Shown here: in pieces, positions 1 through 64,000 of the stretch | Position numbering within the stretch: the first letter of the stretch is position 1 | Layout: each line of letters begins with the position of its first letter | NCBI GenBank assembly: GCA_028709785.1 | Contig: JAQUTK010000006.1 | Span: 1 to 64,000, forward strand | Origin: Bacteroidales bacterium | GTDB taxonomy: Bacteria > Bacteroidota > Bacteroidia > Bacteroidales > JAQUTK01 | Reading direction: 5' to 3' | DNA length: 64,000 bases | The notes under the pieces: model-generated | The model's input: the letters and a program-made list of their open reading frames with translations, nothing else | What the model was told of the DNA's origin: nothing | The model's database searches: none | Program-made: the position numbers and the translations under genes

Positions 1-2
1 AT

Positions 3-551
3 CTGTTGTTCGCTCCGGTTCAACAATTTACCAACTTGCATCAACTCTCTTTCACCTCTTTTCAGGGAAAGAACATCGATGTCATGGTTGCAATCAGTAA
101 GGCCAACTGGATCTTATTGGCAGTGGTTGTTTCACTGTGGGGAATCCGGAAATTAGTTCAACGTAAGAAAACAGTCACGATAGCATCAACCTGGGGGTGT
201 GGATATACTGCCCCCACGGCAAAGATTCAATACACGGCAAGTTCATTTGTTAAGACTTACACCAAACTCTTTGGAACTATCTTTCTCATCCACCGGAAAG
301 AAAAAGAGGTGGAGGGTATCTTTCCTGCTGAAGCTCATCATGAGACGCATCCCTACGATATCATCGAACATGGATTGATCGATTATCCGATCCGTAAGTT
401 CAAGGAGTTTTTGAGCTTGTTTCTCTTCTTTCAAAACGGGAAATTGCAGTTTTATATCATCTACGGGATTCTCTTTATCGTTTCAGTGATTCTGCTCCCT
501 TTGATTTATGATGCCATTCTCTTATTTATCGAATCTTTTAAGCAACTATAA
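3..551 (+). CDS. hyfB: Hyf/Ehr complex antiporter-like subunit B, C-terminal part (5' end outside window)
   Basis: This is the C-terminal end of a large proton-translocating NuoL/HyfB-like membrane subunit; the frame is open to the left edge, so the gene starts before the window. About 182 residues remain. A membrane segment near residues 30-50 is followed by a long soluble stretch and a final membrane helix near residues 150-172, the usual tail of HyfB. The stop lies 2 bases before the next gene, which encodes the NuoH-like subunit, and the order B-C-E-F-G-I downstream fits a hydrogenase-4 type operon. In such complexes this subunit is the antiporter-like ion channel. The family call rests mainly on context and on the tail sequence. 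Confidence 0.8.
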   Translation: MLFAPVQQFTNLHQLSFTSFQGKNIDVMVAISKANWILLAVVVSLWGIRKLVQRKKTVTIASTWGCGYTAPTAKIQYTASSFVKTYTKLFGTIFLIHRKEKEVEGIFPAEAHHETHPYDIIEHGLIDYPIRKFKEFLSLFLFFQNGKLQFYIIYGILFIVSVILLPLIYDAILLFIESFKQL

Positions 552-553
552 AT

Positions 554-1459
554 ATGCTATCCATCTTATTAATCACTCTGGCCGCCACTTTCTTTACGGG
601 TATCATTATCCGTACGAAGAGCATAGCTTCCGGACGCAAAGGTCCGGGCATCTTTCAGCCAATCAAAGATGTCATCCGGCTGTTCAGGAAAGGAGCAGTC
701 TATAGTGAGACGACCAGTTTTATCTTTCAAATGATGCCGGTGATCTATTTCGCATCAGTCTTTGTGGCAATGCTGCTTGTTCCCTTTGGCCAATCCAAAG
801 GCATTTTGAGTTTCAGTGGTGACTTTGTGTTTTTTGCATACGTGCTTGGAATCGGAAAGTTTTTCAGTATCACTGGTGCCATGGACACAGGGAGTAGTTT
901 TGAAGGAATGGGTGCCAGTCGGGAGTCCCTTTATTCGATGTTTGCCGAACCGGCACTTTTTATTCTTATGGGTTCGTTATCGTTACTGACCGGCTATACA
1001 TCCTTTCAGGAAATATTTGCAGCATTACACCTCGGTTCCTCCATCAGCTATGCCTTGGCTTTAATGGCCGCCTTTGTCTTTTTGTTGATTGCCATGATTG
1101 AAAATAGCCGCATGCCCATTGATGATCCCAAAACGCATCTTGAACTGACCATGGTGCATGAAGTCATGATCCTGGATAACAGCGGTTTTGATCTGGGTCT
1201 GATCTTGTCGGCCGGTTATCTGAAGTTTGCGATCTACGGTACCATTATCTTTAACCTTTTTAGTGGTACTATTGCGTATGAGTATGCTATCCCCCTGTTT
1301 TTTGCAATCCAGGCTTTTCTGGCTTTTGTGATTGGAATGATTGAGTCATTTATGGCACGGTTCAGAATGAGTCATAACGCGCAATATATTGTTGTGCTTT
1401 CTTCTGTATCCCTGCTGGTGTTTTTTGGAGCGTTGCTTATCGCTGGAAAGTTTATTTGA
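554..1459 (+). CDS. hyfC: NuoH/HyfC-like membrane subunit
   Basis: A 301-residue polytopic membrane protein of the NuoH/HycD/HyfC family, which anchors the peripheral arm to the membrane arm of complex-I-like enzymes. Around residues 182-200 it carries the acidic loop ENSRMPIDDP followed by THLELTM, the hallmark of this family where charged residues face the quinone- or active-site-linked cavity. Length is typical. It starts 2 bases after the HyfB-like gene and is followed by a HyfE-like gene after a 49-base gap. Because the large subunit of this operon lacks Ni-Fe ligands, the subunit probably couples a non-hydrogenase reaction to ion transport; that step is inference. Confidence 0.88.
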   Translation: MLSILLITLAATFFTGIIIRTKSIASGRKGPGIFQPIKDVIRLFRKGAVYSETTSFIFQMMPVIYFASVFVAMLLVPFGQSKGILSFSGDFVFFAYVLGIGKFFSITGAMDTGSSFEGMGASRESLYSMFAEPALFILMGSLSLLTGYTSFQEIFAALHLGSSISYALALMAAFVFLLIAMIENSRMPIDDPKTHLELTMVHEVMILDNSGFDLGLILSAGYLKFAIYGTIIFNLFSGTIAYEYAIPLFFAIQAFLAFVIGMIESFMARFRMSHNAQYIVVLSSVSLLVFFGALLIAGKFI

Positions 1460-1508
1460 TGTTTTGTCCATTTCATTAGGAAACAATTATAAAACTATTA
1501 GAAGAATT

Positions 1509-2141
1509 ATGTTACACGTTCTGCTCATTATTTTCTTGATCTCTCTCTTTTATCTCTCCATAGCCAACCGTATGTCGACGTACGTCAATGTGTTGGCTTT
1601 TCAGGGTATCCTGCTTTTCTTTGTGGCATTTATGGAGTTGAAGAACATCAACACCCTCAATCTGATCCTGATACTTCTCGAGACGATTATCTTTAAGTCT
1701 CTTGCCGTTCCACTCTTCTTGAATTATGTGCTAAAGCGCAATCATATTACCCGGGAAGCAGAGCCTTTTGTTCCCAATTTTCTTTCCCTGATCATTACCA
1801 CTGTTATTGTGATTGTGACCATCCTCCTCTCTGATTTGATGAAAGAAGGAAGTTTTGATAAGATGTTTTTTGTGGTTGCACTCTCTACCTTATTTACCGG
1901 ACTCTATTTTATTGCTTCACGCCGTAAGATCATTACGCACGTCATGGGCTATCTGATTATTGAAAACGGCGTTTTTATCTTATCACTGGCCGTGGGAAGT
2001 GAAATGCCGATGCTTGTCAATCTGGGTATCATGCTGGATATATTTGCAAGTGTGCTTATTCTGGGTATTTTCTTAAACAAAATAGGGGATGTCTTTAAAG
2101 ATATTGACGTAGACCAACTCTCTAATCTGAAAGACTATTGA
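1509..2141 (+). CDS. hyfE: HyfE-like membrane subunit
   Basis: A 210-residue all-helical membrane protein between the HyfC- and HyfF-like genes, the place and size of HyfE in hydrogenase-4 operons. HyfE fuses a NuoJ/K-like set of helices. The ATG at 1509 was chosen because the longer frame, from 1389, would overlap the end of the hyfC-like gene and adds a non-hydrophobic leader; from 1509 the protein begins directly with a hydrophobic helix. About six predicted membrane segments are visible. Function in ion transport is inferred from the family. Confidence 0.82.
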   Translation: MLHVLLIIFLISLFYLSIANRMSTYVNVLAFQGILLFFVAFMELKNINTLNLILILLETIIFKSLAVPLFLNYVLKRNHITREAEPFVPNFLSLIITTVIVIVTILLSDLMKEGSFDKMFFVVALSTLFTGLYFIASRRKIITHVMGYLIIENGVFILSLAVGSEMPMLVNLGIMLDIFASVLILGIFLNKIGDVFKDIDVDQLSNLKDY

Positions 2142-2169
2142 TCATTGATGCTAAATTACAACTGAATTT

Positions 2170-3594
2170 ATGATACTGATATACCTTTTAAGCGTACTCC
2201 TCATTGGAACTTTACTTTTCTTCAACCGTGGGAAGGTACTCAATTACCCCCTGGTCTGCTTGTTTCTATTTGTGCAATGTGCATTTACTGTTTATGCCTG
2301 CTTACACTATAACGAATCGTCGAGTCATTATTTCACGTTTGACTCGCTGGGAATCATAATGCTGTGTACGGCAACTGTCATTTCCATACCGGCATCCTAT
2401 TACAGCTATATATATGTGGAAGACAGTCAGGTGAAACCCGACTCAAAGGCTATTTACTGGGGAGCATTTACTCTTTTGATCGCAGCGGTCAGTGCTTCCT
2501 TTTTGGCCAATCATATCGCTGTGATGTGGATCTTTACTGAAATAACCACCTTGAGTGCATCTGCTTTGATTTATCATCACCGCAACAAACTTGCTTTGGA
2601 GGGAACCTGGAAATATGTCTTCATTTGTGCTGTCAGCATCACCTTTGTGTATATAGGCATTCTGTTTTTAAGTTTGTCGATGGAAGGTGCCGGTTCAACG
2701 GATTTATCTTACAAGAATCTTTTAGCCAACAGTTCCCTGATTGATCCGCTGTGGTTACGCTTTGCTTTCCTGTTTGTTTTTACAGGCTTCACAGCCAAGC
2801 TGGGACTTTTCCCGATGTTTACCGCAGGAGTAGATGCTAAGGACAAGGCTCCCGGACCTGCTGCAGCTCTGTTTTCCAGTATTGTGATGTGTATGGGATT
2901 CGTTGGTATTTTTCGCACGTATATACTTGTTGCAAATACATCCCTACATCATTGGGCGAGTCTGGTTGTGGGAATAGCTGCTTTTTTATCGCTATTCATT
3001 GCAGCCGTTTACATGATAAAAGTGAAGAATATCAAGCGTATGATGGCTTATTCCAGTGTCGAACACATGGGATTGGTGATGTTGGGAATTGCCGCGGGAG
3101 GTATCGGATATTATGCAGCCATATTACATATCGTGTTGCATTCATTCGTTAAGTCAAGCCTTTTCTTTCAATACAACCAATTGTATAAGACATTTGGAAC
3201 CAAGGATATTTATCAGATGGGCAATTACTTTAAATATAATACGACCGGTGCTATTGTGATCCTTCTTGCAGTCATCAGTGTGACAGCTATGCCGCCCTCA
3301 GGACTGTTTGTGAGCGAACTTCTCATTTTCAGATCTCTGTTTGAGGCCAACCATCTGATCGTCCTGATCGTTGTGTTGTTATTGTTGACCCTGATTATCT
3401 GGTCACAAGCCAAAAACTTTTTCAAGATCTTGTATTCTCCGGTTGTCGGTTTTGACGAAACAAATGTTCCGCGGATTCCTTCCCACAGATCTGCTTTTCA
3501 ATTTGTCTTGCTGGCGGGAGCTGCTTATCTGGGTTTAAACCCTCCGGCGATTTTTGTGGAAATGATTAACGACTGTATCAGGTATCTGCCTTGA
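2170..3594 (+). CDS. hyfF: NuoN/HyfF-like antiporter subunit
   Basis: A 474-residue proton-conducting membrane transporter of the NuoN/MrpD/HyfF type with about fourteen membrane helices. The segment WIFTEITTLSASALIYH near residues 120-137 contains the conserved glutamate helix, and FTGFTAKLGLFPMF near residues 200-215 contains the conserved lysine on which proton pumping depends in this family. It lies 28 bases after the HyfE-like gene and 24 bases before the large-subunit gene. Together with the HyfB homologue it gives the complex two antiporter-like channels. Confidence 0.88.
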   Translation: MILIYLLSVLLIGTLLFFNRGKVLNYPLVCLFLFVQCAFTVYACLHYNESSSHYFTFDSLGIIMLCTATVISIPASYYSYIYVEDSQVKPDSKAIYWGAFTLLIAAVSASFLANHIAVMWIFTEITTLSASALIYHHRNKLALEGTWKYVFICAVSITFVYIGILFLSLSMEGAGSTDLSYKNLLANSSLIDPLWLRFAFLFVFTGFTAKLGLFPMFTAGVDAKDKAPGPAAALFSSIVMCMGFVGIFRTYILVANTSLHHWASLVVGIAAFLSLFIAAVYMIKVKNIKRMMAYSSVEHMGLVMLGIAAGGIGYYAAILHIVLHSFVKSSLFFQYNQLYKTFGTKDIYQMGNYFKYNTTGAIVILLAVISVTAMPPSGLFVSELLIFRSLFEANHLIVLIVVLLLLTLIIWSQAKNFFKILYSPVVGFDETNVPRIPSHRSAFQFVLLAGAAYLGLNPPAIFVEMINDCIRYLP

Positions 3595-3618
3595 TTAGTA
3601 TAAAAAGCATCAGTATTT

Positions 3619-5118
3619 ATGAACTATATAAGCATACGAAATAATCAGACTCTTCGGATCAAAGAGATACCGGAGAGTGCTTACTTATCCTTTATGGATA
3701 TGAATGTGGGTTTGGTGTCGGGATTTACAGACAGACACTGTGTGAACTATTTTGGAGTGGAAGAAGGCAATTTCGTGAAACTTATTTGCTGTATTGCCGA
3801 CGATGCAACACACGAGATCATGGTCTCTTCCTGCAAAGTGCAGAAAGGGCAGTCACTTGCCTCGTTCTCCAAAGAGATGTACTGCTTTGAACGATTTGAG
3901 CGGGAGATCCATGAGAACTTCGGTCTGAATTATCCGGATCATCCCTGGTTAAAGCCGGTACGTTATCCCGCAGATCGTTCAGATAAGATGCAAACGATGC
4001 AGAATTATCCCTTTTATACCATTGCCAGTGAAGAAGTTCATGAGGTAGGTGTCGGACCTATTCATGCCGGAATCATTGAACCCGGTCATTTCCGGTTTAT
4101 CTGCAACGGTGAAAAGATCCTCCATCTGGAAATACAATTGGGCTATCAGCACAGAGGTGTGGAGAATCTCTTTCTGGCAAAGAAGAAACTGCTTCAGCGT
4201 ACCACACTCTCAGAAAATATAGCCGGTGATACAGTCGTAGGTCATAGTGTCGCGTTTGCACATGTTTGGGAAAGTCTGTGTGGAGTAGATGTTTCCCGCG
4301 ATATTGCATTCTCGCGAACAGTTGCGCTGGAACTGGAACGAATGGCTATTCATATCGGTGACCTTAGTGCGATATGTACCGATATCGCCTACCAGCTCGG
4401 TAGTTCGGTCTTTGGGCGCTTACGTACACCCATCGTCAATTTCTTGCAGGAATGGGGGGGAAGCAGATTGGCGAAGGGGCTGATCAGACCGGGAAGTAAT
4501 CCCTTTCCTTTTACACCGGCATTGGCTGAACGACTCAAAAAGGTGTTGGATCTCCTGGAACCGGATTATAATGAGATGTGTGAGAAATTATTTGATTTAC
4601 CCAGTGCGCTGTCTCGCTTTGAGCGAACAGGTGTGGTGTCCAATGAAGACGCGATCGCAATTGGCGCTGTGGGTATGGCAGCGCGAATGACCAGTCTGAG
4701 CAGGGATATACGAAGTTCTCATCCCTATTGCCTCTATCCGGAGTTGGCCCATGTACCGATACTGAAACACCATGGAGATGTCTATTCGCGGGTGCAAATC
4801 AGAAGAAGGGAGGTCTTGCAATCTATGGAATATATTCGCAAACTACTCACTGAAGTACCAATCCAATCCCCACAAACAGAGATGAAGATGACTCTTCAGC
4901 CTGATTCCTTTTGTCTTTCTCTGGTGGAGGGATGGCGTGGTGAGATCTGTCATTGCGCGCTGACAGATGCGAACGGGGAACTGATGCATTATAAAATCAA
5001 AGACCCTTCGTTTCACAATTGGATGGCTTTAGCCTTAGCAGTCAGGAATAACGAAATATCCGATTTCCCGATTTGTAACAAAAGTTTCAATCTTTCGTAT
5101 TCGGGACATGATCTTTAA
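3619..5118 (+). CDS. NuoCD/HycE-like large subunit lacking all Ni-Fe cysteines (Ehr-type)
   Basis: A 499-residue homologue of the HycE/HyfG large subunit: an N-terminal NuoC-like part (about residues 1-125) followed by a NuoD/hydrogenase-like part. In true [NiFe] enzymes two CxxC motifs hold the metal centre. Here the first motif region reads SENIAGDTVVGHS, with A202 and T205 in place of the cysteines, and the C-terminal motif SFNLSYSGHDL has S493 and G496 instead. The protein therefore cannot bind a Ni-Fe centre as known. This is the signature of energy-converting-hydrogenase-related (Ehr) complexes, whose reaction is unknown. It follows the membrane subunits and precedes the small-subunit fusion. 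No maturation protease or hyp genes are in the window. Confidence 0.88.
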   Translation: MNYISIRNNQTLRIKEIPESAYLSFMDMNVGLVSGFTDRHCVNYFGVEEGNFVKLICCIADDATHEIMVSSCKVQKGQSLASFSKEMYCFERFEREIHENFGLNYPDHPWLKPVRYPADRSDKMQTMQNYPFYTIASEEVHEVGVGPIHAGIIEPGHFRFICNGEKILHLEIQLGYQHRGVENLFLAKKKLLQRTTLSENIAGDTVVGHSVAFAHVWESLCGVDVSRDIAFSRTVALELERMAIHIGDLSAICTDIAYQLGSSVFGRLRTPIVNFLQEWGGSRLAKGLIRPGSNPFPFTPALAERLKKVLDLLEPDYNEMCEKLFDLPSALSRFERTGVVSNEDAIAIGAVGMAARMTSLSRDIRSSHPYCLYPELAHVPILKHHGDVYSRVQIRRREVLQSMEYIRKLLTEVPIQSPQTEMKMTLQPDSFCLSLVEGWRGEICHCALTDANGELMHYKIKDPSFHNWMALALAVRNNEISDFPICNKSFNLSYSGHDL

Positions 5119-5151
5119 TACGAGGAGTTTACACATTAAAATCTCAATCAG

Positions 5152-5904
5152 ATGTTAAGCAATTTGAAGATCGTATTGCATCAGGGCAAACAATATATAG
5201 CTTCCCCAACTACGGTAGAGGTACCGGGTATATTCAGAGGACGCCCTGTTATCAGCACCCAAAAAGTGGATGAAACCAAACTGGTGGAAATGTGTCCCAC
5301 GGATGCCATCTCGAGTCATCCTCTGTGTATTGATCTGGGTAAATGCACCTTTTGTGGCGCATGCGCCAGACTGTTTCCGGATAAGATCTCATTTACCAAA
5401 GAGTACAAGATGGCTACCAATGACCGGGAACGATTGATCATCAAAGAAGGGGAAGACCAAGCGATAGAAGTCAATCCGGATACCGTACGTAAGGAGATAC
5501 ACCGGGTGTTTGGACATTCACTCAAGTTGAGACAGATTTCGGCAGGAGGAGATAATAGTTGCGAACTCGAGTTGAATGCCGCCAATAATGTGCAATTTGA
5601 TATGAGCCGCTACGGAATAGATTTTGTCGCATCACCCCGACATGCAGATGGAATCGTAATTACGGGTCCGATCACACAAAACATGGCCGAGGCGGTACAA
5701 ATCTGCTATGATGCCGTGCCCGATCCAAAGATCATTGTGCTCGTTGGTACAGATGCCATTAGTGGGGGTGTTTTCGAAGGTTCACCTGCGATAGATCGTA
5801 GTTTTCTCGACAAATATCCTGTGGATCTCTATATTCCCGGCAATCCGGCGCATCCACTGACTATAATCAATGGGTTGCTGGACTTAACACGCAAAAAAAG
5901 ATAA
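5152..5904 (+). CDS. Ferredoxin-small subunit fusion (HyfH/HyfI-like) with lost cluster ligands
   Basis: A 250-residue protein joining a ferredoxin-like N-terminus to a NuoB/HycG-like small subunit. C48 of the MCPTDAI segment plus C65, C68 and C71 can bind one [4Fe-4S] cluster. The second half aligns with HycG through RYGIDFVASPRHAD and TGPIT, but the proximal-cluster ligands are mostly replaced: positions equivalent to the cysteines are A131, D134, D201 (GTDAISGG) and N231 (IPGNPAHP); only C137 remains. Electron flow to the large subunit as in hydrogenases seems impossible. The gene ends the operon. Fusion of the two modules is seen directly; the functional conclusion is inference. Confidence 0.85.
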   Translation: MLSNLKIVLHQGKQYIASPTTVEVPGIFRGRPVISTQKVDETKLVEMCPTDAISSHPLCIDLGKCTFCGACARLFPDKISFTKEYKMATNDRERLIIKEGEDQAIEVNPDTVRKEIHRVFGHSLKLRQISAGGDNSCELELNAANNVQFDMSRYGIDFVASPRHADGIVITGPITQNMAEAVQICYDAVPDPKIIVLVGTDAISGGVFEGSPAIDRSFLDKYPVDLYIPGNPAHPLTIINGLLDLTRKKR

Positions 5905-5954
5905 ATTACTTTAGTATATTGGTTTAAGTAAGAACATATTCATTCTGAAAGATT

Positions 5955-7043
5955 ATGAGAATAGCATTCGTAGTACTTATTCTTATTCATGGGCTGATTC
6001 ATTTGCTTGGCTTTGTAAAAGCCTTCGAATTGTCGGAAGTAAAACAACTGACACAGACTATTTCAAAACCATTTGGAGTCCTTTGGTTGCTTGCTTTTAT
6101 CCTTTTTGTAGTGACAGCGATACTTTTTGCATGTAAGAATAATTCCTGGTGGATGTTTGGAGTCGCAGCACTGGTAATTTCCCAACTTCTGATCATATAC
6201 TTCTGGCGCGATGCAAAATTTGGAACAATACCCAATGTAATAATTCTGATCGCTTCTGTAATCGGATATGGAACATGGAGCTTTTACGACAGATATCAAA
6301 TGGATTTAAAAGTCGGCTCAAATCAGAAGACTTATTTTCAAGATTCGAAACTGACAGAAACAGATATTCAACAATTACCGGAGCCTGTAAAAAGATATAT
6401 TCGTTACACCGGTTCCATAGGAAAACCCAAAGTAAATTGTTTTAAAGTGGAATTTGTCGGAAAAATAAGAAAGAACGAACAATCTGAATGGATGCCCTTT
6501 ACTTCTGAACAGTATAACTTTATGGAAACGCCAACCCGCCTTTTTTTCTTGAAAGCAAAAATGAAAGGACTACCGGTTGAAGGTTATCACTGTTTCAAGA
6601 ACGGTGTTGCCTTTATGGACATCAGACTCTTTTCTTTGTTCAAAGTGCAATATATGGATGGGGAAGAGATGAACTTGTCGGAGACGGTCACTTTCTTTAA
6701 TGACATGTGTTGTATGGCTCCTCCTACGCTTATTGACAAGCGAATCAAGTGGCTGGAAGTAGAGGGTAATAACGTTAAGGCATCCTTTACGAATAACAAT
6801 ATCACCGTTTCTGCCTGGCTGTATTTTAATGATCAAGGTCAACTGATCAATTTTATTTCTCACGACCGCTATTCTGCTGATGCAGGGAAAAAACTACCCT
6901 GGGCAACCCCTTTGCGCGATTATCAGGAAATAAACGGGTATCGATTGTCGGGAAATGCAGATGCTGTTTATAGTTATCCCGATAGAGACTTGTGTTATGG
7001 AACTTTCAATATTGTCAAGATAGAATATAACAAAATAAACTGA
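5955..7043 (+). CDS. Membrane protein with DUF6544/DUF6920-like soluble domain
   Basis: A 362-residue protein of unknown function. Residues 1-115 hold about four membrane helices; the rest is a soluble beta-rich domain that opens with LPEPVKRYIRYTGSIG, a motif I associate with the DUF6544/DUF6920 family. The family name is from memory and moderate in certainty. The gene begins 50 bases after the Ehr operon and its stop lies 1 base before the next start, so it is probably co-transcribed with the lipoprotein gene that follows. Nothing in it suggests an enzyme active site. Confidence 0.65.
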   Translation: MRIAFVVLILIHGLIHLLGFVKAFELSEVKQLTQTISKPFGVLWLLAFILFVVTAILFACKNNSWWMFGVAALVISQLLIIYFWRDAKFGTIPNVIILIASVIGYGTWSFYDRYQMDLKVGSNQKTYFQDSKLTETDIQQLPEPVKRYIRYTGSIGKPKVNCFKVEFVGKIRKNEQSEWMPFTSEQYNFMETPTRLFFLKAKMKGLPVEGYHCFKNGVAFMDIRLFSLFKVQYMDGEEMNLSETVTFFNDMCCMAPPTLIDKRIKWLEVEGNNVKASFTNNNITVSAWLYFNDQGQLINFISHDRYSADAGKKLPWATPLRDYQEINGYRLSGNADAVYSYPDRDLCYGTFNIVKIEYNKIN

Positions 7044-7044
7044 G

Positions 7045-8022
7045 ATGCAAGCGAGATATTTATTGATCGTATTCGTATTAACGCTGACTTCTTGTGCAAC
7101 TGTTTTGAACAAGAGGAATTGCAAACTAATGGTTTCTTCAAATGTAGAAAACTCAAAGATTCAAGTTTTTGATTCTACTTATAATTTGCCGGCTAACATT
7201 AGCATCAGGCGTTCAAAGAAGGATTTGGATATCAAATTGATATCAGATACATTGACAAAGAATTATATAGTCAAATCATCTACTACTCCAAGATTTGTTT
7301 ATGGAAATCTTATTTGGTGCTATATGTGTCCGGCTGCCTATTTAATCGATCTTACAAATCATAAAAGATTTTATTACGGAAAATCTGTCTATTTGGATAG
7401 TAATGATACCAGTAGAGTAATAAGGCCACCGGTATCAAAACCCCGTAATAATAATCATTCAAAAGCATACCCAACACGCAAAGGCCGGATTAATCTGCTA
7501 CTTTCCTTTCCTTATGTTAACAGCTTTTATCTTCAACCTCAAAATGAACGATCAAAATCAAATACGGGATTTTGGGGTATTTCAGCAGGAGCAGAGTATT
7601 ATTATAAAGATTACAAATACATAAACTTAACAGCAAGCGCAGTATCTGATTTTTTTATGCCGATTCCCGGTGCGGTTGATATATATGGAGAATATGAACT
7701 GATGAGTTCAACTTATTTAAGTCTCTCAGATAATTACAAGTTTAAACGCTTTACGATTGGATATGGACTAAATTATTCAAGAAACACATGGAATCTTACG
7801 AATTCCGGCTATGATGAGCCAACGCTATCAAGTCGTGATCCCATAAAAAGAACAAATGAATCACTTGGGCTTACATTTAACGTATATCGTCAATTGGGAG
7901 AATATTTGTTTGTAGGATTGATATACAGACCGACTTTCTTGATTGTTAATCCGACCGTGGAGTATAAATATGAACACTTGCTAAGTCTTGATTTTATCTG
8001 GAAAATCAGACTAAAAAGATAG
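7045..8022 (+). CDS. Putative lipoprotein with C-terminal beta-rich domain
   Basis: A 325-residue protein with a lipoprotein signal: a short charged start, a hydrophobic core and the lipobox-like TSCAT, giving an acylated cysteine near residue 17. After it comes a PEGA-like stretch of about 90 residues and then a segment of alternating aromatic and polar residues (from about residue 150) that resembles outer-membrane beta strands. I do not recognise a named family. It directly follows the DUF6544-like gene and probably shares its transcript. Likely located in the outer membrane or at the cell surface. Confidence 0.55.
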   Translation: MQARYLLIVFVLTLTSCATVLNKRNCKLMVSSNVENSKIQVFDSTYNLPANISIRRSKKDLDIKLISDTLTKNYIVKSSTTPRFVYGNLIWCYMCPAAYLIDLTNHKRFYYGKSVYLDSNDTSRVIRPPVSKPRNNNHSKAYPTRKGRINLLLSFPYVNSFYLQPQNERSKSNTGFWGISAGAEYYYKDYKYINLTASAVSDFFMPIPGAVDIYGEYELMSSTYLSLSDNYKFKRFTIGYGLNYSRNTWNLTNSGYDEPTLSSRDPIKRTNESLGLTFNVYRQLGEYLFVGLIYRPTFLIVNPTVEYKYEHLLSLDFIWKIRLKR

Positions 8023-8344
8023 AAGATGACGGATGGAAGAATGGGCATTGGGATATTGTACATTTGGGTACATATAGAGTGTCTGAATAGGATAGTCCCG
8101 AAAAGAAGTAAAAGAGGAAAGATTACTTGATTTAATATCGTGTATCTGTAAAATAGGATCTTTGGTTTTTGTTCTTTTTATAGGAGACATGTTGTTTCTT
8201 TCTTAGAGAGAATTGCGGAATTTGTGCTTGAATTATCTGTGAATCAATATTTTAATTTTAAAAATGCGTGTTTTAAGATAAACAAGTCTCATAGTATTGT
8301 TATATATTTGCAACATCAATTACCCACAAATAACAAAGAGAAAA
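8023..8344 (+). other. Non-coding leader of the xylan block
   Basis: A 322-base AT-rich gap without a convincing gene. A TATATTTG at 8303-8310 matches the Bacteroidetes -7 element and lies 35 bases before the GH8 start, but I see no good -33 TTTG at the right distance. It probably contains the promoter of the xylan genes that follow. Confidence 0.4.
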
Positions 8345-9676
8345 ATGACCTATCGTGTTTTGATTCCATTTTTTATCGGTGCTTTATTGACTCCTGCAAT
8401 AGTACACAGCACTACCATTGAGAGACAAACTATAAAGAACTCCAATTCAAAGGTGACAACCACACATCCGGTTGCTCAGGAAAGTCAACAAGACAAAGCA
8501 GCCTTCTATTCCGGACAATATCGGAATGTATTTCTTGAATATGGATACAAGAAGAGCGACATTGACCAAAAGGTTGCAAAAGCTTACCATGATCTTTTTG
8601 AAGGGCCTAACAAGGTTTACTTTGAAGTTGGTGACTCGATGGCCTATGTGTCAGATATAAAAAATAAAGACGCCCGTACAGAAGGACTATCGTATGGTAT
8701 GATGGTGGCTGTCCAGCTCAATAAGAAAGATGTTTTTGATCGTATCTGGCGATGGACAAGGAAATACCTACAGCACCACGGTGGTGCACGCGATTCCTAT
8801 TTTGCATGGAGCGTTGAACCCAACTCTTTGAAGCATAACTCTGAAGGTTCAGCATCCGACGGCGAACTCTTTTTTATCACGGATCTCTTGTTTGCCTCCA
8901 ACCGTTGGGGAAATGATACGGGTATTAACTACTACGCTGAAGCAAGAAAGATTTTAGATGCGATGTGGAGCAAGGATGGCACTGATGGAGTGCGCAACTT
9001 AATCAATGTTGAACACAAACTGATTACGTTTACCCCCGACAATTACGGCTATAGCTGGACAGATCCCTCTTACAATGTAGCCTCTTTCTATGAGATATGG
9101 GCTGAATATGCCAAAGACGGGAAAGAACAGTTCTATCGTGATTGTGCCGATTCAGCCAGAGCCTATCTTCATAAAGCGTGTAATTCTGCTACGGCTCTCA
9201 ATGCAGACTATTCCGAATTTGACGGGAAACCACGATCTACCCGTTGGATGCCGGCTGCTTTCAGATATGATTCCTGGCGTGTTCCGATGAATATATCCAT
9301 GGATTACGCCTGGTTTGGCAAAGACAAAGCATGGCAGCAGGATTATTGCCGGCGTATTCAAAAGTTTTTCTCAGACAAGGGTGTCGACACCTTTGAAGAC
9401 CAGTTTAAAGTGGATGGAAGTCGTCCCGATTTCATCCTTCAGGCTGGAGGATTTAAAAAGTTACGTCACTCTTTAGGTCTGGTTTCGACGCTTGCTACTA
9501 CCTCGATGATTGGTGATCAGGCGCAAAGTAAGAAATTTGTGGATGCTTTGTGGAATGCGAAACTGGAACCGTATGAAGATGGTTATTTTGACCCGTATTA
9601 CGATGGATTATTATATCTGTTTAGTCTCATGCATTTAAGCGGCAATTATCAGATAATTAAGCCGGCAAATCCTTGA
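8345..9676 (+). CDS. GH8 glycoside hydrolase, likely reducing-end xylose-releasing exo-oligoxylanase
   Basis: A 443-residue secreted glycoside hydrolase family 8 enzyme. The ATG at 8345 was preferred to an upstream in-frame start because a purine-rich ribosome site precedes it and a signal peptide of about 22 residues follows at once. The motif DARTEGLSYGMM carries E113, the expected proton donor, and GARDSYFAW and SDGELFF fit the (alpha/alpha)6 barrel of the Rex-type subgroup, which trims xylose from reducing ends of xylo-oligosaccharides (EC 3.2.1.156). Neighbouring feruloyl/acetyl esterase-like genes support a xylan role. Endo-activity on other beta-glucans cannot be excluded. Confidence 0.85.
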   Translation: MTYRVLIPFFIGALLTPAIVHSTTIERQTIKNSNSKVTTTHPVAQESQQDKAAFYSGQYRNVFLEYGYKKSDIDQKVAKAYHDLFEGPNKVYFEVGDSMAYVSDIKNKDARTEGLSYGMMVAVQLNKKDVFDRIWRWTRKYLQHHGGARDSYFAWSVEPNSLKHNSEGSASDGELFFITDLLFASNRWGNDTGINYYAEARKILDAMWSKDGTDGVRNLINVEHKLITFTPDNYGYSWTDPSYNVASFYEIWAEYAKDGKEQFYRDCADSARAYLHKACNSATALNADYSEFDGKPRSTRWMPAAFRYDSWRVPMNISMDYAWFGKDKAWQQDYCRRIQKFFSDKGVDTFEDQFKVDGSRPDFILQAGGFKKLRHSLGLVSTLATTSMIGDQAQSKKFVDALWNAKLEPYEDGYFDPYYDGLLYLFSLMHLSGNYQIIKPANP

Positions 9677-9720
9677 GAACGATTCTTTTGCGAGTTAGGT
9701 ATTTATAAAACATATATTAG

Positions 9721-12903
<3,183 letters not shown>

Positions 12904-12920
12904 TCTTAGAAACAACAAAA

Positions 12921-13859
12921 ATGATCCATATGAGACGTTTCTCTATTTTCTTTATTATGCTGATTGGGTTCGCTTCATGTTATGGTCAGCAACTTTCCAA
13001 AAGCTGGAAAGACTTGAACTATGCCGGTGATTCGATGGTTTATCACAAATTGGATATCTATTTGCCTCAGATCCAAAAGGCCAGTTATCCTGTTGTACTA
13101 TCTGTTTATGGTAGTGCATGGATGTCAAACAGTTCCAAGGGAGCCGCTCTTGGGCCATTGGGCAAAGCATTGCTTGATGCAGGTTTTGCAGTGGTTACCC
13201 CCAATCACCGTTCCAGTATGGATGCCAAATTTCCCGCACCCATGCAGGATATAAAAGCGGCTATCCGATTTGTACGTGCCAATGCTTCAAAGTATCAGCT
13301 TGATACCTCTTTTGTCGGCATTACCGGAAGTTCTTCAGGAGGCAATATGGCTGCGATGGCGGGTACATCACGATATGTAAAAACCTTTACGCTTGGTGGT
13401 ATCACTCTTGATATTGAAGGAAAAGTTGGTCCTTATACGGCTTACAGCAGTTCGGTTGATGCCGTTGTCGATTGGTTCGGTCCTACAAACATGTTGGTCA
13501 TGGATTCATGCGGAGGCACTGATTTTAAACACAATGACGCTAATTCACCGGCATCGCTCTATATAGGAGGCCCGATTCAGGAAAACAAAGAGAAGTGTCT
13601 GATGGCAAGTCCGACCACCTATATTGATCCAAACGATCCTCCATTCCTTATTTTCCATGGAGATAAGGACAGGGTTGTTCCTCATTGTCAGAGCGAACTG
13701 CTTTTTGAAGCGTTGCAAAATGCCAAAGTGCCCAGTCAGTTCTTTCTTATTCCCGAAGGACAACATGGTCCAGGCGTTCACGTAGATAAGAATCTGAAAA
13801 TGATGGTTGACTTCTTTCAAAAAGAAGCACTCAAAAAAGGAGCAGGTAGCAAGAATTAA
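12921..13859 (+). CDS. Secreted alpha/beta hydrolase, carbohydrate esterase-like
   Basis: A 312-residue alpha/beta hydrolase with a lipoprotein-like signal (hydrophobic core then GFASCYG). The nucleophile elbow GSSSGG places the serine at residue 138; D and H are supplied by the segments HGDKDRVVP and GQHGPGVH. The sequence VVLSVYGSAW stands where HGG oxyanion loops occur in the BD-FAE/lipase group. It begins 17 bases after the CE1 gene (an alternative ATG is at 12930) and closes the operon, being followed by a strong terminator. Probably an acetyl or feruloyl esterase acting with its neighbours. Confidence 0.75.
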   Translation: MIHMRRFSIFFIMLIGFASCYGQQLSKSWKDLNYAGDSMVYHKLDIYLPQIQKASYPVVLSVYGSAWMSNSSKGAALGPLGKALLDAGFAVVTPNHRSSMDAKFPAPMQDIKAAIRFVRANASKYQLDTSFVGITGSSSGGNMAAMAGTSRYVKTFTLGGITLDIEGKVGPYTAYSSSVDAVVDWFGPTNMLVMDSCGGTDFKHNDANSPASLYIGGPIQENKEKCLMASPTTYIDPNDPPFLIFHGDKDRVVPHCQSELLFEALQNAKVPSQFFLIPEGQHGPGVHVDKNLKMMVDFFQKEALKKGAGSKN

Positions 13860-13874
13860 CTTGTAACTATACGA

Positions 13875-13927
13875 ACAAGAAGCGCAACCCCCGATGATTC
13901 GGGAGGATTGCGCTTCTTGTTTTATTT
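13875..13927 (+). terminator. Intrinsic terminator of the GH8-CE1-CE1-hydrolase operon
   Basis: A perfect 13-base stem (13875-13887 with 13908-13920) closes a loop of 20 bases and is followed by a T-rich tract. It lies 16 bases after the last esterase gene, and ends the xylan operon. Confidence 0.9.
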
Positions 13928-14068
13928 CTTTTGTATGAAAATAACTTTTGATTTATCAGAACGTTTAAATATTTATTGTAATTTTGAGGTACGTTTTGAG
14001 TGATCTGTTTGATGATAGTTGTTGGCCGTAAATCTTAGTATTAAACTCTTTAATTTCGATCAGAATCT

Positions 14069-14878
14069 ATGAAGAAAGTGATGTCGGTATTATTCATTCT
14101 CTGTATGACAATTCCTGTCTTTGGGAATGACGGCGTGTATAACACACGTGGTGGGGTTATTTACCCTACAAAAGAGAGCAAAATCTCCCTTGAAAAAGAA
14201 ACTTTAAGCTTTACAGTTCGAGACAAGATCTGCCGTGTTGATATCTCATTTGAGTTTAACAACCCGGAAAGTGTTGAACGAAAACTAACGATTGGATTTC
14301 AAGCGCCAACAGCCGTAGGTGATGTTTCTGATAAGATCTCCAACACGAATCAGATTACAGACTTTAAGATCCTGTCTAACGGACAAACATTGCCTTTCAA
14401 AGTGAAGGCCGCAGAAAGTGAAAATGGCGAACTGAAAGAACCCAATGAGATCCATTTCACTCAATTAAAGCAAGGTGTTTTTGTGTACTTATTTGAGTTG
14501 TCCTTTAAGCCGGGAGTAAATAAGATTCATCACAGTTATTCATTTCCTGCAAGCTCCAATGTGTTATTCAGCCAGTTTTACAACTATATCTTAACGACAG
14601 GAGCTAAATGGTCAGGAGGAAAAATAAATAACCTGACAATCTTGTTTGATATGGGAGACAAGAGCTCTTTTTATGTAAATGATGTTTTTGGAAAGGATGC
14701 CAGCTGGTCAATCATCGGCAGTGGTGAAGTCACAAAAGAAAGTTTCCGTAATTATGAGACTGATGCAAAAATAGTAAAAGTCAACTCTGGAAAACTACAG
14801 ATAAAGGTGTCTGATTTACAGCCCAAACGAAATATTGAATTTGGTGTTCGAGTAGCAAAAGCAGCTCAGAAAAAGTAA
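14069..14878 (+). CDS. Secreted protein, DUF4424-like
   Basis: A 269-residue protein with a clear signal peptide ending near residue 19 (PVFGND). The mature part is beta-rich and shows the pattern of a DUF4424-like domain: an opening GGVIYPTKE, then EKETLSF, and paired beta strands ending with FGVRVAK. I am unsure of the family name. There is no lipobox and no enzyme motif. A TAATTTTG at 13979-13986 could be its -7 promoter element. A bidirectional hairpin follows the stop, and the next gene is convergent. Confidence 0.5.
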   Translation: MKKVMSVLFILCMTIPVFGNDGVYNTRGGVIYPTKESKISLEKETLSFTVRDKICRVDISFEFNNPESVERKLTIGFQAPTAVGDVSDKISNTNQITDFKILSNGQTLPFKVKAAESENGELKEPNEIHFTQLKQGVFVYLFELSFKPGVNKIHHSYSFPASSNVLFSQFYNYILTTGAKWSGGKINNLTILFDMGDKSSFYVNDVFGKDASWSIIGSGEVTKESFRNYETDAKIVKVNSGKLQIKVSDLQPKRNIEFGVRVAKAAQKK

Positions 14879-14907
14879 GGCATAAGTAGTTGTTCTTAGA
14901 CCAAAAT

Positions 14908-14952
14908 ATAATGCTGGATGTGAATCTTTAATATATTCACATCCAGCATTAT
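14908..14952. terminator. Bidirectional terminator between convergent genes
   Basis: An 18-base perfect inverted repeat (14908-14925 with 14935-14952) with a 9-base loop lies between the converging DUF4424-like and GH2 genes and is flanked by T-rich sequence on the plus side. It most likely ends transcription from both sides. Confidence 0.85.
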
Positions 14953-14955
14953 GTT

Positions 14956-17394
14956 TTACTTTGTCTGAAGTTTTACTTTGGCTGTTTTCAGTCCGGAGGT
15001 TGACGCTTTCAGAACGACCTCTCCCGGTTGTTGTCCCGAGCGTAAAATCACCAAAGCAGAACCCTGAAACAGTCTTCGCTGATTACCCACATGAAGTTCT
15101 TCAGACATCATATCTCCGTTGTCCACAGCTACGATGCGGGCATTACCTTCTACCTCGAATGTCAGGTTTTGATCGGCATCATATACGCGGCGTCCTTTCG
15201 AATCGACAGCGTACACGCGGATATGCTGAAGATCCATTCCGTCAGCTTTCCAACTGATTGTATCCGGCTCCATTTTGAGTGCCACAGCCTTGCCGGTAGT
15301 TTGCAATAGGTGGCGAGCCACTTCCTTGCCATTTGTGCGAGCTATCGCAACAACTGTACCTTTCTGGTAAGTGATATTATCCCAACGGATTCGGTTACGA
15401 CCTTTCGGATTCTCCTTTTCGTTCAGTTTCTTTCCGACCGATTTCCCATTGATCAGCAGTTCCACTTCATCCGCATTTGTATAGGTGTACAAAGATATCT
15501 GACTTCCATCCATGCGATTCCAGTTCTCCGTCATTGGAGTCGTGGCTACATTCACCTGATTCCAATTCTTTGTACCGGCTGCTGCTTCGATCAGCCCGAT
15601 GTGAACAATCGGTTCGTCGCTAAATATGCTCTTCATCAGATAAGCCTGAGGTTTAGGTTGCAAGGAGACATCAAAAACGCCCTGTATCCACCCTTTAGCT
15701 GGCCAGCCGCCTGATTCACCCAGATAATCGACCAGACCCCAATAAGCCAATCCAATCACTTTATCCAGATCCATCTCATAATAGTTTGGCCCCATGGCAT
15801 TGACAGCAGCTTCACTCTGATAGAACATCATATTCGGATATCTTGCCGCATCACCTTTGAAGAACATATAGCGGTAGTTGTAACTTGCTATATCAGTCTC
15901 CAAAGCCAGTTCAGCAGGAAGTTCCGGTTTGTCGTAGCTGCGGCTTGTCGGAGCCATCGCAACAGTCGTCGGACGAGTCTTGTCAAACCGTTTAATCAGC
16001 GTGTTCTGTAGTCTGTAAGGAGTAACACCCCAGTCATCATACACATTTCCCCAATATTGCAGCTCATTACCCAGGCTCCACATGATGACACACGGGTGGT
16101 TACGATCCCGTTTGATGAACTCAGGTACCGCCTTTGGCCAAAGCTCCATCCAGGATACCCTTCCGCCGGTATTATTATCGTTCCATTTATCAAAGAGTTC
16201 GTCCACAACCAGAATTCCATATTTATCCGCCAGATCCAGGAAAGATTTGCTGTACGGATTGTGCGACGTGCGGATATGATTCAGCCCAAACGACTTCATC
16301 AACAGCAGCCGTTTCTCGATAGCGCGTTCATATGCAGCAGCACCCAGCGCACCCATCTCGTGGTGATTGGCATTTCCTTTTAGTATCACTTTCTTTCCAT
16401 TTAGTTTGAACCCGAATGCCGGTGAATATTCAATAGTACGGATGCCAAAATGTTCACTACACTGATCGGCGAGCGACCCGTCCGGTCGGAGGATGCTGAC
16501 CTGAGCAGTATAAAGCTGTGGCGATTCGCAAGACCACAAAAGCGGATTATCAATCTTTATGGGTTCCAGCTGATATTCCCGGGTGCGATAGTTGCCAATG
16601 GGCAGTTTGGATTGAACACTCTTAACTTCCTTACCCTTCGGATCCACGATCTTCACATCCACCAGAAGATCCATCTTTTGTCTGGCCAGATTATCTATTT
16701 CCGTCTGAATAGCGATCGTAGCACTATTTTCGGTTATCTCCGGTGTGGTGATATAGATACCATGACGAGCCAGTCCCAGTTGCGCATCCTTGATGATCAG
16801 ATTCACATCGCGATACAATCCCGCACCTGTGTACCAGCGCGAGTTTAAAGGCTCACGGGTATCAGCTTTGACCGCAATCACATTCGGTTCGCCCCATTTT
16901 AACTCATTTGTTATATCAATTTCAAAGCCAAGATAGCCATAATCCGTACCGCCGATCTGCTTCCCATTCAGAAAGACATCCGCCACATAGAGGATACCTT
17001 CAAAGTCAAGAATCACCCGTTTGCCCTTATCAGCAATATCCGGGGTAAAACTCTTCCGGTACCAGCCGATGCCCATTTCTTTAAAACCCCGCGCACTGAG
17101 TCTGCTTCTGATATTGGCAAAAGCGACATTGTTGTTGGCGGTTTCTGTAGTTTCAGGAGCCACCCACGGCTGACTGATTTGGAAATCATGAGGCACATCA
17201 ATCAGCGTCCAACCGGCATCATCCAAATCGGGTAGTTGCGCATTTTCCAGATCACCGGCATGAAACTTCCAACCAAAATTCATGGATATTACTTTTCTTC
17301 CCTTCTGCGCGGCAGTCTGAGTGTCCGTCTGTGCATAAGTTATCGAAGAGATCGACAGGAAGAGAGAAATAACGAGTAAGAGTAACTTTTTCAT
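14956..17394 (-). CDS. GH2 glycoside hydrolase (beta-galactosidase-like)
   Basis: An 812-residue secreted GH2 enzyme. The start at 17394 was chosen because it begins a standard signal peptide (MKKLLLLV, ending near residue 22); a longer frame adds 44 residues with no signal. Order of domains: sugar-binding jelly roll, immunoglobulin-like domain, TIM barrel (about 290-590), then C-terminal domains. SLGNEL holds the acid/base E444 and the segment MFYQSEA the nucleophile E528; SHNPYSKSF is also typical. It may cleave beta-galactoside, glucuronide or other side chains; specificity is not evident. CAAAAATA at 17419-17426 (TATTTTTG on the coding strand) could be a -7 element. Confidence 0.88.
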   Translation of the reverse strand: MKKLLLLVISLFLSISSITYAQTDTQTAAQKGRKVISMNFGWKFHAGDLENAQLPDLDDAGWTLIDVPHDFQISQPWVAPETTETANNNVAFANIRSRLSARGFKEMGIGWYRKSFTPDIADKGKRVILDFEGILYVADVFLNGKQIGGTDYGYLGFEIDITNELKWGEPNVIAVKADTREPLNSRWYTGAGLYRDVNLIIKDAQLGLARHGIYITTPEITENSATIAIQTEIDNLARQKMDLLVDVKIVDPKGKEVKSVQSKLPIGNYRTREYQLEPIKIDNPLLWSCESPQLYTAQVSILRPDGSLADQCSEHFGIRTIEYSPAFGFKLNGKKVILKGNANHHEMGALGAAAYERAIEKRLLLMKSFGLNHIRTSHNPYSKSFLDLADKYGILVVDELFDKWNDNNTGGRVSWMELWPKAVPEFIKRDRNHPCVIMWSLGNELQYWGNVYDDWGVTPYRLQNTLIKRFDKTRPTTVAMAPTSRSYDKPELPAELALETDIASYNYRYMFFKGDAARYPNMMFYQSEAAVNAMGPNYYEMDLDKVIGLAYWGLVDYLGESGGWPAKGWIQGVFDVSLQPKPQAYLMKSIFSDEPIVHIGLIEAAAGTKNWNQVNVATTPMTENWNRMDGSQISLYTYTNADEVELLINGKSVGKKLNEKENPKGRNRIRWDNITYQKGTVVAIARTNGKEVARHLLQTTGKAVALKMEPDTISWKADGMDLQHIRVYAVDSKGRRVYDADQNLTFEVEGNARIVAVDNGDMMSEELHVGNQRRLFQGSALVILRSGQQPGEVVLKASTSGLKTAKVKLQTK

Positions 17395-17574
17395 AGGTAT
17401 ATTGATTATCGTTTGGTGCAAAAATACGATTGTTATTTCAAATAATAGAAAATATAGTTGATTACTTGAGTGCCAACACGTTTTCATTCGTTCATATTTT
17501 TTCTGTTTTCTCCCGATATCATTCATGTATTAGCATATTTATAGTAAGTTTGCAAAAGATAAACAAAATGAGAT

Positions 17575-18132
17575 ATGAAAACCGCACTCCTTAGTATTGA
17601 TATTCAAAACGATTATTTTGAAAATGGGACAATGTCTCTTGTGGATGCTGCACAGGCAAGTAGAAACGCGAGACTGATTCTTGATAAGTTCAGAGCTGAT
17701 AACCAGTCTATCGTTCATATCCAACATATTGCTACCCGACCGACAGCAACCTTCTTTCTCCCGGATACATGGGGCGCTGAGATCCATGATACGGTAAAAC
17801 CATTGGAAGGAGAAAAAGTGATAGTCAAACATTATCCCAATAGTTTTAGAGAGACAGAGCTATTTGATTATTTATCCGGCCAACAGATAACAGACCTGGT
17901 GATCTGTGGAATGATGACGCACATGTGTGTAGATGCGACTGTAAGAGCTGCAAAAGATCTGGGTTTTAATGTGATCTTGATAGGAGATGCCTGTTCGACG
18001 AAGAGTCTTGAGATACAAGGACAAACGGTAGCTGCCGACGACGTTCAAAAAAGCTTTCTTGCTGCGTTGAACTATTTCTATTCAACGGTTATGACAACCC
18101 AAACTTACTTGGAAGAACATTCAAAAATATAA
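17575..18132 (+). CDS. Isochorismatase-family cysteine hydrolase
   Basis: A 185-residue cysteine hydrolase of the isochorismatase/nicotinamidase superfamily. The catalytic triad is visible: D9 in SIDIQNDY, K85 in VKHYPNSF and C118 in MTHMCVDAT. It is cytosolic and of normal family length. A perfect -7 element TAAGTTTG at 17545-17552 precedes the start. The next gene, a ferredoxin-nitroreductase, starts 6 bases after the stop, so the two form an operon. The physiological substrate is unknown. Confidence 0.88.
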   Translation: MKTALLSIDIQNDYFENGTMSLVDAAQASRNARLILDKFRADNQSIVHIQHIATRPTATFFLPDTWGAEIHDTVKPLEGEKVIVKHYPNSFRETELFDYLSGQQITDLVICGMMTHMCVDATVRAAKDLGFNVILIGDACSTKSLEIQGQTVAADDVQKSFLAALNYFYSTVMTTQTYLEEHSKI

Positions 18133-18138
18133 AACACT

Positions 18139-18960
18139 ATGGCTTTATTGACAATCAATCACACCACATGCACAAGTTGTGGCATTTGTGTACATACTTG
18201 CCCGGTATCCATTATAACCCTTGGCGAAGATAACTTCCCATTCGTACAAGAAGGGTCTGACAAACGATGTGTCCTGTGCGGTCATTGCGTATCCGTATGT
18301 CCCGACTCAGCGTTAACGCACAACCTTTTGCCGGAAACAGCGCCCATCCGCAAAGACATTAAGAATCAGATTACTCCTACAAATCTGGGCGAATATTTCA
18401 AGAGCCGCCGTTCTATCCGTAATTTTCAGTCCAAAGCTGTGGCAAAACCACTTTTGGAGGAAGTCTTTGACATTGTCAGTTATGCGCCGACCGGGGTGAA
18501 CTCTCAAATGAACAAATGGGTGGTTGTAAGTGATCCAACGGTTATCCGTCAGTTAAGTGATGCTGTCATCGAATGGATGAAAGCTGCGATTACAGTGAAT
18601 CCCGAGTTTGCCAAATTCCTTAATTTTGCCGGACTAATCCATATGTATGAACAAGGCAACGATGTGATCTGTCGTCATGCCCCCACTTTGGTCATCGGCT
18701 ATACCAATGCCTCTTATACCGGTGGTACTATGGATTCAGTAATCGCAACATCGCATCTGGAGGTCTTGCTTCCCGCCTTTGGCTTGGGTAGCTGTTGGGC
18801 CGGTTATCTGATGATAGCATTGAGATATTCTCCCGAAATGCGGAAGATGATCGGGCTTGATGACTCGCATACCATACATTCAGCAACGATGATTGGCTAT
18901 CCTCAATATCGTTATTACAAAATACCGGCCCGCAAAGACCCGCAAGTCAACTGGATGTAA
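18139..18960 (+). CDS. Nitroreductase with N-terminal 2[4Fe-4S] ferredoxin domain
   Basis: A 273-residue fusion: residues 1-60 form a bacterial ferredoxin with cysteines 11, 14, 17, 21 and 44, 47, 50, 54; residues about 85-273 are an FMN-dependent nitroreductase domain starting with SRRSIRNF. Such proteins transfer electrons from ferredoxin clusters to flavin and are common in anaerobes. It is translated with the preceding cysteine hydrolase. The last 20 codons have a near-identical echo at 22419-22481, the tail of a lost paralogue. Confidence 0.9.
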   Translation: MALLTINHTTCTSCGICVHTCPVSIITLGEDNFPFVQEGSDKRCVLCGHCVSVCPDSALTHNLLPETAPIRKDIKNQITPTNLGEYFKSRRSIRNFQSKAVAKPLLEEVFDIVSYAPTGVNSQMNKWVVVSDPTVIRQLSDAVIEWMKAAITVNPEFAKFLNFAGLIHMYEQGNDVICRHAPTLVIGYTNASYTGGTMDSVIATSHLEVLLPAFGLGSCWAGYLMIALRYSPEMRKMIGLDDSHTIHSATMIGYPQYRYYKIPARKDPQVNWM

Positions 18961-18979
18961 TGACATAGACTTTTGGGTG

Positions 18980-19450
18980 CTATAGATCTGCCAGTTTGTT
19001 TATGTCATCCTTTGTCAGGCGTCCTATGATTTGAACAATAGTGTACTCCTGAGACTCCTTGTCATGCACAAACATTATAATCTCCTCAATGTATTTCTTG
19101 CCATTTCTGATGTAGATGGCAACATCATCGGTTGTGTCTTTTACTTTTATCAGCTCCTCATACTTCTTGGATGATTTGTAAGACTTTTCCTCTTTCGCCA
19201 AAGCAGAAGATGCCTCTTGATTTTCAGTCGTGAAGACATATAAGTCGTCAATCTTATCTGAAAGTCCATTCAGATTAAGACCCGGACCAACTTTCTTGTC
19301 ACCCATCATCTTTAAAATAGTCTTTGAAATATGTACGGACGTTATTCCATTCCTGTCAGAAAACTTGTTATACAAATTGCTTTGTGCAGAAGCGATTCCT
19401 GCAATAAACAAACAAAGAGCTGCTAATACTATTTTGATTCTCATATTCAT
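18980..19450 (-). CDS. DUF4252 protein (second copy in operon)
   Basis: A 156-residue exported protein with a signal peptide (about 1-22, ending ASAQ). The mature part has the DUF4252 pattern: SDRNGITSVHISKTILKMM near the start, a central LNGLSDKIDDLYVFTT and a C-terminal GRLTKDDINKLADL. It is the last gene of a minus-strand operon that begins with another DUF4252 protein and contains an ECF sigma factor. The role of the domain is unknown; the genetic link to envelope-stress type sigma control is often seen in Bacteroidetes. Confidence 0.8.
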   Translation of the reverse strand: MNMRIKIVLAALCLFIAGIASAQSNLYNKFSDRNGITSVHISKTILKMMGDKKVGPGLNLNGLSDKIDDLYVFTTENQEASSALAKEEKSYKSSKKYEELIKVKDTTDDVAIYIRNGKKYIEEIIMFVHDKESQEYTIVQIIGRLTKDDINKLADL

Positions 19451-20013
19451 TAATTTAATACGTTTTTATGAATGATTTCTGTTACCTTATCTGATTTCTT
19501 TTGCGCCAGGTCCGCACTATTCAATCCTTTCTTTAGATTGACAGCAAGAAGTCTCAACGCTTTCTCTGCTTGCTCGCAGGCTTCCTTTTCATCCGGAGTG
19601 ATTTGCATTGTACTATTCTGTGATACACCTTCTGAAGGTTGACTCATCTCAGATGAATCTGAAACAGTGTTTATTGCTGTTTCATTGTTGGAAGAGTTTG
19701 GTGAGTCCGGACGGTTATACCAAATATAGCTTCCTACCGATAAAAGAATCAGAAGTGAAGCTGCTATTCCTTTCACCCAGTAGAGTGGGATAGACCTTGA
19801 TTGGTGTTGCGCCCTCTCTGCTTCTTCCAGGGAATCAATCTTTAAAGAAAGCCTTTCTTCCAGACCTTTCGGAATAACAATTTTATCTTCAGAAAGTACG
19901 CCATCTCCCTTTACATCTTTCTTAAAACGAGTCATTAGCAACTGTTCTTCTCCCAGCGTTGTGTTCCCCTCAAAAAAACTCTTTTCCAGCTCATTTATCT
20001 CATCTTTCTTCAT
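19450..20013 (-). CDS. Putative anti-sigma factor (single-pass membrane protein)
   Basis: A 187-residue protein with a soluble N-terminal part (about 1-75), one membrane helix (about 80-98, GIAASLLILLSVGSYIWY) and a periplasmic tail. Its first 14 bases overlap the end of the sigma factor gene, the usual arrangement for a sigma/anti-sigma pair, and its stop overlaps the start of the following DUF4252 gene. No zinc-finger motif is visible in the N-terminus. Anti-sigma function is inferred from topology and coupling. Confidence 0.65.
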   Translation of the reverse strand: MKKDEINELEKSFFEGNTTLGEEQLLMTRFKKDVKGDGVLSEDKIVIPKGLEERLSLKIDSLEEAERAQHQSRSIPLYWVKGIAASLLILLSVGSYIWYNRPDSPNSSNNETAINTVSDSSEMSQPSEGVSQNSTMQITPDEKEACEQAEKALRLLAVNLKKGLNSADLAQKKSDKVTEIIHKNVLN

Positions 20014-20515
20014 AACTCATGATTTTTTTAAACTGATCCTGCAATTTTCTTCTGCATCGGGACAATATGACCCGAACATTCGAGGCTGATATACCCGTTA
20101 TCTCTTCAATTTCTTTCAGTGAACGCTCCTGCTCGTGTCTCAATTTCATTACTTTGCGCTGTTGTTCGGGTAGTCGGTCAATAAGACTCAACACACAATT
20201 CCAATGATCTTCCTCATCTATTTTTTTAGCTACAGATACTTCCTCAATCTCAATTTGCAGCTTTTCAATATCACTTTCCTGTCGTCTGTATTGATGAGTC
20301 CTTAGGTAATCAATAGCCATATTCCTAACTATAACAATGCAATAGCTTTCCATATTTTCAATGCCATCCAGTTTGTCACGCTTTTCCCATAGCTTTATAT
20401 AGAATTCCTGCAAGACATCTTCTGAATCTTCGGCATTACCCAAACATCGATAGATAATCCGATATAAGGTTGCGTGATAAACGAGATATCGTCTCTTGAA
20501 TTCTTCTGCATTCAT
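20000..20515 (-). CDS. ECF-type RNA polymerase sigma factor
   Basis: A 171-residue sigma-70 family protein of ECF size. Region 2 is seen in EDSEDVLQEFYIKLWEKRD and the following YCIVIVRNMAIDYLR, and region 4 in LPEQQRKVMKLRHEQ followed by a helix-turn-helix (EIEEITGISASNVRVILSR). It starts 16 bases after the first DUF4252 gene and overlaps the anti-sigma-like gene by 14 bases. It probably drives its own operon in response to an unknown signal. Confidence 0.92.
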   Translation of the reverse strand: MNAEEFKRRYLVYHATLYRIIYRCLGNAEDSEDVLQEFYIKLWEKRDKLDGIENMESYCIVIVRNMAIDYLRTHQYRRQESDIEKLQIEIEEVSVAKKIDEEDHWNCVLSLIDRLPEQQRKVMKLRHEQERSLKEIEEITGISASNVRVILSRCRRKLQDQFKKIMSYEER

Positions 20516-20530
20516 TGATTGGATCGTTGA

Positions 20531-20989
20531 TCAATTTGTGAATTTTGAGGCATCAATCTTCATCTTACCGGTGATGTGGACAAAAACCACTTCGTGATCT
20601 TCATTATCCTGTGTACAGATGATCAATTCCCGGATTGAATCTCCTTTTTTCTTCGCATAGATAGCAACGTTGTCACCATTATCTTTTACAGTTATTAATT
20701 CCTCATACTTCGTTGACTTTTGTAAGTTTTTCATCTCTTCAACCAGCATCTTCTGAGTCGCTTCAGTCTCTGCCGTTAGTACATAAAGTTCGTGGATACT
20801 GCCACTGATGCCATTTTGATCACCAATTTTCGTCAAGTTGCTATTACCGGAAAGGAGTAACATCAATCGAGGAACATGTACTGCTTCCATTCCTTGTGTT
20901 TTGGCATATTTTTCGTATATTAAACTCTTGCTCATAGCCACATTGCTTATTGTGACGCATAATGCTACTATCAATACTCTGATTTTCAT
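20531..20989 (-). CDS. DUF4252 protein (first gene of sigma operon)
   Basis: A 152-residue exported protein with a signal peptide (MKIRVLIVALCVT, cleavage near residue 22) and a DUF4252 domain parallel to that encoded at the end of the operon. The start at 20989 is preferred to a frame extension from 21040 because the signal begins there. It is the promoter-proximal gene; CAAAGATA at 21054-21061 reads TATCTTTG on its strand and fits a -7 element. Confidence 0.8.
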   Translation of the reverse strand: MKIRVLIVALCVTISNVAMSKSLIYEKYAKTQGMEAVHVPRLMLLLSGNSNLTKIGDQNGISGSIHELYVLTAETEATQKMLVEEMKNLQKSTKYEELITVKDNGDNVAIYAKKKGDSIRELIICTQDNEDHEVVFVHITGKMKIDASKFTN

Positions 20990-21053
20990 TGTTGTAATCT
21001 TCAATTGTTTATACTTTGTTTCCTTTGAACGCGCATTCAATCATAAGACGAAA

Positions 21054-21061
21054 CAAAGATA
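21054..21061 (-). promoter_or_regulatory. Candidate -7 element of the sigma/DUF4252 operon
   Basis: On the minus strand this reads TATCTTTG, matching the Bacteroidetes TAnnTTTG consensus, 64 bases before the chosen start. No clear -33 TTTG at 19 bases was found, which would be expected if the alternative sigma factor itself recognises the site. Confidence 0.4.
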
Positions 21062-21256
21062 AAAATGTTACAAACTAGTTGACTGTTTTTTGTAACTTGA
21101 CATACATATTTACTTTCATTGCATTGGCAGATAATAATCTGCGAAAGCCATCGTTATGATAGATATTCTTATAATTTTGTTTTCATTAAAAATAAGAGAA
21201 AGATCTGTCTATAGGTGAGCCCTTTTTTAATTCATTGATTATAAAGCAATCATTCC

Positions 21257-22018
21257 ATGATGAAAAAGATTATGAAGTTTTGTTTTGAGAAGTGGTGGAA
21301 GCCACTGCTTTTTGGTATATTCAGTGGTGTACTCTTCTTTGTGACCTATGCTATTAGTTATTTCCCTTTGTTTGCCGTCAGCGTCTTCATCGTGCTAATT
21401 GCTTTGCTGGGATTGCTAATTTCCTCCATATATCTGTTTATTCATAGGAAATGGATACAGAGCCTGTTTATTGGATTCTGTTTCTTGGGTGCAATAGTGT
21501 CTTTTTTATTTTCTTGTATGGGACTATTATTGAATGAACAAACTCAACTCGATAAGTTTGCAGACAATCTGACGATCCCGACTGATATTCAAATAGAGAA
21601 CCCATTAGATATAGATTTAGGCAATCGTAATAGACCGGATAGTATTGTGAAAGCAAAAAAGTCAGATGTGGACTTTGTGCTCTATAATTCGTCTCAACCG
21701 GGACAGTATGAGTATGATCTTTGGTTGGGAAAGATAGACAGTGGAACCGTTTATCTGAAAGTGTATGAGGTTACTCATAATCAGAGGCTAACAGAAAGAA
21801 GTCTCTCAGACGATAGCTTTGCAGAAGAAGGTATCTTGAGGGTAGCGAACAGTTCGGACAGTTTGATAAGATTTGGGACAAAAGAACATTTTACAATTTA
21901 CGAAGGAGATTGGGGCAAACCATATGCTGTCAGATTTGAAGTTTGGTATAAACCGGACAACGGAAACGAAAGAAAGCTAATCGAGAAGAATTATAAGATT
22001 GAAGGATGGCAGTTCTAA
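21257..22018 (+). CDS. Membrane protein of unknown function
   Basis: A 253-residue protein with three hydrophobic segments in residues 15-100 and a soluble domain from about residue 110. The soluble part has charged and polar beta-strand-like sequence (DLWLGKIDSGTVYLKVYE, then a C-terminal VRFEVWYKP). No family is recognised. It is divergent from the sigma operon, with about 270 bases between starts. After it begins a stretch of gene remnants. Confidence 0.55.
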   Translation: MMKKIMKFCFEKWWKPLLFGIFSGVLFFVTYAISYFPLFAVSVFIVLIALLGLLISSIYLFIHRKWIQSLFIGFCFLGAIVSFLFSCMGLLLNEQTQLDKFADNLTIPTDIQIENPLDIDLGNRNRPDSIVKAKKSDVDFVLYNSSQPGQYEYDLWLGKIDSGTVYLKVYEVTHNQRLTERSLSDDSFAEEGILRVANSSDSLIRFGTKEHFTIYEGDWGKPYAVRFEVWYKPDNGNERKLIEKNYKIEGWQF

Positions 22019-22027
22019 GAAGCGTCT

Positions 22028-22080
22028 ATTGTCGCAATCTTTTTACACTTTTGAGCAACACTGCTAAAATGGATTCTTTA
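22028..22080 (+). pseudogene. Leader and first codons of a lost Fic-like gene
   Basis: The sequence from the GTCGCAA motif through the first codons at 22069 closely parallels 46139-46190, the leader and start of the AbiEi-Fic gene, including the TTTTTACA block and the ATGGA(T/G)TCTTTA start. No Fic reading frame follows, so this is a truncated relic of a paralogue. Confidence 0.55.
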
Positions 22081-22168
22081 CCCAGTTAATTATCTTCGAT
22101 TCGTCCAATATTAGTATGTAATAATCGTAGTCACCAATATTTAATATTAAAAACATGAGAGTCAAATC
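22069..22168 (+). repeat. 100-bp direct repeat, copy 1
   Basis: This block recurs at 22633-22733 with about 85% identity by eye, both starting ATGGATTCTTT and sharing the core GTATGTAATAATCGTAGTCAC. The copies are 564 bases apart and enclose the nitroreductase tail. Confidence 0.8.
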
Positions 22169-22418
22169 TGAATGGTTTAGAACGTATCTTCCTTGATAAC
22201 AAGAAATTTGATTATACAGTTCTATAAGTTGATAGTGTGGATCATTCTTTTGAACAAACAAAAATAAAACTTCCTTTCTATGTGAACGTTAGCAGGAGTG
22301 ATAAAACACCTCGTTTTGGAAAAGGATTTGGTCAATTATGCGATTCACTTGTTAAATGGATTGAAAGAACGAAGGCGTTGTGATTTCAGGCAATTGCAAA
22401 GAAACCGAACTAAAGAAG

Positions 22419-22481
22419 AATCCCAAATATCGTTATTACAAAATACCGGCCCGCAAAGAACCGCAAGTCAACTGGATGTAA
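22419..22481 (+). pseudogene. C-terminal tail of a second ferredoxin-nitroreductase
   Basis: Reading in one frame this gives a PKYRYYKIPARKEPQVNWM end followed by a stop, nearly identical to the last 20 codons of the nitroreductase ending at 18960. The rest of the gene is missing. It is either a deleted paralogue or a partial duplication. Confidence 0.75.
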
Positions 22482-22632
22482 AAAGGATCTAACTTTCCTT
22501 GAAAATAAGACAGAACAGTTACTTACTATTTCAACAATAATCTCTTATTTACAGATAATTTTCTTGGGGAAGTCCAATATTCAGGCTATCTTTATTCCCA
22601 AAATATGTGATTATCACAAATAATTGGAATAA

Positions 22633-22733
22633 ATGGATTCTTTCGCCAGGTAAATTATCTTCGAGTCGTCCAATACTAGTATGTAATAATCGTAGTCACA
22701 AAAAAATAATTTTAAAAACGTGAGAGCCAAATC
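22633..22733 (+). repeat. 100-bp direct repeat, copy 2
   Basis: Second copy of the block at 22069-22168, with scattered substitutions. It lies about 190 bases upstream of the GH35 start. Confidence 0.8.
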
Positions 22734-22919
22734 ATTTTATCTGTTTTTCTTGATACTTTTTACTTCAGTATCATTCAACATGAAGGCCGAATCTTCTTCT
22801 GAAGAATCTTTTCGTTTTCTATATTAGACCGTAAAAAAACCGGGCATTGAAAGATTAAATATATATTTGCATCTGCGGTCGTACAGGTGCATTTGTCGAT
22901 GATTTAATCCATTTTAAAA

Positions 22920-25343
22920 ATGAAACACAAAATGTTCAATTCCTTGCTGGCATCATTTGCACTCGCTGCATTATCCTTGTCAGCTCAGAATAAATATGAG
23001 ATAGACGTAACGAAGGTTCAAACCGATGTGATGCGTGGCCACCTTAATTTGGGTGGGCGAAACCTTAAAGGAGATACCATAGGAGTAAACAGTTTCTATC
23101 TGGAGCGAAACGGGAAGCCTTTTATTCCCGTTATCGGTGAGTTCCATTTTAGCCGCTATCCACACCAATACTGGGATGAAGAGTTGAAAAAGCTGAAAGC
23201 CGGTGGCATTTCGGTTGTTGCTACCTATGTTTTTTGGAACATGCACGAATTCAAAGAGGGAAAGTTCGACTGGACCGGAGACTTGAATGTTCGCCGGTTT
23301 ACGGAACTTTGTGCCCAAAACGGACTTGATGTATTGATGCGTGTTGGGCCTTTTGACCACGGTGAAATTCGGAATGGAGGATTACCTGATTGGCTCTATG
23401 GCCGACCCATTGATGTGCGCAGCAATGATCCTGAATATTTGTTTTATGTAAACAGACTTTATCAAGAAATTGGTAAGCAGCTTAGTGGATTGTTTTTTAA
23501 AGATGGGGGTCCCATTATTGGGGTTCAGATTGAAAATGAATATCAACACTCGGCAGCTCCGTGGGGATTTACCTATCAGGACGCTGCACGCGAAAATACT
23601 GTAGCCCGTCGAGATATAAACATCACTCAAATTGGTGTTGGCGTTAACAAACAAGGCAATGAGTTTTCAGACCTCGGACGTGACCACATGAAAACGCTTA
23701 AGCAACTGGCTATTAAATCCGGATTAATTGCTCCTATATACACAGCTACAGGTTGGGGATTCGCTTCCATTATTGAAAAAGGATCCATCCCTGTGATGGC
23801 CGGTTATGCATTTCCGTTTTGGGAGGAAAGTATCAAACCTTCTCCGTTTTATTTATTTAAAAACATACATCAAAAGCCCGATTACATGCCGGTGAGTTAC
23901 GATGTTAATCTCTACCCATCGCTAGCTGCCGAGTTGGGTACAGGCATGGCTGTAACTTATTCCCGTCGTCCACGGGTTCCGGGAGAAAGCTTTTTGCCAA
24001 TGATGGTTCGTACCATTGGGAGTGGATCCAACGGTCTGGGTTTTTATATGTACCACGGTGGCACGACGCCTTCAGTTGGAAACTATTTCTTTTCCGAAGG
24101 TTTTGGACTGAACAACAAATCGTACGATTATCAGTCACCTGTTGGCGAATTTGGAAATCTAAGCAGTGGTTACTATTCGCTTAAACTCATCAATTATTTT
24201 CTGAATTCATTTGGTACTGATTTAGCACCCCTTCATACCGTTTTGCCATCCACCAACGATGATATCAAAGCTGACAACACGACCACACTGCGCTATGCCG
24301 TACGGACAGATGGTGAAAAAGGGTTTGTGTTTATGCACAATTATCAGGACCACGTAGCTACATCTGACATGAAAGGAGTTCAAATTGATGTCGCTACCCA
24401 ATCGGGCGTTATCTCCTTTCCAACATCAGGCACATTTACCCTCAAAGCCGGAAGTTCGGCGATACTTCCGTTTAATCTAAATATCGATGGTGTTGATATT
24501 CGCATGGCAACAGTGCAACCTTACTGCAAGTTCACGAACAAGGGCAAACGGTACAACGTGTTTGTATCAACAGATGGAATTGCTCCGGAAATAGTCTGTA
24601 AAGGAAAGGTAAAAGTAAGGGGAAGCAACATCAAAAGTACCGTTCAGAGCGGAAACACCGTACTATCAATACCGAATGGGAAAATCTGCGAGATGCAGGT
24701 GAATGGCGTGTCGTTTTTGATCCTTCCGTATAACTACGCGCTGAATGCATATTTGGTTGGAAAGGAAGATAAACATTTAATTATCAGCAATGCCGTAGTT
24801 CTTGAAAATGAACAAAACATATCATTGGTAAGCGCTGGCAAGGAATCCATAGAGATGAGTGTATATCCCGCAGTCAACGAGCTCTCAGCTGCAAATGCAA
24901 CCAGTATCAAAGTGAAACCATTGGAAAAAAGCATCAGTCAATGGCAAATCAACCTTCCGAAAATTGAAACAGGCATTCAACTTATCCAAACGGATGACCG
25001 CCATTTTACATTAAAGGATCCACAGGTAGATTGGACAAAGCTCAATGATATTTTTATAACCTTTGATTATCGCGGTGACCGTGGTATCTGTATGATGAAT
25101 GGGGAGTTGCAAACAGATAATTTTTACACAAGTAAATCCTGGACGATCGGTTTGAAACGGTATTCTGCAAGTTTGAAAGAGAGTGAAATGTACTTTTATT
25201 TTATCCCAATGGCCAACGATGCTCCTTATTTGCATTACCTTGATAAAGATGTTGTCCCGGATTTTGGAGATAAAAAGGAGTTTCTCGAAATAAAAACTCC
25301 GACAGTAGTAGCGGAATACAAGATAAATATTGAATTAAAGTAA
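22920..25343 (+). CDS. GH35 beta-galactosidase-like glycoside hydrolase
   Basis: An 807-residue secreted GH35 enzyme with a signal peptide of about 22 residues. The catalytic barrel shows GEFHFSRYPHQYW, the GVQIENEY motif with acid/base E207, and the nucleophile E338 in AAELGTGM. C-terminal beta domains follow from about residue 470. Family members remove terminal beta-galactose or related residues from side chains. It is followed after 5 bases by a DUF3237 gene and then a regulator, so the three likely form one unit; the regulator may sense a product of this enzyme. Confidence 0.88.
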   Translation: MKHKMFNSLLASFALAALSLSAQNKYEIDVTKVQTDVMRGHLNLGGRNLKGDTIGVNSFYLERNGKPFIPVIGEFHFSRYPHQYWDEELKKLKAGGISVVATYVFWNMHEFKEGKFDWTGDLNVRRFTELCAQNGLDVLMRVGPFDHGEIRNGGLPDWLYGRPIDVRSNDPEYLFYVNRLYQEIGKQLSGLFFKDGGPIIGVQIENEYQHSAAPWGFTYQDAARENTVARRDINITQIGVGVNKQGNEFSDLGRDHMKTLKQLAIKSGLIAPIYTATGWGFASIIEKGSIPVMAGYAFPFWEESIKPSPFYLFKNIHQKPDYMPVSYDVNLYPSLAAELGTGMAVTYSRRPRVPGESFLPMMVRTIGSGSNGLGFYMYHGGTTPSVGNYFFSEGFGLNNKSYDYQSPVGEFGNLSSGYYSLKLINYFLNSFGTDLAPLHTVLPSTNDDIKADNTTTLRYAVRTDGEKGFVFMHNYQDHVATSDMKGVQIDVATQSGVISFPTSGTFTLKAGSSAILPFNLNIDGVDIRMATVQPYCKFTNKGKRYNVFVSTDGIAPEIVCKGKVKVRGSNIKSTVQSGNTVLSIPNGKICEMQVNGVSFLILPYNYALNAYLVGKEDKHLIISNAVVLENEQNISLVSAGKESIEMSVYPAVNELSAANATSIKVKPLEKSISQWQINLPKIETGIQLIQTDDRHFTLKDPQVDWTKLNDIFITFDYRGDRGICMMNGELQTDNFYTSKSWTIGLKRYSASLKESEMYFYFIPMANDAPYLHYLDKDVVPDFGDKKEFLEIKTPTVVAEYKINIELK

Positions 25344-25384
25344 CGACAATGAATTTGATAAACCATCAAAATAAAGAATTAAAG

Positions 25385-25876
25385 ATGATGCAAAAAGTGA
25401 TCCTCACACAATTATTGTTTCTGTTTTCCATCGTATGTTATGCACAACAAGATCATAAAGCACCGAAATTGGAATTTGCTTTTGAATTAAAGGTTACCTG
25501 CGACAAAGCCTATTCGGTAGGAAAAACTTCCCATGGTGAAAGAGTGGTGATTCCTATTACGGGAGGAACATTTGAAGGCCCATCGATAAAAGGAACTGTA
25601 TTAAGTGGAGGTGCCGATTATCAGCTCGTTGATAAAACAAAAAACAGAACCGAACTGGAGGCTATTTACAGCATACGTACGGATGATGGAGTAAACATCC
25701 ATGTGCGAAATATGGGTATATTGTACTACGGCAAAGATGGATTCTATTTCCGCACGGCACCGAAGTTTGAGGCTCCAAACGATAGCAAATATGACTGGCT
25801 CAACAATGCCATATTTATTTGTGAGCCCGAAGGAAAAGATGGATATATTTCACTGAAAGTGTGGATGGTTAAGTAA
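25385..25876 (+). CDS. Exported DUF3237 protein
   Basis: A 163-residue exported protein. The ATG at 25385 begins a signal peptide (to about residue 20, CYAQQ); an upstream in-frame ATG at 25349 would put 12 polar residues before it. The rest matches DUF3237: FELKVTC, GERVVIPITGGTFEGP, ADYQLVD and an ending ISLKVWMVK. DUF3237 forms a small beta-barrel of unknown function. It sits between the GH35 gene and the regulator gene. Confidence 0.8.
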   Translation: MMQKVILTQLLFLFSIVCYAQQDHKAPKLEFAFELKVTCDKAYSVGKTSHGERVVIPITGGTFEGPSIKGTVLSGGADYQLVDKTKNRTELEAIYSIRTDDGVNIHVRNMGILYYGKDGFYFRTAPKFEAPNDSKYDWLNNAIFICEPEGKDGYISLKVWMVK

Positions 25877-25883
25877 TAGCAGC

Positions 25884-28289
25884 ATGATCTTACGTAGATT
25901 ATTTGTATGGATACTCTCCTTTACTGTTTCTGTCATGAACAGTCAATCCATGTCACAACAGTATTACAATTTCGACAATATTGGAAGAGTAACGCAAAAG
26001 TTGTGCATAAGAGGTATTGCTCAGTCTTCAAACGGGATGATTTGGCTTGCAGCCGAAAGTGGCTTGTATAGCTATGATGGTTATCACTTGATACAAAGGC
26101 CTGTGGACGAAGCTATTGTTGGTAAGAAGTCCTTGGGAAGTTTTAATTGTCTTTTGGCCTCTGGTGATAGTTTGTTCATAGGGTGCAACGAAGGCGTGTT
26201 GTCTTTTAATCTAAACACATACAGTTTCCGGTTGTTGTCTTATGCAAGAGGCGAAACTGTAAAAAGTATGGTGCGCACTGATTCTGCCATATGGGTAGCT
26301 ACCGAAAGAGCTGTTTACAAAAATGGAATAAAACTGGATCCTTCTCCGGATAACATCATATCCTTATATAGCGATGATTCCTTCCTCTATATGGGTACCA
26401 TGAATGCCGTATACCGATACTCCATAAACAAACAACAATTAGAGAAAATGATGGATGGCATGCTTTATGCCACCTGTTTCTATTTCGATAAACAGAATGA
26501 TCTCTTATGGGTAGGTACGGCAGCCAGTATTTCCGTTTGGAAAAACAAAACAGGGACGCTTGTATCAACTATTCCTATGCCTGTGACAAAGTCGATTTGT
26601 GTAGATAAGTTAGGTAATATGTTGATTGGAACGGACAATGGGCTCTACATTGTGGAAAAGAATATGGAGATAAAAACTATATTTCATGATGCACGACGAG
26701 AAAACTCGCTTGCCGGAGATGCAATATGGTCCATATTCCGTGATCAGAGTAATAACATCTGGATAGGCACAAATAGCGGTGTGTCTGTTGTGCAAGGTGA
26801 AGGGTTCATGACCACATTTCCATTGCCGCTTATTACAGGCGAAGGAGCCGGCAACCAATTTTTTTGTACCTATCGTGATTCTAAAGGACGTATCTGGTTG
26901 GGTGGTTCAAATGGCTTGTTGTGTATAGAGCAACTTGGGAAAGACTCCCAAACGTATAGATGGTACAGAATGAATGATCCTCGTTTCCCCATTCTTCATA
27001 ATCGTATCAGAGATATAATGGAGGATAGTGAGGGTGATATTTATATTGGCGGGGACATGGGATTAATGCGTTACGATGATGCAACCAGACAGTTTCAGCG
27101 TTATGTGATTGAAGAAGATCCTAACAATTGGGTCTATGCTATCAGAGAGTTAAGTAACAAGGAGTTCAATATTACGACTTATTCCGCTACATACATCGCT
27201 ACCTTTGACAAAGCTTCCCGGCATGTGGTTGTGAATAAAATAACACAACGAGAGGACCTATCAAGCAGAAATAAGAATGAACGATTGCTTCTTGAGAAAT
27301 ATGGTCTGACAGAAAACTATTTCACCGCTTCTTATGATCCAGGAACTGGAACAGTGCTTCTTGGCGGAACAGACCTTTTTTCTGTATTGGATACAGAGAA
27401 GCTAAATAGAGATCGAAAAAATCGATCTTTAACAATCACAGATATCAGAATCAACGACGATCGATATATTGACCACGGAAACATTTTGCAGAACGATGTC
27501 GTATTACTTCCGGAAGATAGAATCATTGAAGTAATGTTCTCTGATTTCAATTACACTGGGGGGCTAACTCAAGGTTACTTCTATCGCATTGATAAGGGAG
27601 AGTGGCTTCCTGTGCACTCTAAAAATAATTCTATCATTCTTACAAACCTGAATACCGGGACACATAGTCTTTCTATCAGGTATGCTGATGACACAAAAGC
27701 AGCAGCAATGATGCAATTGACAGTCAGGGCCCCATGGTATGCTACTACATTAGCCAAAATCATATACCTGCTGCTGTTACTTTGTTTGATTTCCGGAATT
27801 TACTATACAGTTAAGCAACGCAAGCGTGCTCAAACGGAGCGGTTGATGCAACAATCGCTTCTGCTCAAGGCAAAACAAAAGGAAAAAGAACTGCTCAATG
27901 ATAATGAGTATCTGACGGCTCAACTGAGATTGCAGCTTCAAGCAAAGGTAGGAGAGGATGGTATGCTGTCAGAAAACGAAAAGTTCTTGCTGAAGATAAC
28001 GAAAATAATAGAAGAGAATATGTCTGACTCCGATCTTAATATCAATATGCTTTGTGAATATAGTGGTATAAGTAGCAAGCAACTATACCGTAAGATTAAG
28101 GCAATGACAGGTATGACAACGGTTGCATATATTCGTAATCAACGCCTGATGAAAGCTGCAACACTATTGGCTAAAGGCACATTCACTGTATCAGAAGTGA
28201 TGTATATGGTTGGTTTTTCTAATCCAAGTTACTTCACTCGTTGTTTTACGGAGGAATTTAAAACAGCTCCTTCGGAGTATAAGAAATAA
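25884..28289 (+). CDS. Membrane-anchored propeller/Y_Y_Y sensor fused directly to AraC DNA-binding domain
   Basis: An 801-residue regulator. After a signal or anchor (1-20) come two-component-regulator propeller repeats such as NGMIWLAAESGLYSYDGY and NNIWIGTNSGVSVVQ, a Y_Y_Y domain (about 540-610), one membrane helix (about 619-641), a coiled coil (about 648-688) and a C-terminal AraC helix-turn-helix pair (about 695-801). This is the plan of hybrid two-component sensors, but the histidine kinase and receiver domains are absent: the coiled coil runs directly from the membrane to the DNA-binding domain. It probably controls the neighbouring polysaccharide genes by ligand-induced dimer rearrangement; that is inference. 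Confidence 0.87.
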   Translation: MILRRLFVWILSFTVSVMNSQSMSQQYYNFDNIGRVTQKLCIRGIAQSSNGMIWLAAESGLYSYDGYHLIQRPVDEAIVGKKSLGSFNCLLASGDSLFIGCNEGVLSFNLNTYSFRLLSYARGETVKSMVRTDSAIWVATERAVYKNGIKLDPSPDNIISLYSDDSFLYMGTMNAVYRYSINKQQLEKMMDGMLYATCFYFDKQNDLLWVGTAASISVWKNKTGTLVSTIPMPVTKSICVDKLGNMLIGTDNGLYIVEKNMEIKTIFHDARRENSLAGDAIWSIFRDQSNNIWIGTNSGVSVVQGEGFMTTFPLPLITGEGAGNQFFCTYRDSKGRIWLGGSNGLLCIEQLGKDSQTYRWYRMNDPRFPILHNRIRDIMEDSEGDIYIGGDMGLMRYDDATRQFQRYVIEEDPNNWVYAIRELSNKEFNITTYSATYIATFDKASRHVVVNKITQREDLSSRNKNERLLLEKYGLTENYFTASYDPGTGTVLLGGTDLFSVLDTEKLNRDRKNRSLTITDIRINDDRYIDHGNILQNDVVLLPEDRIIEVMFSDFNYTGGLTQGYFYRIDKGEWLPVHSKNNSIILTNLNTGTHSLSIRYADDTKAAAMMQLTVRAPWYATTLAKIIYLLLLLCLISGIYYTVKQRKRAQTERLMQQSLLLKAKQKEKELLNDNEYLTAQLRLQLQAKVGEDGMLSENEKFLLKITKIIEENMSDSDLNINMLCEYSGISSKQLYRKIKAMTGMTTVAYIRNQRLMKAATLLAKGTFTVSEVMYMVGFSNPSYFTRCFTEEFKTAPSEYKK

Positions 28290-28320
28290 TACTGCCGAAA
28301 GAGCTGCCAGATCAAACTCA

Positions 28321-31300
28321 CTATTTTGAAAGAAATTCCTTTACAAATAGATTGGATATTTCGCGCTCATCAGGTTTAAAACCATGTCCGGCTCCGGGTA
28401 TAACTCCGAGATGTGCATCCGCATATTGTTTCATTGCCTTTTCAGAGTAGCTCAAGGGGACTACCGCATCTTTCGAGCCATGCACAATTTGCACAGGTCC
28501 CTTATAGGCTGTGATCGTCTTGTAAACATCTATATTTCGAAGCTGTTCGAAGAACCGGCGTCCCAGCGGAACATTCCACATCTTTGTAACTTCAGGAATA
28601 TCTTTGACCTTCGGATAACGCTGATTCCAATTGTCCGGAATGCATAGAGCCGGATAAATCAGTATCAGTCGGCTAACCTGCTCCTTTAAATCAGCAGCAG
28701 CAAGAGCAGAAATAAATCCTCCCTGACTTTCACCGATCAGCACAATCTTATTTTTATCTACATTCGGTTGGTTTTGAAAATAATGCACGATCGCTTTGAG
28801 ATCTTCTTTCTGGTCAATGACAGACATATTTTCCGTATTGCTATCACTTCGACTATTTACAGATCCACAGGGGTAATCAAAAGTATATACCAAATATCCG
28901 AGTTCGTTGAGTGTCTTGAAATAATCGCGGCCAAAATGATGAGTTCCATTAAAACCATGGCTGATGATAGCCACACCATTTTTCTCTTTGGACGTTGGTT
29001 CACTAACTATTCCATAAATTTTTCTTGAACTGTTGTTTATCCATAGTTCGCTGACTGTATTGCCATCTCCGAAATTCTTTTGCTTCATTGTCCAACCCGG
29101 AAAAGCTCTGAGGTCTGACTCCAGGAATACGTTCTTTTGCTCTGTTTTGCCTTTCAGTTGCCAGTCGAGCCATGCTTGTAGCATTCTGCCAAAGTCACCG
29201 CCCCCTTTTTCATTGTATGTGCCGCCATGCCCTGCCTTAGACATATCGCCGTATGCTACCGGTACGTGTGAGATACGCTCGTAGTCAAGTTGCGCATTTT
29301 TGTACGCCACATCACTTTCACCTCCGGTAAGATAGAGGATCGGACCGTGCAACCCTTCAAGCGAACTTTTGCTTGCACCGGCCATTTCCATATCGCCCAT
29401 ACCGGCATTGTGAATAATGTATGTTTTCAGTCGGGGAGAAGCAGCATTGAACAGTACCTGAGCACCACCACAGGAGTGTCCTGCTGCGGCCATTTTCGTA
29501 GTATCCACGCAGTCATAGTAGTCACTATTCTTATCCTTCACCTGCATGCAAAGCCAATTCATTGCATCGGCCATCATGGTTGAAGGTGTATGTACCTCCT
29601 TACGATCGCCATTTACCATCTGCAGTTCGCCGATGGCAATAACGACATATCCCTGAGAGGCAATCTCTGTGAGCATACGTTCATAACCAACCGAAGTATC
29701 CGTACAGCCTCCATTTCCCCATATCAGTACAGGTAGTTTTTTCTCTCTTGTTGAAGCCCAATACAGATCTTTAGGCCGATACACCACAAACTCTGGCAAT
29801 GTTTTCTCGCTCACTGCAATAGCCTTAAACAAACCACTACCTCCGTTGTCGATAGTCTTTTGTTTTTCTGTTTGCTGATTGACCAATGTTACATCATCAA
29901 TTTTGCACCAGGCATTGGTTGGACCATCCGCCAGAAAGCCGATTTCTACTTTCCCACCTTTTATTTGAATATCCTTTATCACGAGATCATGCCATTGGCT
30001 ATCGCTGTAAGTAATGTCACCCTTAAAGGTTTGATTATCGCTCAATGCATACATGTACAATTTCTTAAACAGGCCTCCACTCATCACTTTTGCTGACAAG
30101 ATGTATGTGCCGTCCGTGATGGGGACATCGACTGTTGAAGGAATATTTTGGTAAATCTTTCGGGTAAAGTCAACAGAATCAGTAATCATCATGCATTTGT
30201 TGCCTGTTACCACAGCGCGATCGCTACTGGAATTGGAAGCATTCAGCACAGGAGAATGAGCACCTCCAACCGCAATCTTATTTCCTTTGCTTACAAGGAA
30301 TGACCAACCGGTAAGATATGTCTGTACTGGTTTTTTTGCACTTGGAATATTTACTCTGTCAGCATCAAAACTACCATTCTTTACATAATTATTGCCTTTT
30401 CCTACCTGCCATTCACCAGTTTCAGCATTGAGCGTCCACTCGCTAAGAGAATTGAAATAAGGTGCATTGTTTACGAACGACAGCGGGCACCATTGATTAT
30501 ATCCGTTACCATTACCGGCAAAGTCAGCCCATCGATCTCCACAGTAAATCACTGTCTCTTTCTTTGTGCCCTTTACAGTATAGAAAAAACCTGTCTGCGT
30601 TACATGACCATAGTCGTTTTCTGCACCGGGCATTTTCAGCATATCATTTGTTGGAGTATAGGGCCCATAAACAGATTTTGATTCAAGGTAATATACATTG
30701 GACGCATTCCAACCATACAGGTCAGAAGCACAGATGTAATATTTCCCCTTATATTTGAACATACAGTTGCCTTCTCTGCCTGCACCGCTATACACCTTGT
30801 TGCAATCGAGTAGTGTTACAGCACCGTCCTTCACTCCAATCTCGGAAAGGTAAATCTTTGAACGACCTTTTCCGTAGGAATATACAAGGTATGATTTGCC
30901 ATTATCATCTGTAAAAACGGTTTGGTCTCCGGTATTGGGAGTCCCTATTCTGGATGTCATGTCGATGGCGCTTTGCTTCTCGAACAGACCTGTAGGAGTG
31001 TCACATGTAGCAATGAGTACACTGTTGTTGTACTGAACAAGCAAGGCATATTTTTTTATCTCTGCGATGTATGCCACACCGAGTCTGCCTAACCAATACG
31101 CTCCGGTCAAAGATTTTGAAGTCATCACATCGCCGACAAAAGTCCAGTTTACCAAATCTTCCGATCTGTAACATGTGACTGAAACAAATCTTGAATTCTC
31201 AATCTTACCTGTTGGGCTGGCTAAGTATGTTTCCGCACCTGCATAATGGACTCCATACCAATAATAATACTCTTTACCTGTAGTAGCGTCCGGGAAACGA

Positions 31301-31443
31301 AAAATACCCCCTCCCTGGCTATATATGGGCTTACCACTAGTTGTGTACCAGAATACGTCGTTGGTGATTGTTGTGGGATTTGTCTGCGCCTTCAGATGTG
31401 TGAGAAGGAGCAAGGCAATCGTCAAAAAAAATAGTTTCTTCAT
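28321..31443 (-). CDS. GH43 - CBM-like - esterase - esterase multidomain enzyme
   Basis: A 1040-residue secreted protein. After the signal peptide (about 1-19) a five-bladed propeller of GH43 type (subfamily 24/34-like, with QGGGIFRF, YYWYG and GREGNCMF) spans about 20-345. A beta-sandwich resembling carbohydrate-binding modules follows (about 350-525). Then come two separate alpha/beta hydrolases: one with GHSCGG (serine near 657, histidine in AGHGGTYNE) and one with GESQGG (serine near 905, histidine in GAGHGF), the latter like cinnamoyl esterases. Such a polypeptide could remove a glycosyl side chain and two ester groups. The gene is convergent with the regulator gene, 31 bases away. Confidence 0.85.
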   Translation of the reverse strand: MKKLFFLTIALLLLTHLKAQTNPTTITNDVFWYTTSGKPIYSQGGGIFRFPDATTGKEYYYWYGVHYAGAETYLASPTGKIENSRFVSVTCYRSEDLVNWTFVGDVMTSKSLTGAYWLGRLGVAYIAEIKKYALLVQYNNSVLIATCDTPTGLFEKQSAIDMTSRIGTPNTGDQTVFTDDNGKSYLVYSYGKGRSKIYLSEIGVKDGAVTLLDCNKVYSGAGREGNCMFKYKGKYYICASDLYGWNASNVYYLESKSVYGPYTPTNDMLKMPGAENDYGHVTQTGFFYTVKGTKKETVIYCGDRWADFAGNGNGYNQWCPLSFVNNAPYFNSLSEWTLNAETGEWQVGKGNNYVKNGSFDADRVNIPSAKKPVQTYLTGWSFLVSKGNKIAVGGAHSPVLNASNSSSDRAVVTGNKCMMITDSVDFTRKIYQNIPSTVDVPITDGTYILSAKVMSGGLFKKLYMYALSDNQTFKGDITYSDSQWHDLVIKDIQIKGGKVEIGFLADGPTNAWCKIDDVTLVNQQTEKQKTIDNGGSGLFKAIAVSEKTLPEFVVYRPKDLYWASTREKKLPVLIWGNGGCTDTSVGYERMLTEIASQGYVVIAIGELQMVNGDRKEVHTPSTMMADAMNWLCMQVKDKNSDYYDCVDTTKMAAAGHSCGGAQVLFNAASPRLKTYIIHNAGMGDMEMAGASKSSLEGLHGPILYLTGGESDVAYKNAQLDYERISHVPVAYGDMSKAGHGGTYNEKGGGDFGRMLQAWLDWQLKGKTEQKNVFLESDLRAFPGWTMKQKNFGDGNTVSELWINNSSRKIYGIVSEPTSKEKNGVAIISHGFNGTHHFGRDYFKTLNELGYLVYTFDYPCGSVNSRSDSNTENMSVIDQKEDLKAIVHYFQNQPNVDKNKIVLIGESQGGFISALAAADLKEQVSRLILIYPALCIPDNWNQRYPKVKDIPEVTKMWNVPLGRRFFEQLRNIDVYKTITAYKGPVQIVHGSKDAVVPLSYSEKAMKQYADAHLGVIPGAGHGFKPDEREISNLFVKEFLSK

Positions 31444-31667
31444 TGTAGCTTATTATATTAGTGCAAATTTGGTGTCAGTTCGAAGTGCTTTTCTGTTCAG
31501 TTTTGAAATTATAATTGTTTTTCGATGCAAGATAGTCTATTTCTATACTAATCAGCTTTCAATAAATGTCTTATATGTACTAATTTTTCGCCAATGTCCT
31601 TTTTGCTCCATATTTTGTCCAAAAAATATCATTTTACCGGCACGCTTTTATTTGACAACAAACAAAG

Positions 31668-31702
31668 AACGCAGCCCCTGATGTAGAAAGGCTGCGTTTT
31701 TT
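31668..31702. terminator. Intrinsic terminator between GH43 fusion and GH10 genes
   Basis: A 9-base stem (31668-31676 with 31690-31698) closes a 13-base loop, followed by six T on the plus strand and by a T-rich tract on the minus strand. It lies 41 bases after the GH10 stop and most likely ends its transcript. Confidence 0.75.
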
Positions 31703-31742
31703 GAATTACCTAATCCAATAGATGTTGGTATCCGGCATCTGC

Positions 31743-33659
31743 TTAGTTTAACAAGATACGCTTCGGTTCTCCACTGCCATCTTGTTTGCGGAAGATGTAA
31801 ACTCCATTGGGGTATTTATTTTTCAAGCTGGAAATATCTCCGTTGCTGATTTCAATAACTCCCATCTTGATGCCCATAATAGAGTACATTTCATACACTC
31901 CATCAAATGTGTCCACTTGATTATCTTCTACCTCTGTTGTTATGCCGGAGAAAGTTACCTTATCAATGTTGCAAGAAGAGTTCTCGATAACCAAACGCAA
32001 CTTGTACGTACCTGCAGGCAAAGAAATTCTTGTACGGCCTGTAACCTCGGTGTAAGACGACCAATTGCCGCCTGGAGATTGTGGCACCGAGATTTCACCG
32101 GTAATGTCGCTAATGCCCTTATAGATCCTGAAAGTAGCACCGGTCGTTCCTGATGAAACCTTTGCCGTCCAATTCATTCTCTGCTTTTGATTTACTGTTA
32201 CGGTATAGTCCAGCCACTCGCCGGCCGAAGTCCAACCAACAAAATAATTATTATTACCATAGCTGCCTATATCAACGCCACAATTGGTGGTCCGGTATTT
32301 TCCGCCCTCATTCACATTGTCTTTATCGTTGTAAGCCACTTGATTGATCCCGTTGTCGAAATTTTCTGCTTCTAATATGCCGGGCAAAGCTAGTGGCTCT
32401 GTTTTATATGGTGTGCTTGGTACGTATGCCTTAGCCGTGCACGTTTTCTCGAAAAGGAGACTGTCAGCCTTATTGAACACTTTCAATTTAAAGGTATAGT
32501 TACCGGCAACTGTAGGAGTCCACTTCAGTTCAATCGATGATTCTGTGGTATCGCACAATAGTACGTTGTTGACGTAAACCAACATTTTCGCAATGGAGTC
32601 TTTATCACTGTACGCCTTTGCCTTAATTGTGGTTTCGGTATTGATTAGAACCAAGCTTTCCGATGCAGTGATGTAGGCATATGTGCCAACGTTCATTAAC
32701 GGACTCTTTGCATTTATTGCGGCATCTGTGAGCATATATTCACGAAGCCATTTCATAGCGGGACGTTCAACTCCATCTTTGATCAGACCCGAATAGTCAA
32801 CCCAGGTGGAGCCGTAGATGTACCCCCATAAGGTGACTCCGGCTACAAAATCAGCCTCCCACATCACAGGAATTTGTTCACTGTAACGTTTCAACTGTTC
32901 CTGATCGCTTTGCTTACTGATGTCGTATTCAGAAATAAGGATAGGAAGACCTGTTTGGTTGTGTATTTTATAGAGCACGGTTTTGAAATCTGCACCCGAC
33001 ATATCGCCCAGGTCGTGAGCCTGGCAACCTGCTACATCAACAGGAGCCCCCGCTGCCTTTATTTTTTTCAGCAAATCAATATAAGCATCGGTGTTCCACA
33101 TAAATGTATTGAAGTCGTTGTAGATAAGCACCGCTTTAGGCCAACGCTCACGAGCCATAATAAATGCTTTCACAATCCAATCGTATCCTGAAGCGCCATC
33201 GCCGCCCAGTGCGTTCTTATAGGGTGCCGGATTATGTCCGGGAAGGGCTTCATTAACCACATCGATATAATCCAAATCAGGATAACGTGCAGCAGCAGCA
33301 TCAAACCATTCCGTAATTTCATCCAGTTGTTCTTTTTGAGAAAGCTTATCCATCCAACTAGGATATTGACCGCCCCAAATTAGCGTATGAAACTTGAACG
33401 GGATATTGTGATCTTTACAATATTTGTATTCCTTGTCGACAGTGCCCCAATTGAAAACATCACGGGTCCCTTCAACCGATGCCCACTTCGTTTCATTTTC
33501 AGGCGTCAACTGGTTCCAATAAGTACTGAAATCACTTCTAATACTGTACGCAGTGGTAATGTTGCCCAAAAATTTGTTTGGATTTTGTGATAATTGGGCA
33601 TAGCTGAAAGTACTGCCCATTGATAGCAACGTTAATAAAAGTGTTGCTTTAATCTTCAT
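31743..33659 (-). CDS. GH10 endo-1,4-beta-xylanase with CBM6-like domain and possible T9SS tail
   Basis: A 638-residue secreted xylanase. The start at 33659 begins a signal peptide (MKIKATLLLTLL, to about residue 22); a longer frame is unlikely. The GH10 barrel (about 25-345) has acid/base E137 in VVNEALPG and nucleophile E244 in ILISEYDIS. An immunoglobulin-like segment (about 360-440) and a CBM6-like module (about 450-585, EAENFDNG, GEWLDYTV) follow. The end, with MYSIMGIKMG, YPNGVYIFRK and KRILLN, resembles a type A sorting domain of the type IX secretion system. It would cut the xylan backbone, feeding the GH8 and esterase enzymes. Confidence 0.9.
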   Translation of the reverse strand: MKIKATLLLTLLSMGSTFSYAQLSQNPNKFLGNITTAYSIRSDFSTYWNQLTPENETKWASVEGTRDVFNWGTVDKEYKYCKDHNIPFKFHTLIWGGQYPSWMDKLSQKEQLDEITEWFDAAAARYPDLDYIDVVNEALPGHNPAPYKNALGGDGASGYDWIVKAFIMARERWPKAVLIYNDFNTFMWNTDAYIDLLKKIKAAGAPVDVAGCQAHDLGDMSGADFKTVLYKIHNQTGLPILISEYDISKQSDQEQLKRYSEQIPVMWEADFVAGVTLWGYIYGSTWVDYSGLIKDGVERPAMKWLREYMLTDAAINAKSPLMNVGTYAYITASESLVLINTETTIKAKAYSDKDSIAKMLVYVNNVLLCDTTESSIELKWTPTVAGNYTFKLKVFNKADSLLFEKTCTAKAYVPSTPYKTEPLALPGILEAENFDNGINQVAYNDKDNVNEGGKYRTTNCGVDIGSYGNNNYFVGWTSAGEWLDYTVTVNQKQRMNWTAKVSSGTTGATFRIYKGISDITGEISVPQSPGGNWSSYTEVTGRTRISLPAGTYKLRLVIENSSCNIDKVTFSGITTEVEDNQVDTFDGVYEMYSIMGIKMGVIEISNGDISSLKNKYPNGVYIFRKQDGSGEPKRILLN

Positions 33660-34008
33660 AGTAGTTTGTGTATTTATTTGACATAAAATAGTTGATTTTC
33701 TCACTAAGAACCTGGTAAATATACAATAAATCATTGGATTATCCATCAAAATATGCTCATAAATTGCTTTCAATAAATTAGTATCTTTTATCTTTATGAC
33801 TTCACTTCATGCGGATATTGTCCATTCTTTTTTTCTGATAAGTGGTATCCTTTTCAATTATTATATTCACCTCATCGGGTTCCTTCCTCTGTAATCATCA
33901 CTCTGATTGCATTATCTACGGTGTAAAATAGCTATTTTCGTCTTGTATGTTTGATACTTATAAAACTTTGATTAACTTTGTAAGTGTTCAAATAATGACA
34001 TTAAGTAG
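33660..34008 (+). other. Intergenic region with hipBA promoter
   Basis: 349 bases between the divergently read GH10 and HipB genes. Apart from the promoter at 33950-33980 I see no further gene or RNA. Confidence 0.5.
33950..33980 (+). promoter_or_regulatory. Bacteroidetes-type promoter of hipBA
   Basis: TTTG at 33950-33953 is followed after exactly 19 bases by TAACTTTG at 33973-33980, a perfect match to the -33/-7 consensus used by the primary Bacteroidetes sigma factor. It lies 28 bases upstream of the antitoxin gene. Confidence 0.85.
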
Positions 34009-34344
34009 ATGAAAAGAGAACTAAGCGATAATATATTGTCTCTTATAGGAAAGACGCCCGACATATTGATGATGGGTGTTGCAGAACGTGTTAAGGAGAG
34101 GCGGTTGGAGAAGAATTGGACGCAAAAGATGCTTGCAACAAAAGCTGGTATCTCGTTTAGTTCTTACCGACGCTTTGAAGCATCCGGTGAGATATCTATG
34201 CGCTCCTTGGTAATGATTGCTTTTGCATTGGATATGACCGATGAATTTGATACCTTGTTTTGCGGAAAGACCTACCAAAGCGTTGACGATATAATAAATG
34301 CAGAGCAATCGAAACAACGAAAGCGAGGGACTAAAAATGGATAA
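34009..34344 (+). CDS. HipB-like XRE-family antitoxin/repressor
   Basis: A 111-residue protein with a Cro/C1-type helix-turn-helix at about residues 24-80 (VKERRLEKNWTQKMLATKAG, then SYRRFEASGEIS). It overlaps the HipA-like gene by 8 bases, so the two are translationally coupled. It should neutralise the kinase and repress the operon. The strong promoter just upstream is its likely operator region. Confidence 0.88.
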   Translation: MKRELSDNILSLIGKTPDILMMGVAERVKERRLEKNWTQKMLATKAGISFSSYRRFEASGEISMRSLVMIAFALDMTDEFDTLFCGKTYQSVDDIINAEQSKQRKRGTKNG

Positions 34345-35449
34345 TATTTCCGTACTAGAGATTTTTATGGCGGGTAGGCGTGTAGGGCGAATGGCGCTTA
34401 CACCAGATGGTTTGTGCGGTTTTGAATATGATACAGATTGGATTCAAACCGGATTTTCCATCTCTCCATATTATTTGCATTTGAAGCCGGGACTGATAAT
34501 GGCCAAACGAGATCCGTTCAGTGGAAACTTCGGAGTGTTCGATGATAGCCTTCCGGATGGTTGGGGTAATTTATTGCTTGATCGTTATTTGCAAGAGAAA
34601 GGAATAGATCCCTATAAACTGAATATCTTAGAGCGACTATCACTCATCGGATCTACAGGACGTGGCGCATTGGAATATCGTCCAGACAAAAGCATTGCCA
34701 CTGATGATGAATTTCTTGACTTTAATCGTTTGGCGAAAGAGGCTGAATATATACTTGAAAGTAAAGAGAGTGCTGGTTCGGTTGACTTGCTCTATAAATA
34801 TGGCGGTTCGTCCGGTGGAGCTCGCCCAAAAGTGTTTGCGAAGATAGATGACCGTGAGTGGCTTCTGAAGTTTAAAGCTACATTCGACCCGGTTAATGTG
34901 GGAGAGATTGAGTATAATTACTCGTTACTCGCGCGTGAATGTGGAATACGAATGGCAGAAACCCGCTTGTTCGATGGCCGTTATTTTGGAGTCGAACGAT
35001 TTGATAGAACTCCTCAAGGTAAGATCCACACCATAAGTGCGGCAGGATTACTACATGCGAATTATCGGATTCCCAGCCTTGACTACTCGATACTACTAAA
35101 ACTGACGTTAAATCTTACCAAAGATATGGAGCAGGTAGCCCAAATGTTCCGTCTGATGGTGTTTAATATTCTTATTTCCAATAGAGACGATCATGCCAAA
35201 AACTTCTCCTTCCAATGGATTAATGGGGTGTGGAAACTCTCGCCTGCCTATGACCTTTTGCCAAGTAGTGGGTTTAACGGTTACCATACCACGACCATAA
35301 ATGGCAAAGGCGAACCTACATTTTCTGATATCATAGCCGTTGCTTCGGAAGCGGGAATAACCAAACAGCGCGCAACTCAAATTATCGAAGAAGTGTCGGA
35401 AAAGTGTATGAAGGCGAGAATGTCTAAGATAACAGTAAAAACAACGTAA
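34337..35449 (+). CDS. HipA-like serine/threonine kinase toxin
   Basis: A 370-residue HipA-family protein. The ATG at 34337 was taken because it overlaps the antitoxin by 8 bases; a longer frame begins inside it. The N-terminal subdomain (about 1-100) is followed by the kinase core with the glycine-rich KYGGSSGGARPK, ISNRDDHAKNF with catalytic D284 and the metal-binding PAYDLLPS. HipA kinases phosphorylate aminoacyl-tRNA synthetases in studied systems and induce dormancy. All key residues are present, so the toxin appears functional. Confidence 0.88.
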   Translation: MDNISVLEIFMAGRRVGRMALTPDGLCGFEYDTDWIQTGFSISPYYLHLKPGLIMAKRDPFSGNFGVFDDSLPDGWGNLLLDRYLQEKGIDPYKLNILERLSLIGSTGRGALEYRPDKSIATDDEFLDFNRLAKEAEYILESKESAGSVDLLYKYGGSSGGARPKVFAKIDDREWLLKFKATFDPVNVGEIEYNYSLLARECGIRMAETRLFDGRYFGVERFDRTPQGKIHTISAAGLLHANYRIPSLDYSILLKLTLNLTKDMEQVAQMFRLMVFNILISNRDDHAKNFSFQWINGVWKLSPAYDLLPSSGFNGYHTTTINGKGEPTFSDIIAVASEAGITKQRATQIIEEVSEKCMKARMSKITVKTT

Positions 35450-35636
35450 AGGAGCTCCCAACATTCCACAGTTGTACTCGAATCCTTCCATGCAGACGTT
35501 CATTGCGTTTGACCTGGGTCATCCTCCCGTTTACCGACTGTTGACTTTCCGTTTGACGAAGGTGAAACGGAACAAACGCCCTGATACGTGGATCCATGCA
35601 CAAGGACTCGTGAATCGGTTCATCCTCGTGTTCAGA

Positions 35637-35697
35637 TTTGTACTGTATGTTCTTTCTATTTGTATTGTATGTTCTTCCGGTTTGTACTGTATGTTTC
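35637..35697 (+). repeat. Three imperfect 22-base tandem repeats
   Basis: The unit TTTGTA(C/T)TGTATGTT begins at 35637, 35659 and 35681, a strict 22-base period. Only three units exist. Confidence 0.75.
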
Positions 35698-35741
35698 CGG
35701 CATTTCATTTAATTGTTTTTTGTATGGTCATTTCTTCGTCA

Positions 35742-35775
35742 TTGCGGGCTCCGACCCGCAATCTCATTTTTTTTT
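35742..35775 (+). terminator. Hairpin with long T tract
   Basis: A 7-base GC-rich stem (35742-35748 with 35755-35761) is followed by a run of thirteen T broken only at its start. It fits an intrinsic terminator, possibly of the hipBA transcript, though it lies 290 bases after hipA. Confidence 0.5.
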
Positions 35776-35938
35776 TTTTATTTTCGGTTTTCAAAATGGT
35801 AGATACCATGATTTCACTCCACCAAGTGCACCAAGCCATGCCTTACAGTATACTGTAAGGCATTTTGGCCTTTCACTTTTTTACTTGCTCGGTTGAAAAT
35901 TGCTTACATAAATGTTTGCTCGGAGGCATTTTGCATAC
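35768..35938 (-). repeat. Structured dispersed repeat, copy D (inverted)
   Basis: Read on the minus strand this follows the same order as the copy at 59228-59423: GTATG start, GAGCAAA, GAGCAA, then the palindrome (a perfect 26-base inverted repeat at 35838-35863), GGTG units and the CCGAAAA(T/C)AAAAAAA tail. Its stem differs from that at 59301 by paired, compensating bases. Confidence 0.75.
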
Positions 35939-35966
35939 AGTTTTGCAATTTATTCCATCCAGCCCA

Positions 35967-36008
35967 AAAGTTTTCTAATAGTTTTGCTCCTAACTATTAG
36001 AAAACTTT
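35967..36008. repeat. 17-base hairpin between two inverted repeat copies
   Basis: A perfect 17-base stem (35967-35983 with 35992-36008) with an 8-base loop sits between copies D and A, whose starts face each other. Function unknown; there is no U tract. Confidence 0.7.
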
Positions 36009-36094
36009 GTCGCGCGAACCGTATATCTTTCCGGAGTTTCCCGTATGTTTTTTTGGAGAAATTCGCTCTGTTTTATCATATTTCTGGCAAATAA

Positions 36095-36290
36095 TGTATG
36101 AAAAAGGCCTTTTGAGCAAATAAAAATGGTTGCTTTTTTGTGCGGGAAAATGTAAAATTTGGAAATCGACCTGCCTTACAAGCTCTCAAATGGCATATTA
36201 GGGTGCAGTGGTGCAGTAAAATAGTACTTTTTCACTCATTCCTAAATCGAAATTCAAAAAAACAACAGAGTTGAAACATTGGAATGGATG
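36095..36290 (+). repeat. Structured dispersed repeat, copy A
   Basis: It shares with the copy at 43302-43508 the blocks GCCTTTTGAGCAAATAAA, AAATGGCATATT, and the tail with CTCATTCCTAAATCGAAATT and GGAATGGATGAA. The palindrome is degenerate in this copy. Confidence 0.85.
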
Positions 36291-36352
36291 AATACGAAAA
36301 CGAAACCACTATCCAATCGAATGAAACACTTCCCGTGTATATGGCTCTCCCT

Positions 36353-36880
36353 CATTGAAAAAAAATCTTATGAAATTATTTTTGAATTAAATGATACCAT
36401 TAACAAAAATATTTCTTTTCTTTGTATCTGTTTCAAGTCTTGTGACATTTTTGTGAACAAAGTAATGAATACATCATGTGAAACAAACCGAACCATCCGT
36501 GTAAAAAGATGAATAATACATGATAAAACGTCTCCTGCAAATTAAAATATCTTTAAATGACTATAAGAATGACTGGATAATACATGGTTTAATTACTTGT
36601 CACCTATAGGGAATAGGCTCAAGTACGCAGAAAGTAAGCGAAAGACAACTGATTTTGACCATCGGATAATAGGGAAGAAGAGCATAACTTGTCCTCATTT
36701 TACACGGATCGATGCCGTGAGAGAATGATTTCCGGGTTAGACTCACAAAACCTCACATAAAAAGTAGCTTTGCTTTTGTTGCAAAACTCCTAATCCTGAA
36801 CCTTCGGCACAATAAATCAACTTCGGATAAGCTTGTCCGAAACAAAAGTAACAAAACAATTAAATTGCTCGGTCCTTACG
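36353..36880 (+). repeat. Collapsed copy of the serine-protease locus
   Basis: 36353-36530 parallels the leader at 47700-47877 through ATACATGATAAAACG, including the protease start codon; then, after about 30 bases, 36558-36880 parallels the 3' flank at 49536-49740 (ATGACTATAA(G/T)AATGACTGG, TCACCTATAG, CTCAAGTACGCAGAAAG). The 1.6-kb coding part is absent. Confidence 0.75.
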
Positions 36881-36909
36881 GCCTAAAACAAATTTATTTA
36901 AATATAATT

Positions 36910-37332
36910 ATGAAAAAACTGATTATTATTACGGTTATATTACTGTCTTCTGCAAGTTGTTTTGCCCAATTTGCAACTTTTGAACCAATAGTTTCGAAAG
37001 TCCCCAATTCAAGTAATAATCCCATACCTTCAGGTTCTTCTGACGATATTGGAGAGGTTACGCGTACAACTGGCTATATATTAAGTGATTCCGGTTCGGT
37101 TATGAGGAAGATTCAACTGAAAGTATCCACTAAGACTACTGAGTTTGGTGAGTCTGTACGCATTATTGCTTATTACAATGTAATTCCAGGTTTAGATGCA
37201 ACTTGGAATAAAGTCTCTGTAAGAGCTCAAGCCATTGGAGGAGAATTACCTATTACCAAGCAACAAAAAGTAGCTTATGCAAATTTTACATATTGGGCTT
37301 ACTGGAATTTCGGGAAAATCTGGTTTAAATAG
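36910..37332 (+). CDS. Small exported protein of unknown function
   Basis: A 140-residue exported protein. The ATG at 36910 starts a signal peptide (MKKLIIITVILLSSAS, cleavage after CFAQ); the longer frame is not credible because its leader belongs to the repeat upstream. The mature part contains TRTTGYILSDSGSVMRKIQL and ends with aromatic-rich sequence. No family is recognised. Confidence 0.55.
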   Translation: MKKLIIITVILLSSASCFAQFATFEPIVSKVPNSSNNPIPSGSSDDIGEVTRTTGYILSDSGSVMRKIQLKVSTKTTEFGESVRIIAYYNVIPGLDATWNKVSVRAQAIGGELPITKQQKVAYANFTYWAYWNFGKIWFK

Positions 37333-37436
37333 AGTTCGCTGAATTTTAATAACTATTGATCTGAATAATTATTCTAATTTTGCATTTTAAAGTTGTAGCA
37401 GAGAATGATATCTTGAATTTATTCTTATACGTTATT

Positions 37437-37754
37437 ATGGGGCTTCAAATCAAACAAGTGAAAATAAATAGTAAAAGTTTAATGCTAAAACAAATGCTTA
37501 TGAACTTAGAAGAGAGTGATTTAGATAAACCAATTTATAGAATAATTTCTATAGAACGATTACTTGAAATGTTTAAATTTAAAGAACTTATTTTCCCTCA
37601 AGTAAAAGAATGGGATGATGTTTATGAAAACTTTTTCATAAAATCCAAATTTCGAGACATGAATGGTGAAGTATTCGAAATTGATGATGATTTAGAAGAA
37701 TACTATGGACAATGTTGGAGCTTTACTAAAGATTCTGATGCCTTATGGAGAATT
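37437..37754 (+). pseudogene. DUF2971 gene, N-terminal part, cut by IS66
   Basis: The frame from ATG 37437 (upstream in-frame ATG at 37380 lies inside a likely -7 element TAATTTTG, 37375-37382) gives a DUF2971-like start: IYRIISIERLLEMFKFKEL, then WDDVYENFF and YYGQCWSFT. It runs into the IS66 left end at 37755 in the middle of the WRI motif. The C-terminal end of the gene resumes after the element at 40312, but roughly 100 residues in between are missing. Confidence 0.75.
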
Positions 37755-37827
37755 GTAAGCGTCTCCGCGATACCATCTTGTTTGTAGTTGTTTAGGCTAT
37801 TACTTTTGTCTTCCAAAAAGACGAAAG

Positions 37828-38238
37828 ATGAACAACTCTGCTTTATATTATAAATTTCTAGAGGATTACAAACGTGCCTTGTGTAGCTGCGAGATACCCT
37901 TGCATGAATATTGTTTGATGCATCGCATAAGTTATAACAGCTTTCGCTCATGGATGTTTAAACAGGATCTGACGATTGAAGAGTTCAACCCGGAACTCCG
38001 GGTTCATGACAATTCAGACTCTTCCCAATACACGTTAAAGGTAACGGAGTCATCGCAGCATATTTATCCACTGTCGTTTCATACATCTCCGGTTGAAGAG
38101 AAAATTGTCTGTGAGCAAAATCCGTCCGGTATCAAGGGTGTGAAAATCACCTTCCTCAACGGAATGGAAATTTCCATAGCAGATGTAACGGCAAAAGAAC
38201 TTGCCACATTGCTCCGCTCATACAATACCGGTTACTAA
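37828..38238 (+). CDS. tnpA: IS66 accessory protein TnpA
   Basis: A 136-residue protein of the IS66 TnpA type, with an N-terminal helix-turn-helix-like part (CLMHRISYNSFRSWMFKQ, about 34-51) and the C-terminal GVKITFLNGMEISIADV typical for the family. Its stop overlaps the start region of tnpB. It is the first gene of the element. Confidence 0.85.
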   Translation: MNNSALYYKFLEDYKRALCSCEIPLHEYCLMHRISYNSFRSWMFKQDLTIEEFNPELRVHDNSDSSQYTLKVTESSQHIYPLSFHTSPVEEKIVCEQNPSGIKGVKITFLNGMEISIADVTAKELATLLRSYNTGY

Positions 38239-38239
38239 G

Positions 38240-38599
38240 ATGTTCGCACTTACAAAATCGATGAGTTACCACCTTTGTTCGCATGATGTGGATATGCGTA
38301 AAGGAATCTATTCCCTGTATCAGTTAGTCAAGACGGATATGAAGCGTAATCCCTTATCCGGTGAGGTTTTTCTGTTTGTGAGCAAAAACAGAACCACCAT
38401 AAAGATACTTCATTGGGAACACGACGGATTTATTTTATACCAGAAGAAACTTGAAAAAGGCACTTTTGAGATACCTCGTTTTAATACATCCAGTGGCCAA
38501 TATGAGATGAAATGGAACACCTTTGTTTTAATGATGGAGGGCGTCTGCATTCATTCCGCGCAATACAGAAAACGGCTTAATATTGATTTAATGCGTTGA
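38240..38599 (+). CDS. tnpB: IS66 accessory protein TnpB
   Basis: A 119-residue IS66 Orf2 (TnpB)-like protein: DMRKGIYSLYQLV, VFLFVSKNRTTIKILHWE and DGFILYQKKLEKG match the family. The ATG at 38240 follows the tnpA stop by one base; an upstream in-frame start inside tnpA is less likely. Required with TnpA and TnpC for IS66 transposition. Confidence 0.88.
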   Translation: MFALTKSMSYHLCSHDVDMRKGIYSLYQLVKTDMKRNPLSGEVFLFVSKNRTTIKILHWEHDGFILYQKKLEKGTFEIPRFNTSSGQYEMKWNTFVLMMEGVCIHSAQYRKRLNIDLMR

Positions 38600-38672
38600 T
38601 ATATAAATACATACAAAATATTTAATTCACTTTTTCCTTGGTAAAACAAAAGATAATCCGTACCTTTATGGC

Positions 38673-40263
38673 ATGGATAACAAACGGATTGTTGAACTAT
38701 TGGAAGATCAACTCAGACTTTTTGCTGAAAGAGAGAAAGCTTATCTGGAACAGATAAGCAGACAGTCTATTCAACTTCAGCAACAATCCCTTCAGATAGA
38801 ATCGCTATCTGCCCAGATTGATAAACTGACCGGATCCATCTCTTCACTCGAAGAGACACTTGTTCAAAAAAACGGCAACATACAAACACTCTCCGGTAAG
38901 AACCGCGGTCTGAGCAAGCTACTCTCCAATCCTTCGGAAAAGATTATGGTGGTAAATCCGGTCTTGTCTCCTGAAGCAGACAGTCCTTCACCTAAAGAGC
39001 GCGGCAATAACAATGCCAAACGCAAGGAGCATTTTGAATTAGAGGTTGTTCCTCATGATATTTATCCGAATGATCCCGGTTTTGATAAAGAGAAAGCGAA
39101 AATCGTAAGCCATGTGGATTCCATCCGATATGAATATATCCCTCCACGCTTTATCAAGCATCTTTATCATCAGTACAACTGTATGTTTGGGGGAAAGATG
39201 TACTCTGCAAAAGCACCGATGGCTCCGCTGCAAAATTCGAGCTACGACGCTTCCTTTATCGCCGGGATGTTGCAACTCAGATACATCTATTCCATGCCCG
39301 TTGAAACGGATCGTGAAATTCTTTAATGAATCCGGTTTTGAGCTGAACAAAGCTACTGCACACAGTTTGATAAAAAAGTCCGCCGGCATGATGGATCGCC
39401 TGGATAAGGTCATGAGAACGGAGATTCTTGGTGACACCTATTTGTGCATGGACGAAAGCTATCATACCATTCTTATAAAAGAGAAAAACGAGAAAGGGAA
39501 AGGAGTACGCAAAGGATATATATGGGCGGCATTGGCCAATGAGAAAAAACTGATACAATACTTTTATCACGACGGATCACGGTCAGGTGAAGTGCTGAAC
39601 AATTATATCGGTGAAGAATACAAAGGAGCCATCCAGTCGGATGGACTTGTACACTACAAAATCTATGAAACAGATAAATATCCGGATATCATACGTCTTT
39701 CCTGCTTCCAGCACTGCAAACGTAAGTTTCTGGACATCGAAGGAGATGAAGATGCCGCGCAAATCATAGATCTTATCAACCAGCTATACAGGAAAGAACA
39801 TCTGATCGAAGAAGACTGGAATCCTGATAAAAGACTCAGATACAGAAAAGAATATGCACCACCCATATTAAAGCAGCTCAAAAGAAAATTGCTGGAGATA
39901 CAATCCAACCCGGAAATACCACCCAAGAGTCCACTCTCGATGGCGGCAAACTATATGCTGCACGAGTATGATGCATTGTGCAATTATATAAAAAGAGCTG
40001 AATACAAACTGGACAACAATGCCATCGAACTCTGCATGCGATATATCAGCTTAAGCAGGAAAAACTCGCTGTTTTGCGGCAGCCATGCGGGTGCCAAGAG
40101 ATCTGCTTTGATTTACTCGCTGGCATGTTCCTGTAGGCTACAGGGAATTAACACCTTCGAATACTTCACTGACGTACTCAACCGAATGGCCTCTATCAGT
40201 CCGAATGCTTCTGACGAAGTGTATCGGGAACTTCTTCCAAACTACTGGAAAAAACAAGCGTAA
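38673..40263 (+). pseudogene. tnpC: IS66 transposase TnpC, frameshifted
   Basis: The N-terminal frame (38673-39326) has the coiled coil and zinc-binding region; after MPVE the protein continues in the next frame as RIVKFFNESGF and runs to 40263 with the DDE core (CMDESYHT, IQSDG, NNAIELCMRY). One extra A in the AAA at 39304-39306 explains the shift. No A6G-type slippery site is present, so it is probably an inactivating mutation or a sequencing error. Confidence 0.85.
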
Positions 40264-40311
40264 GAAAACGGACTTTTGAATATTCCTATACGGTATCGTG
40301 GAGACGCTTAC

Positions 40312-40464
40312 GAAGAAATTGCATTTGACCCAAGAGTAGAAGGTTCGTATATGAGTGCTTATAAAAAATATTTGGTAAGCGAATTTGACTATCCAGGAAA
40401 TAAAATAGTTAAATCTAAACTCTATCAATTTGCGCCATTTGTATTTGACATCAAGAAGAAGTAA
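40312..40464 (+). pseudogene. DUF2971 gene, C-terminal part
   Basis: Directly after the IS66 right end the frame gives EEIAFDPRVEGSYM and KLYQFAPFVFDIKKK, the expected end of a DUF2971 protein. Start codons available in front of it lie inside the IS end. The middle of the gene is lost. Confidence 0.7.
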
Positions 40465-40521
40465 TTCAGAGTTGTGTGAAGTTTTAAATAGAATAAAAGA
40501 CATAATCTAAAAACTTAAACC

Positions 40522-40794
40522 ATGAAAAGATATTTTGGGCTATTTCTATACGGTATCGTAGAGACGCTTACTATGCTACGAATGAAAACCAAACTGACCA
40601 TCTCTATAATAGGGAAAATATTTATTCCTATTATATTGTCTACAATATTGCTTTCTAGTTGCTCGGATATAATTCATGGTTCTGAAACAATGATGTTTGG
40701 TTTTTTGCAATTTATGATAGGGGTAATAAAATTTTGTGCTTGGATATTTGCAATACTATTAGTAATATCATTGATTGCTAGTATATTTAAATGA
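40522..40794 (+). CDS. Small membrane protein (start uncertain)
   Basis: A frame of 90 residues whose first 16 residues are encoded by a relic IS66 end. The native start is more likely ATG 40582, giving 70 residues with two hydrophobic segments and a lipobox-like LLSSCSD. Family unknown. It precedes a small lipoprotein gene by 42 bases. Confidence 0.4.
   Translation: MKRYFGLFLYGIVETLTMLRMKTKLTISIIGKIFIPIILSTILLSSCSDIIHGSETMMFGFLQFMIGVIKFCAWIFAILLVISLIASIFK
40540..40571 (+). repeat. Solo IS66 right-end relic
   Basis: This block matches the right terminal sequence of the nearby IS66 (40280-40311) in CTATACGGTATCGT and AGACGCTTAC with one or two changes, but no element is attached. It overlaps the 5' end of the next reading frame. 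Confidence 0.75.
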
Positions 40795-40835
40795 ATGGTT
40801 TTTAGATCTAGTATTCACCTTAAACAATTATAGGT

Positions 40836-41228
40836 ATGAAAAAGTTTGTTGGATTTGCTCTGTTTGTATTAGTCTTGTTACTGATGTTTACGTCATGTGC
40901 TGAAATGACTCCTGGAGAAGCTTCCGTGAAGTATTACAATTATTTAAAGGATGGCAAGTATGAAAAACTTGTCGATGTAATGTATCAGGAAGATGGAATA
41001 ACTCCGGATGAACGGATTCAGCTCGTTGCCTTGGCCAAGAAATTTGGAGAGGAAACTATTCGGGATAATAAAGGAATTAAAAAAGTGATTCTCTTGAAGG
41101 AAACAATTGAGGAAGATGGACTGTCTGCCAGTGTCGTATGTGAAATTACCTTTGGTGATGGTACAATGTCACAAGAACGAGATGATATGGTTAAGAGAGA
41201 CAAAGTGTGGCTGATCAAAGATAAATAA
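40836..41228 (+). CDS. DUF4878-like lipoprotein
   Basis: A 130-residue lipoprotein: hydrophobic core and lipobox FTSCAE put the acylated cysteine near residue 21. The mature part matches DUF4878-type proteins (PGEASVKYYNYLKDGKYEKL, then a cystatin-like fold ending in DKVWLIKDK). Function unknown; the domain is common in small surface lipoproteins of Bacteroidetes. Confidence 0.75.
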   Translation: MKKFVGFALFVLVLLLMFTSCAEMTPGEASVKYYNYLKDGKYEKLVDVMYQEDGITPDERIQLVALAKKFGEETIRDNKGIKKVILLKETIEEDGLSASVVCEITFGDGTMSQERDDMVKRDKVWLIKDK

Positions 41229-41244
41229 TAAAAAACAAACTACT

Positions 41245-41494
41245 GTGTTTAAGATATTATTGACTTTTCTATTCTTTATAATTGCTTTTTCGGCAAATGC
41301 TCAGAAGTTTACTTTGCAATCAAAAATAGCAATCAAAAAAAGACTGTTATATTGCTGCATGTTACCATCCAAAAAATGGGTTTGTATTAAAAGAAAAACC
41401 AATCATCAAAAAAAACAAATAACTCTCGTTTCGTTATTAATCAATAGTTCGGTAAATATTGTGTTTAGAGATTCAGGTAATAGCCACTCAGTGA
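41245..41494 (+). pseudogene. Remnant of an exported protein
   Basis: A GTG-started frame with a good signal peptide (FKILLTFLFFIIAFSANAQ) followed by low-complexity lysine-rich sequence without domain features. It runs into a DinD fragment in another frame near 41495. Most likely the 5' end of a truncated gene. Confidence 0.4.
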
Positions 41495-41740
41495 TATATA
41501 CCCAAAGCAGAGCCGTTTAAGCAATGGATGGCACAAGTAGCGAGTGAACGGTTAGATCAGATGCAAGACCCTGAACTCTCTATTGAGCAGGCGATGACCG
41601 ATTATAAGCGGTTAGGCTATTCTGACAACTGGATTAACCAACGGCTGAAAAGCATTGAGATACGTAAAGATCTGACCGATGAGTGGGTGGTTATCACCGG
41701 AATATCTAAAGTACTTAAAAGATTAAATAATAACATGTGA
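41495..41740 (+). pseudogene. C-terminal fragment of a BRO/DinD-like protein
   Basis: The frame gives PKAEPFKQWMAQVASERLDQ, then GYSDNWINQRLKSIEIRK, LTDEWVV, typical of the second half of the BRO/DNA-damage-inducible protein D family. The N-terminal half is absent here; a matching N-terminal piece lies downstream at 43873. The boundary near 41495 is sharp. Confidence 0.75.
41681..41708 (+). repeat. 28-base direct repeat, left of GH43
   Basis: Identical to 43820-43847. It lies inside the DinD C-terminal fragment; the pair encloses the GH43 gene. Confidence 0.9.
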
Positions 41741-41750
41741 TATATACACT

Positions 41751-43226
41751 ATGAATTTAAAAAGAACATTCCCTATTTTGATGATTGTATTTTGTTTTGT
41801 TCTGCAAACTATGTCAGCTTTGGAATATCCAAAGGTTATTCTTCGCGGAGATTATCCTGATCCATCCATTGTACGTGATAGGGAAGATTATTATATGACA
41901 CACTCACCTTTTGTCTATTCTCCAGGCTTTCTTATCTGGCATTCGAAAGATTTGATACACTGGGAGCCGATATGCAGAGCATTAATCGGACATATTGGTT
42001 CAGCTATGGCTCCTGATTTAGTGAAATATAATAATCGATACTATATATATTATCCAGCAGCAGGTACCAACTGGGTAATTTATGCAGACAATATTCATGG
42101 CCCTTGGAGCAAACCTATCGATTTGAAAACACCAAACATTGATCCCGGACATTCAGTAGGTGAGGATGGGAAACGTTATTTGCATACCTCTGCGGGGCAT
42201 GTCGTTCAATTAGCAGACGATGGGCTTTCTGTCATTGGCGATGTAAAACAGATATATTCCGGTTGGGACTACCCATCAGACTGGATTACGGAAGGCAAGT
42301 TTCTTGAGTCTCCCAAAGTAGTGAAAAGAGGAGACTATTTTTATATGACTACAGCAGAAGGCGGTACTGCAGGACCTCCTACCAGCCACATGGTGGTGTC
42401 TGCCAGATCGAAAAGTATACTCGGTCCATGGGAAAACTCACCTTACAATCCTATTATACATACCTATACCAGCGATGACCACTGGTGGTCGAAAGGTCAC
42501 GGTACTATCATTGACGACGTTAAAGGTAACTGGTGGATTGTGTACCATGCGTATGAAAACGGTGCTTATCCGTTGGGAAGACAAACCTTGTTACAACCCA
42601 TCAAGTGGAGTGATGATGGTTGGTTTTATGCATTAGAGGATGCTAAACCAATCGAGTCGGGGGACCCGGTAAAGCACGGCATGGAGTTATCGGATAATTT
42701 TAAAGCAGAAACGCTTGGACTGCAATGGACAACATGGCAAAACTATGATGCAAGAAATGTAATTTTAAAGAGCAACAGTCTTTATTTGAAAAGCAAAGGT
42801 GCAGGTCCAAAAGATGCGCAGCTTTTATTAACCACAGCTACCGACAATAGTTATGAGATTCAGGTAGAGCTTACTATCGGAAAAGAAAGCATTGGTGGAT
42901 TGCTTTTGTTTTACAACGAAAAAGCATTTGCCGGTGTGAGCTCTGATGGCAAGACATTTACTGTTTACGAGAATGCTGACAAGCAATCAACTCAACCTAA
43001 TAAGCTCGGAAAACACTTCTTCATAAAGATTATAAACACCAAGAATAGTTGTAATATACTGGTCAGCAAGAATAAGAAAAACTGGGAAACCATCCATACC
43101 GGATTGGATGCTTCAGAGATGCACCATAATAAATACGGCGGGTTCTTTGCTTTACGTCCGGCACTTATGTCTGCCGGAAAAGAGTCTGTGAAGTTCAATG
43201 ATTTTAAGTACAAACCACAAATGTGA
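41751..43226 (+). CDS. GH43 xylosidase/arabinofuranosidase with C-terminal beta-sandwich
   Basis: A 491-residue secreted GH43 enzyme: signal peptide of about 22 residues, a five-bladed propeller (about 25-300) with D37 in YPDPSIVRD and E186 in FLESPKVV as likely base and acid, then a concanavalin-like GH43_C2/DUF1349-type domain (about 315-490). It starts 11 bases after a DinD fragment and stands alone among remnants, apart from the other polysaccharide genes. Activity on xylose or arabinose side chains is likely, but the exact specificity is open. Confidence 0.87.
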   Translation: MNLKRTFPILMIVFCFVLQTMSALEYPKVILRGDYPDPSIVRDREDYYMTHSPFVYSPGFLIWHSKDLIHWEPICRALIGHIGSAMAPDLVKYNNRYYIYYPAAGTNWVIYADNIHGPWSKPIDLKTPNIDPGHSVGEDGKRYLHTSAGHVVQLADDGLSVIGDVKQIYSGWDYPSDWITEGKFLESPKVVKRGDYFYMTTAEGGTAGPPTSHMVVSARSKSILGPWENSPYNPIIHTYTSDDHWWSKGHGTIIDDVKGNWWIVYHAYENGAYPLGRQTLLQPIKWSDDGWFYALEDAKPIESGDPVKHGMELSDNFKAETLGLQWTTWQNYDARNVILKSNSLYLKSKGAGPKDAQLLLTTATDNSYEIQVELTIGKESIGGLLLFYNEKAFAGVSSDGKTFTVYENADKQSTQPNKLGKHFFIKIINTKNSCNILVSKNKKNWETIHTGLDASEMHHNKYGGFFALRPALMSAGKESVKFNDFKYKPQM

Positions 43227-43301
43227 TATAACCTCTTCTGATATAATTCATTGGACTCCCGAGACAATTTCCTTGTATTTGATACAGTTTGCAACAGACA
43301 A

Positions 43302-43508
43302 TGTATGCAAATAGCCTGAAAAGAGCCTTCTGAGCAAATAAACATGTATGCAAATTGTGGCGAAATAATGTAGAAAATGGAAATTGACATGACACACAAG
43401 CCTTCAAATGGCATATTGGGGTGGAGTGGTGTAGATAAATAGTACTTTTTTACTCATTCCTAAATCGAAATTCAAAAAAACAACAGACTTGACACATAGG
43501 AATGGATG
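43302..43508 (+). repeat. Structured dispersed repeat, copy B
   Basis: Strong match to copy A (36095-36290), including AGAGCCTT(C/T)TGAGCAAATAA, AAATGGCATATT, a run of GGTG units and the CTCATTCCTAAATCGAAATT tail. Confidence 0.85.
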
Positions 43509-43819
43509 AAAGCCATGATTTCCCAGGGGAGCTTGTATTGAAAGCACTTGATTACATGCGCGAGGAAAGTATTACCCCTATTGGTTGGGGCAAATACATT
43601 GATAAAAGGGAATAAACAGTATTTGTATGGCTAATCTATGGAAACAACAAGGCATTCCGCATTAGGGTTGGACTTTAGAAAATGTGTACGATGTGCGGGA
43701 TGATGGTCAGTCGGAAGACGAGACCTCTTACGAAACTTGTATGATATCGCATAGATTTGAATTAAAAGGAGAGAGTTTAAGAAAAAAACGGTATTTTTGT
43801 CATTATAAAAGAACAGAGT

Positions 43820-43847
43820 GAGTGGGTGGTTATCACCGGAATATCTA
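43820..43847 (+). repeat. 28-base direct repeat, right of GH43
   Basis: Exact copy of 41681-41708, the DinD C-terminal segment encoding EWVVITGIS, here without the rest of the gene. Confidence 0.9.
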
Positions 43848-43872
43848 ATTTAAAAGTTGAACTATTGTAATC

Positions 43873-44090
43873 ATGCCCCAGCAAAATAAAATACAGATAT
43901 TCGAGCAGAAGCAAGTCCGCACTCTTTGGGATGAGGAGCAGGAGAAATGGTGTTTCTCTATTGTGGATGTTGTCGGGATATTGACAGATAGCCCTAATCC
44001 GCGCAAGTATTGGAGTGTATTATAAACTCGTCTTAAAAAGGAAGGAAGTGAGTTGGCTACAAATTGTAGTCAACTGAAAATAAAGATGAA
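43873..44090 (+). pseudogene. N-terminal fragment of BRO/DinD-like gene with stop codon
   Basis: From ATG 43873 the frame gives MPQQNKIQIFEQKQVRTLWD and CFSIVDVVGILTDSPNPRKY, the BRO-N start, then a TAA after YWSVL and continues TRLKKEGSELATNCSQLK. The AAA-to-TAA change stops it. Only about 70 codons remain. Confidence 0.78.
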
Positions 44091-44185
44091 TATACATGAT
44101 AAAGCGCCTCTTTCTACTTACCTGCCTCGTATCTCTTCTGTTCAGTTCCTGTCAGAATAGCCTGAAAGATACACTAAAAAATTAA
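44091..44185 (+). pseudogene. Stub of the serine-protease signal peptide
   Basis: This sequence repeats 47847-47938, the start of the lipoprotein protease, from ACATGATAAA through CAGTTCCTGTCAGAA, then meets a stop (TAG) within the next codon and diverges. A third partial copy of the same locus in the window. Confidence 0.75.
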
Positions 44186-44234
44186 AATGAGTTATGGTTT
44201 CATTGTCAAAAAATAAAATTAAGGAAAGATAATT

Positions 44235-45908
44235 ATGACATCAAAAGAACTTCAACAATTCTTGCTTCATGAGTTTCCTCAAGAGAACGCTTGTTGTGAA
44301 TGGAAAAATATGAAAAATCTGAAGAACTCCTTTGCCGGAGACGAAAAAGATGATGTCATCTCGTATGTTTCCGCCATTGCAAATATGGAAGGCGGACACC
44401 TAGTTATTGGTGTACAAGATAAGACTTTGGAGATTGCAGGTACAGATCTCTCAAAATTCAATCTTAATGCACAATCTGCTGTGTGGAAATTAATGGAGCA
44501 TTGTACTAACCTTTCATCAGAAGGATTAAGTATTGATGAATATACTACGGAAGATACACGCAAAGTAATATGGATAATTCATATTCCTAAACATTTGCCA
44601 CGTCGCCCTGTATATGCTCATAAGAAAGCATGGCAACGAGTGGAAGATTCATTAGTGGAGATTACACAAGAACGACTAACAGCCATTCTTGAGGAACCAA
44701 TATTTGAAGCGAAAGATTGGTCAGCAGAAATTGTTCACAACGCAACATTGGCAGATTTGGATGAATTGGCTGTGGCTAAAGCACGCGTAATGTTCAAGAA
44801 AGTCCATGCTTCAAAGATACCGGCTGAAGAAATTGATGCATGGACGGTGGAAGAGTTACTCTGTAACAGCGGAATATTGATAGACGGGAAACTGACTCGT
44901 GCTGCCATTATCCTTTTAGGTAAGCCTGTTTCGGTTTTCAAACTTCGTCCTGCCGTCATTGAAGTGACTTGGACATTGCGTGATAAGCATCAAGAAGTGG
45001 TAGATTACGAACACTTTACTGCACCATTAATTCTTACGGTTGACCAAGTTTTGGGTAAAATACGCAATCTAACAATGAGAGAACTGCCCGGAGGAACACT
45101 TTTTCCTGAAACGATGAAGCAATATGATGACTACACCATTCGTGAAGCTCTTCATAATTGCATCGCCCATCAAGATTATACCTTACAACAGCGAATCAAC
45201 TTTGTAGAAAATCCTGGATTCCTTTATTACGCTAACGGAGGTAGTTTTATTCCCGGCACATTGCAAGAAGCTTTGGCAACCAAAGGACCGCAACGCCATT
45301 TCCGTAACGAATGTCTTTGTCGGGCTATGGTAAACTTCAATATGATAGATACCGTTAGTCGTGGTATCAAAAAGATGTTCAATGAGCAATGGCGTCGTCA
45401 TTTCCCTATGCCCGATTACGAGATTGACGTATTGAACAAGGAAGTCGGAGTAAAGATATATGGTAACACCATCAATGAGAAATATACCAAGTTGCTCAAA
45501 GAGAACGATTCATTGACATTAGAAGATTGCATTTTGTTAGATGCCGTACAGAAAGGACATCGCATCTCCGAAAAGAATGCTTTTGCTCTTTTAGACAGAG
45601 GGCTCTTGGAAGGGGACTTATCAGAATATACTATATCACTTGATTTAGCGAAAATAACTCGTCAATTACCGGAATATACCCGTAATAGAGGATTGGATAA
45701 GGCAAAATTACAACAAATGATGTTGCAATATCTTCAAAATGCAGGTTCTTTAGGTGCTAAACGAGATGCTATATTCGATTATCTAAAAGAAGTTCTTCCT
45801 AATACTAAAACTCAGGAACAGCAAGAACGGATGGTTGGGAACTTACTTTCGGAAATGAAAGAGGCTGGAACAATCATTTCCAAAGGTAGAACATGGTATC
45901 TAAAGTAG
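44235..45908 (+). CDS. AlbA_2 (Schlafen-type) domain protein with C-terminal winged helix
   Basis: A 557-residue protein. Residues about 15-135 form an AlbA_2 domain (CEWKNMKNL, VISYVSAIANMEGGHLVIGVQD); the middle resembles the ATP-binding/RecG-like C-terminal part of these proteins (EALHNCIAHQDYT, GGSFIPGTLQEAL); the last 70 residues look like a winged helix. These proteins are frequent in accessory regions; Schlafen-type AlbA domains can act on nucleic acid, but this member's role is unknown. It stands as a single gene. Confidence 0.82.
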   Translation: MTSKELQQFLLHEFPQENACCEWKNMKNLKNSFAGDEKDDVISYVSAIANMEGGHLVIGVQDKTLEIAGTDLSKFNLNAQSAVWKLMEHCTNLSSEGLSIDEYTTEDTRKVIWIIHIPKHLPRRPVYAHKKAWQRVEDSLVEITQERLTAILEEPIFEAKDWSAEIVHNATLADLDELAVAKARVMFKKVHASKIPAEEIDAWTVEELLCNSGILIDGKLTRAAIILLGKPVSVFKLRPAVIEVTWTLRDKHQEVVDYEHFTAPLILTVDQVLGKIRNLTMRELPGGTLFPETMKQYDDYTIREALHNCIAHQDYTLQQRINFVENPGFLYYANGGSFIPGTLQEALATKGPQRHFRNECLCRAMVNFNMIDTVSRGIKKMFNEQWRRHFPMPDYEIDVLNKEVGVKIYGNTINEKYTKLLKENDSLTLEDCILLDAVQKGHRISEKNAFALLDRGLLEGDLSEYTISLDLAKITRQLPEYTRNRGLDKAKLQQMMLQYLQNAGSLGAKRDAIFDYLKEVLPNTKTQEQQERMVGNLLSEMKEAGTIISKGRTWYLK

Positions 45909-46178
45909 TTATGAAATACGATTTACGACTAAAGTATGACTACTTATGACTACTTATAGCTATTTATTCTAGTTATGACTTAATAAAGTAGCCTTCATTG
46001 TCCTTTATAGTACTGTATAGCGAGGCTACTGATATCCGAAATAAGCAGCCATTGTATTTCATGTATATATCGCATCTTTTTTGCATTTCTGCTGGTTCTA
46101 TCGCAACTTCTTTGCATTTTCACCTGAAAATCGAGCATTTGTCGCAAACTTTTTACATCTTTGAGCAAAATTACTGAC

Positions 46179-47678
46179 ATGGAGTCTTTAGACCTTTCAA
46201 AAGAAATCATCTTCGGTTCGTCCGAGGCTACACTTTCCAGAAAGATTTCTAATCTGGAAAAGACAGGTAAGCTGCGCAAGTTGCTGAGCCGTGTTTATAC
46301 CACCAATACTATTGACTCACCCGAAAATATTGTCAGGCGAAATATTCTTGATATTTTGGCGTGGCGTTTCCCCGGTTGCATCATTAGCTTTCGTAGCGCC
46401 TTAGAGATGAGGATGACAGCTTCGGGCAATTTCTTCCTGACTTACAAGAGCAGTCGTAGGATCACCGATATTCCGGGAGTGATCGTCAACCTCATTAAGG
46501 GACCGGCAGCATTGTCGTCCGATATCAAATTTGGTAATCTTGATATCTCAGTGGCTTCCGAAAGCCGCTGGATGTTGGAGTGTCTGCAACGTAGCAAGTC
46601 CACAGCGGAAGGTGAGAACCGTTCTTTCTCGAAAGAGTTTATAGAAAACAGGGTGGAGAAGATGCTCCAATATGGAGATGAAAAACGGTTGAATGATTTC
46701 CGGGATACGACCCGCGATGTGTCAGTTCAACTTGGTTTGGAAAAAGAGTTTGAAGCGTTGAATGAGATTATTTCAGCCCTCCTCAATACCCACGAGGCAT
46801 CAATATTACAAAGTGACTCGGCTCGTGCACGTTCAGCGGGCGTGCCGTTTGATTCCGAACGTGATGAATTGTTTGCCATCCTTCGTGATGCGTTGGCTGA
46901 TTCTGTTTTTCGTACGATGGAAGATAAGAACAAGACTGAGGGTTCCTTCCGTATGTTCTCTTTTCTGGAAAGTTATTTCTCCAATTACATAGAAGGCACG
47001 GAATTTGAAATTGAGGAAGCACTTCAAATTGTCGATTCGGGTATTCCGATACCCAAACGTGTGAAGGACTCACACGATATCTTGGGCACATTCAAAGTGT
47101 TGTCCAACCGGGCTGAGATGTCAAAGATTCCGACAAACGAGGACGATTTGATCGCAATTATCAAAAGTCGTCATGCAACGATGATGAGGCAACGCGAAGA
47201 GTGTACTCCAGGCATTTTTAAGACGATGCGTAATCGGGCAGGAACGACCGAGTTTGTAGATCCCAAATTGGTAGATGGCACTTTGCGTCGTGCATTCAAA
47301 TACTATGTCACGCTGACCGACCCTCTTGCGCGAGCTATCTTTATGATGTTTATGTGCAGTGAGACACACCCGTTTGTGGATGGTAACGGACGAGTTTCCC
47401 GTATTATGATGAATGCGGAACTGGTGCATGCCGGATATTCACGCATCATTGTACCAACAGTCTTTCGTGAGGATTACATACTGACGCTCCGCAAACTTTC
47501 ACGACAGAAGCAACCCGAAGCATTTATCCGTGTGATGGAAAGATTGCAACAATTCAGCCATAATATCTATGGTGATAATTTCGAGGAACTGAAAGCTTAC
47601 CTCATTGAATGCAATGCAATGAATGAGCCTCAGGAAGGAAAGCTACTCATTATCGACCGCTACTTTCCAATGGACTGA
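46179..47678 (+). CDS. Fic-family protein with N-terminal AbiEi-like domain
   Basis: A 499-residue fusion. The start is ATG 46179, supported by the paralogous relic at 22069; an upstream TTG adds six residues. Residues about 10-175 look like an AbiEi-type antitoxin domain: winged helix (LSRKISNLEKTGKLRKL), then FPGCIISFRSALEM and IPGVIVNLIKGP. The Fic domain has H397 in HPFVDGNGR, the full AMPylation motif, and an upstream inhibitory helix SNYIEG (S268, E272). The protein may thus carry two antitoxin-like controls on one AMPylating domain. No separate AbiEii toxin is adjacent. Confidence 0.85.
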   Translation: MESLDLSKEIIFGSSEATLSRKISNLEKTGKLRKLLSRVYTTNTIDSPENIVRRNILDILAWRFPGCIISFRSALEMRMTASGNFFLTYKSSRRITDIPGVIVNLIKGPAALSSDIKFGNLDISVASESRWMLECLQRSKSTAEGENRSFSKEFIENRVEKMLQYGDEKRLNDFRDTTRDVSVQLGLEKEFEALNEIISALLNTHEASILQSDSARARSAGVPFDSERDELFAILRDALADSVFRTMEDKNKTEGSFRMFSFLESYFSNYIEGTEFEIEEALQIVDSGIPIPKRVKDSHDILGTFKVLSNRAEMSKIPTNEDDLIAIIKSRHATMMRQREECTPGIFKTMRNRAGTTEFVDPKLVDGTLRRAFKYYVTLTDPLARAIFMMFMCSETHPFVDGNGRVSRIMMNAELVHAGYSRIIVPTVFREDYILTLRKLSRQKQPEAFIRVMERLQQFSHNIYGDNFEELKAYLIECNAMNEPQEGKLLIIDRYFPMD

Positions 47679-47856
47679 TGCATTCAAAGCCTACCTGTAA
47701 AATCATATCAAAATATTTATGAATTAAATTGCATCATTAATAAAAATATTTCTTTTCTTTGTAACAGTTTTTAGTCTTGTAAATATTTAGCGGACTAAGT
47801 AATGAACAGTCCATGTGAAATAAACGGTACTACTTTTAGCTAAAGACGAATAATAC

Positions 47857-49512
47857 ATGATAAAACGCCTCTTAATACTTACCTGCTTCGTATCTCTTCT
47901 GTTCAGTTCCTGTCAGAAAAGCCTGAAAGATATTATTGCTCAAACAGAGAAGGCAACCTTTATTATTTATACATTTGATGATTTTGGAGCACCCAGTGGA
48001 TCCGGATCCGGTTTTTTTATTGATGAAGAAGGAACCGGGATAACGTGTTATCACGTGCTGGATGGAGACGTAAAAGCCATCATAAAGAGATCAGATAGCG
48101 TCATATTCGAGATTGACACAATCATCTTATCCGATGAAAAATGGGATATTGTAAAGTTTAAAGTCTTGAATAAGAACCACATCAAGTTTGATTATCTGAA
48201 GATTGCCAATAAAGCGCCAGAGAAAGGAGATAAGGTCTATAATATCAGCAGCCCTTTAGGATTGATAGCGACAGTATCAGAAGGAATAGTCTCCTCCTTA
48301 AGAAAAGATCATCATGGAGACATTGTTCAGGTCACAGCACCAATCTCTCCGGGTAGCAGTGGAAGCGCATTGCTCAATGAAAAAGGAGAAGTATTCGCCG
48401 TAGCGACATTTCAAGGAAGAGGTCAAAACCTTAATTTTGGAGTCGCATTTACTCCTCAGAAGATGGATCAACTGGAGAGTAACGATTTTAGAGACTATAA
48501 TCCCAAGTTTAATCAGAAGGATAGTTTTATCATATTAAACATACCCTCTGAAAGAAGTGCAGAGATTGTCTTAAATGCATTAGAATTCAGGACAGACTCG
48601 ACAGTAGCCTATTTCTCCTATACGAATATGAATCTGCCATCCGGAGATGAATTCTATATCTGGAACGAACTGAATAAGAAAGACGAAGGATTTTTGATCC
48701 ATGACCTGGAAAGAAACAAGAAATATTATCTCATATCATCTACCATTGGAGTAGACAAAGAGAATGCGACGCAAGTATCATTAGTTTGCAGCTATAGATT
48801 TAAAGTGTTTTTTCCTCCAATAAAAGAGAAATTGGGCAAGGTGGATATCATCTCAGATTACTCATCAAGAGGTTGGCAATTTAAAGGTATTGATCTGGAG
48901 AAATTCAGAAATCAAACAAATATCGATCTGGATAGCTATCAAAGAGATCATGCGTTTGGAGAAATGGAACAAGGGAAAGTAGAAGATGCTACTTCAATGT
49001 TTTCCCATATACTGGACGAATCACCGGAAGATGTGCAAGCACTCAATGCGATGGGGATTATCTCTTCTATAAATGATGACGATGAGAGTGCAGAGTATTA
49101 TTTTAGCCAGGCAATTGAATATCACCCAACGAATAGTATGAGTTATTTGAACCGTTACGAGGCGCGTAGAAATCTTAAGAATTATAAGGAAGCGTTAGAC
49201 GATATCAACCAGGTACTTACATTAGACAGTGTCCAACCGGACAACTATGCATATAGAGCCATATTATACATTGACATGGAGGAGTGGGATAAAGCAATTG
49301 CCGATTGGAATAAAACTTTATCAACTGAAGATTTCAAGAATGATGTGGTAGCTTATTATAACAGAGCGTTTTGTCAGAAGAGTGCCGGCAGATATATTCA
49401 GGCTCGCAAAGACATACAAACAGCATACAAATCTACGACTGATCCTGAACTTAAAAAAGATTTGAGGGATTTGTATGTAGAATGTGGTGGTGGGAAATTA
49501 GTGAAACGGTAA
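47857..49512 (+). CDS. Lipoprotein trypsin-like serine protease with TPR domain
   Basis: A 551-residue protein: lipobox FSSCQK (cysteine near 19), a trypsin-like S1C/HtrA-type protease domain (about 25-215) with H66, D97 and S168 (PGSSGSAL), a middle domain (about 220-345), then tetratricopeptide repeats (about 360-540). No PDZ domain is seen. It is probably anchored in the outer membrane or faces the periplasm and may degrade or sense proteins bound through the TPRs. Parts of this locus recur at 36353-36880 and 44091-44185. Confidence 0.83.
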   Translation: MIKRLLILTCFVSLLFSSCQKSLKDIIAQTEKATFIIYTFDDFGAPSGSGSGFFIDEEGTGITCYHVLDGDVKAIIKRSDSVIFEIDTIILSDEKWDIVKFKVLNKNHIKFDYLKIANKAPEKGDKVYNISSPLGLIATVSEGIVSSLRKDHHGDIVQVTAPISPGSSGSALLNEKGEVFAVATFQGRGQNLNFGVAFTPQKMDQLESNDFRDYNPKFNQKDSFIILNIPSERSAEIVLNALEFRTDSTVAYFSYTNMNLPSGDEFYIWNELNKKDEGFLIHDLERNKKYYLISSTIGVDKENATQVSLVCSYRFKVFFPPIKEKLGKVDIISDYSSRGWQFKGIDLEKFRNQTNIDLDSYQRDHAFGEMEQGKVEDATSMFSHILDESPEDVQALNAMGIISSINDDDESAEYYFSQAIEYHPTNSMSYLNRYEARRNLKNYKEALDDINQVLTLDSVQPDNYAYRAILYIDMEEWDKAIADWNKTLSTEDFKNDVVAYYNRAFCQKSAGRYIQARKDIQTAYKSTTDPELKKDLRDLYVECGGGKLVKR

Positions 49513-49831
49513 GTGATTGAATGGAGATATTTTTTTTAATGACTATAATAATGACTGGATAATACAGAGATTAAATTGCTTGTCACCTATAGAGTAATGG
49601 CTCAAGTACGCAGAAAGCCAGCGAAAGACAAATGATTTTGACTATCGGAAACAAAATCACCTTCGGAAAAGCTTGACCGAAGCAAAAGAAAATAACAATT
49701 AGTTGCTCGGTTTTTACTGGCGAAAACAGTCAATCCTTGCGCTCTATCAAATATTACATATGGAATAAAATAGTGGCGTGAGAATACCAGCAGGACCTGA
49801 ATAATCAAAATACCAATTAAAAAATCAAATA

Positions 49832-50308
49832 ATGAAAAAAGTATATTTCACTCTTATTGGAAACACTATAGGAGTTAATTTAGAAGTGTCTGGAGGTAGT
49901 CAATCGTTCGGTTATGTTATAACAGACAGATTTAGACCAGATGAAGTCAAAAAAGCTACTAAAGACTTAACAGCACAAACGCTAGAAAGTGAATTTGTGA
50001 ACGATATTAGATTTCAAATTAACCAGATTAACCATATAGGCGCTTTGACCCGAGAAAGTATTGTTGCATCTTTAAAGAGTTCATGTATAAATCATATCAA
50101 ACAATATAAAAGACTTATTGATACGGATTTATACACATATGTTGATTGTGTTATTCATATTTTGGAGTCAACAAATGAGATTAGTCAATCGGAATTGAAA
50201 CTTTTATATAGTAACTATTCAAATTTCGTATTAAATGAGTATCAGAATTATATTTATGTGGCAAAACCTCCTTTCGGACTTGTTAAATTGACAGATTTAA
50301 TGAAATAA
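49832..50308 (+). CDS. Orphan protein of unknown function (158 aa)
   Basis: I recognise no family. The protein is soluble, with no signal peptide, AT-rich codon use and a mixed alpha/beta pattern; a central helix holds INHIGALTRESIVASLK. It is the first of a set of unassigned genes in the same direction that runs to 53856 and is interrupted by an IS21 relic. The preceding 300 bases are the protease 3' flank and hold no other gene. Confidence 0.5.
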   Translation: MKKVYFTLIGNTIGVNLEVSGGSQSFGYVITDRFRPDEVKKATKDLTAQTLESEFVNDIRFQINQINHIGALTRESIVASLKSSCINHIKQYKRLIDTDLYTYVDCVIHILESTNEISQSELKLLYSNYSNFVLNEYQNYIYVAKPPFGLVKLTDLMK

Positions 50309-50329
50309 CAATAAAGCATAAGTTATTTA

Positions 50330-50732
50330 CAACAATATGCGTGTCGCTATAAAGCAGTTAACCGGTAATGAAAAGAAGCCCACCGATGCCTTGGTTCGTA
50401 TGTCTGGATTTTACGGGTTCAACTATCGGTTTTGTAATTTTGCAAGTGACAACAAAAAAGGTCATGTGGAACCTTCTGTTGAGGTGATCCGAAGAAAAGT
50501 GTTCAGTATATGGGATTACTTTGAATTCATTCAAGAGGCTAATGCCTACTTGTTGGAGGTGTGTGACACACTCAACGCAAATGAGAATATACTGGATAAG
50601 TTTCTAGAAGAGAAGAACATTCTGGCACCACTGGCGGGTGATATGTCCTGCTTTGAAACCAGGACACTCAAGCTGGATAAATTATATACCTTTTGTCTGA
50701 GTATCTCGCATTACTCTGTTCTGCTCTTATGA
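50330..50732 (+). pseudogene. istA: IS21-family IstA transposase fragment
   Basis: The frame gives NMRVAIKQLTG, LVRMSGFYGFNYRFCNFA, KGHVEPSVEVIRRKVFS and a tail ending in SISHYSV, fitting the C-terminal half of IS21 IstA. Neither the N-terminal DNA-binding part nor istB is present. It is a decayed fragment. Confidence 0.7.
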
Positions 50733-50849
50733 ATTGCTTTACATAAGAGCGGAACTTCATACAGACTAAAAGAAACACAGCAATGGATAAAAATTAAAAA
50801 TAAAAAAACAAATATCCGAAATAAATAACTACTTTAGCCTCGACAAAAC

Positions 50850-50875
50850 TGTACATTTTTCAATTAGAATTTACA
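50850..50875 (+). repeat. 26-base direct repeat, left end of orphan-gene block
   Basis: Matches 54885-54910 at 25 of 26 bases (TGTACATTTTTCAATTAGA core). The two copies bracket the orphan genes and the IS66-like fragment. Confidence 0.85.
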
Positions 50876-50946
50876 AAGTTTACAACTAATAGAATAAAAA
50901 CAAACTCGTAAAAATCAAATTCACTTACAATTTTAAAAACAAAATT

Positions 50947-51264
50947 ATGGATCCAAGAGATCAAATTTCTATTGCTCATTTAAAATCAATGAATTTAAGA
51001 AATTCATTTCAACAAGATTTGACAGAAAAGATTAGAATTGTTACTCAAGACTTTACGAAAAATATTTACATTCACCAGTTTGCAGATATTGCGAGTGAAT
51101 ATGCTTACGTAATGTGTAAAGAGTTTAAAGATAAATCGGGTTTTATTACACCTGCTATCAGAGACTATTTAATCGATGAAGTATGTGATGCTGTTCAGGT
51201 GCGCACTCCTGAATTCAGTAAGGTAAGACAAGATGTTTTGGATAGAGTTAGAAGAAGAATATAA
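50947..51264 (+). CDS. Orphan protein of unknown function (105 aa)
   Basis: A small, charged, mostly helical protein without signal or membrane segment. It ends in an arginine-rich stretch (DRVRRRI). No family recognised. It begins 72 bases after the left 26-base repeat and is followed after 18 bases by the next orphan gene, so the two may be co-expressed. Confidence 0.45.
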   Translation: MDPRDQISIAHLKSMNLRNSFQQDLTEKIRIVTQDFTKNIYIHQFADIASEYAYVMCKEFKDKSGFITPAIRDYLIDEVCDAVQVRTPEFSKVRQDVLDRVRRRI

Positions 51265-51282
51265 GTGAAAAACTGAAATATT

Positions 51283-51645
51283 ATGAAACAATACGCAGAG
51301 ATTACAGACAGAGGAGAATGTTTAGCAACACTATATACATTCCCCCAAATTCCTTGGCCAGAATCATTTTTAAAACATGTTGCTTGTCGTGAAGAATGGT
51401 CTAAGTCAGATTTTTACCCACATAATGGATTAGTCGCAGAAATACCTTACGTGATTAGTCAGAATATATCATTAAAAATAGATATTGATATATACATTCT
51501 AAAAATCAATGAGACGTTTTATGTTCCGATGACAATCAAAGGGATAAAGCTATTAAGTGAATCCGAATACAGAAATAAAAGACCTTTTAACAAAATTCAG
51601 GGAATGGACGAGCGACAAAGTCGAATAAATGATTTTTGGACTTAA
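51283..51645 (+). CDS. Orphan protein of unknown function (120 aa)
   Basis: A soluble 120-residue protein with proline- and aromatic-rich start (TFPQIPWPESF) and a beta-rich centre (LKIDIDIYILKIN). Size and composition resemble small immunity-type proteins, but no motif proves this. It is closely behind the 105-residue gene. Confidence 0.45.
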   Translation: MKQYAEITDRGECLATLYTFPQIPWPESFLKHVACREEWSKSDFYPHNGLVAEIPYVISQNISLKIDIDIYILKINETFYVPMTIKGIKLLSESEYRNKRPFNKIQGMDERQSRINDFWT

Positions 51646-51955
51646 AATGAATTGAAGCCACGAATAATATATTATAGATAATTTACATTATTTCGTAAAA
51701 ATACGGTGGATTTGCGACAATAGCGAACAGATTAATCTATATCTTTTGACTTTTAATCAGATAGTCGTTTAGAGATTCCGTTGATAGTCACCCGCCGATA
51801 TATACTTAGGGTTCACTGAATTATTTGCTAATATCAAATAATTCAGCGAACCCTAGATAATAATTTAATATCTTCCTAGTCATTATATTGAAGTTTTGAC
51901 TGTATTGTAGGATTGGAATTTAGTAAAAAATGAAATAATTAAAAATATCAAGAAA
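51646..51955 (+). other. Intergenic gap with long hairpin
   Basis: 310 bases without a gene. Its main element is the hairpin at 51808-51854. Confidence 0.5.
51808..51854 (+). terminator. 19-base hairpin, likely terminator or structured spacer
   Basis: Inverted repeat 51808-51826 with 51836-51854, one mismatch, ends AGGGTTC/GAACCCT. No U tract follows directly, so terminator function is uncertain. Confidence 0.5.
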
Positions 51956-52573
51956 ATGGATACTAAGTACGGAGTAAATACTTTCTTCAGTGAAGTCCAT
52001 GTAAATGCAGTAGATTTCGATGAAACATTTAAATCTCCAGAATATCAGTATGTTGTTGAGGTCAAAACTATTACAAGCAACAATGGGAATGGAAGAGACG
52101 AAATGAAAATATACACCGATGGAAAACTTGAAGCTTTTGATATCGGTAACTGGAAAATTTCCCCAATTATTCAGATGCCATTCAATTGGACTGGTAATGA
52201 TGATATATTAGAAATTCAGGATATCAATTCAAAAGTTTTTTTGCAAAGAGCGACACCTGACCCTGCAACTATATTTTCCAAAAAAGATTTTGTAATTGAT
52301 ATCAAGTGGGTTTTTGAAACAATTAATTGGTTGAGAGATGTCGAAAATGTTGAGCACCTTGAATTACTCAATCATAATAAAGAATTTATAAGAGTGCTTG
52401 CAATTTATATGGATGGTGTGCAAATTGATAAAATTTTAGAATTTGCAGAAAAGATAAAGTATGAGTTAGAGACTCTGAAAAAGTTATCATTATCAGATAA
52501 ACATAAGGCATCAGTCAAAATCAAAATCAAAGAAGCAATTGATCTATTCAATAAGTTGATTTTAAAACTATAA
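51956..52573 (+). CDS. Orphan protein of unknown function (205 aa)
   Basis: A soluble protein with a beta-rich first half (YQYVVEVKTITSNNG) and a helical second half rich in lysine. No signal peptide or catalytic motif. The gene is monocistronic in appearance, with large gaps on both sides. Confidence 0.45.
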   Translation: MDTKYGVNTFFSEVHVNAVDFDETFKSPEYQYVVEVKTITSNNGNGRDEMKIYTDGKLEAFDIGNWKISPIIQMPFNWTGNDDILEIQDINSKVFLQRATPDPATIFSKKDFVIDIKWVFETINWLRDVENVEHLELLNHNKEFIRVLAIYMDGVQIDKILEFAEKIKYELETLKKLSLSDKHKASVKIKIKEAIDLFNKLILKL

Positions 52574-52592
52574 GAATGGACCGGTAATGACA

Positions 52593-52629
52593 AAATTGAA
52601 CCAACAGTTTTATTCATACTGATCAAAGT
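52593..52629 (+). repeat. 37-base direct repeat, copy 1
   Basis: AAAATTGAA(C/T)CAACAGTTTTATTCATACT followed by ATCAAAG recurs at 54999-55035 with two mismatches. Confidence 0.75.
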
Positions 52630-52785
52630 AGATAGATAGATAGAATCTGAAAATATTTCTGAAATAACTTGCGATTATGTGAAATATTTTGATTTCCTTT
52701 GCCATTAATAAATGATTGGTTTAGAAATAAAACGGGTTCTTTTCTAAACTGACTGAAAAACTAATTTTTAGAACCCACCTTAAGA

Positions 52786-53154
52786 ATGAATACAATGTTT
52801 GGATTTACGTCAAATTCATTAAATCAAAAAAGTTTAACGATGGTTAAAACAATTCTTAACAACTTTAAAAATCATCCTACTTATAAAGACTATTCGGTTT
52901 CTCTAAATGAACATGATATTGAAGGAAGTGCTTCAATTACCATTACAAAATATGGTCAAAATGTAAATAAGTTTTACTTCTATCCTGCCAGTTCCGGTAA
53001 TATTGCATCAATTGCAATATATGGGGCAGAATTAAGTGGTCATTTAAATTCGATTAGAAATTCAATGAACATTTTTGGACTCAAAGTGGATGAAGTGGAA
53101 ATGGTAACAAATAGTGCTTCGCCATTTGTGGATGTTTATTTGCAGGACTACTAA
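52786..53154 (+). CDS. Orphan protein of unknown function (122 aa)
   Basis: A soluble protein, part helical (TMVKTILNNFKNHPTY) and part beta (GSASITITKYGQNVNKFYFY). No family assigned. It is followed after 33 bases by the last orphan gene, probably as a pair. Confidence 0.45.
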   Translation: MNTMFGFTSNSLNQKSLTMVKTILNNFKNHPTYKDYSVSLNEHDIEGSASITITKYGQNVNKFYFYPASSGNIASIAIYGAELSGHLNSIRNSMNIFGLKVDEVEMVTNSASPFVDVYLQDY

Positions 53155-53187
53155 ATCTAATAACTAAACTCTTTAAAACATCAAAAC

Positions 53188-53856
53188 ATGGATGCTTACG
53201 TTATTGAAGAGGTCATAAACGATCTGGAGAGCAACGACAAAGAGAAAATCATCAATATATTTGCTCCGCTTATTAACAATGTAATTAATGGAGGTACAAC
53301 TTTAGAGAATATATCACGTATAATAAAGGAATGTGGACTTGACTTTGATAGTGAGCAAGTTAAAAATATATTAATTAAAAATGAGCATCAAATTATTAAT
53401 CTCAAATCCTTTTCATCAGAAATTATTAATGCGATTCAAGCTATAGAAAACAGAATCTTATTTAATAATTCTACTCCAAATGAATACATCAAAAGAGCTC
53501 AGAGTTCAGTTTTCAAAAACTATAATACATCTGCTAAAACCTCATTGACCATAAGACAAGTTGCTTTAAATTTATGTGAAAGTTACTCATCCCAAATGCA
53601 AATGTACCATAATTACAATGAAATTAGATTTGATTCAAAATCCTCAATATCAAATTACACACAAATGTCCAGTGAATTTGTAAGTATTTGGTTAGATAGT
53701 GCTGATGCAAAAGAAATACTTGGTTCTGGTTGGCAAAATAATATTAATTCTTTTATAGACATTATCGCTTTTAAAACATCAGCCTTTAATGAAATTCAAT
53801 TTGCGATTCTCCCACGACCTTATGATGCATTACATGTGAAATTATTTAGAAAATAG
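53188..53856 (+). CDS. Orphan protein of unknown function (222 aa)
   Basis: A soluble 222-residue protein, mainly helical in the first 100 residues (NVINGGTTLENISRIIKE), with a serine-rich middle. No catalytic or binding motif is seen. It is the last of the orphan series; the next feature is a truncated IS66-like transposase on the other strand. Confidence 0.45.
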   Translation: MDAYVIEEVINDLESNDKEKIINIFAPLINNVINGGTTLENISRIIKECGLDFDSEQVKNILIKNEHQIINLKSFSSEIINAIQAIENRILFNNSTPNEYIKRAQSSVFKNYNTSAKTSLTIRQVALNLCESYSSQMQMYHNYNEIRFDSKSSISNYTQMSSEFVSIWLDSADAKEILGSGWQNNINSFIDIIAFKTSAFNEIQFAILPRPYDALHVKLFRK

Positions 53857-54028
53857 ATGTCAGTTGGTAATAAAGTGCAGCAGCAATAAGGTTTTTTTGT
53901 GGTAAATCAAACATTCTGCCCCGCTTAAACATTGTGGTATGTGGACAGGAAAGAACCCTGCAATCCCTTTCTGCATATAGTCCTGTTATGGTAACTATTC
54001 AGCCAAAGGCAAATACTTTTGCTCGCAT

Positions 54029-54898
54029 TCAATAGAGTGCGAGTGTAGCATTAAAAGGTGATTGATCATTTTTCGAAGCGGTATCAGCTACTGAATGTAA
54101 TGCCATAAAGGCATCGGCTCCATTGTCTGATCGGAATGTCCCACTGACTTTCTGTTTTACTTTCAGTTTTCGGATTCCTCGTTCGATAAGATTATTATTG
54201 GATGATATTGCAGGGTTTTCCAAGAAGTTGAGAATGTAATCTTTGCACTTTATCAATCCCTTTCGAAGTCGGTCAAAATCTTCTTTTAAATGTCCCAGAC
54301 TCGCTTTCAATAAGTCATCCAGTCGCATCAACCAGGGAGAAGTGTCCATCTTCGTGGAAGGGTTCTGATTTCGTTCATGTATGGCTTCCTTCAGTAGTTC
54401 TTGAACCTTTTCTGACCAATCCTGATTGGAGTCCAATTCATTCAAGTACTGTAATTCTCTAAGGATATGGGCCAGACAGATTTGGTGGTCTTTGAAATCC
54501 AAAGCGAAGTATGCGGGATGACTGTCGGTAATAGCCGTAATGCTTTTCAAAGCATCGTCGAACTGGTCTTCAAGAAATTTTCCGGCTCGGTTGGAAGCAC
54601 GAAAGACGAATGTATAATAAGCAGTTTGTGCAATCCAAGACCAATCCAGACGCCCGTTGCAGTAGCATCCTGACTCATCGAAACCAACAACGGAAGAGTT
54701 GCTGATATAGTCTTTTATCAATTTGATTGCAGGTTCTGCCTTCATCCTTGTTGTTTGAATGATATTGCTTATCGTTCCCTGACTCATCTCTATGCCGAAT
54801 ATTGTCTTTAGCAGGGATTGCAAACGTTCATAAGGTACGCATTGCACAACATTGAGATATGTCATGTAAAATCTAATTGAAAAGTGTACATTTTTCAA
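54029..54898 (-). pseudogene. IS66-family transposase, C-terminal part only
   Basis: 289 residues covering the catalytic half of a DDE transposase of IS66/ISBst12 type: VVGFDESG, TDSHPAYF, CLAHILREL and NNLIERGIRKLKVK with D, D and E. The N-terminal DNA-binding part and accessory genes are missing, and the first codons lie inside a fold-back palindrome. Its sequence differs from the IS66 at 37755. Confidence 0.82.
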
Positions 54899-54910
54899 TT
54901 AGATTTTACA
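54865..54910. repeat. Fold-back palindrome and right 26-base direct repeat
   Basis: A 19-base perfect stem (54865-54883 with 54892-54910) separated by 8 bases lies at the broken 5' end of the transposase fragment; its right arm is the partner of 50850-50875. Confidence 0.85.
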
Positions 54911-54998
54911 CTATTCGACTTCAGGGATGAAAAATATTGATAATTCTTCAGTCACTACACATGTGTAATATGCAAATTTAAAATCGGCGTATTTCGGA

Positions 54999-55035
54999 AA
55001 AATTGAATCAACAGTTTTATTCATACTTATCAAAG
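54999..55035 (+). repeat. 37-base direct repeat, copy 2
   Basis: Partner of 52593-52629; the two copies are about 2.4 kb apart and enclose the last two orphan genes and the transposase fragment. Confidence 0.75.
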
Positions 55036-55050
55036 ACCAGACCGGTGTCT

Positions 55051-55097
55051 AGCACTGATTTTAGTTGACTCTCAGAAGTTCAACTAAAATCAGTGCT
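55051..55097. repeat. 18-base perfect hairpin
   Basis: Stem 55051-55068 with 55080-55097 and an 11-base loop. No U tract, so its role is open. Confidence 0.75.
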
Positions 55098-55254
55098 TGA
55101 CAGTATATTGTTCTGGCTTCTTTCAATAGTTTTTCAAAGTCTTCAGTTCTTCAGTTCCTTTTCCCTACATACGGTATATCAATTGTCAAACAAAAGCTAC
55201 CGGATATCTCTGCAATAAATTTCCTTCAGCTCATACGAAAGACCGCATTAAAAT

Positions 55255-55285
55255 TTTGAGGGAATGATATATATACATACTTTTG
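55255..55285 (+). promoter_or_regulatory. Bacteroidetes-type promoter of the truncated glycosidase-like gene
   Basis: TTTG at 55255-55258, 19 bases, then TACTTTTG at 55278-55285: a perfect -33/-7 pair, 44 bases before ATG 55330. The downstream copy of the gene at 57013 has no such promoter. Confidence 0.85.
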
Positions 55286-55319
55286 CAAACCCTGATGTAT
55301 TGTATATACTTTATTGAAT

Positions 55320-55506
55320 AACCCGAAGAATGAAAAACTTTATTTTGGCGTATCTCTGTCTGGCGATGCTATCTCTTTCCTCCAATGCGAAAGAGATCGT
55401 TTTGCAAAGTAAATATGTGTCGTTGTCCATCAATGAGAAAGGATACGTCACGAGCATAAAGAGTCTTGAGAATGGGAAGGAGTATGCCATTGATGGAAAG
55501 CCATCG
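55320..55506 (+). repeat. 187-bp direct repeat, copy 1 (5' end of glycosidase-like gene)
   Basis: Matches 57003-57189 over its whole length with fewer than ten differences. The offset is exactly 1683 bases, and the DUF4143 ATPase gene lies between. Confidence 0.92.
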
Positions 55507-55542
55507 TGTTCATCGAACATGGGAAATAGGATGTACGATTGA
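55330..55542 (+). pseudogene. Truncated 5' copy of glycosidase-like gene
   Basis: 70 codons: signal peptide (MKNFILAYLCLAML) and the first 59 residues of the protein also encoded at 57013. Homology ends at KPS, after which an unrelated tail (CSSNMGNRMYD) leads to a stop. It retains the only recognised promoter of the pair. Confidence 0.85.
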
Positions 55543-55571
55543 ATTGAATTGAAAATAATGGGATTTTTGTA

Positions 55572-55600
55572 TTGAAAATCGTGGGAACTGTGTATTTTTG
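55572..55600 (+). promoter_or_regulatory. Promoter of the DUF4143 ATPase gene
   Basis: TTG at 55572-55574, 18 bases, then TATTTTTG at 55593-55600, a good -33/-7 pair 26 bases upstream of the start. Confidence 0.7.
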
Positions 55601-55626
55601 CCACTGGAGATATAAATTAAAGACGT

Positions 55627-56892
55627 ATGTATTATAACAGATTACTTGAAAAAGAGATTGAACTCAAATTGAAAACATCTGGTGCTGTCCTTGTGGCCGG
55701 ACCAAAGTTCTGTGGTAAAACTACTACTTGTATGCTTTATCAAAAGAGTTTTATCAAGCTAAATACGAAGCAGGTCATTGCAATGGCACGAATGAATACT
55801 AAAGCAGTGTTAAAGGGTGAGACACCTAGGCTTATTGATGAGTGGCAGAAGGCGCCGGATATTTGGAATCAGGTGAAAGATGACCTGGACTTCAATTACG
55901 AGTTTGGTAAATTCATTCTTACAGGTAGTTCAACTCCAGCCGATAAGACCGAGGTACATCATAGTGGTGCAGGTAGAATTACACCTTTACTGATGCGTCC
56001 AATGAGCTTGTTTGAATCAAAAGAATCCAAAGGGTCCGTTTCTCTACAAAACTTGTTTGATGGTACAGGGGATTATCCATGGGAAATCGATCATGACTTT
56101 ACTTTGGAGGATGTTTCCCACTTACTTTGTCGAGGAGGTTGGCCTATTTCAGTCTTGGCTCAAAAAGAGATTGCCATTGAGATTACCAAGAACTACTGGA
56201 ATGGACTATTCGTTTTTGAGGATTGTGGAAACGAGCGTTTCCGCAATAAGAAGCCTGAGGTCTTGAAAATGATAGTGAAAAGTTATGCCCGACATATCTC
56301 AACAGAGGCTGCTATTTCTACTATTATTGCCGATGTGCGTCAAAGTAACGAAAGAACCATGGATCCCAAAACTTTTGATGATTATATGGAGGCTCTGAAA
56401 GATTTATATCTGATAGAAGACATGCAGGCTTGGAACCCCAATATACGTTCGAAAACTTCCATCCGTTGTACACCAACAAGGCATTTTGTTGATACATCTA
56501 TCGCTTGCCGTGCGTTGAATATCATGCCTGATGATTTACTACGAGACCTTGAGAGTTTTGGCCTCTTTTTTGAGGATATGGCCGTGCGTGACTTGAAGAT
56601 ATATGCTAGTACACTAGGAGGTGAGATTTTGCACTACAGAGATAATGCCGGATTGGAATGTGACGCTGTTGTTCATTTGGAAGATGGTAGATGGGGAGCA
56701 ATTGAGATAAAACTAGGTGGTGATGAACTTATTGATGCTGGTGCTACATCTCTTAAAACATTGAAAGCTAAGATAGAAGAGAAAAGCGATGAAAAGTCAC
56801 CTTCCTTCTTGATGGTGCTCACTGCTGTTGGTGGAGCCTATCAAAGAGAAGATGGTGTATATGTTGCTTCAATAAATTACCTGAAGCCTTAA
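55627..56892 (+). CDS. AAA ATPase with DUF4143 domain
   Basis: A 421-residue protein with a Walker A GPKFCGKTT at residues 25-33, the acidic RLIDEWQ (Walker B-like) near 81 and the sensor-like FILTGSSTP. The C-terminal half matches DUF4143 (LECDAVVHLEDGRWGAIEIKLGG), a restriction-endonuclease-like fold. These ATPases are widespread in accessory regions and of unknown role. It has its own promoter and is enclosed by 187-bp direct repeats, suggesting insertion as a single-gene unit. Confidence 0.88.
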   Translation: MYYNRLLEKEIELKLKTSGAVLVAGPKFCGKTTTCMLYQKSFIKLNTKQVIAMARMNTKAVLKGETPRLIDEWQKAPDIWNQVKDDLDFNYEFGKFILTGSSTPADKTEVHHSGAGRITPLLMRPMSLFESKESKGSVSLQNLFDGTGDYPWEIDHDFTLEDVSHLLCRGGWPISVLAQKEIAIEITKNYWNGLFVFEDCGNERFRNKKPEVLKMIVKSYARHISTEAAISTIIADVRQSNERTMDPKTFDDYMEALKDLYLIEDMQAWNPNIRSKTSIRCTPTRHFVDTSIACRALNIMPDDLLRDLESFGLFFEDMAVRDLKIYASTLGGEILHYRDNAGLECDAVVHLEDGRWGAIEIKLGGDELIDAGATSLKTLKAKIEEKSDEKSPSFLMVLTAVGGAYQREDGVYVASINYLKP

Positions 56893-57002
56893 TCTATTCT
56901 TAAAATGAATGCATTCTATTTTGCAGGTAAGATTTGAATCAATACATTTGCTGTGTCCCTGAATAATATTGTTGAATCAAGATGTAAGAAACTTTCAAAT
57001 GT

Positions 57003-57189
57003 AACCCGAAGAATGAAAAACTTTATTTTGGCGTACCTCTGTCTGGCGATGGTATCTCTTTCCTCCAATGCGAAAGAGATCGTTTTGCAAAGTAAATATG
57101 TGTCGTTGTCCATCAATGCGAAAGGATATGTCACGAGCATAAAGAGTCTGGAGAATGGGAAGGAGTATGCCATTGATGGTAAACCATCG
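57003..57189 (+). repeat. 187-bp direct repeat, copy 2
   Basis: Second copy of 55320-55506, continuing into the main body of the glycosidase-like gene. Confidence 0.92.
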
Positions 57190-58894
57190 GCACTGCTCGC
57201 CTTGTATGAAGGGAATGAAAAAGCCATTTATCCGGTTTCTGCCACTCAGAAAGGGCGTACCATAACTCTTTCATATCCCAATGGCTCTACGGCTGTAGTC
57301 GCTGCGCAAGAGAAAAATGAATATATCAACTTCAAACTTCTTTCGCTGGATCACAGAGAACAAATTGATAATGTGGTGTGGGGGCCTTATCATACCTCTG
57401 TCAGAAAATATATCGGTGATGTGATCGGTGTGGTGAGTGATGATACGTATTCCATCGGGCTCTTTGCCACGGACGACAATACCATTACCGGCTTGCCTTC
57501 GGGTGGTGATCTGTATCAGATGTTTTATTATGTACATTCTGTTGATCCGGTGAAGTATCCGATACCTGACTCTCTTTCTGAAGGACAGAAGTTTACTATC
57601 GGAGGTGATGGCTGGTCGGATGTGGCGTTTTATTCCAAACCGGAGGAGTATTTTCATCTGAACTCCGGATGTGGCTTGGTGGGGAAGACATGATAGTTTG
57701 ATTTCCTATTGCAATCAACTGGGGGTGAAAGCTGTGCAAGACGAGGGTCTTGGGGAGTATTATGCCAATCCTGCTGACCGATGGGCAGGGAAAACTATCA
57801 ACTATGGAGGTAAACAGATTGCAATCGCTGAATTTACCAAACTGACGAATAAGAATGGTATTGCGTATGGCATTCATACCCTGTGTGAATTTTTACAGTC
57901 TCATTGTAGTGATGTGAGTCCGGTGCCGAATGATAGTTTGTGTCTGGTGTTGCGTACAAAGATTGTGACTGATGTATCGGCTTCTGACACGGCTATTTGC
58001 GTTGCGGATACCAGTTGGCTCAACGAACATGGGACCTGGCATTGCAACAAATTGAATGTTTTGAAACTGGGCAAGGAACTGATGACTTATGAAGGGGTGA
58101 CGACTACAAAGCCTTATACGTTGATAGGTGTGAAGAGAGGAGCTTATAAAACGGTGGCTCAGTCGCATAAGTCCGGTACTCAACTGGGCAAATTACAGAT
58201 GAACTGCTACAATGGTTTTGTGCCGGACATGAATCTGCAGGACGATTATGCCAATTATTATGCCAAACTTCTTATCGATGGTGGCATGAATTATGTAGAT
58301 TTTGACGGACAGGAGAGCTTCATGTATCAGGGACATGGCACCTATTCTGTGAAGCGTTTTTATAGAGAGCTCTTTACAAAGTTCAAGGAGAAAGGGGGCG
58401 ACTATTTGCGCGTGATGGGCTCCGGTGTGATGGATGGTAACTGGTTATATATGAGTAACTCCAATATTGGCGGAGGTAATCACATGTTCAATCCCGAGAC
58501 TAACCAATGGGGGATTGAGGGGAAGGATGTTCGTAATGTGAATAGAAACAGCTTTATTCCTCCTTCTTTTGGTATTCAGAACTTCAATCCGAACTGGTCG
58601 GTGCAGACGATTGAAAATCTTCAGTCAACGGCCATAGCCTGGGATGCAATGTATATGCTGGGTATCAGTGAAAATAGCGTGGAAAAATGCAAGGATAAGT
58701 ACGCTATCTTTAAGGTGTTTAAAGCTTGGGAGAATGCGCGTGCCGCTCAGGTCTTTTCAAAAGAGTTGAAGGAGGAAATGCAGTGTGCGACGAACCATTA
58801 TCACATCGAACAGCTGGATAAAAAGAGCTGGAAGCTCTATCAAGTGTCAGCAACAGGAGAACAAATGAATCCAAGGATTTTGAAAAAGAAATAA
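57013..58894 (+). pseudogene. Secreted glycosidase-like protein, broken by a frameshift
   Basis: From ATG 57013 a signal peptide and beta-rich domain run to about 57670, where the frame meets a stop (57691-57693); the protein continues in the next frame (VAWWGRHDSLISYC at 57671) to 58894. One extra base near 57670 explains it. The joined protein would have about 627 residues, with a barrel-like part (GMNYVDFDGQESF, GDYLRVMGSG) reminiscent of clan GH-D-type enzymes; I cannot assign the family. Further remnants follow. Confidence 0.75.
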
Positions 58895-59431
58895 CAATAG
58901 ATATGAAACACACACTTAGTCTTGTTTGGCTTCGTAGAGATGAATTTGAAGGGGTTGAAAGATGGTAATGTGGCCGGTTTCGGTGTCTTTGAGTTTCCGT
59001 ATGCCTAGTGGAACTGATCCGTTCGGGCGGTGTATCGAGGATCAGTATGTACAATGATGACAAGGAGATAGAGGTGATTGACAACTTTCAGAGAGAGAAC
59101 CTCTGGAATCGTGCCCGGGTTACGGACAGGGATTTTACTACGAAGTTTTACTATAGTCTGGACGGCATCTCTTAACAGGTTTCACTTTACGAATAAATAG
59201 AAAGACCTTACCGGTTGTAAGAAAGAATGTATGAAAAGAGCCTTTTGAGCAAATAAAAATGTATTCAATTTGGGCCGAGCAAATCGAGGATGAGGAAATT
59301 GACATGCCATACAGTATTCTGTATGGCATGTCTGGTGTAGATGGTGTCGATAAATACTTCTTTTTTTCTCTTTTCAAATTCCGAAAACAAAAAAACAACA
59401 GACTTACATGAAACATAGGAATGCTGCATCA
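58895..59431 (+). other. Gap with remnants and repeat copy C
   Basis: No intact gene. 59048-59176 encodes a fragment (VIDNFQRENLWNRARV, then FYYSLDGIS and a stop) that looks like the end of a lost enzyme. The structured repeat copy C follows. Confidence 0.5.
59228..59423 (+). repeat. Structured dispersed repeat, copy C
   Basis: Shares AGAGCCTTTTGAGCAAATAAA and AACATAGGAATG with copies A and B. The palindrome is a 14-base stem (59301-59314 with 59319-59332) and a 4-base loop. It lies between convergent genes. Confidence 0.85.
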
Positions 59432-62400
59432 TCAGATTTCTTTTATCCCGCACAAACGAAGGTTATTAATCATATCCTTCGTTGTCGTATTGTACGGATA
59501 ACCAAGGAATGATTTAGTCTTATCTAAAACACTTGAATAGTCTTTCTTTTGGGCTAAAGGGATGATATCAAAAGCAAGTATCTTTCCCATCAGGCCTTCG
59601 TTATAAGGCAAGTCTCCTCCATCCATGAGGCGTGCTTCCCCAAACTTGGAAATTGTATCTAACCTTACAACTACTTTCGGTTTGGCTTTGTTTTCTTTAC
59701 AAATGGTCAAAACTGAATCTTCTGATTTTGCTATAGAAGCAAAAATAAGTTTTGAATCTGTATTTCGCGAATAATCACGATTGCTGTATTCTAACAGTTC
59801 TTCAATAGACACTTTGACAATATGGCCATTCTCATATCCAAGAATTAAGAAATCTTTCTTTTCATCATCCAAAACAGTCAAAGTCAGCAGGGAATTCTCT
59901 TCATCGTAGTCATATGTATCCAATTTCCTGAATTTGCCTTCACCAAGGAATTTCAGGAACCCGATAGGCTCAACGAAGTTTTCCGGATCCAGATATTCTG
60001 CCAAAATATTCTTTCTGATTCGGCTAGTGCGTATTTCATCTTCCTTAGACGTTACAAGAGGTGAACTGGGCATTATGTCGAGAGAGCCTGATGGAACGGA
60101 TATTGATTCCTGTGGAGTTGTTGTTTCTACTGCTACTGCAACAGGTTTGGTCAGTCGTCTATTCTCTTTCTGAAACTCCAGGAATTCCGGGCTCGTCAAC
60201 CTTCGCTTCGTACTTCCAACTCTCACCCACCATTCACCGTCCAAGGCAATCCCCTGTTTGTGTGGATTGATCTTGACAATCAAAACGTCCTTATCTTCGT
60301 TTTCGGTATCAAAATGAATCTCCTGAATGAAGGTGGTTGCGATGCCGTTGCCCCATTTGGATGCGACGGCATCAATGATCGTTCTTACATATTTGTCCTT
60401 GTTGCAGTTATACAGAGGGGTGTTCAAATCATACTCTACGCCAACTCCAAGACCTGAGTCGTTGACTCCGACATACAATGTGCCTCCGGATGTATTTAGA
60501 AAGGAATCAATGACCTTCAGTATCTCCTGCATCTGTTTTCCCTGATTGGGAATACCGCTCGTGTCATTGCAAGCAAAGACGATCGATGTCTTGTATTCTG
60601 TATCGATGCTCTCCTCACCGGTGCCGTATAATTTGAGGCCGGATTCAAATCCTTTTAAATTGAGTTGCTGCTTTATGCGGTTGTGGATGTCGGTGGATGT
60701 ACTCTCCATCTTATAGCTCTTGGTTATGTTATAGGCAAGTACCAACGAGGCGAGTTCCTTCAATGGGGGATATTCTTTTGCGATGCTTTGTAGATCGTCG
60801 TTGTGATCGGGTTTGCCTAAGAAGCTCACGGTGAGCAGTTGATTGAAGCGTTCATTGAGCACTTCATTGTTGCTAAAGAGTTTGGAATTGATCTCTGTCA
60901 ACCCCTGAAGTTTCTCTTCATCCACTTTTGAATTGATGGCAAAGTAGTGAAGCATCGTGATGACGTCCATTCGGCCCTTGTAATAGGCTGCTTGTGATTC
61001 CCATCCGGTCAACAGGCATAGAATTCTGGCAAATCCGAGATAGTTGTACGATTTGACGTATTCCTGATCAATCCATGCCATGCGGTCGATGAGATAGATG
61101 ACCTCGCGCACATAGGTTTCGTCGAGCACCTTGTCGCTCTCCATGATCTGTTTGTCCTCTTCTTGGATAAGGTTCTTCTCTGAGATACGATCGACGGAGT
61201 AGCTCTCCATCAAATAGCAAAAGGCACTATTTAGGTCATAATCATATTCGGAAATATCCTCAATTTCACACAAGATGTGGAATGTGCCATTTCCAGGCCC
61301 GATTCTGCGGCAACGGACAATACTGTTTCGGTCAAGACCGTCGAACTTGTCTGCGTTCGTAATGCTTACGCTGACTCCCTCTGCTGAAATTGCCGGTGCC
61401 ATACCATTGTATAAAGTCTTACCGCCAAGTGAGCAGATAATATCCTCGTCATTAGTGTAGAATTCATTCTCATTGATCCAGTTTTTCAACTCCTCTGCCA
61501 TTGAGAAATGGAAACCGTCTTCTTCCTTATCTACAATAGTTGCTGTGAAAACGTATCTGCTACCGTCAGAGGCAAAGAAGTGTCGCAGAGAGGCGCCTAT
61601 TTGATAGGGTACAATATCTTCGCAGACATGAATGAAGCCTGCGCCGCCAATTTCGTCTTCTATCTGACAATAGTATTTATTACGATCTTTCTCATCTTGT
61701 CGAACGAACGTAATTTTTACTGTTTCATCGATGTTGTGCTGTTTCTTGCTCTTTGTGTTCGTTTTGACTTGCTTGGGGCTGGCGTTGAATATAGTGAACT
61801 CGATCTCCTCCCAACTCTTTTTGTATGGCGTGATGTCATTGGGCTTGACGGATGACAGATTGGTACTGCTTTTTTCATCCATATATATCTGCAAGCCTTT
61901 CCATAGGTCCAGCTCTTTCGGGAATACGGCGTGTGCGGGGGTGCTTCCTTTGTTGGTGGAAATCTGAATGCCATCGGGTGAGATACGGATGGTTGCTTTG
62001 CTGTGTGTGTATGAGTTGATCGTATCTATGTTGCCAGTGAGAGGATGTGCCGCGAGTAGATGGGGGACGATCATATTCTGTACCTCGGTCTGACTGAATT
62101 TCTGTTTTCTAAGCTTTGAACGGAACAGTGTGTCATAAGCGAGATCGACAAGCTTTTTCGAATTCAGGTGGTTCAAGTAGGAGGATACGAGACACAACCG
62201 AGCTGCACTTAATCTGTAATCAGCCGTATCGCTGTTGGTGTCATCGTAGAGAAGCATCAACTGCAATGAGAGTGCCTGCATGATGTTTCTGATCAGCTCT
62301 TTGTTGTCTCTTATCCTGTCAATCTTGCCGTCAGATTCTTGTATAAATAGCTCTAATAGTTTGATAATGGCACTGCGGAATGGTTCCTTCTTCCATGCAG

Positions 62401-63160
62401 CCACATTGCGTTGGTTAATTATATCGAGTAAATCTTTGATCCTGCTGTTCATAATGTCTGGACGGCGCAAAAACAGACTGGAAAGGATGTTGAAGTTCTT
62501 TGATGGGTGGTAGATGAATCCTGATACTGTAAGTTTTTCGAAGATGGCGTTTATGAATTGGGTAGCTGTATCTTCTGCTTCAGGATTTGCCTCGTTGTCT
62601 ATCAGTTCGGCTGCTTTGATGTAATACCCGAGTTGTTCTATCGTATGTGTCAGGCGGTTCTGGTACACGTCTCTTTCAGTTTCACTACACAAGTCCAACA
62701 AATCTGACAGTTCCAAAAGATCGGAGCAGTCGCGGCGCACTGTTTCCAATGCTATCTTTTTATTTAGCAGACCTTGTATCCATCGATGGCATTGCGAGTT
62801 GAAAGTAGTTTCCTTTTCTTCCGTCATCAGCAATTTGGTGAACTCTTTTTGATTCCACTGAATACTCTTTTCAGTCAATAATGCCGTCAGCTTATCTTCC
62901 GTCAAACCGGCATTCTCTTGTTTGAAGTTGCTGATGTCAACGAGTTCTATCTTCGGACGCTTTTCGTGATTAGCTAGTATGCGGCACTTTACAATCATCT
63001 CTTTGAAGAGCTTGAGCTTCTCAGTATCTTGCAGGTAGGTAGTCAAGCCATTCTGTTCATCAATCAGTTCGCAGTAATTGGTAAAATTCTTTCTGACCTT
63101 AAAATCATAGATTTCACCAATTGTATAAACATCCTTGGCTTGTATTGGGACATGTTCCAT
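59432..63160 (-). CDS. Large AlbA_2 (Schlafen-type) multidomain protein (1242 aa)
   Basis: A very long soluble protein. Two OB-like segments are suspected: near the start (VYTIGEIYDFKVRKNF) and around residues 470-560 (VKITFVRQDEKDRNKYYCQI, AGFIHVCEDIVPYQIG). The AlbA_2 domain lies at about 840-975 (IDTEYKTSIVFACND, FLNTSGGTLYVGVNDSG, WWVRVGSTKRRL), with the S/T-rich region after it. The rest is helical without a recognised motif. TATATTTG on the coding strand (63205-63212) is a likely -7 element. Function unknown; size and single-gene setting fit a stand-alone nucleic-acid-related effector. Confidence 0.75.
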   Translation of the reverse strand: MEHVPIQAKDVYTIGEIYDFKVRKNFTNYCELIDEQNGLTTYLQDTEKLKLFKEMIVKCRILANHEKRPKIELVDISNFKQENAGLTEDKLTALLTEKSIQWNQKEFTKLLMTEEKETTFNSQCHRWIQGLLNKKIALETVRRDCSDLLELSDLLDLCSETERDVYQNRLTHTIEQLGYYIKAAELIDNEANPEAEDTATQFINAIFEKLTVSGFIYHPSKNFNILSSLFLRRPDIMNSRIKDLLDIINQRNVAAWKKEPFRSAIIKLLELFIQESDGKIDRIRDNKELIRNIMQALSLQLMLLYDDTNSDTADYRLSAARLCLVSSYLNHLNSKKLVDLAYDTLFRSKLRKQKFSQTEVQNMIVPHLLAAHPLTGNIDTINSYTHSKATIRISPDGIQISTNKGSTPAHAVFPKELDLWKGLQIYMDEKSSTNLSSVKPNDITPYKKSWEEIEFTIFNASPKQVKTNTKSKKQHNIDETVKITFVRQDEKDRNKYYCQIEDEIGGAGFIHVCEDIVPYQIGASLRHFFASDGSRYVFTATIVDKEEDGFHFSMAEELKNWINENEFYTNDEDIICSLGGKTLYNGMAPAISAEGVSVSITNADKFDGLDRNSIVRCRRIGPGNGTFHILCEIEDISEYDYDLNSAFCYLMESYSVDRISEKNLIQEEDKQIMESDKVLDETYVREVIYLIDRMAWIDQEYVKSYNYLGFARILCLLTGWESQAAYYKGRMDVITMLHYFAINSKVDEEKLQGLTEINSKLFSNNEVLNERFNQLLTVSFLGKPDHNDDLQSIAKEYPPLKELASLVLAYNITKSYKMESTSTDIHNRIKQQLNLKGFESGLKLYGTGEESIDTEYKTSIVFACNDTSGIPNQGKQMQEILKVIDSFLNTSGGTLYVGVNDSGLGVGVEYDLNTPLYNCNKDKYVRTIIDAVASKWGNGIATTFIQEIHFDTENEDKDVLIVKINPHKQGIALDGEWWVRVGSTKRRLTSPEFLEFQKENRRLTKPVAVAVETTTPQESISVPSGSLDIMPSSPLVTSKEDEIRTSRIRKNILAEYLDPENFVEPIGFLKFLGEGKFRKLDTYDYDEENSLLTLTVLDDEKKDFLILGYENGHIVKVSIEELLEYSNRDYSRNTDSKLIFASIAKSEDSVLTICKENKAKPKVVVRLDTISKFGEARLMDGGDLPYNEGLMGKILAFDIIPLAQKKDYSSVLDKTKSFLGYPYNTTTKDMINNLRLCGIKEI

Positions 63161-63204
63161 TATGCTATCTTTTCGTATTTAAATTTTTCTATTGTACTTT
63201 GATG

Positions 63205-63212
63205 CAAATATA
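63205..63212 (-). promoter_or_regulatory. Candidate -7 element of the 1242-residue protein gene
   Basis: On the minus strand this reads TATATTTG, a perfect TAnnTTTG, 45 bases before the start. No -33 element at the usual distance was found. Confidence 0.45.
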
Positions 63213-63389
63213 TAATTTTCCCGGTACTTAAAAAATATAAAACACGAAAATCCTACATAGAGAATTGGCTCTCTGTACAAATTATTAGAAATGCGCCAAT
63301 AATATTAACTTGACCTTACAAAGCGCTGATATTTTTACGAACACGACTCTCATTTCAACGCTGTAATACCCCGCGTTACCATCTTGCCA

Positions 63390-64000
63390 TTAGTGATCCT
63401 TGAAATTCCATTTGGAATTGTCGCTATCCATATCGAATTCAGCAAGTGTTGGAGTGCTGTCTCCGGCAGATACCAGCGCCAACTTCTTCTTTGAATTGGG
63501 CACGACCTTGGGCATAATTCTGTAGGTGCCATCGATCAATTGGTCAATACGCCACAATTGTTCCGGTGCTCCGGTAAACTGTGGAACAGCTATTAACTCT
63601 TCTTCTGCTGTTGCAGCCAGTGCCCGTTCAGTTCCTTCTTTGAAATTTTCCCCGGCAACAGGCCATTCGTTTTTCCATAGTAACGGACGAATTCCCAAAA
63701 CGCTACGTCCGCCCTGTTGCCTCACAAGCAATGGCAATGTTGATGGCTTTATTTCCTTTTACACGTTCTCCAGTCTTCGGGTCAAGTTCGATGAGACGAA
63801 TAAATCCGAAATAGATGCCGTAGGATAACTACAGCCGTCCGTCGGTAGATCCATAAGAAGCCCCGGGTCTATGGCATCGTTGTCTTATGGTCGTCCTCAA
63901 CCTTAATGCCATACATGCACCACATTCCCAACTTGAATCTTATGTTTGTTGACGTGGATCGCGAGGTAGCTGAATCGGTATTAACATTGATAGAATTGTA
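63390..64000 (-). pseudogene. Decayed GH43 endo-arabinanase (runs off the window)
   Basis: On the minus strand one frame gives GRSVLGIRPLLWKNEWPVAGE, then QLWRIDQLIDGTYRIMPKVV and STPTLAEFDMDSDNSKWNFK, the C-terminal part of Bacteroidetes GH43 arabinan endo-1,5-alpha-arabinosidases with a ricin-like module. Upstream (63735-63840) a second frame gives FGFIRLIELDPKTGERVKGN, from the catalytic part. The piece between is missing and frames are broken, so the gene is dead. It may continue past the right edge. Confidence 0.72.

Follow-up and report, generated by a model that had tools for sequence, protein, structure and literature searches.

Ehr complexes are defined by a group 4-type large subunit from which the Ni-Fe cysteines are absent (PMC6349859, PMC10284858; CPR members, PMC7304191), and the published examples, from Riflemargulisbacteria, comammox Nitrospira, CPR and Geobacter (EhrA-L/S), have the same subunit set as the locus described here and a large subunit without Ni-Fe cysteines, or without metal-binding cysteines, as the CPR members were described (PMC7304191). 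Ehr large subunits form a group apart from those of HycE/HyfG and Nuo. The closest solved structures, with the same folds, belong to E. coli FHL/hydrogenase-4 (HycE, HycF, HycG; HyfB-I), and the relay of FHL runs in steps of <14 Å (PMC9474812). Pyrococcus MBS, a sulfane sulfur reductase, likewise has no Ni-Fe site and has an antiporter-type membrane arm; its proximal cluster, held by three Cys ligands, itself carries out the catalysis, and its relay consists of three clusters (PMC7684303). Respiratory complex I has homologous large and small subunits (Nqo4/Nqo6) and an E-channel, and how it couples the transfer of electrons to ion channels at a distance is a question of long standing.

The locus described here differs from each of these systems. 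Compared with E. coli FHL, its complex lacks the Ni-Fe ligands and the proximal cluster, has one ferredoxin cluster instead of two, and comes without a protease-cleaved C-terminal tail and without HypD. The catalytic proximal [4Fe-4S] cluster of MBS/Mbx cannot form in it, the cluster cysteines being absent, and, unlike complex I, it has no quinone-site His/Tyr, no N2 ligands and no NADH module in the operon. It also differs from most Ehr, which have four proximal-cluster cysteines where the type found here has no conserved one.

The window, i.e., the whole stretch of 64,000 nucleotides of Bacteroidales DNA that was analysed, begins at the end of a contig (C45) of a 3.55-Mb genome, and its bases 3 to 5904 hold a six-gene Ehr operon in the order hyfB, hyfC, hyfE, hyfF, large subunit and fused ferredoxin plus small subunit:

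3 to 551, + strand: hyfB, C-terminal 182 codons, NuoL-like ion channel (channel residues E138, K220, K251, K348 and E403 conserved)
554 to 1459, + strand: hyfC, NuoH-like membrane anchor, 301 aa (PF00146, E = 6.6e-33)
1509 to 2141, + strand: hyfE, NuoK/hydrogenase-4 E-like membrane subunit (NF008556, E = 4.8e-19)
2170 to 3594, + strand: hyfF, NuoM/N-like ion channel, 474 aa (PF00361, E = 3.9e-39)
3619 to 5118, + strand: Ehr large subunit, HycE/NuoCD-like, 499 aa (best solved relative HycE 7z0s_E, E = 8.7e-36)
5152 to 5904, + strand: ferredoxin domain fused to Ehr small subunit, HycG/NuoB-like, 250 aa (PF01058, E = 5.3e-23; PF00037)

The N-terminal 534 codons of hyfB lie on a separate 3.7-kb contig (C10, locus L162), and both contigs end within the gene, overlapping by 41 aa of hyfB coding sequence at window positions 1 to 125. 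Since joining the two yields a complete HyfB of 675 aa, no part of the operon is missing; the interruption is an assembly artefact and the gene is not truncated. The expectation that the antiporter subunits are intact is borne out by this join and by the conservation of their channel residues, which in HyfF are E124, K210, H324, K328 and E383. K103 and E192 of HyfE are conserved in all sequences (numbered on a 250-aa ORF; the start at 1509 was set from the orthologue length of about 210 aa), and the acidic coupling residues of HyfC (E183, D190, E197 and E203) are 99-100% conserved. Antiporter-like and NuoH-like membrane subunits are thus found within one operon, as is typical of Ehr. NuoB and NuoCD are encoded separately in the same genome, on another contig (C30).

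The original prediction had placed the two peripheral reading frames within 3619 to 5904, and both are present there, at 3619 to 5118 and 5152 to 5904. Their diagnostic sites are as follows:

4222 to 4233, + strand: A202-G-D-T205, replacing the CxxC with Ni-Fe ligands 1 and 2 (alignment to HycE)
5095 to 5115, + strand: C-terminus S493-Y-S-G496-H-D-L499, replacing the DPCxxC with Ni-Fe ligands 3 and 4 (alignment to HycE)
5293 to 5364, + strand: remaining [4Fe-4S] site C48, C65, C68 and C71, N6b position (conserved in orthologues spanning the site)
5551 to 5553, + strand: D134, in place of proximal-cluster Cys 1 (alignment to MbhJ/HycG)
5560 to 5562, + strand: C137, sole leftover proximal-cluster Cys (not conserved in orthologues)
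5752 to 5754, + strand: D201, in place of proximal-cluster Cys 3 (alignment to MbhJ/HycG)
5842 to 5844, + strand: N231, in place of proximal-cluster Cys 4 (alignment to MbhJ/HycG)

Alignments with HycE, MbhJ, HycG and Nqo4 confirm that the ligands have been replaced. In the large subunit, whose AlphaFold model (pLDDT 78) matches HycE 7z0s_E with a TM score of 0.80, A202/T205 and S493/G496 stand where HycE has its four Ni-Fe cysteines, just as had been proposed. A group 4 [NiFe] hydrogenase would combine these four cysteines with Hyp maturation; a check for the maturation genes found no HypD in the window's genome, nor in 21 of the 26 genomes with the window type, and with the Ni-Fe ligands absent the claim that hydrogenase chemistry is not possible holds. 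The ORF ends in alignment with R537, the final residue of mature HycE (HycE residues 182-537; PMC9474812), and therefore no processed tail is needed. The proton-exchanging Glu193 of HycE is matched by E154, an invariant residue of the pocket, and at the sites of His38 and Tyr87, the quinone residues of Nqo4, the large subunit has I153 and G203 in an alignment whose positions were mapped by hand. Relative to hydrogenases and complex I, the large subunit falls on the Ehr side of the tree (SH-aLRT 99-100, quick trees), which together with the motifs and the operon set sustains the earlier assignment to an Ehr-type complex.

The Ni-Fe cysteines have no counterpart in any of the 79 Ehr large subunits that we surveyed from many phyla, in which the first motif reads S/A-G-D-S/T/E/M (G-T in a few) and the second S-Y-S/A-G-x-D-L, where the protein stops. 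The absence of Ni-Fe ligands is therefore the part of the finding that is already published and common to all Ehr. Both subunits have indeed lost cofactor ligands, as originally put forward, but only the loss of the proximal cluster sets this locus apart from most Ehr.

All four proximal-cluster cysteines are kept in 54 of the 82 Ehr small subunits in our first survey, with small-subunit counts given throughout without the Ehr of G. sulfurreducens and M. tuberculosis and with relatives that are mostly metagenome assemblies. Where an Ehr with a canonical small subunit has these four [4Fe-4S] cysteines, which align with those of MbhJ/HycG, the window has D134, C137, D201 and N231. All 23 window-type sequences share D134, D201 and N231, and position 137 is C, A, G, N or T among close orthologues. 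Only C137 remains of the four ligands, and it is not conserved, so that the whole proximal site is effectively lost; by its sequence the small subunit is no longer able to hold the proximal (N2-position) [4Fe-4S] cluster. Of the residues first named in place of cluster cysteines, with only C137 left, D134, D201 and N231 are upheld and A131 is not, position 131 being no ligand position (an extra Cys in HycG, Ser in MbhJ and Ala in 68 of the 82 Ehr small subunits). The AlphaFold model of the small subunit (pLDDT 88) matches MbhJ 6cfw_J with a TM score of 0.85 (target length). The ferredoxin domain of the window type has a single [4Fe-4S] site, compared with two clusters in relatives; C48, C65, C68 and C71 are assigned to N6b by homology with 2[4Fe-4S] ferredoxins, and the outer N6a ligands are missing. 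The cluster loss in the small subunit is the new part of the finding and appears to be an unreported variant of Ehr: we found no report of it in the accessible literature, and priority is uncertain, with Coppi 2005 and Marreiros 2013 outside that scope.

Within a selected set of sequences the loss is all-or-none, with C/C/C/C in 35/35 cluster-bearing rows, positions 134, 201 and 231 free of Cys in 36/36 cluster-free rows, and no intermediates. The cluster-free rows form four groups: the window type, a CPR type, a Moranbacteria-like type, and a Methanosarcina/Methanoregula/Chloroflexota type. The window type occurs mainly within the window's own order, in about 25 of 99 order-level relatives. 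Its D/x/D/N replacement recurs in the Methanosarcina type (D/D/N in 6/6), most CPR-type rows have T or D/x/D/D, and the Moranbacteria type has T/E/G/D. One member of the window's order (L053, G013) has a CPR-type Ehr, with the small subunit first and no ferredoxin domain, apparently acquired from elsewhere.

Because one-origin constraints are rejected in both subunits, we estimate at least two cluster losses, and probably three. Members of the window's order are nested in a clade with relatives of the same phylum that keep the four cysteines (support of 100 in both trees, which were built by a quick method with SH-aLRT as the measure of support), and the nearest of these relatives (L164 and L147) have two ferredoxin clusters and a proximal cluster with all four Cys. 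A first large-subunit tree, built without the cluster-bearing relatives of the same phylum, was compatible with a single loss (AU, p = 0.285); after these relatives had been added, a single origin of all cluster-free rows was rejected for the large subunit (AU, p = 2e-70), as it was for the small subunit analysed without its ligand columns (p = 3.6e-4). A constraint placing the CPR, Moranbacteria and Methanosarcina types in one group was rejected more weakly (p = 0.02). D/D/N evidently arose separately in the window and Methanosarcina-type lineages. Since the same cluster loss occurred independently in other bacteria and in archaea, it seems that part of this ancient respiratory family translocates ions with no electron wire.

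Ligands lost from both subunits, together with the patchy presence among order-level relatives, could mark a decaying relic without function, a reading to which we give almost no credence. Out of the 64 large-subunit positions that are ≥95% identical in cluster-bearing Ehr, 57 are kept in the window type and 62, 64 and 60 in the other three cluster-free groups, and the small-subunit columns that changed relative to cluster-bearing Ehr are almost solely the cysteine ligands. The replacement residues are invariant, the gene sets are complete, gene order is conserved at most loci, and the genes are retained even where the operon is broken up, none of which is expected of a relic. Since these columns and the channel and coupling residues are kept and scattered genes are retained, window-type Ehr is, as far as the sequences speak, a real, selected and recurrent variant and not a product of decay. 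We infer that D134, D201 and N231 are not debris but were selected as a replacement, as a network of charges or hydrogen bonds or as a small site for a metal. In two genomes (L051, G054; L046, G057) the Ehr genes are dispersed on different contigs, with hyfC and the large and small subunits all retained.

Window-type operons have no conserved neighbour gene across 22 loci, and the ATP synthase and SulP neighbours that we observe are those of relatives' operons, not of the window operon. At four loci in CPR-type genomes (L057, L084, L088 and L091), an Ehr operon without an Fe-S motif lies directly downstream of F-type atpA/G/D/C, with overlapping reading frames of Ehr and ATP synthase genes at L057, and another CPR-type Ehr without an Fe-S motif (L058) is found near ATP synthase genes. 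No CxxCxxC motif was found in the cluster-free operons outside the window type, or within several kilobases around them. In Bacteroidota, an HTH-PTS_EIIA_2 protein and a SulP anion transporter are often encoded upstream of cluster-bearing Ehr operons; SulP adjoins Ehr at L165, L169, L170, L173 and L174, as well as at L147 and at L106, L109 and L120, and it also neighbours other canonical Ehr. The SulP/PTS_EIIA neighbours suggest that Ehr is linked to the homeostasis of anions or ions. A conserved 224-aa gene before hyfB, considered as a carbonic anhydrase, is an HTH plus PTS_EIIA_2 protein, and that candidate was rejected.

Our preferred reading, with a probability of about 0.5, is an ion-translocating complex that couples without the N2 electron relay and possibly is not redox at all. 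The membrane arm of HyfB, HyfC, HyfE and HyfF retains its ion-channel and coupling residues, and the Ehr pocket (S/A-G-D-S/T ... S-Y-S-G-x-D-L) stands in for the Ni-Fe or quinone residues. N6b is isolated, with its partner clusters on both sides gone; because the flanking clusters are absent, electron flow from ferredoxin to the pocket via the standard relay would be cut, and in the other cluster-free lineages it would be cut altogether. Ion movement would then be coupled to something besides N2-mediated electron transfer, most likely to a small ligand that binds or reacts in the pocket of the large subunit, which is conserved, with the signal passed to the channels through the conserved acidic chain of HyfC and with either the making or the spending of an ion gradient as the outcome. 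A coupling reaction other than hydrogenase chemistry, as originally proposed, is likely, given that the large-subunit pocket is unchanged and that the losses were repeated independently. A role in ion transport would fit the HTH-PTS_EIIA and SulP genes that precede the cluster-bearing relatives of the Bacteroidota type. The conserved [4Fe-4S] motif of the window type counts against this reading, since it is odd for a purely non-redox device.

The conservation of that N6b motif in window-type orthologues spanning the site would be expected if the complex were still redox with a rearranged relay, N6b taking electrons from an outside donor and passing them to a substrate or to a new cofactor at D134/D201/N231. 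Asp can ligate metals, by homology the fold brings the three replaced positions next to one another, and an Asp-ligated or other metal centre may occupy them. We nevertheless regard a rearranged relay as unlikely, if worth keeping in view: the fourth position (137) is not conserved, the cluster-free lineages that have no ferredoxin domain or Fe-S motif would need another solution, and the missing proximal cluster would leave a longer gap to the pocket, compared with steps of <14 Å in FHL (PMC9474812). A Mrp-type cation/proton antiporter, in which the peripheral arm would be a structural plug or regulator and the pocket would perform no chemistry, would account for antiporter-like subunits that are intact by channel-residue comparison and for the ATP synthase, SulP and PTS_EIIA neighbours of the relatives; it seems improbable to us, since a plug should drift, whereas the pocket matches that of cluster-bearing Ehr in conservation (57-64 of 64 columns), including the motifs that replace the Ni-Fe ligands. 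Overall homology to NuoCD and NuoB would also be compatible with a complex I-like ferredoxin- or NADH-quinone oxidoreductase. This is very improbable, because I153 and G203 take the places of Nqo4 His38 and Tyr87; in addition, N2 is gone, and the genome has its own NuoB/NuoCD.

Models of Ehr function that pass electrons through the proximal cluster are inapplicable to the cluster-free members, which narrows what Ehr may do. More tentatively, these complexes may represent a class within the complex I family that moves ions without any redox chemistry, the cluster having been discarded repeatedly since Ehr coupling never needed one, in which case cluster-bearing Ehr, too, may draw on, or itself drive, a non-redox reaction or transport step in the large-subunit pocket. 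With channels, coupling chain and pocket kept and the relay independently discarded several times, the need of coupling for redox chemistry becomes directly testable.

Immediately downstream of the operon, the window has a DUF6544/DUF6920 protein (5955 to 7043) that is not conserved beside other Ehr operons. Further on, two adjacent and similar esterase-like genes (664 and 384 aa; 9727 to 12903) lie near further carbohydrate-active-looking enzymes, in what looks like a polysaccharide utilisation region.
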